Positions 1 to 21,947 of a DNA stretch of 21,947 bases are shown one piece after another. Below the pieces are notes generated by a model. The model did no database searches. It was not told the DNA's origin and saw only the letters and a list, made by a program, of their open reading frames with translations. The stretch lies in the IMG/VR virus record IMGVR_UViG_3300036861_000758, positions 1-21,947 of that record, one strand, 5' to 3'. Every line of letters begins with the position of its first letter. Position 1 is the stretch's first letter. A program made the translations under genes and the position numbers. The DNA comes from a virus.

Positions 1-357
1 CCCGGCCTTCACGACGTCGTCGACGGTGCCCGACTCCACGAGCCGCCGCCCCTCGGCCTGCACGCGGGCCGTGGCGGCGCTCAGCGCCTTCACCTGCGCT
101 TCGACCTTGGCGGCGGTGGCCCGCGCGCCGCTGATCGTCTCCTGGAGCCGCTGGCGGTCGAACTGCAGGATGCGGCGGTCCTCGATCGCGGACTCGCGGG
201 CGTGCTGAAGGTCGCCGAGCTTGGCGTCCTCGACGGCCTTCTTGACGCCGGCGACCTCGCGGCGCAGCGACGCCTTGTCCCACTCGCTGATCCCGACGTA
301 GAGGAGGGCGATCAGGGCCATATAGGTCCACGGGGAGCGGAGGAGGCGGGCGATCAC
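1..357 (-). CDS. Rz-like inner-membrane spanin candidate (3' end outside window)
   Basis: The reading frame is open from a GTG at 357 to the window edge (119 codons). The N-terminus has a short basic stretch and one hydrophobic segment (about residues 12-23, TYMALIALLYVG). A long charged region without prolines follows, rich in Ala, Arg, Glu and Gln, as expected for a periplasmic coiled coil. This N-in, one-membrane-pass plus coiled-coil layout is typical of phage i-spanins, which link inner and outer membranes in the last step of lysis. The start overlaps the upstream stop as GTGA. The position at the end of a run of small membrane genes fits a lysis role. Seen: topology and overlap. Inferred: spanin function. 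It could also be another membrane-anchored coiled-coil protein. Confidence 0.6.
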   Translation of the reverse strand, partial: MIARLLRSPWTYMALIALLYVGISEWDKASLRREVAGVKKAVEDAKLGDLQHARESAIEDRRILQFDRQRLQETISGARATAAKVEAQVKALSAATARVQAEGRRLVESGTVDDVVKAG

Positions 358-665
358 TTCTCTCGGCCTGCGTTCGGCCAAGCGCGCATGAGCCAGAAGA
401 ACGCGCGCACGACGCGGCCCCGCCAGCCGTCGGCCACGCCGATCTGCTCGTAGCGCAGGAGGTCGGGGCAGAGGGCGGCGGGGGTCGAGGTGGCGACCTT
501 CCACGGCGTGAACACCCCGCACATCACGAGAGCGGAGTGCCATGCCCGGCACCGTCCACAGAACACTGGCGGCGGAATCTCGAAGGTTGGAAGCCTCAAG
601 GTGTCGCCGTCCTCGTCGATGCGATACCAAACGATCGGCGGCCCATCGACGTCGAACCCACCCAT
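354..665 (-). CDS. Small Cys-containing protein of unknown function
   Basis: This encodes 103 aa starting MGGFDVDGPP. The ATG at 665 overlaps the upstream stop as TGATG, and a GGGGAGG ribosome binding sequence lies a few bases upstream. The middle holds CGRC, a further Cys about ten residues later and another near residue 64, so a metal-binding ribbon is possible. The C-terminal part is basic and aromatic (VVRAFFWLMRAW) and may touch membrane. I do not recognise the family. The start is chosen by the overlap and binding site rather than a longer in-frame upstream extension, which would run antisense-like through two other supported genes. Function unknown. Confidence 0.65.
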   Translation of the reverse strand: MGGFDVDGPPIVWYRIDEDGDTLRLPTFEIPPPVFCGRCRAWHSALVMCGVFTPWKVATSTPAALCPDLLRYEQIGVADGWRGRVVRAFFWLMRAWPNAGREK

Positions 666-784
666 CACGTCCTCCCCGAGAGCTTCTCGACGCACCACGC
701 GATGGCCTCGACGAGTCTCCGGCCGTTCTGGATGAGGACCACGCCCGCGAGGACGAGCGTGATGGCGAGGTGTAGGGAGATCAT
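665..784 (-). CDS. Tiny single-pass membrane protein
   Basis: This 39-aa product is one hydrophobic helix (about residues 4-18, LHLAITLVLAGVVLI) followed by an amphipathic tail with several Arg and Lys. The ATG at 784 overlaps the stop of the preceding gene as ATGA, and its own stop overlaps the next start as TGATG, which strongly supports real translation. It is too short to match a family by eye. In a phage lysis region a one-helix protein of this size could be a pinholin, an antiholin or a membrane regulator, but nothing in the sequence separates these. Confidence 0.6.
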   Translation of the reverse strand: MISLHLAITLVLAGVVLIQNGRRLVEAIAWCVEKLSGRT

Positions 785-1053
785 CGCGGGAACTCCCCGC
801 CGGTCTGGCGCAGGAGCGCGGCGCGCCACGACTCGGCCGTCTCGCCGCCGCTCTCCATGCTCGCCACGATCGACGCCCACTCGTTCGGTGGGACCGTGAC
901 GTCGAGGACCGGCGTGGCGCCCTCGTGATTCTCGGTGTACCTGCGGACCTGTACGGCGCCGCCATCGCGGCGCGTGAAGTAGAGACCGTCCGACCAGTGG
1001 AAGCCACCACCGTCGGGCCACGTCGTCTCCGTTCCAGGAAGTCTCTTCATCAT
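781..1053 (-). CDS. Hypothetical phage protein, about 90 aa
   Basis: The reading frame begins at tandem ATGs (1053 and 1050), overlaps the upstream stop as ATGATG, and ends in an ATGA overlap with the next gene. The product is soluble. The N-terminal half is rich in Gly, Trp and Tyr (GGGFHWSDGLYFTRRDGG) and looks like a short beta-sheet domain. The C-terminal half looks helical (EWASIVASME), ending near TGGEFPR. I recall similar small proteins in phage genomes but no assigned activity. No catalytic or metal-binding motif is visible. Confidence 0.65.
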   Translation of the reverse strand: MMKRLPGTETTWPDGGGFHWSDGLYFTRRDGGAVQVRRYTENHEGATPVLDVTVPPNEWASIVASMESGGETAESWRAALLRQTGGEFPR

Positions 1054-1307
1054 GGTTTCGCTCCTTCCGGCGCCGGGGCGCCGTTGCCTTGCCCGTAGCG
1101 CAGCCCCAGGAACTTCGCGGCCAGGGCGGGCGTGGTGATCATGGCGAGGGCGATCGCGTAGCCCAAGAAGTCATCGAAGCCGAGCGGCCGGGCCCACGCT
1201 TGCTTGAGGAAGCCGGCGGAGATCACGAGGCCGCCGACGTTGCCCCAGGTCTTCGCCAGGTCCATGTGACCGGCCGGCGGCGCGGAGAAGAGATCGGCGA
1301 GCTTCAC
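1050..1307 (-). CDS. Two-segment small membrane protein, possible holin
   Basis: This encodes 85 aa from a GTG at 1307 that overlaps the previous stop as GTGA. There are two hydrophobic stretches: a weaker one around residues 25-35 (GGLVISAGFL) and a stronger one around residues 48-69 (LGYAIALAMITTPALAAKFLGL). The tail is short, Gly/Pro-rich and charged. Two membrane segments in under 100 residues within a lysis-type cluster fit a class II holin, which forms the inner-membrane lesion. That is an inference from size, topology and place; I do not recognise a holin family motif. A later ATG (MDLAKTWG, residue 15) is an alternative start. Confidence 0.55.
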   Translation of the reverse strand: MKLADLFSAPPAGHMDLAKTWGNVGGLVISAGFLKQAWARPLGFDDFLGYAIALAMITTPALAAKFLGLRYGQGNGAPAPEGAKP

Positions 1308-1531
1308 GTAATGAGCGCCTGCATCTTGCGACACGTCTCCGGGTCCACGTCCGCCCCGCCGCTGAGGTAGCTCGACGGCCCGGCCAGCGCGTCGTCCGCG
1401 CCCTCCGGCTTGGGCTGGTGATACTCGCAGTAGCGGACGTCGAGGATCTCGCGCGTGGGGTCCGCGTCGGGCTCGCACGCGGGGCAGAACACGCGGCCGA
1501 GCATGGGCGTGTCGGGGATGAACTCGCTCAC
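1304..1531 (-). CDS. Small zinc-ribbon-like protein
   Basis: This encodes 75 aa starting at GTG 1531 (MSEFIPDTP), overlapping the stop of the lipoprotein gene as GTGA. Residues about 16-19 are CPAC and about 35-38 are CEYH, giving a CxxC plus CxxH set that could hold one zinc ion. The rest is acidic and probably flexible. No family is recognised. It is one of several short Cys-pair proteins in this cluster. The upstream in-frame extension lacks a good start and overlaps a supported gene, so the short version is preferred. Confidence 0.6.
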   Translation of the reverse strand: MSEFIPDTPMLGRVFCPACEPDADPTREILDVRYCEYHQPKPEGADDALAGPSSYLSGGADVDPETCRKMQALIT

Positions 1532-1671
1532 CGCGGCACCTCGTTGGGCGCGCAGACGATGATCGTGAGGCCATCCCGCGTCTCTGGGGCACGGCAGTAG
1601 TAGACGGGCGCGGCGCAGCCGGCGAGCAGGAGGAAGAGGACGATCCCGAGGAGGATCAGCGCGGCGGCCAT
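1528..1671 (-). CDS. Short lipoprotein, Rz1-like outer-membrane spanin candidate
   Basis: A 47-aa product begins with a strongly hydrophobic helix that ends in the lipobox LLAGC (Cys at residue 19), the signal for lipidation and signal peptidase II cleavage. The mature part would be only about 29 residues, with several prolines and two further cysteines. Small lipoproteins of this kind in phage lysis regions are usually o-spanins. The gene starts inside the end of the preceding gene (16-base overlap) and ends in a GTGA overlap with the next. A GTG two codons upstream is an alternative start. It is not adjacent to or nested in the Rz-like gene at the window edge, which is unusual for a pair. 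Confidence 0.6.
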   Translation of the reverse strand: MAAALILLGIVLFLLLAGCAAPVYYCRAPETRDGLTIIVCAPNEVPR

Positions 1672-1778
1672 TGCCACATGTCGATCCGCCGCCGCGTGCG
1701 GCGATCAGCGAAGTCCACGCCGAGGCCCCAGGCCAGGCCGAGGAGCACGAGGACGGCCGCCGCACCGGCGAGCTTCAT
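1656..1778 (-). CDS. 40-aa single-pass membrane protein
   Basis: The product starts MKLAGAAAVLVLLGLAWGLG, a hydrophobic helix, and continues with a basic segment (DRRTRRRID) and a Trp-rich end. The ATG at 1778 overlaps the previous stop as ATGA. Basic residues following the helix favour an orientation with the C-terminus inside the cell, although the helix could also be an uncleaved signal. No family can be assigned. It is supported mainly by its place in the gapless gene train and by its clear hydrophobic helix. Confidence 0.55.
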   Translation of the reverse strand: MKLAGAAAVLVLLGLAWGLGVDFADRRTRRRIDMWQWPPR

Positions 1779-1975
1779 TCCCGGTCCTCGCATTTCACGG
1801 TGATCGTAGCGACGTTGAGATTCTGATCCGTCTCGACTTTCGTCACGATGCGCGCCGTGGGACACTCGCCCAACGTCGCCAGGGCGAACCGCAGCACGGC
1901 CAGCGTCTCCCCCGTCAGCGCCGAGGGGACGATCGCGGACAGCGTGATGGCGAGCAGGAGCGCGCGGCATCTCAT
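1775..1975 (-). CDS. Small exported protein with signal-like N-terminus
   Basis: This encodes 66 aa starting MRCRALLLAITLSAIV, with a positively charged tip, a hydrophobic core and small residues near SALTG that could form a signal peptidase I site. The remaining part has two cysteines about 25 residues apart, which could form a disulphide in the periplasm, and alternating hydrophobic residues typical of beta strands (VATITVKC). The start overlaps the upstream stop as ATGA and the stop overlaps the next start as ATGA. Unknown function. A longer start at 2065 is possible but would run through the supported zinc-ribbon gene. Confidence 0.6.
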   Translation of the reverse strand: MRCRALLLAITLSAIVPSALTGETLAVLRFALATLGECPTARIVTKVETDQNLNVATITVKCEDRE

Positions 1976-2070
1976 CGCGGCCACCCGCAGCGGGAGCAGT
2001 CCCATGGCGCCGCCGGGTCGCGTTTCGTCAACCACTCGGCGCAGCGGGGACACGTCCGGGTCCACACCAT
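1972..2070 (-). CDS. 32-aa zinc-ribbon mini-protein
   Basis: Starts MVWTRTCPRC and ends CSRCGWPR. Two CxxC pairs separated by about 18 residues are the classic four-Cys arrangement of a rubredoxin-like or zinc-ribbon fold, here with almost nothing else. The ATG at 2070 shares its first base with the stop of the previous gene (TGATG), and the stop overlaps the next start as ATGA. Four metal-ligand cysteines in 32 residues are unlikely in a random frame, so I accept it despite the size. The role is unknown; it may bind nucleic acid or protein. Confidence 0.6.
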   Translation of the reverse strand: MVWTRTCPRCAEWLTKRDPAAPWDCSRCGWPR

Positions 2071-2165
2071 CACCGGCCCTTGCCCTCGCGGCACTTCTGA
2101 CAAAGCATCCGGCGATCGCCGCCGCAGACCGTGCACTTGATCGATCGCGTGACGACCGGCTTCAT
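2070..2165 (-). CDS. 31-aa zinc-ribbon mini-protein
   Basis: Starts MKPVVTRSIKCTVCGGD and continues to CQKCREGKGR. Two CxxC pairs about 9 residues apart form a minimal treble-clef or zinc-ribbon type knuckle, with a basic N- and C-terminus that would suit nucleic acid contact. The start is an ATGA overlap with the preceding gene and the end is a TGATG overlap with the next, similar four-Cys mini-protein. Function unknown. The two genes could have arisen by duplication, but the sequences outside the cysteines differ. Confidence 0.6.
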   Translation of the reverse strand: MKPVVTRSIKCTVCGGDRRMLCQKCREGKGR

Positions 2166-2236
2166 TGCGCCACCGCGGCCGCGACGACGACTGGGTGGTA
2201 CTCCATGAACGTCAGCGCGGCGTCGAGGAGGGTCAT
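2162..2236 (-). CDS. 24-aa hydrophobic peptide
   Basis: The frame MTLLDAALTFMEYHPVVVAA ends four residues later. It lies between the YkuD-like gene and a zinc-ribbon gene, with ATGA overlaps at both ends. These overlaps are the main support, since at this size coding cannot be judged by composition. The peptide is mildly amphipathic and hydrophobic. It may be a real micro-protein or a short reading frame whose main job is to pass ribosomes to the next gene. Confidence 0.4.
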   Translation of the reverse strand: MTLLDAALTFMEYHPVVVAAAVAQ

Positions 2237-2694
2237 ACGTCGGCCACCTCGAAGAACACGGTTCGCCCCGCCGCCAGCGCCGCCGTCACCAGCGGCTCGC
2301 AGGCCCGCGCCATGTCGTTGTCGATCCGCAGACAGCCGAAGGTCGCCCGGAGCGAGCCATCCGTCATCGGAAGGCCACCGTGCATCCCCATCCCGTCGCG
2401 GCCGCGACGCTGCCCGTCGAGCGCGTCGCCGGCGATCGCCTGGAGTCGGAAGAAGGCCGGCCCGAAGTGCGCCGGGTCCTTGTGCTCGACGCTGATGATC
2501 TTGGAGAGGCCCGACGGATGATCGCCGAAGGGCGCCTCCGAATCGCGCGACGGGTTGCCGTGCTTGCCCGCCTCCGCGCTGTCCGCTTTGCCGCGGCAGC
2601 GGAACGGACCGAGCAGGAGGCTGCCCTCGTCGTCGAAGAGCTCGACCTCGCCGGGTTGCGTGCGATCGGTGGGGAGGCGAACGTAGAACCTCAC
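2233..2694 (-). CDS. YkuD-fold (L,D-transpeptidase-like) protein, candidate lysis enzyme
   Basis: This encodes 153 aa from a GTG at 2694 that overlaps the previous stop as GTGA. The C-terminal half carries HGG (His105) followed 16 residues later by FGCLRID (Cys121), matching the His and catalytic Cys of the L,D-transpeptidase/YkuD and related Tlde1 (DUF2778) families. Those enzymes act on peptidoglycan peptides through a Cys thioester. The usual His in SHGC is Phe here, as can happen in divergent members. A proline-glycine region (residues 54-62, APFGDHPSG) fits the loop before the active site. There is no signal peptide, so export would need a holin or it acts from the virion. Placed among small membrane genes, it is the best candidate for the phage endolysin. 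The fold is a motif-based judgement; the lytic role is inferred. Confidence 0.6.
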   Translation of the reverse strand: MRFYVRLPTDRTQPGEVELFDDEGSLLLGPFRCRGKADSAEAGKHGNPSRDSEAPFGDHPSGLSKIISVEHKDPAHFGPAFFRLQAIAGDALDGQRRGRDGMGMHGGLPMTDGSLRATFGCLRIDNDMARACEPLVTAALAAGRTVFFEVADV

Positions 2695-3173
2695 CGCCGC
2701 GCCTCCATCTCGAGGATCAGCTGCGGCCGCGACAGCTTGATCCTCGTGCGCTCCGCCTCCGGCAGCGTGGCGACGTAGACGAGGGCGCGGATGCCTTCGA
2801 GGATCGCTGTGTGCTCAGTGCTCATCTGCACGGTCTGGTGGGCGCGCGCGGCGGCCGCGTCCTGGATGGACTTCAGGCGCTCCACCTCGCGCGCGTCGAG
2901 CTTGACGAAGCCCTGGTGCACGACGTACCCGACACTGGCGATCGACGTGAGCCCGAGCACCAGGATCAGGCTCACGAGCCCCAGCGTGCCCCGCCAGGTG
3001 TAGGACATGCCCAGCGCCCGCACCGTGCCGCCGCCCTCGCCCGCGCTCTCGTCCGGCAGCATCGGCTCTCCCCCTTGGCGCCGCCGCAGATCCGCGCGCG
3101 CCAGCAACGCCTGGTCAATCGTCGCCCGCTCGTGGCGCAGCTGGTCGTCGCTCATGTCGCGGAAGCGGGTCAT
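2691..3173 (-). CDS. Membrane-anchored coiled-coil protein
   Basis: A 160-aa product starts MTRFRDMSDDQLRHERATID. Residues 1-55 are charged and mostly helical (QLRHERATIDQALLARADL). One membrane helix follows at about residues 65-86 (LGLVSLILVLGLTSIASVGY). The rest is a predicted helical or coiled segment rich in Glu, Gln and Arg. The ATG at 3173 begins two bases after the previous stop. Phage genes with a cytoplasmic domain, one helix and an outer coil near the lysis enzyme are sometimes spanin- or holin-associated. No family motif was recognised, so this is described by topology only. Confidence 0.6.
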   Translation of the reverse strand: MTRFRDMSDDQLRHERATIDQALLARADLRRRQGGEPMLPDESAGEGGGTVRALGMSYTWRGTLGLVSLILVLGLTSIASVGYVVHQGFVKLDAREVERLKSIQDAAAARAHQTVQMSTEHTAILEGIRALVYVATLPEAERTRIKLSRPQLILEMEARR

Positions 3174-3175
3174 AG

Positions 3176-3745
3176 CTACGGCGCGGCCGCCGGGCCGGTC
3201 GTCTGCACATCGCCTTCGGAGGTGAACGGCAAGATGGCGAGGATGGTCGAGTCGTTCTTGGCGTAGATCGTCAGCGTCTGCGCGGCGGTGTCGACCACGA
3301 TCCGGCCAAACTCCCGGCGCCAGAGATTCATAAAGGCCGTGCCGGCCCGGAAGGCGCCGGTGCCACCGCCGTCCTCGTCGAGGAGGAGATCCTCGTCCAC
3401 GGTGGTGAGGTTGTAGTGCCACGTGCCGCGAGCCACGCTCACCCCGACGTCGACGAACTGGCCGTCGAGCACGTCCACGGTGTAAATGAGCAGCGGAGTC
3501 GTGATCGCCGGATCGGTCACCACCAGGTCGTACTTGCCGGCGGCCCACGTGGCGGGATCGAGGCTGAGCGTGAAGCGCCCGGGCGTGACCGCGTCCTCGG
3601 CGCCCGCCTGCTGGCGCGTCGTCCAGCCGGCGGCCTTGAAGACGAGGTCGTTCCAGTCGAGCCGGAAGGCGTCGGCCTGCCGGATAACCTCGACCTTGGA
3701 GGTCCCGGCCGCGGTGTACTTCCAGACGAGCGTCTCAGCGGCCAC
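3176..3745 (-). CDS. Phage structural protein of unknown role, 189 aa
   Basis: The GTG start at 3745 follows the upstream stop by three bases. The product is rich in beta-strand-like alternation, with a segment (AGKYDLVVTDP, LIYTVDVLD) that resembles an Ig-like or baseplate-associated beta domain. After that, a shorter region (FMNLWRREFGRIVVD) is followed by another strand-rich end. No Cys or catalytic motif was seen. It lies directly downstream of the tail fibre region, so it may be a tail-tip accessory or receptor-associated protein. That is inference from place; I do not recognise the family with confidence. Confidence 0.6.
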   Translation of the reverse strand: MAAETLVWKYTAAGTSKVEVIRQADAFRLDWNDLVFKAAGWTTRQQAGAEDAVTPGRFTLSLDPATWAAGKYDLVVTDPAITTPLLIYTVDVLDGQFVDVGVSVARGTWHYNLTTVDEDLLLDEDGGGTGAFRAGTAFMNLWRREFGRIVVDTAAQTLTIYAKNDSTILAILPFTSEGDVQTTGPAAAP

Positions 3746-3748
3746 CGC

Positions 3749-4249
3749 TTATCCCTCGGCCGCCGCCGGCGCCGGCACGTCGGCCGGGATGCGCTCGGCG
3801 GACTCGAGTAGCTCCAGGAGCGTGGCGAACTTGGACACATCGGCCGGGTGGACCTTGACCTTGTCGTGCTTCATCAGCGCCAGCAGCCACTCGTACGCGG
3901 TGCCGTCCATCTCGAGCACGTGGACGTCGTCCACGACGAGCTGTTCGTGCAGGCGCCGCCATATCTTCTGGTCCGTCTTTGGCATCGCGTCGCCGTACAC
4001 GTGATGCGCGGCCGCGAGGAGGAAGGACTCCGTGGTGTCGCGCAGCACCTCGTCGTAGGTGCGCACGACCGACACCACGCCCGAGAGGACGGCGCCGGGA
4101 ATCCGCTCGCCGCACTTGCCGCAGACCGGGGGCAGCGTGGCGGCGGCCGCCGCCTGCCGCTGTCGCGCCTCCATGTCGCGCAGATGCTTGTCCTGCACCG
4201 CGCCGAAGCGGTAGGGGATCACGAGGTTGAAGCGGACGGTCTCGGCCAT
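3749..4249 (-). CDS. Hypothetical phage protein, 166 aa
   Basis: I place the start at ATG 4249 (MAETVRFNLVIPYRFG) because AAGGAG (4262-4257) lies seven bases upstream. A GTG at 4306 overlaps the preceding stop as GTGA and would add 19 residues, so it is a real alternative. The N-terminal part has a helical Arg/Gln/Ala region and a CGKC pair near residue 44. The C-terminal two thirds are helical and acidic (LLALMKHDKVKV, LLELLESAERIP). I do not recognise the family. Position suggests an accessory gene between tail fibre and lysis genes. Confidence 0.65.
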   Translation of the reverse strand: MAETVRFNLVIPYRFGAVQDKHLRDMEARQRQAAAAATLPPVCGKCGERIPGAVLSGVVSVVRTYDEVLRDTTESFLLAAAHHVYGDAMPKTDQKIWRRLHEQLVVDDVHVLEMDGTAYEWLLALMKHDKVKVHPADVSKFATLLELLESAERIPADVPAPAAAEG

Positions 4250-4256
4250 GCGATCG

Positions 4257-4262
4257 CTCCTT
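4257..4262 (-). promoter_or_regulatory. Shine-Dalgarno sequence deciding the start at 4249
   Basis: On the minus strand this reads AAGGAG, seven bases before ATG 4249. The competing GTG at 4306 has no such sequence upstream but overlaps the previous stop. Confidence 0.5.
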
Positions 4263-4302
4263 CGTTGCAGGTCGGTGAGAGTCGGCTTCGCCTTCACGGG
4301 CT

Positions 4303-4617
4303 TCACAGGTAGCCCCGGATGCCGGTCGTGATGGTCAGGTCCTCGTCGAGGATCAGCAGGCCGCGGGCGCCGGTGATGTCCTCGTGCGCGTCGTCGTCGG
4401 TGATCGCCTTGCGGATCGCCAGCGCCCGCGCAGCCGCGCGACGCTGCTCGGTGGTGAGGGCCTGCACGTTCACGCGGTAGAAGCGCGCGGGCGTGCCGTC
4501 GTCCTTCAGGCCGTCGCACGCGACCGGGCTGTCGAGTGGTGCCGTCAGGCCGCCGAACACCGTCAGCCACACGGGGGCTCGGGGCGAGAGCGGGTTCAGC
4601 GTCGCGGTGGCGCGCAT
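4303..4617 (-). CDS. Hypothetical phage protein, 104 aa
   Basis: The ATG at 4617 shares a base with the tail fibre stop (TGATG), indicating translational coupling. The N-terminal half (LSPRAPVWLTVFGGL) looks beta-rich. A helical, basic segment follows (TEQRRAAARALAIRKAI), then a C-terminal strand-like part rich in Asp and Ile. I do not recognise a family. Tight coupling to the fibre gene suggests a partner such as a fibre assembly helper or tip accessory protein, but this is only positional reasoning. Confidence 0.65.
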   Translation of the reverse strand: MRATATLNPLSPRAPVWLTVFGGLTAPLDSPVACDGLKDDGTPARFYRVNVQALTTEQRRAAARALAIRKAITDDDAHEDITGARGLLILDEDLTITTGIRGYL

Positions 4618-6722
4618 CAGTTGGCTCCTCGCAGCGACCGCAGCGTCTCGCGGAGGGCGGCCGCCTCGCCCTCGAGCGCGGTGAGCCGCTCGGTCAGGCG
4701 CGCCTCCACGCTGGTGAGCCGCTCGGCCACCTGGTACAGACCGGCCGTGTTGAGCATGGTCAGGCGCGACATGTTCACGAACGGGCGGCCGTCTCCGCCG
4801 GGACCGTCGTTGAAGCTGACCAGCCCCGCGCGCTCGAGCGCGCCGCGGTCGTACCGGCTCATGACGTGCCCGAACGCGGCGCGCAGCGGGTCGCCGGGAC
4901 GCGAGACGTGCATCGCGAGCGCCTTGCCGAGCGTCGGGTCGTCGTAGTCGTCGAAGTTGGTCCACGCGGTCCCGACGTCCTGGTGGCTGTCCCCGTCGGC
5001 GTCGAAGATGAAGCGCGTGGTGGTCCCGTTGCGGATCACGAGCAGGTTGCTGTCCGCCGCCATCGTGGCCTTCGTGGCCGTCCCGTCGTTCTCGTACGCG
5101 CTGATCACGACGACCCCGGTCGCGCCGGTAGTCTTGGTCGTGGTGCTGTTGCCGACGGCCGTGACGAGCAGCGCTATGGTGCCGGCGTTCTTGCGGAGCG
5201 CCAGGAACTCCAGGCCGCCCTCGGTAGCGTTCTGCTTCTTGAAGGACGCGTAGATGTCCGTCTCCGCGTCCGAGAGCCCGTGGGCGACGTCGCTGGACCC
5301 GAAGGCGAGAGCCTCGTCGTCCGCCGCGCCCTGCCGGACCGTGACGCCGCGGGTCATGTTCGCGTTGGTGACGGCCGCCCCCGTCCCCGCCACGAAGAGG
5401 ATGCCGCCGCTCGTGATCGTGGCCGCGAGCGTGCCGCCGGTGAAGAACAGCATGTTGTCGGTGACGTTGTCGTAGCGGACGCGCCCCGCGTCCACGTCGT
5501 CGCTGTCGCCGAAGACGATGCCGGCCGTCCCGGTCGTGTTGCCGCCGACGATGGCGAGTTCGGCCACGCTAGACCCCGCGCTGTTTCGCGAGATCAGCGC
5601 CACCGTCCCCGCGTTGAGCGTGGGCACCGTCCCGCCGACCGCGTCCACGTGCAGGGTCGTGCTGGCCAGCCCGGTCTGGCCGACGCCGATGAGGGCGCTG
5701 GTCCCGAGCGAGGACGCGCCGGCCTCCACGCGCAGCGCAAACTTATTGGTCCCGACCGTGGGCGCGCCCTTGATGTAGACAGTGGCGCTGGTGGTGGTCG
5801 TGGCCGCGTTGTCGGTGATGACCGGGATGTCGAAGTAGGCGCCGGCCATGATCGCGTGCGCGCCGGCCGATTGCTCGATGAGGGTCGGTTGGACGTAGAG
5901 CCCGTAAGCGTCCTTAGCGACGGCCGGGCTGATCGTCCCCTGAATGGTTGCCGAAAAGGCTGCGGCGCCGGCGGCCCCGGTGATCGCCCCGTCGACAATC
6001 AGCAGTCCATTGACGCTGACATTGCGCACCAACAAGTCACCGAAGTCGGAGAGGTCGCCGAGCTCAATCGAGAGGCTCGTGCCGTCCTGGACGATCGCGA
6101 CGTCGGCGGCCGTCCGTCCCCAATAGACGCCGTTCCCGGCAGCCGCGACCAGCGCCCCGTCGGTGGCGTCCACCGTCCACCGCGTCGTGCCGCCCGTGAT
6201 GAACGCCATGCTCTGCGCGACGCCCGTACCCGCGTTCAGTGTCCCCACCAGCAGCGTCGTCCCGCTCCACCCCAGCTCGCCGACTTCGTAGTTGGCCGCA
6301 TCGGTGTACGTGCGCGACACCGCGAAGCGCTGGGCGGTGGCCCCGTTGCGCTGCAAGAGATAGGCGGCGGCCTCGCGGTAGAGCAGGACGTCGAGCGTGC
6401 CGTTGATCCCGAGCTTGAGCTCGCCGCCGAGGGCACCGAGGGCGACGCGCGCGTAGGCGCCGGCCGCCGCGTTCGTCCACGACGTCCCGGCCGCGGCCGC
6501 GATCCCGACGTCGCCGGCCGCGATGCGGTAGAGGCCGGTCGTCGCCTCAGCACTGAAGGCCACGCCCGGCGCGACGTTGCTGCCGTCCGAAAACTTCGCG
6601 ACGGACGAGAACGTCTTGACCCCGGTGATGCTCTCCGTGATCGAGCCGCTCGCGTGGACGTAGGTGGTCGGCAGGTGCTCGGCGTCGCCGTGCTGCGCGG
6701 TGCCCGCGTTGCCGAGGTTCAT
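4617..6722 (-). CDS. Tail fibre-like protein
   Basis: A 701-aa product low in Cys and Trp and rich in Ala, Gly, Thr and Val, with many short beta-strand units (for example GTLNAGTGVA, GGTTRWTVDATDGA), as in trimeric beta-helical fibres. The first 60 residues (HLPTTYVHASGSITESITG, VKTFSS) resemble the attachment regions of tail fibres. The repeated pattern FIFDADGD then FDDYDD near residues 570-595 is one I recall from fibre-type proteins of uncultured phages. The last 40 residues form a heptad-rich coiled coil (VEARLTERLTALEGEAAAL), fitting a trimerisation or intramolecular-chaperone end. A ribosome binding sequence (TGAGGAAG) precedes the start. It probably recognises the host surface. Role inferred from composition and place after the hub-like gene. 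Confidence 0.75.
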   Translation of the reverse strand: MNLGNAGTAQHGDAEHLPTTYVHASGSITESITGVKTFSSVAKFSDGSNVAPGVAFSAEATTGLYRIAAGDVGIAAAAGTSWTNAAAGAYARVALGALGGELKLGINGTLDVLLYREAAAYLLQRNGATAQRFAVSRTYTDAANYEVGELGWSGTTLLVGTLNAGTGVAQSMAFITGGTTRWTVDATDGALVAAAGNGVYWGRTAADVAIVQDGTSLSIELGDLSDFGDLLVRNVSVNGLLIVDGAITGAAGAAAFSATIQGTISPAVAKDAYGLYVQPTLIEQSAGAHAIMAGAYFDIPVITDNAATTTTSATVYIKGAPTVGTNKFALRVEAGASSLGTSALIGVGQTGLASTTLHVDAVGGTVPTLNAGTVALISRNSAGSSVAELAIVGGNTTGTAGIVFGDSDDVDAGRVRYDNVTDNMLFFTGGTLAATITSGGILFVAGTGAAVTNANMTRGVTVRQGAADDEALAFGSSDVAHGLSDAETDIYASFKKQNATEGGLEFLALRKNAGTIALLVTAVGNSTTTKTTGATGVVVISAYENDGTATKATMAADSNLLVIRNGTTTRFIFDADGDSHQDVGTAWTNFDDYDDPTLGKALAMHVSRPGDPLRAAFGHVMSRYDRGALERAGLVSFNDGPGGDGRPFVNMSRLTMLNTAGLYQVAERLTSVEARLTERLTALEGEAAALRETLRSLRGAN

Positions 6723-6732
6723 CGGCGCTTCC

Positions 6733-9177
6733 TCATGGATTCGCCTCGATCCCCTCGAGCTCGATGCGGGCCGGGTTGTCGTCGGCCAGGCGATAGATCT
6801 TCTTGTGGACGCGGAACACCACGCCCGCGTGCGCCAGGAGCACCGGATGGTTGGGGACGTCGACCACGTCGAACTTCTCCAGCGCCAGCGCGTTCCAGAA
6901 CGCCACGCCGCGGATCCGCCAGCGCTGCCGGCTCCAGTGCTTCAGCCAGAAGTTCGCGACGGTCGAGGCCGTCCCCGCGTGCCGGATGAAGTCCAGCTCG
7001 AGCTTCTTCTCGCGCGCCTTCGGACCGAGGTCGCCGTAGGTGCGGACGACGGTGTAGGCCTCCTCGCCCTCCGTGTTCCAGGCGCGCGCAAAGAACACCC
7101 GGAGCCGCGTCCACGTCTCCGTGCGCGGCGTGCGGCTCACCACGACCGGCTCGCCGTCCCACCACTTGGTGCCGTAGTCCAGCGTCCAGATGGCCGGCCC
7201 CACGCTGGAGGCGGCCGCCGTGAAGCCGCCCGTCGCCAGCTGGAGGGCCACCAGCGGCGCCACCGACGTCGGCCGGAACTCCGTGGCGTAGAACGTCGTG
7301 GCGGTCCCGAAGCGCAGGCGCGGGTACTCCCAGCGCCCGCTCTCCAGGTGCAGCGCGCACGCGGCCTGCTCGCCGAACTTGCGCCGCAACGCCGCGAACG
7401 ATCGCTCCCGCAGGAGGAAGTCCCAGCGGTAGCCGGCCGCCTTCAGCGCCGCCCGCGTGGTCGCGAAGCTGGAGCCGATGTCGGCCGTCGTGCTGTGCGG
7501 GTAGATGACGAGGGCGGCGAGCTTGGTGACGTCGGCGGGATTGGTCAGCAGCTGGTTCGGCGTGCCGCTGATCGTGCCCGCCGCGTCGTCCTTGATGCCC
7601 TCGACGTCGCAGGTGACGTCGCCGCCGATGACGATGTCGGCGGTGGAGTTGCCGGTGAGGCCGATCGAGCCCGAGCGGGACGCGGAGCCAGTCTTGTTGA
7701 TCTGGACCGCCACCTCGACGTCGGCGGTGTACGAGTTGAGCGTGACGCTGAGCCTGTCAGGGCCACTGCCGACGCCGGTCGGCACCTTCGCGGACACGAA
7801 TACCGTCTCATCGCCGTAGCGGGTCCCCGTCCCGTACGTGAACGAGAAGGAGCCGTTGAAGCCCCCGTCGGCGAGCCGATGGCGCACGCCGCCCACGGAA
7901 ATATCGACGAACTCCGACCGGCCGATCGACACGAAGCCCGAGACCGTCCGCACGACGTCCCGGATGCCGGCCGGGGCGGCCGGAAGGGTCGCCGTCAGGG
8001 ACACGCTGAGAGGGCCGGTGCCCGTCGAATCGTTCGAACGCGGTAGGTTCGTCGCGACGCGCTTGACCTGAGTGACGGACGGCGATGACACCGCGATGTT
8101 GTCGCCCACGGTGAGCCCGTCGTCGATCTTGAGCGCGACCTGTCGCTTGAGGATCGGCAGCGCCGGGAAGTTGATGATCGTGTAGCGCTTGCCCGAGCGC
8201 GGCGGGAACTCCTCGTCGTAGTCGATGGTCGCCTGCGGCTGGAGCGCGCCGTGGACCATGATCTTCTTCACGAGCTTGTTGCGGTGCTTCGAGCCGCCGG
8301 CGCCGTTGTCGCCGAGGTTCATGCCGACGGCGTAGCGGTACGCCTTGGGGCCGCTCCGGATCTCCGCGACCTCGGCGCCGGCGGCGTGGGGGGCGGCGAG
8401 GCCGGCGTTGGCGGCCGTCCCCAGGTATCCGCGCTTGACGACGGTGACGCGCCCTTCGTTGTCCAGGGTCGTCACGCGGTCGCGGTACTGGATCTTCTCC
8501 TCGTCGACCTGGAGGATCCCCGACGCCGGGAACTTCGTGACGTCTGACAGGCGCAGCTGCGCGCCCACCCCCGGCGCGGTGGCCGTGATCGCCACCACCA
8601 GCGACGTCCGCCCGCCCGCCACGATCGGCAGCGCCAGCACGTTGGGGACCTGGCCGATGATGACGGGCACGACCTTGCCGTTGACGTCCGGATCGGCCAG
8701 CGGCATGGAATCGGTGGTGATGGTCTCGAGGGCCGACTTGTCCTCGATGAGGAGGTCCTTGCTCGACATCCGGAGCGTGAGGCGCTCGGCGGTGATGTCC
8801 AGCGCCTCTTCGATGAAGAACTCCCCGAGCGGCACCTCGTCGAGGTCGCCGAGCCCCTCGTCGCGCTGGCGGACGGTCACCCGGGCCTCCGCGAACTCAT
8901 AGGCGCCGCTCGTGTTCTGCAACGACCGCATGAGCGCGGGCAGGGACGACTTGTCGCCCACGGGCCGCGTGTTCGTCAGCACGATGTCGACCGTGGCCGG
9001 CTCGCCGTCGACGTCGACGGTGTTCACCGCCTCCACCAGGTTGCCCCAGCCGATGATGAGGTCCGAGAGCTCGATCGTCAGCGCGGACGGCACGGTCAGG
9101 TAGAGGTGCACGCGGTACCGCTTCCACGCCCACGTGGCCAGCGTCCGGTCGAGGGCGGGCTGGGTGAGCGCCTTCAC
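6733..9177 (-). CDS. Tail tip or baseplate hub-like protein
   Basis: An 814-aa product starts at GTG 9177 in a GTGA overlap with the gene before it. The N-terminal 200 residues (YLTVPSALTIELSDLI, then VDIVLTNTRPVG) look like a hub domain reading out a ring-forming beta fold. Around residues 200-285 is an inserted strand-rich domain with LRLSDVTKFPASGILQVDEE and then TVVKRGYLGT, a pattern common in phage tail tip proteins. The C-terminal part (FDVVDVPNHPVLLAHAG, VFRVHKKIYRL) resembles the end domain of phage tail tip proteins near the central hub. It is encoded after tape measure and distal-tail-like genes, the expected place for a central tail-tip protein. No lysozyme or peptidase motif seen. 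Confidence 0.7.
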   Translation of the reverse strand: MKALTQPALDRTLATWAWKRYRVHLYLTVPSALTIELSDLIIGWGNLVEAVNTVDVDGEPATVDIVLTNTRPVGDKSSLPALMRSLQNTSGAYEFAEARVTVRQRDEGLGDLDEVPLGEFFIEEALDITAERLTLRMSSKDLLIEDKSALETITTDSMPLADPDVNGKVVPVIIGQVPNVLALPIVAGGRTSLVVAITATAPGVGAQLRLSDVTKFPASGILQVDEEKIQYRDRVTTLDNEGRVTVVKRGYLGTAANAGLAAPHAAGAEVAEIRSGPKAYRYAVGMNLGDNGAGGSKHRNKLVKKIMVHGALQPQATIDYDEEFPPRSGKRYTIINFPALPILKRQVALKIDDGLTVGDNIAVSSPSVTQVKRVATNLPRSNDSTGTGPLSVSLTATLPAAPAGIRDVVRTVSGFVSIGRSEFVDISVGGVRHRLADGGFNGSFSFTYGTGTRYGDETVFVSAKVPTGVGSGPDRLSVTLNSYTADVEVAVQINKTGSASRSGSIGLTGNSTADIVIGGDVTCDVEGIKDDAAGTISGTPNQLLTNPADVTKLAALVIYPHSTTADIGSSFATTRAALKAAGYRWDFLLRERSFAALRRKFGEQAACALHLESGRWEYPRLRFGTATTFYATEFRPTSVAPLVALQLATGGFTAAASSVGPAIWTLDYGTKWWDGEPVVVSRTPRTETWTRLRVFFARAWNTEGEEAYTVVRTYGDLGPKAREKKLELDFIRHAGTASTVANFWLKHWSRQRWRIRGVAFWNALALEKFDVVDVPNHPVLLAHAGVVFRVHKKIYRLADDNPARIELEGIEANP

Positions 9178-9905
9178 GGAGCGTCCTCGAAATGCAGCGC
9201 GAGCTCGTACTTGTCGTTACCGACCGGCACCGGATCCAACCGCTCGTCGAGCCACGACATCCAGCGCACGCCGCCGGCGGACGGGAACACCAGCACGTTT
9301 TTCGCGCCCTGGAAGCAATCGTCGAAGGCCGTCTCGATCTGCGTGAGGCCGTCGGCGGGTAGCGCCGTCCATTCCGGATTCAGGGCGCGCCGCTTGTCGC
9401 CGAGTCGGATGGCGAAGGGCACCCCGGTGCGCGTGCGATCGCGATGGACGTTGCCGATCGTGGCGAGTCCGGAACTGCGCAGCACCGGGTTGAGCGCCAC
9501 GGCGCGCACGCTGCCCAGCAGGAGCTCGCCGATCTCCGGCGCCACCGCCGGCGTCAGGATGCGCGTGCGCCAGTAGCGGTGCTGGAACTGAGCCCACGCG
9601 ATGTAGAGGTCGCCGCTGGTGCCGGCCACCACGAAGCGCGTGATCAGCGTCGCCGCCGGCGAACTGTCGCCGCGATAGACCTCCACCGTGGCGCCGGCGA
9701 GGTTGTGGTTGATGAGGCCGAGGGCGCTGGCTTTGACCTTGATGCCGCCGTCCAGGTCGATGTTCTGCGTGGCGGTGCTGGTCGCCTTCCACCGATCGCC
9801 CCGGTTGCGATCGTAGAGCCGCTCCTTGCCGAAGCCGGCGGCGGCGGACGTCACCGTCACCGTTCCGCTCTCCAGCCGGTTCTCGGCCAGCACGCGGAAG
9901 CTCAT
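9174..9905 (-). CDS. Distal tail (Dit)-like protein
   Basis: A 243-aa product starts MSFRVLAENRL. Residues about 27-75 (LYDRNRGDRWKA, then ALGLINHNLAGATVEVYRG) form a jelly-roll or discoidin-like beta domain typical of phage proteins that ring the tail tip. A conserved-looking Trp/Tyr-rich stretch (AWAQFQHRYWRTRIL) follows, and the C-terminus is a second strand-rich part (LVFPSAGGVRWMSWLD). It sits between the tape measure region and the hub-like gene and overlaps both neighbours (ATGA at the start, GTGA at the end). A distal-tail or tail-tip connector role is inferred from fold-like pattern and position. Confidence 0.6.
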   Translation of the reverse strand: MSFRVLAENRLESGTVTVTSAAAGFGKERLYDRNRGDRWKATSTATQNIDLDGGIKVKASALGLINHNLAGATVEVYRGDSSPAATLITRFVVAGTSGDLYIAWAQFQHRYWRTRILTPAVAPEIGELLLGSVRAVALNPVLRSSGLATIGNVHRDRTRTGVPFAIRLGDKRRALNPEWTALPADGLTQIETAFDDCFQGAKNVLVFPSAGGVRWMSWLDERLDPVPVGNDKYELALHFEDAP

Positions 9906-10117
9906 CGCGTCTTCTTCGCGAGCTGCCGCAGGTGCTCGGTCGTCTTCGGCAGCGCCTTGCGCCGGAAGCCCTCGTCGAGAACCTCGTCGAGGGTGGCGGC
10001 GCCGGCGGCGGCGTTGGCCCCGCGGACGCCGACCTGCGCGGCCGCGAGGGCGCGGAAACTGTCGGCCGCCTCGCGCACGGCCTTGGCGAGTCGCCGCGTC
10101 CCGTCGAGCGCGCCCAC
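9902..10117 (-). CDS. Small tail-region protein, 71 aa
   Basis: The GTG at 10117 overlaps the tape measure stop by one base (TAGTG), and the gene ends in an ATGA overlap with the distal-tail-like gene. The product is helical and basic (GTRRLAKAVREAADSFRALA), with a Lys/Arg-rich end (LRQLAKKTR). No family recognised. Its place directly after the tape measure gene suggests a tail-completion or tape-measure-associated role, but nothing in the sequence proves it. Confidence 0.6.
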   Translation of the reverse strand: MGALDGTRRLAKAVREAADSFRALAAAQVGVRGANAAAGAATLDEVLDEGFRRKALPKTTEHLRQLAKKTR

Positions 10118-11721
10118 TATTGACTCACCAGGCGGTTGTATGTGGCGAGCTGCTGGTTGACGGCGTAGATGTCCCACGCCAGGTCGGCGAACTGATCGCC
10201 TAGCTTGGCCACCTCGGGAGCGGCCGCGTTCACACCGGCCGGGACGTCAACGGTCAGCCGTTGCTTGATGTCGTCGAGCTGCTGCTTCAGGGACTCGACG
10301 GTGTCGACGTTCGCCTTCACCCACTCCCGCGCCGAGCGCATGCCGTCGACGAACACGGTGACGTCGATGCTGTCGAGCGCCTTGTTGAGCTCGCCGACCA
10401 GCGACGGCATCCCCTTGACGTCGGTCTTGATGCCCTCCAGCGTTTTGCGGAAGGCGTCGCGGGCCTTCTCCTGCTCGCGCATCGCCTCGCCGGGCGTCAG
10501 CCGACCCGAGCGCTCGAGGTCGGCGATATCGCGCAACCACTTCTCCAGATCCTCGCGCGCCTTGGCGAAGCGCGCGAAGCCCTGGGTCGCGGAGTCCGTC
10601 ACACCGAGCCCCGTCGCGCCCTGCCCCATCTGCTTGTCGAATTGCTTGCGCGCGTTCAGGCGCGTTTGGAGCTGCCCGATGAGGACCTGCGTCGCCTGGA
10701 TCCACGTCTGGGCCTCACGCTGCATCGCCTCCGTCGCCAGCTTGGCCGCCTCGGCCGCCTGGGCCTCTTCGATTTGGCGGATGGTCTTGGCCGATTTCTG
10801 GGCCTCCTCGGCGCGGGCGTTTTCGTAGAGCTGCGCGCTCTGCATCAGCGCCTCGTCGCGGCGACGGCCGGAGTCGATCGTGTCGCGGATGTCCTGGTCG
10901 CGGGCGGCGCGCTCGCGCTCGCGCAGCCGCAGCCGCTCCTCGAGCGCGCGCCGCTCGGCGCCGATCTCGTCGTCCACACCCCGCAGGATCGCCTCCGTGA
11001 GCGACGCGCGACTGGCGGTCAGCTTCTCGGTGAGGTCCTCCGAGAGCTTCGTCTCGGCCGCGCGCAGCGCCTGGAGCTTCTTCAGCTCCTCGTCGTCGCG
11101 GGCGTCGCGCAGGGCGCGGAGCTTGAGGAGCTTGATCTCCTCGATATCGATTTCCGCCTTGGCCTTGTCCCGGGCGGCACCAATCCACTTGTCGATCGAC
11201 TTCTTTTGGTTGGCCAGCTCCTCCTCGAGGGCGCCCGCCTGGTCACCGCGCAGCGTCGCCAGCTCCTTCGTGAGCCCTGACAGTACCGCGGCGCGTTTCT
11301 CGTCCTCATCCACGACCTGTTTCTGCGAGGCCGCCACCTTCTGCAGCCACTCCGTCTCCGACCCGAGCTCGTCGATGTACTCCTTGAGCTTCATCGTGAG
11401 CGCGGCCACGGCGGCGGTGCCGGCGATGATGAGCCCGACCTGGCCGAAGGCCGCGAGCGCGGGGCCGGCGCTCTGCGCCATCGTGATCAGTCCCCGGATG
11501 GCCGCGTGGGCGCCGCCCGCCGCGGGCACGATCTCTTCCAGGCCGCGGACGATCGTCCGCGTCGTGAACCGCTCGAGCCCGCTCGACTCGCTGAGCGACC
11601 GCATGGACGCTTGCGCGCGCGACGCGAACTGATCGACGGCGGCCTCGGACCGCGTCAGCTCGCGGCGCAGGCCCTCGGAGGTGGCGCTTAATTCAAAGAC
11701 CGCCGTGCCGACGGTCGCCAT
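10117..11721 (-). CDS. Tape measure protein
   Basis: A 534-aa product of the kind that fixes tail length. The N-terminus (TAVFELSATSEGLRRELT) is typical of tape measure proteins. A hydrophobic region at about residues 78-110 (GQVGLIIAGTAAVAALTM) could insert in membrane during DNA entry. From about 110 to 400 the protein is almost all charged helix rich in Glu, Arg, Lys and Ala, as in long coiled coils. The C-terminus returns to helix with VFVDGMRSAREW. With the usual ratio of about 0.15-0.17 nm per residue in lambda-like phages, the tail would be around 80-90 nm. It follows the tail assembly chaperone genes by four bases. Confidence 0.85.
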   Translation of the reverse strand: MATVGTAVFELSATSEGLRRELTRSEAAVDQFASRAQASMRSLSESSGLERFTTRTIVRGLEEIVPAAGGAHAAIRGLITMAQSAGPALAAFGQVGLIIAGTAAVAALTMKLKEYIDELGSETEWLQKVAASQKQVVDEDEKRAAVLSGLTKELATLRGDQAGALEEELANQKKSIDKWIGAARDKAKAEIDIEEIKLLKLRALRDARDDEELKKLQALRAAETKLSEDLTEKLTASRASLTEAILRGVDDEIGAERRALEERLRLRERERAARDQDIRDTIDSGRRRDEALMQSAQLYENARAEEAQKSAKTIRQIEEAQAAEAAKLATEAMQREAQTWIQATQVLIGQLQTRLNARKQFDKQMGQGATGLGVTDSATQGFARFAKAREDLEKWLRDIADLERSGRLTPGEAMREQEKARDAFRKTLEGIKTDVKGMPSLVGELNKALDSIDVTVFVDGMRSAREWVKANVDTVESLKQQLDDIKQRLTVDVPAGVNAAAPEVAKLGDQFADLAWDIYAVNQQLATYNRLVSQ

Positions 11722-11725
11722 CGCG

Positions 11726-12372
11726 TCACCCCTCCTGGGCTGGTGCCTGCTCGCCGGCGTCGTCGCCGAACGCCCCCTGCATCAGCTCCACCCACTCGAG
11801 CTGCTGTTGCCAGGTCTTCCGGCCACCCGGCGGCGTCCCGTTCGCGGCCGCCCGCGCCCGCGCCGCCTCTTCGGCCTCGAGCTGGAAGTACGCCATCCAC
11901 TCCGTCAGCTCGAGGCTGGAGATCCTGGCGAGCAGCTCGGCGACGGTTAGGCCGAGGCGCTCGGCGAGGTGGAAGTAGAACCACCGCGCCGGGCGCTCTC
12001 GGAGTTTCCCGCGAGCTCCTCCACGTCCTGCGCACTGAGCCCGCACGCGCGCTGGGCGGCGGTGAAGAGCCGCTCGAGGGCGGCCGCGCTCTTCTGGCCG
12101 AGCGCCTCGACGTCGTCCGGGGCGAACACGCGCGCGCCCGCCTCGTCGACGACGCAGAGCGCGACCAGGCGCGCGCGGAGGTTGCCGAAATTCTCGCGGC
12201 GATCCTTGCCGCGGCCGACGTAGCACGACTCCTCGAACGCGTCGCGCTCCGTGCCGGTCAGCCCGCGCACCGTGAGGACCGCGTCCCACTCGGGGACGGG
12301 CACGTCCACGGTGGGCAGGTCGGGCAGCGCCAGCACGCCGCGGATCGCGTCTCTCGTGGTCAGCTTGTTCAT
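11726..12372 (-). CDS. Tail assembly chaperone, long frameshift product (gpGT-like)
   Basis: This is the -1 frameshift product of the tail chaperone region. The ribosome reads from ATG 12372, slips back one base at GGGAAAC (12010-12004) and continues in the second frame to the stop at 11726, giving about 215 residues: 123 from the first frame and 92 from the second. The second-frame part starts LRERPARWFYFHLAERLG and contains an acidic helix (MAYFQLEAEEAARA) and QQQLEWVELM. In lambda the equivalent gpGT binds tail tube subunits and tape measure during assembly, and its ratio to gpG matters. Because the second frame alone has no good start at this place, a joined product is the simplest reading. 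The model is strong by motif, order and overlap, but not demonstrated. Confidence 0.8.
11947..12372 (-). CDS. Tail assembly chaperone, short product (gpG-like)
   Basis: A 141-aa product starts MNKLTTRDAIRGVLALPD and is made when ribosomes do not shift frame. The N-terminal part (VPVPEWDAVLTVRGLTGTER, DAFEES) is typical of phage tail assembly chaperones, which often contain a WDA or similar region and an RGLT-type turn. The last 18 residues after the slip site are a low-complexity Ser/Thr/Ala tail (GGSTSTSPSASA), as expected for a short normal-frame end. It lies between virion tail proteins and the tape measure gene, the usual place. Confidence 0.8.
   Translation of the reverse strand: MNKLTTRDAIRGVLALPDLPTVDVPVPEWDAVLTVRGLTGTERDAFEESCYVGRGKDRRENFGNLRARLVALCVVDEAGARVFAPDDVEALGQKSAAALERLFTAAQRACGLSAQDVEELAGNSESARRGGSTSTSPSASA
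12004..12010 (-). promoter_or_regulatory. Programmed -1 ribosomal frameshift site GGGAAAC
   Basis: On the minus strand positions 12010-12004 read GGGAAAC, an X XXY YYZ heptamer. In the zero frame the codons are GGA (12009-12007) and AAC (12006-12004), exactly the arrangement needed for tandem slippage. The -1 frame is open from this point to the stop at 11726. A GC-rich stretch with short self-complementary parts (GCGCCCGGCGC) follows a few bases downstream, but no clear pseudoknot can be assigned by eye. Confidence 0.85.
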
Positions 12373-12383
12373 CGTCGCCCCCC

Positions 12384-12890
12384 TTAGACCGTCGTCCCGA
12401 TGATGACGATGTCGTAGGTGACCGACGTTCCGCCGCCCCCGTTCGCGACCTTGAGCAGATCGGCGGTGGCCGCGGTGATGCCGTAGGCGACGACATCCGG
12501 CGCCACCAGGATCAGGAGGCCACCCGGCCGCACCTTGACCTTGTCGGTCGGATCGCCGAACGGTGTCACGAGTGCATTCGCCGCGGCGCCACCGACCACG
12601 ACGTCGTTGACGTTCGCGGGATCGGCGTAGATGAGCAGCACCTTCATCCGGGCCAGCGTGATCACGTCGCCGAAGGCATCCGTGAGCCCGCCGGCCAGGT
12701 CGTGCTCCTCGGAGTCGCTGGCGACGAGCGTGCGGCGGTCGTGGAAGATCTTGTCCGCCTCGTCGGCATCGGTCCCGTTCGCGAGCCGGATCTCCTTCAC
12801 GAAGCGGAGGACCGACTCCGGGATGTTGAGGTCGAGCGCCTTCGTCAGCGTCGCGCCCAGCGTGAGCAGAATCTCGGTGTCGAGCGGCAT
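12384..12890 (-). CDS. Tail-region virion protein of unknown role, 168 aa
   Basis: The ATG at 12890 follows an AGGGAGG ribosome binding sequence. The N-terminal third is helical (LTLGATLTKALDLN, ESVLRFVKEIRLAN). The middle contains acidic and Asp-rich regions (NGTDADEADKIFHDRR). The end is strand-like (GGGTSVTYDIVIIGTTV). The product appears soluble and structural. It is located between the tail tube gene and the chaperone pair, a place where some siphoviruses carry a tail tube-associated protein. I recall similar phage proteins but not a defined function. Confidence 0.6.
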   Translation of the reverse strand: MPLDTEILLTLGATLTKALDLNIPESVLRFVKEIRLANGTDADEADKIFHDRRTLVASDSEEHDLAGGLTDAFGDVITLARMKVLLIYADPANVNDVVVGGAAANALVTPFGDPTDKVKVRPGGLLILVAPDVVAYGITAATADLLKVANGGGGTSVTYDIVIIGTTV

Positions 12891-12905
12891 GGGGGGTTCC
12901 TCCCT

Positions 12906-13334
12906 TTACGCGAGCGTCACGACGCCCGAAATCTTCAGGGTGACGGAGGCCATCAGCCGGTCGTTCACCGGCGCCGACGGCTTGAACTTCATGACGAGGG
13001 CGGAGAACTTCCAGGTCTTCGCGGGCGTGCTGGGGAACACGAGCTGGAGGTTCCGCAGCGTACGGTTCTTGAAGTCCTGCAGAAGGCCGGCCACGGCGTT
13101 GTGCGAAGCGCTCCCCGGCAGGAAGTTCAGGTCGAAGGTCACCTCGCCCCCGCGCAGCAGGAGGCCGACATGCTCGTCCCAGCCGCCGGACTCCTGATGG
13201 GTGACGTCCGCGGTGTCGAGGCTCATATCGGGGCCGTCGATGTCGAGGACCTCGGCGATCGCGGTGAACACCTCCGTGGCCGCGCCGTTGCCGCGCTTGA
13301 GGAGGGTCCCGTACCCGTGGATGGCTTCCGTCAT
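12906..13334 (-). CDS. Major tail tube protein (gpV-type)
   Basis: A 142-aa product starts MTEAIHGYGTLLKRGNG and has the pattern of siphovirus tail tube subunits: an early VFTAIAEVLDIDGP, an LDTADVTHQESGG turn, the strand region GGEVTFDLNFLPGS, then LVFPSTPAKTWKFSALVMKF and a C-terminal SVTLKISGVVTLA. These beta-rich units stack as hexameric rings to form the tail tube. An AGGAGG sequence lies nine bases before the start. Its place between the Z-like protein and the chaperone genes follows the lambda order. No sheath protein follows, which supports a non-contractile tail. Confidence 0.85.
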   Translation of the reverse strand: MTEAIHGYGTLLKRGNGAATEVFTAIAEVLDIDGPDMSLDTADVTHQESGGWDEHVGLLLRGGEVTFDLNFLPGSASHNAVAGLLQDFKNRTLRNLQLVFPSTPAKTWKFSALVMKFKPSAPVNDRLMASVTLKISGVVTLA

Positions 13335-13359
13335 CGCTGGTGTCCTCCTGGCTCGGCGG

Positions 13360-13932
13360 CTACGCCGCTCCGCGCTTGCTGAGCAAGAAGCTCACTTCGT
13401 GCGCGAGATTCTTGGGCATCACGCTCTGGGCGACGCGGCGCATCGCCTTCGCAATCGCCGCCTTCGAGAAGACGCGCGGGAGCGAGGGGCCGTGGAGCTC
13501 GACGATCGGCAACCCCGAATAGTTGGGCGCCGGCCCTCGCCGCGTCGAACCTTCCTTGCGCTTGAAGACGCCCTCGTGGCCGCTGCGCATCGTGGCCTTG
13601 AACGCCCCCGGCGCCAGGCCGCGGCCGCCCGGCAGCTTGTACGTCACGCCGGCCTTCGTCTCGCGCGCCTTGAACTTGATGAGCGGGATCCGCGCGCCGG
13701 TGACCGTCACGCTGGCCACCAGGTCGGAGCGCGTCGCCAGCTTCGTGCCCATCACCGCGCGGACGTCCTTCTGGGTGAGGCCGACGTCCTTCGCGATCTC
13801 CTTCACCGCCTGCGACCGCACGGTGACGATCGACTTGTTCAGCGCGCGCGCCACGGCCAGCGGCGCTTGGCTGCCTAGCGTCGTGAGCGCCGCGCGGATC
13901 TGGCGATCGTCGAATTTCACGGTGATCGTCAC
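13360..13932 (-). CDS. Minor tail protein Z-like
   Basis: A 190-aa product starts at GTG 13932 in a GTGA overlap with the preceding gene. The sequence FDDRQIRAALTTLGSQAPLA, followed by ARALNKSIVTVRSQAVKEIA, is the pattern of the phage minor tail protein Z family, which takes part in completion of the tail end joined to the head. A basic, Gly-rich middle (LPGGRGLAPGAFKATM) and a conserved-looking VFKRKEGSTRRGP stretch fit the same family. The C-terminus is helical and basic. The order head-joining, terminator-like, Z, tube is close to that of lambda, with the Z-like and U-like genes swapped. Confidence 0.8.
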   Translation of the reverse strand: MTITVKFDDRQIRAALTTLGSQAPLAVARALNKSIVTVRSQAVKEIAKDVGLTQKDVRAVMGTKLATRSDLVASVTVTGARIPLIKFKARETKAGVTYKLPGGRGLAPGAFKATMRSGHEGVFKRKEGSTRRGPAPNYSGLPIVELHGPSLPRVFSKAAIAKAMRRVAQSVMPKNLAHEVSFLLSKRGAA

Positions 13933-14393
13933 GCCGAGGGATCCCCATACATCTCGACGTAGTCCGCGGTCAGCCGCACGCGCACGCCGACGATGGCCCC
14001 GCCCTCCTCGCGCTCGAGGGTCCCCTCGCCGACGTAGGCCACGTCGATCGCCGCACCGTTGAGGGTGCGGTCCTCCTTGCGGAAGAGCGCGCGCTTGAGG
14101 TCGCCGAGGAGGTCCTCGACCGGCCGCAGCGGGTCGTCGACGTCGGCCGTGGCCAGCGCGTGGAACTCGACATCCAGGTTCAGCCGCGCGCGATCGCCGG
14201 CGCCGCGCAGGACCGGCTCCGGCGCGACCGCCATCGCGATGAGCGGGAACGTGTCGTCCTTGCTGACCACCTGGCGCCCGATCAGCACGCGCAGGCCCGC
14301 GTCCGTCGCGTAGCCGTTGGCGATCGTGATCTTCTGGGCGCGCGCCTTGAGCGCGTCCAGGATCCGCCGTCGTCGCGTGGGCGTCGCCACCAT
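13929..14393 (-). CDS. Tail terminator (gpU)-like protein
   Basis: A 154-aa product starts MVATPTRRRRILDALKARAQ. The ATG at 14393 shares a base with the previous stop (TGATG), and its stop overlaps the next start as GTGA. An N-terminal helix, a strand-rich core (DTFPLIAMAVAPEPV, RLNLDVEFHALA), a helix with DDPLRPVEDLLGDLKRALF and a last strand (VGVRVRLTADYVEMYG) fit the alpha-beta pattern of tail terminator proteins that cap the tube and meet the head. Longer in-frame extensions are not supported by start sites. Assignment rests on pattern and gene order. Confidence 0.65.
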   Translation of the reverse strand: MVATPTRRRRILDALKARAQKITIANGYATDAGLRVLIGRQVVSKDDTFPLIAMAVAPEPVLRGAGDRARLNLDVEFHALATADVDDPLRPVEDLLGDLKRALFRKEDRTLNGAAIDVAYVGEGTLEREEGGAIVGVRVRLTADYVEMYGDPSA

Positions 14394-14704
14394 CAGCGCA
14401 CCAGCACCTTCGTCACCTCGGCATCCTGTGTGAGCACGCTGTCCACGATGTAGCTGCCGGCATCCGCGCCCTCGAGCAGCACGATCACCGTCCCGCTCGG
14501 TGTCGTCGGGACCTCGTCCCGCCGAACAGCCAGCACCCGGTGGTGTTCCGTGACCGTGAGCTCGCCGCCCGCCGGGTACTCCGCATCCCCGCCCGCGAGC
14601 GCGATGACTGTCGTGGCGATCGGTGCGCCGCCGGGCGGCGTTACCGTCGCGGCAACGCCGAAGGCCCGGAGGAGCGGCGCCAGCGACGGTCGGAGATCGG
14701 CCAT
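14393..14704 (-). CDS. Head-tail joining protein-like
   Basis: A 103-aa product starts MADLRPSLAPLLRAFGVAAT, with an alternative GTG one codon upstream at 14707. An N-terminal helix is followed by a compact beta barrel-like pattern (GELTVTEHHRVLAVRRDEV, GTVIVLLEGADAGSYIVDSV), like the lambda gpFII family of head-tail attachment proteins. It is the first minus-strand gene after the major capsid gene, but the two are separated by an opposing plus-strand homing endonuclease-like gene. The start lies only 20 bases from the start of that gene on the other strand. The short stop overlap with the next gene suggests coupling. Confidence 0.65.
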   Translation of the reverse strand: MADLRPSLAPLLRAFGVAATVTPPGGAPIATTVIALAGGDAEYPAGGELTVTEHHRVLAVRRDEVPTTPSGTVIVLLEGADAGSYIVDSVLTQDAEVTKVLVR

Positions 14705-14724
14705 CACGCCGCCACCGCGGTAGA

Positions 14725-15360
14725 ATGGTCGGCGTGGCGCCCCCCATCCTCGATCTCACCGGCCAGCGATTCGGCCGTCTCATCGCCTTCGAACTGGCTC
14801 CGGAGCGCACGAGCAACGGCAAGGCGCGATGGATATGCCGCTGCGACTGCGGAGCGGGCACCACGGTGGATGCCCGGAACCTCCGGAGCGGCTCGACGCT
14901 CTCGTGTGGTTGCCATCGCCGCGCGATCGGTGAGCGGACGCTCACTCACGGCCGGACGAATACACCGGAGTTTCGGGCGTGGACTCAGATGCTGTACCGC
15001 TGCCTGAACGTTCGGTGCGCTCACTACCGGCACTACGGCGGGCGTGGCATCACGGTCTGCGCGCGCTGGATGGCGAGCTTCGAGAACTTCCTGGCCGACG
15101 TGGGCGAGCGCCCGTCGGCCGACTATTCCCTCGATCGCAAGGACAACGACGGCCCATACGCGCCCGGCAATGTGCGGTGGGCGACGCCGACCCAGCAGGC
15201 GAACAATCGGAGGGTCAATCATCGACTGACCTACGACGGCAAGACGATGACGATCAGTGAATGGGCGGCGCACATCGGCATCAGCCGCGAGAGCCTTCGC
15301 GGGCGCCTGAAGCTCGGATGGTCCGTCGAGGAGGCCGTGACGGCCTCCGCATCGAAGTAG
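14725..15360 (+). CDS. HNH/AP2-type homing endonuclease-like protein
   Basis: This is the only supported plus-strand gene. It encodes 211 aa from ATG 14725. Features in order: LTGQRFGRL near the start, a zinc site with CRCDC (38-42) and SCGC (60-63), THGRTNTPEF with Trp at about 86, then HYGGRGITVC (103-112), an HNH-like core with SLDRKDNDG (135-143), then PGNVRWAT (147-154) and QQANNRR (157-163). The C-terminus (ISEWAAHIGISRESLRGRLK) looks like a DNA-binding helix-turn-helix of the NUMOD type. The first His of classic HNH is not at the usual place, but I recall the same variation in this phage family. Such genes are mobile and cut DNA to copy themselves. It is placed tail to tail with the capsid gene and head to head with the joining gene. 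Confidence 0.8.
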   Translation: MVGVAPPILDLTGQRFGRLIAFELAPERTSNGKARWICRCDCGAGTTVDARNLRSGSTLSCGCHRRAIGERTLTHGRTNTPEFRAWTQMLYRCLNVRCAHYRHYGGRGITVCARWMASFENFLADVGERPSADYSLDRKDNDGPYAPGNVRWATPTQQANNRRVNHRLTYDGKTMTISEWAAHIGISRESLRGRLKLGWSVEEAVTASASK

Positions 15361-15402
15361 CGCGTTCATTCCTCGGCCGCCGTCCTTCTCAGTCGCCCGC
15401 GC

Positions 15403-16425
15403 TTAGCTCTTGGTCAGCTTGATCACGGCTCTCGGGCGAAGACAGAGCGAAATTGGGTTGCTTTGCACCTCCAAAGCTCTGTACTTGTTGAAGCCGCTCG
15501 GGTCCGCGGCCTGCTTCGCATAAAACGGCAGGCCGATCGTGTTGACCGTCTCCTCGTAGTCCGCCGGCGAGAAGCGCGTGGCGAAGATCGACGGGGACAC
15601 GTCCGGCACCAGCCACGCTTGGTCGTCGTCGACGAACTTCCGCGCGGCGCCGCCCGCGAGCGGGGCCACGGCGCCGCGGTACTCCTCGAACGTCACGCCG
15701 CCCCACGTGAAGCCCACGTAGCGCAGGTCCTGGCCGAGATGCAGGCCCTGCTGCGTGTCGAAGGCGCGCTTGACCGTCTCGTGGCTGACGAGGGCGTCGA
15801 ACCAGTTCTTGCCGCAGAAGGCGCGGAAGCCACGGATGACGGCGCCGCCGAGCTCGTCCTCGGACAGGCGCTTGGCGGCCACGATCTTGCCGTTGACGTC
15901 GGTCGTGGCCGTGGTGAACGCGATGTCCTGCGTCTGCTGCGAGACACCGAACTCGGTGAACAGGTTGAAGAGCGTCGAGCCGTCGGCGTCGAGGACGAGG
16001 CCCTGGACGGCGCCGATGCGGTGGAACTCCTGGGTGACCAGGATGTCGTCCTGCATCGAGCCCATCTTGTCGTTCACCACGTTCTGCACGGTCTCGAGCT
16101 CGGTCTCCGAGCCGAAGGCGCGGACGCCCTGGACCTGGTCGGCCACGACGCTGTCATTGCGCTGCAGGTGCGGCACGCGGAACGACCGCGCCGTCCGCAC
16201 CTGGACCGGCGACGGCGCGCCGGGCGCCCCGCGGGGCGAGGTTTGCACGAGCGAGATGACGCCCGACTTCTCCTCGACGTACAGCGTCACCGTGGGGATC
16301 CCCTTCGCATCGAACAGGCCGAGCGCGCCGATCCGCCCCGGGATGAACGGCCGCTTGTTGATGGCGGCCGTGAGCGTCGTGAACGAGAAGGCGTCGGTGT
16401 TGAAGACGTCCAGTGACGGGCTCAT
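15403..16425 (-). CDS. Major capsid protein (lambda gpE family)
   Basis: A 340-aa product starts MSPSLDVFNTDAFSFTTLTA and has the pattern of gpE-type capsid proteins: an early INKRPFIPGRIGALGLF, then SLVQTSPRGAPGA, RSFRVPHLQRNDSVVADQVQ with GVRAFG, a long helical region, then a C-terminal YRALEVQSNPISLCLRPRAV. Hundreds of copies form the shell of the head. A full AGGAGG sequence lies nine bases before the ATG, in keeping with high expression. It follows the decoration protein gene after 40 bases. No early frame break is seen, and the length fits the family (about 340 residues). Confidence 0.93.
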   Translation of the reverse strand: MSPSLDVFNTDAFSFTTLTAAINKRPFIPGRIGALGLFDAKGIPTVTLYVEEKSGVISLVQTSPRGAPGAPSPVQVRTARSFRVPHLQRNDSVVADQVQGVRAFGSETELETVQNVVNDKMGSMQDDILVTQEFHRIGAVQGLVLDADGSTLFNLFTEFGVSQQTQDIAFTTATTDVNGKIVAAKRLSEDELGGAVIRGFRAFCGKNWFDALVSHETVKRAFDTQQGLHLGQDLRYVGFTWGGVTFEEYRGAVAPLAGGAARKFVDDDQAWLVPDVSPSIFATRFSPADYEETVNTIGLPFYAKQAADPSGFNKYRALEVQSNPISLCLRPRAVIKLTKS

Positions 16426-16434
16426 GTGCTGTCT

Positions 16435-16440
16435 CCTCCT
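16435..16440 (-). promoter_or_regulatory. Consensus Shine-Dalgarno for the major capsid gene
   Basis: The minus strand reads AGGAGG nine bases before ATG 16425, one of the strongest ribosome binding sequences in the window. Confidence 0.6.
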
Positions 16441-16465
16441 CGCCTACGCGATGGATGGCTCGTGA

Positions 16466-17644
16466 TCAGCTCCGCACCTTCACGCCGAGCGCCTTGAGGT
16501 CGAGGGCGGCGGAGGCCTTCTCCGCGGCCGAGATGGCAGCGGCGTACACGAGATCCGAACCCCGGACCTCGGCGTCCGCGTTGATGATCGTCCCCAGCTT
16601 GTCGGCGCTGGTGGCGTCGACGTCGGCCCACAGCACGCCGGCGACCTTCTGGCGGCCGTCGTAGGTCAGCGGATCCCACGCGACGGCCTTGCCCCCGGCC
16701 AGCTCGTTGAACACAGCGATGTTGAAGGCATCCCCGACCGCGAAGTCGGTGGAGCCATCCGTGATGGTCAGATTCAGCTGGCGATGGTTGGCGATGACGA
16801 GCGTGCCGCCGGCACCGGCCACGATGAACCCGGCGTTCACGGCATTGCCGTCGGGCCCGACGATCTTCAGCTCGCCGCCGTTGGTGATCGCGGCCGTCAG
16901 CTCGACGCGGTAGTTCCCCGGCTTGGCGTCGGGGCCGAGAGTGATCGCGGAGACGGTGCCGTTCCCCGTGCCGATCACCAGCGGCGCCGTCGTCCCGACC
17001 ACGAAGGTGAACGCGTCGCCGACGATGAAGTCGGTGGAGCCGTCGGTGATCGAGAAGTTGATGTGCCGGCTGCGGTACACGGTCGTGCCACCCGCGCCGG
17101 GCGTCAGGGTTAGGGACGGCAGCGCCTTGCCGCTCGGAGCGACCAGCGAGAACACGCCGCCGTTCGCCACGGCCGCGGTACAGGTCAGCACGTAGTTGCC
17201 CTTTTCGCACTCGGGCCCCGCGTATACCTGCGTCGCCGTGCCGTTGCCGGTGCCCACCACAGTCGGCGTCGAGACGCGGCCGGCGCCGACCGTCACCCGG
17301 CCGATGACCGCGCCGGCCTTCAGGTTCTGGCCGGAGAGCACGGTGACCTGATCGCGCGAGCGCAGCGACGCGCTCTCGGAGATCAGGAAGGCGCCGGCAT
17401 GCTGCGACTCGCTCAGCGCGCCCCCCGCGATCGGGAACATGCCGCAGAGCAGGAGCGCGGTCGCCATCGAGGCGCCCACACCACGCCAGGCGCGGAAGGC
17501 GCACAGGCGGCGGGACCAGCCGGCCGTCGCACGCTTCACGCGGCCGAGCTGCGGCGCCAGCGCCTTCGTGGAGACATCCACGACGGCCATCAGCGAGACG
17601 AGGACGGCCATCGTGGCCAGGGTCAGTAGACGGTTGCCCTTCAT
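16466..17644 (-). CDS. Head decoration protein (gpD-like) with hydrophobic N-terminal extension and internal duplication
   Basis: A 392-aa product. The gpD-like start motif SESQHAGAFLISES and then SRDQVTVLSGQNLKAGAVIG are at about residues 78-115. Two related units of about 94 residues follow, each with GTGNGT (131 and 225), GNY, NGG and ITDGSTDF with GDAF. The last 80 residues (GKAVAWDPLTYDGRQKVAGV, ending ALDLKALGVKVRS) are the usual gpD-like end. Decoration proteins stabilise the expanded capsid. Unusually, the first 77 residues hold two hydrophobic stretches (about 7-22 and 57-75) with a basic part between. The start at 17644 is supported by GGAGGG seven bases upstream, directly after the protease stop. 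Later Met codons (60, 69) are alternatives without clear binding sites. Confidence 0.85.
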   Translation of the reverse strand: MKGNRLLTLATMAVLVSLMAVVDVSTKALAPQLGRVKRATAGWSRRLCAFRAWRGVGASMATALLLCGMFPIAGGALSESQHAGAFLISESASLRSRDQVTVLSGQNLKAGAVIGRVTVGAGRVSTPTVVGTGNGTATQVYAGPECEKGNYVLTCTAAVANGGVFSLVAPSGKALPSLTLTPGAGGTTVYRSRHINFSITDGSTDFIVGDAFTFVVGTTAPLVIGTGNGTVSAITLGPDAKPGNYRVELTAAITNGGELKIVGPDGNAVNAGFIVAGAGGTLVIANHRQLNLTITDGSTDFAVGDAFNIAVFNELAGGKAVAWDPLTYDGRQKVAGVLWADVDATSADKLGTIINADAEVRGSDLVYAAAISAAEKASAALDLKALGVKVRS

Positions 17645-17648
17645 GGCT

Positions 17649-18719
17649 CTACCCTCCGTTGCGCTGTGCGGTGTGCGGCGCGTTGAAGCGCTCGTAGATC
17701 TCGCGGCTGTTGATGACCGTGGGGGCGGCGACGCCACGCTCGTGGCCGGGCGGCAGATTCGCGTCGATCTCGGCCTTGTCCATCCGGGCCGTGATCGTGG
17801 TCAGGTGCGCCTTGACGTCGGCGGCTGCCATGCTGCCGCGGATGTAGCCGTCGGCCAGGCCCTCGAGCGTGGCGGTCACGCAGAGCGCCTTGATCTCCTT
17901 GGCGCGTGCGAGCTTCGCCTTCACGCCCTCGAGCGGCAACGCCGCCTCGATCAGCTCGCGCGCGAACGCGGTGCTGAGGCCGGCGCTCTCGACGAGCGTG
18001 AGGACCTCGGTGGCCTTCGCAACGACGGGCGGCGCCGGCGGCGTGGGCTCCGGCTTCACCAGGGCGGCGACGCGGTCGCGGTACTTCTCGGGCACCGAGA
18101 GCTTGGCGAGGGCGCCAGCGGACAAGGTGGCGGCCGCCTGGAGACCTTCGACCTTCTCGGTGGCGAAGCCGTTCGCGATCGCCTCGTCGGCGGTCATCCA
18201 CGTTGTCGCGTCCATGAGCGCCACGAGCTCCTCGACGCTCAACTCGGAGTGCCACCGGTACGTGGCCACGATCTGGTCGCGCACCTTGTCGATCGCGTCC
18301 GCGTACTGCCGCATGTCCTCGGACGTGCCGTAGATGCCGCTGACCGGGCGGTGGATCATCACGAGGCCGTTGTCCGCGATACGAATCGGGTCGCCCGCCA
18401 TGATGATGATCGAGGCCGCGCTCGCCGCGAGTCCGTCGATGATCGCCTCGACGGTGCGGCGGTTCGTCGCGCGCTGGGCACGGAGCGCGTTCGCGATGTT
18501 GACGGCGCTCCACACATCGCCCCCGGGACTGTTGACGTGCACGCGGATCGTCTTCACGGCCTCGGGGAGCTTGCTGAGCTGGTCGATGAAGGCCTTCGCC
18601 GTGACGCCGAAGCCCCAGTAGTCGTCGATCCAGTCGCCGATGAAGTCGACGATGTGCAGGTCGACCACCGACGGATCGGCCGCGCTGGCCTCGAAGCGAT
18701 ACCACTGGCGGTTCTTCAT
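17649..18719 (-). CDS. ClpP-like head maturation protease
   Basis: A 356-aa product starts MKNRQWYRFEASAADPSVVD. The protease domain (about 1-190) has NSPGGDV (63-69), GLAASAAS with catalytic Ser at 100, and MIHRP with His 123; a third acid is likely near Asp170 (MDATTWMTADEA). This matches phage ClpP-family proteases, which trim scaffold and head proteins during capsid maturation. The last 150 residues are Ala/Glu/Lys/Leu-rich helices after a Pro-rich linker (KPEPTPPAPPVV), like a fused scaffold region; in lambda the scaffold Nu3 is made from within the protease gene. Only a weak GGGGGT lies before the ATG. It is the first gene after the non-coding gap, so a promoter may lie there. Confidence 0.92.
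   Translation of the reverse strand: MKNRQWYRFEASAADPSVVDLHIVDFIGDWIDDYWGFGVTAKAFIDQLSKLPEAVKTIRVHVNSPGGDVWSAVNIANALRAQRATNRRTVEAIIDGLAASAASIIIMAGDPIRIADNGLVMIHRPVSGIYGTSEDMRQYADAIDKVRDQIVATYRWHSELSVEELVALMDATTWMTADEAIANGFATEKVEGLQAAATLSAGALAKLSVPEKYRDRVAALVKPEPTPPAPPVVAKATEVLTLVESAGLSTAFARELIEAALPLEGVKAKLARAKEIKALCVTATLEGLADGYIRGSMAAADVKAHLTTITARMDKAEIDANLPPGHERGVAAPTVINSREIYERFNAPHTAQRNGG
17652..17657 (-). promoter_or_regulatory. Shine-Dalgarno supporting the long decoration-protein start
   Basis: The minus strand reads GGAGGG seven bases before ATG 17644 and ends next to the protease stop. It favours the extended start over the internal Met codons, which lack such sequences. Confidence 0.55.
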
Positions 18720-18761
18720 GCGTGACCCCCGGCGGTGCTCTCGTGGACGATGCGCATCTGT

Positions 18762-18800
18762 CGCGAGCGATCATGCGGTCGGTTTGAAAAGTCGCTCGCG
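18762..18800. repeat. Inverted repeat CGCGAGCGA / TCGCTCGCG
   Basis: Nine-base perfect arms at 18762-18770 and 18792-18800 surround a 21-base spacer. The transcript could form a GC-rich hairpin about 45-80 bases before the protease start. No T-tract follows on either strand, so it is not a standard terminator. Confidence 0.4.
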
Positions 18801-18803
18801 GAG

Positions 18804-18813
18804 TGAAACAGAC
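18804..18813 (+). repeat. Third copy of the TGAAACAGAC half-site
   Basis: TGAAACAGAC occurs here in direct orientation, 56 bp from the same sequence in the left arm of the palindrome (18860-18869); the right arm carries it inverted (18875-18884). Three copies in 81 bp are unlikely by chance in a GC-rich genome and suggest a binding-site array. Confidence 0.5.
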
Positions 18814-18858
18814 AGGGACGGGGGATATGCGCACGATTCCCGCCACTTACCGAACGGC

Positions 18859-18885
18859 ATGAAACAGACCTTAAGTCTGTTTCAT
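18859..18885. repeat. Perfect 11-bp inverted repeat (operator or terminator)
   Basis: Left arm ATGAAACAGAC (18859-18869) and right arm GTCTGTTTCAT (18875-18885) are perfect inverse complements around the spacer CTTAA. On the plus strand the stem is followed by CTTTTCTC, giving a weak terminator look; on the minus strand, the direction of the genes, no T-tract follows. The arms are AT-rich, which suits a protein-binding operator better than an intrinsic terminator. Confidence 0.6.
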
Positions 18886-18916
18886 CTTTTCTCTTGACGA
18901 GTGGTGACGGAGAGGA

Positions 18917-19135
18917 CTATTTCGCGCGTTCGGCGATGATGCGCTGGACGTCGTCGACGCTCAGCACGCGCTTCCGAAATCGTAGGCGGCCGACCCGGTC
19001 GTACCGCGCCGGCGCCAGCTCGGGATGCCGCCAGAGGTAGAGTCGAAGCTGGGCGGCCGTCATGCCGATGAGCGGCGCCGCCTCCTCGAGCGTGTAGCCG
19101 TTGCCGGCGGGCGCCTCCGTGGCCAGCATGTTCAT
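18917..19135 (-). CDS. Small MerR/excisionase-like DNA-binding protein
   Basis: A 72-aa product starts MNMLATEAPAGNG. Residues 15-70 (YTLEEAAPLIGMTAAQLRLY, then RVGRLRFRKRVLSVDDVQRI) follow the winged-helix pattern of MerR and excisionase-type proteins: a helix-turn-helix, a basic wing and a final helix. It could bind DNA as a regulator. The ATG at 19135 overlaps the stop of the repeat-protein gene as ATGA, so the two are probably co-translated. The gene ends just before the gap that holds the TGAAACAGAC sites, which makes these a plausible target. A regulator inside a virion gene block is unusual. Confidence 0.7.
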   Translation of the reverse strand: MNMLATEAPAGNGYTLEEAAPLIGMTAAQLRLYLWRHPELAPARYDRVGRLRFRKRVLSVDDVQRIIAERAK

Positions 19136-19869
19136 ACGAGCTCAAGCTCCAGGTCGTCGTCGACCAGGCCGAGCAGTCGAAGATCGTCGTCCGGGAACGT
19201 GAGGAGGACGGTGGGCGTGCCGATCGCCTCCGACGCGCTGATGCCCTCCGGCGTGGTAATGCGGCGCCGGCGGATCGGACGGATCGGGAAGCTCGGCGTC
19301 GTGATGGACCAGCCGCCGGCGGGCACGGCGGGAGGAGCGAAGACGGTCAGCGTGGCCACCCCGAGGGCCTCTTCGCTGGCGATGCCGAGTGGCCTGATCG
19401 CCGGCTCGATCGAGATCGCGACGGCGCCGAACATCTCGCCGGACGCGATGCCGCCCGGCGTAAGGGCCAAAGCCACCACGGGCGTCCCGAACTCGTCGCC
19501 CGCGATCGCCGCGACCGCCACGACCAGCGTGAGGGCAACGGCCGGGACGGCCTCGGCCGACGCGATGCCGGCGCACTGCACGACCACCGGCACGGCCGGT
19601 GCGCCGAACGCCTCCGCGGACGCGATCGAGCCAGGACCGAGGATCTCCGTCGCGGTGGCGCTTCCGAAGGCCTCGGCGCTCGCGATGCCGGAGGGTCCGG
19701 CTGTGAGGTCGATCCGCGCCGAGCCGAACGCCTCCACGCTCGTGATGCCAGACGGCGCGGCGGCGAGGTTGACCTGCGCCGCGCCGAAGGCCTCGACGGT
19801 GGCGATCGCGCCGGCGCCGGTAATCGTCTGGGATGCCGCGGAACTACGGAAGAGGACGGGAAGGCCCAC
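19132..19869 (-). CDS. Protein built from 20-residue GIASxEAFG repeats
   Basis: A 245-aa product starts at GTG 19869, four bases after the previous stop. After 20 residues, about nine repeat units follow with consensus GIASAEAFGxAxVxLxxxPx. Units 1-5 are exactly 20 residues; unit 6 is 19 and unit 7 is 22; two degenerate units are separated by a basic Pro-rich part (PSFPIRPIRRRRI). The protein ends in an acidic tail (DDDLRLLGLVDDDLELELV). Regular short repeats with small residues and alternating hydrophobics suggest a beta-solenoid or stacked-strand rod, as in fibres or surface proteins. I recall this repeat from uncharacterised phage proteins but know no function. The genes around it look like virion genes, so a capsid fibre or accessory structural role is possible. 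Confidence 0.7.
   Translation of the reverse strand: MGLPVLFRSSAASQTITGAGAIATVEAFGAAQVNLAAAPSGITSVEAFGSARIDLTAGPSGIASAEAFGSATATEILGPGSIASAEAFGAPAVPVVVQCAGIASAEAVPAVALTLVVAVAAIAGDEFGTPVVALALTPGGIASGEMFGAVAISIEPAIRPLGIASEEALGVATLTVFAPPAVPAGGWSITTPSFPIRPIRRRRITTPEGISASEAIGTPTVLLTFPDDDLRLLGLVDDDLELELV
19387..19809 (-). repeat. Tandem coding repeat of 60-bp units
   Basis: Repeat units start at 19809, 19749, 19689, 19629, 19569, 19509 and 19452 on the minus strand, with further degenerate copies from 19386. The first five are exactly 60 bp. The DNA copies differ at many positions while the GIASxEAFG core is kept, indicating an old duplication under protein-level selection rather than a recent expansion. 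Confidence 0.7.
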
Positions 19870-19873
19870 GGCC

Positions 19874-21094
19874 TTACGTCCCCGTGGTTGGAATCAAGAG
19901 GCCATGCAGTGAGACGTCGCGCACCGCGGCCACGCCCGCCGCGAGCGCGCCGATCTCGCACACGATGTCGGACAGCGGCGGGAGCAGGACGCCGCCGGGA
20001 TTCGTCGGCACGATGATCTTCGACTTGATGGCCGCCGTCGCCTCCGCGCGCTCGGAGGCTCCGATCACCTGCTGCCCCCAGACGATGAACGCCCCCGCCG
20101 ACGGGACGGCATTGACGCCGCTCACCGCGGTCGCGCCGAGGTCCTCCTCCTCACGGGTCCGGACGTCGGCAGTGTGCGGGCCCCGCCAGGCGTTGTTCAC
20201 GGCCGTCGGCACGGCGATGAAGTTGCTCGTCTCCCCGAACGTCTTGGCGCGGATCCGCTGTCCCACCGTCGTCGGAAACGTCACGGCGAACGCCTGCTTC
20301 TGCTGCCCGTACGCCCCCGTGTAAACGAGGTGCGTCGGCGCCCCCGTGAGCGCGACGGCGCCGACCTCGATGATCAGCTCGCCGGGGCCGTCCATCGCCT
20401 CGCCGGCGACGGCGCCCGTCGCCCAGTTGTTGAGCGGGACGAGCGCCTGGTCGAGCGACGCGTCCGGCTGGGCGTCGATGTAGGCGGTGGCGCCGAAGGT
20501 CGAGCCGACGAAGTAGTGCGTCGCGCCGCCGGCGAGCGTGCGGTAGATGTTGAACCCGATCACCCCCGTGCCGGCCGCCGGCGGCGTCACGGTCACCCCG
20601 CGGTTCGTCGAGGTGAGCGTCACGCTCGCCGACGCGACCGACGCCGGCCCCTCGCGCCGGAACGTGTCGACGGGCGCGACCTTGTACGTGAATGCACCCG
20701 AGGTCCCGATGCCGTCGGTGAGCGCCTGCAGCGCGACAGTCGGGGCAGCCGGGGCCGACGGGGCGGCCGTCGCCTGGTAGCCGAAGAGGAAGTACCGGCG
20801 GCAGACGCGGACGTAGTCGGTCGCCGCGACGAGCGTGTGGATCAACCCGCCCGTGAACAGCAGCGCTTTGCCGCCCGGGACCTTCCACGCGAGCACGGGC
20901 GTCGGCGGGAACGTGTCGGTGATCAGCGTCGGCGTGAACGACAGCGAGCCCTTGACTTGCCACTGGTCCCCGACGGGGATGATCGCGCACGCCTGGATGA
21001 GGGCGGCCAGGGGCCCCTGTAGCCCGAGATACTCGGCGATGCCGGCGCCCGGCGCGCTGTCGGTGACGCCGGTGAGCTTGGTCGATGCCGCCAC
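19874..21094 (-). CDS. Putative virion protein with Fn3-like region, 406 aa
   Basis: The GTG at 21094 follows the LAGLIDADG gene stop by three bases. Residues 1-110 (ITDTFPPTPVLAWKVPGGKA, then DYVRVCRRYFLFGYQ) form an unrecognised domain. Residues about 110-215 show a fibronectin type III-like strand pattern: AFTYKVAPVDTFRREGPAS, VTLTSTNRGVTVTPP, GFNIYRTLAGGATHYFVG. The C-terminal half (ELIIEVGAVALTGAPTH, QAFAVTFPTTVGQRIRAK) is again strand-rich. Such Ig or Fn3 domains are common as surface add-ons in tailed phages. A role as head or tail surface protein is inferred from domain type and location before the protease. Confidence 0.65.
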   Translation of the reverse strand: MAASTKLTGVTDSAPGAGIAEYLGLQGPLAALIQACAIIPVGDQWQVKGSLSFTPTLITDTFPPTPVLAWKVPGGKALLFTGGLIHTLVAATDYVRVCRRYFLFGYQATAAPSAPAAPTVALQALTDGIGTSGAFTYKVAPVDTFRREGPASVASASVTLTSTNRGVTVTPPAAGTGVIGFNIYRTLAGGATHYFVGSTFGATAYIDAQPDASLDQALVPLNNWATGAVAGEAMDGPGELIIEVGAVALTGAPTHLVYTGAYGQQKQAFAVTFPTTVGQRIRAKTFGETSNFIAVPTAVNNAWRGPHTADVRTREEEDLGATAVSGVNAVPSAGAFIVWGQQVIGASERAEATAAIKSKIIVPTNPGGVLLPPLSDIVCEIGALAAGVAAVRDVSLHGLLIPTTGT

Positions 21095-21097
21095 GCG

Positions 21098-21562
21098 CTA
21101 GGCAGCCCTGAGACGGGCGCGGTGTTCTCGCATGCGACGGGCGCCGCACGCGCGACAGCGGCGACGACCATCGCGCAACTGGACGTTGCTGCCGGTCAGC
21201 GGGTGGCCGTGAGCACATGCCGGTCGGCGATGGTTCGGCGCCGGCACCGAGCGCCAAATACGTAAGACCTCACGGGCGCGTTCGCGGCGGCGGGCGCACA
21301 GGAACGGCCAGAGCGTCATGAGTAGCCCGGCCGCATCGGCCGAGTCCTGCACGATCCAGACGTAGACCGCCTTGCCCGCGACTGTCGGACGGCGCAACTG
21401 GTAGGATCGCCCACAGCCTGTCGCCTCCACCAGGCGCGCCGTCACATCGCGATCCGTGATGCTGACGCGCAACTCGGGTACACGGCGTCGTTTGAGCCCG
21501 ATCCAGCCCTCGCCCTCGATGAGTCCTGCCGCCCACGCGAGCCCGATGCTGTTCGTCATCAT
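21098..21562 (-). CDS. LAGLIDADG homing endonuclease-like protein with C-terminal zinc finger
   Basis: A 154-aa product starts MMTNSIGLAWAAGLIEGEGW. The motif AAGLIEGEG (residues 11-19) matches the LAGLIDADG signature, with an acidic residue near its end, as in single-motif enzymes that act as dimers. The C-terminus holds CAHGH followed by CRAC, a zinc-finger pattern I recall in phage nucleases and DNA-binding proteins, with a basic end (RRMREHRARLRAA). ATG 21562 shares a base with the previous stop (TGATG); the tandem ATG at 21559 is an alternative. The gene is in the same direction as virion genes and coupled to them, unlike the plus-strand HNH gene. Activity on DNA is inferred from the motif. 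Confidence 0.75.
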   Translation of the reverse strand: MMTNSIGLAWAAGLIEGEGWIGLKRRRVPELRVSITDRDVTARLVEATGCGRSYQLRRPTVAGKAVYVWIVQDSADAAGLLMTLWPFLCARRRERAREVLRIWRSVPAPNHRRPACAHGHPLTGSNVQLRDGRRRCRACGARRMREHRARLRAA

Positions 21563-21947
21563 CACAACTTGAAAATCTTGTTCGCCCCTGAGTCCCACTG
21601 AATAATTATGTCGCCGCCGCCGGGCGTGACGGGCAGGCCGGTCGCGGTGTCGATGTACGCGATGAGCGGCGACGTCGCTTCGTTGCCGGTGTCCTTGTAA
21701 ATCAGGATCGCCTCGGACTGATCGCCGGCGACCGTCGGGAACGTGGCGTCGGCCGCATCTGCCACGCCCGCCGTCGACGTCTTCGTGCCGAGCGTCTGCG
21801 GCGTGCCCACGCGCGCGCCGGCCGGCACGTCGGCGAGGAACTCGTGCGCGGCGAGATTCACCGTGTAGTCGGCCGCGTCCACCAGCACGCACTTGATCGT
21901 GTCGGTGAGCCAGGCGATGGAGCCCTCGAGGAACTTCTGTCGGGCCC
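21562..21947 (-). CDS. Putative virion protein, 5' end outside window
   Basis: The frame is open from the window edge (codon at 21945) to the stop at 21562, giving 127 codons with an unknown true start; the GTG at 21888 is an internal candidate. The visible sequence includes ARQKFLEGSIAWLTDTIKC, then DYTVNLAAHEFLADVPAGA, GTKTSTAGVADAADATFP, LIYKDTGNEATSPLIAYIDT and GDIIIQWDSGANKIFKL. The pattern is strand-rich and similar to small proteins I recall next to structural genes of many uncultured phages, with no assigned function. It probably forms part of a fibre or head accessory structure. Confidence 0.65.
   Translation of the reverse strand, partial: ARQKFLEGSIAWLTDTIKCVLVDAADYTVNLAAHEFLADVPAGARVGTPQTLGTKTSTAGVADAADATFPTVAGDQSEAILIYKDTGNEATSPLIAYIDTATGLPVTPGGGDIIIQWDSGANKIFKL

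Follow-up and report, generated by a model that had tools for sequence, protein, structure and literature searches.

How does this phage open the wall of its host? Where an endolysin would be expected, it carries the gene of a small protein with a predicted YkuD fold, which bacteria use for the L,D cross-linking of their own wall. To our knowledge, the folds with which the endolysins known so far cut are those of glycosidases, amidases, and a small number of peptidases. Is this protein one more kind of endolysin, or does it do something else to the wall?

The window, i.e., the whole stretch of DNA that was analyzed, is an entire IMG/VR record of 21,947 bases from a soil-type phage; the record is linear, and thus a fragment. 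On the minus strand, head genes, among them those of a ClpP-like protease and a PF03864 major capsid protein, are followed by the connector, the tail tube, the tail assembly chaperone, long tail proteins, and finally, at the low-coordinate end, a series of small genes. The end of the window cuts inside the last of the features in Table 1, an Rz-like spanin gene.

Other parts of the fragment hold curiosities of their own. An opposite-strand ORF (14623-15360, +), with the capsid gene on one side and a head-closure gene on the other, resembles a free-standing HNH-type homing endonuclease and has no Pfam match. A GLIEGEGWIG...-like frame that adjoins a structural gene (21098-21540, -) is LAGLIDADG homing endonuclease-like, and the head region encodes a repetitive protein of 245 aa with a repeated GIASAEAFG-like unit (19132-19869, -). 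The product of 12384-12890 (-) matches phrog_22694 (E 9e-58), of unknown function, and is common to 40 viral contigs and to phages of Streptomyces, Micromonospora, Microcystis, and Bradyrhizobium, genomes that mostly share no other genes. The 40 loci reached via this protein are without YkuD and have at most a short tail segment in common. Three of them have an Amidase_2 gene 8-10 kb downstream of the gene of this protein, about as far away as the YkuD gene is in the window, but the synteny is too thin for Amidase_2 to be regarded as its replacement there.

Table 1. Features at the low-coordinate end of the window
Feature	Position	Strand	Remarks
YkuD/L,D-transpeptidase-fold protein, 153 aa	2233..2694	-	Predicted catalytic pair His105/Cys121; residue at Cys+2 is Arg123; lacks a signal peptide
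Shine-Dalgarno-like GGAGG	2702..2706	-	7 nt before the GTG start; read from the sequence
160-aa one-TM protein, possible lysis regulator or holin-like	2691..3173	-	Translationally coupled to the YkuD gene; no confident family
Small exported protein	1775..1975	-	Hydrophobic N-terminus; called as 1775-2005, the internal ATG at 1975 being the cleaner signal-like start
40-aa one-TM peptide	1656..1778	-	TM prediction
47-aa putative lipoprotein	1528..1671	-	Lipobox LLAGC; o-spanin-like by size and place
85-aa membrane protein, holin candidate	1050..1307	-	phrog_1322 "membrane protein", E 9e-6; TM 51-69
39-aa one-TM peptide	665..784	-	TM prediction
Rz-like i-spanin candidate	1..357	-	phrog_312, E 0.006, residues 4-106; cut by the contig end

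The GTG start of the YkuD ORF and the TGA stop of the gene before it overlap (GTGA). The initial annotation had drawn attention to HGG and FGCLR, in the right order and spacing, and to the lack of a signal peptide, and both observations are borne out. The residues H105-G-G and T118-F-G-C121-L-R lie in a segment, M102 to I124, that fits the published YkuD signature, phiGphiHG(S/T)-X10-(S/T)XGCphiR(M/L) (PMC12729407), with an exact X10 spacing; the departures, G107 for S/T and I124 for M/L, are conservative. The motif, back-translated in degenerate form, has one match in the window and none in 100 shuffles. As for the N-terminus, it is not hydrophobic, and no signal peptide was found.

To which family does such a protein belong? 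Taken alone, it matches no PDB chain and none of the families in Pfam, PHROG, or NCBIfam. Its connection to PF03734, the family proposed for it at first, is transitive: the profile does not match the window protein itself at E<=1, and it matches the other eight of the nine aligned members, the best at 2e-9. Queries with the single sequence, a three-row alignment, or the long tail protein returned no relatives from viral contigs. With tblastn against plasmids, two weak leads were obtained, a Paenibacillus polymyxa protein, annotated as an L,D-transpeptidase and matching PF03734 at 2e-9, and a Rhizobium protein. Scanning with the DNA motif yielded 7 viral contigs, each with a true relative. When the scan was guided by the alignment, the number of viral loci rose to 38, those 7 included, corresponding to 17 sequences at 80% identity and 16 at 60%. 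The members are all stand-alone proteins of about 150-165 aa and have a family-specific segment, ADN..A...GNP.RD....GD.P.G. Six residues (H105, G107, T118, G120, C121, and R123) are invariant in the 17 non-redundant sequences, a count to be read knowing that the search patterns themselves demanded R123 and some of the motif. Against a profile of the 17 phage relatives, with the window left out, the window protein scores 155 bits (E 1e-46 among 2,000 shuffles); judged by this comparison of sequences, its similarity to the family is far beyond chance.

Two members of this wider circle deserve a word. On the Rhizobium plasmid pRlX1 (L001, 1-12576), the YkuD relative is immediately preceded by a series of hypothetical genes of very great length, as long as 11 kb, and might serve a secretion or injection system as an effector. 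A freshwater-type group (L088, 9995-11556; L097; L104; L107) consists of many near-identical contigs that carry a PF05105 holin along with the YkuD gene, and these are the best candidates for a complete genome.

That the gene is an inactive or host-acquired relic is barely credible: the window copy has diverged enough to escape Pfam, but its frame is open, with a ribosome binding site and coupling, the catalytic residues are all kept, and conservation is family-wide.

The predicted structure agrees with the initial assignment. An AlphaFold2 model built from the nine-row alignment (pLDDT 95.1, pTM 0.88) retrieves only YkuD-family enzymes in the top rows of Foldseek and VIA-align, with Z scores of 13.9 for Bd1075, 13.7 for Csd6, 13.5 for Pgp2, 11.2 for Tlde1a (7uma), and 10.6 for DpaA; for B. 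subtilis YkuD (1y7m), Z is 13.5 and the rmsd is 2.0 over 107 residues. When the family profile is compared with PDB sequences, His and Cys align gap-free with those of the L,D-transpeptidase 4lzh (E 8e-4). On the strength of the model, membership of the YkuD fold family is secure, and the catalytic pair predicted at the outset, His105/Cys121, is in place by motif and by alignment with solved L,D-transpeptidases.

The next question is what kind of YkuD enzyme this might be. With the PF03734 enzymes (B. subtilis YkuD, LdtMt1/2), the protein has in common the fold, the His/Cys signature with its spacing, and the Arg at Cys+2. It differs from them in that it is phage-encoded, stand-alone, and devoid of a signal peptide or wall-binding domain, has the family-specific segment, and lies, by its own sequence, under Pfam detection. 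The best structural matches, Bd1075, Csd6, and Pgp2 (Z 13.4-13.9), are YkuD-fold L,D-carboxypeptidases. These have an NTF2 domain and, like DpaA, Ala or Val at Cys+2, whereas the window protein has Arg there, which is a feature of YkuD and the L,D-transpeptidases. Two residues before the His, it has Gly103 in place of the D-Ala pocket Trp158 of Csd6; Trp is found at this position in freshwater-group members and in the Paenibacillus homologue. Together, Arg123 and Gly103 point, as far as residues can tell, to a transpeptidase-type active site and not to that of a dedicated hydrolase. With markers that look like those of a transpeptidase, the label "Cys peptidase" given to the protein at first is unproven. 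Hydrolysis read from structural closeness to the carboxypeptidases was also considered and rejected, because their Z scores tie with that of YkuD, which permits no functional inference, and Arg123 points the opposite way.

A second idea raised at the outset, the Tlde1 branch, was not borne out. Tlde1 T6SS effectors (PF10908) have the YkuD fold and are toxic by acting on stems. However, at E<=10 the window protein has no match to PF10908, two of the nine relatives match it weakly at best (E about 0.06, below the cut-off), and the window has no T6SS or immunity gene, the neighbors being only phage structural and lysis-like genes. Membership of Tlde1 was rejected, and the protein was placed in another subfamily.

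Does the gene keep the company of lysis genes? In the window, the small membrane and spanin-like neighbors that had been noted are there, namely, the 47-aa lipoprotein and the matches to phrog_1322 and phrog_312 (Table 1). In the interval that separates the YkuD gene from that of the exported protein (1972-2166, -), two tiny peptides are encoded that are rich in CxxC and zinc-ribbon-like; a further CxxC-rich peptide has 75 aa (1304-1531). For the relatives, gene contexts were obtained with a plus-strand-only gene caller. A PF05105 holin lies three genes downstream in L088, L104, and L107 (E 1e-24 to 1e-25). In G043, one- and two-TM proteins, one of them with a weak holin match (E 0.019), and a lipoprotein surround the YkuD gene, while in L073 it stands between two-TM proteins, and a gene for a TM plus coiled-coil protein overlaps that of an exported one. 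Over 18 representatives, 32 small TM genes were seen at most four genes away where 14.9 were expected (p about 2e-4), and the enrichment persists when related representatives are collapsed (p about 5e-4). A lysis-like setting, with small membrane proteins adjoining, occurs in roughly half of the lineages. Five others (L077, L079, L081, L083, and L084) have no small TM genes or lysis-like neighborhood, and in L085 and L087 the YkuD gene is among head genes or just before the terminase.

These contexts bear on two further explanations. The enzyme might modify the wall without lysing the cell, by forming 3-3 cross-links or swapping D-Ala4, for instance so that competing phages are kept out or the wall holds up to the moment of release. 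Arg123 and Gly103, being transpeptidase-type, are in line with such a role, as are L084 and L085, which carry the gene among DNA-metabolism or head genes, and the homologues of Paenibacillus and Rhizobium, both plasmid-borne and outside recognizable prophage. It is nonetheless improbable in view of the enrichment beside small membrane proteins and holins, and also because a protein with no signal peptide can get to the wall only once the membrane has been opened. The other explanation is a virion-associated enzyme that acts on the wall at DNA entry, as tail/fibre genes immediately precede the YkuD gene in the window and in G042 (L076), L077, and L105. This is very improbable for a small, stand-alone protein without a structural domain, the gene of which shows, in the window, translational coupling with that of a membrane protein and, in unrelated phages, stands beside holins.

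If the protein is used at lysis, does it work alone? No other muralytic motif had been noticed in the window. Searches in which the controls rang found none of PF00959, PF01510, PF13539, PF01464, and PF05257 there or in seven carrier contigs, one of which is 39 kb long and has the YkuD gene at its middle. PF00182 (GH19) had no match in the carriers either, with a control that was equally silent. When 115 genes from the window, G043, and G044 were compared with Pfam, no endolysin family was among the best 25 of 37 families, and a weak phmmer check detected no endolysin or glycosidase near any carrier. Since all the contigs are fragments, a further endolysin could be encoded beyond their ends, and these absences are suggestive only.

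Phages in which a YkuD domain has company are indeed on record. YkuD domains in phage lysis genes are already known, and rare: in PhaLP, they are a rare catalytic class of phage lytic domains, with 10 entries (PMC8310338). The new family differs from that class in coming from uncultivated phages, and three members used as tblastn query had no match in the named phage records (n=50,697). In cyanophages, S-CBS4 gp063, annotated as an endolysin, is a fusion of glucosaminidase and YkuD, B23 gp319 of a Synechococcus phage is a fusion of YkuD and a GH19-like domain, and in S-CRM01 gp112 (YkuD) comes after and overlaps the GH24 lysozyme gene. The latter phage is T4-like, its YkuD gene is annotated as hypothetical, and GH24 and YkuD (L007, 3153-4462) are there a natural two-enzyme lysis pair. 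The cyanophage proteins have YkuD in or beside lysis genes and the same conserved core as the new family; they differ in scoring only 28-39 bits against the family profile, and in them the glycosidase is accompanied, not replaced. The L,D-transpeptidase gp80 of cyanophage Mic1 is the product of a late gene, occurs with a muramidase and an endopeptidase, and has been suggested to serve lysis (PMC11237433). Among bacterial enzymes of the fold are transpeptidases and carboxypeptidases, and also endopeptidases, LdtCd2/3 of C. difficile; for typhoid toxin release, an L,D-transpeptidase edits the wall for a dedicated muramidase (PMC12729407). No characterized stand-alone YkuD endolysin was found in the open-access papers that were searched.

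These precedents, i.e., the cyanophage relatives that always come with a glycosidase, Mic1 gp80, and the transpeptidase-dependent toxin release, suit an accessory lysis enzyme, which would edit cross-links or trim stems beside a conventional or unrecognized glycosidase encoded outside the fragment; the window also ends before the module does. Such a role is rather unlikely, with the five common endolysin families missing from eight carrier contigs of 11-66 kb and no glycosidase near any carrier by the weak phmmer check.

The reading toward which we lean is that of a stand-alone YkuD-fold peptidoglycan enzyme, made late and used at lysis, most likely as the endolysin. It is the best one in view of the lysis-like setting, the holin, the missing conventional families, and the cyanophage fusions; these fusions and the recurring relatives support a lytic role. 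Of the endolysin proposal in the initial annotation, the fold, the His105/Cys121 pair, and the lysis-like surroundings stand, and the Tlde1 branch does not. What speaks against an endolysin are the transpeptidase-type markers, the several carriers without a lysis-like neighborhood, and the fact that the cyanophage domain accompanies a glycosidase.

How might such an enzyme break a wall? Expressed late, it would accumulate in the cytoplasm and depend on the holin, which would open the membrane and let it reach the periplasm. In the stem peptides, Cys121 would then attack residue 3 (mDAP) at the carbonyl of its L-centre and become acylated, and whatever is attached on the D-Ala4 side would be released. 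Where this D-Ala4 is part of a 4-3 cross-link, or where the partner is a 3-3 cross-link, hydrolysis of the acyl-enzyme would open the cross-link and the wall would fail, the spanins finishing lysis. With net hydrolysis sufficient for lysis, and cross-links opened in this way, the enzyme would count as an endolysin.

A bolder possibility can be put forward tentatively: in a widespread family of uncultivated phages, a single stand-alone enzyme of L,D-transpeptidase type may lyse the host with no lysozyme, amidase, or conventional endopeptidase, the wall possibly being weakened by transpeptidation or exchange at residue 3 and not by simple hydrolysis.

What looks new is a stand-alone, signal-less YkuD family in at least 16 uncultivated phage lineages, in the place expected of an endolysin. 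The gene, recurrent and so far unannotated in phages, now has a name, and the family is a new source of candidate wall enzymes with which it becomes possible to test directly if a transpeptidase is able to lyse a cell. If the endolysin reading is true, a chemistry would be added to those of lysis, perhaps with a step sensitive to carbapenems. With relatives in at least 16 other uncultivated lineages, a few phages may burst their hosts by an unusual wall chemistry.
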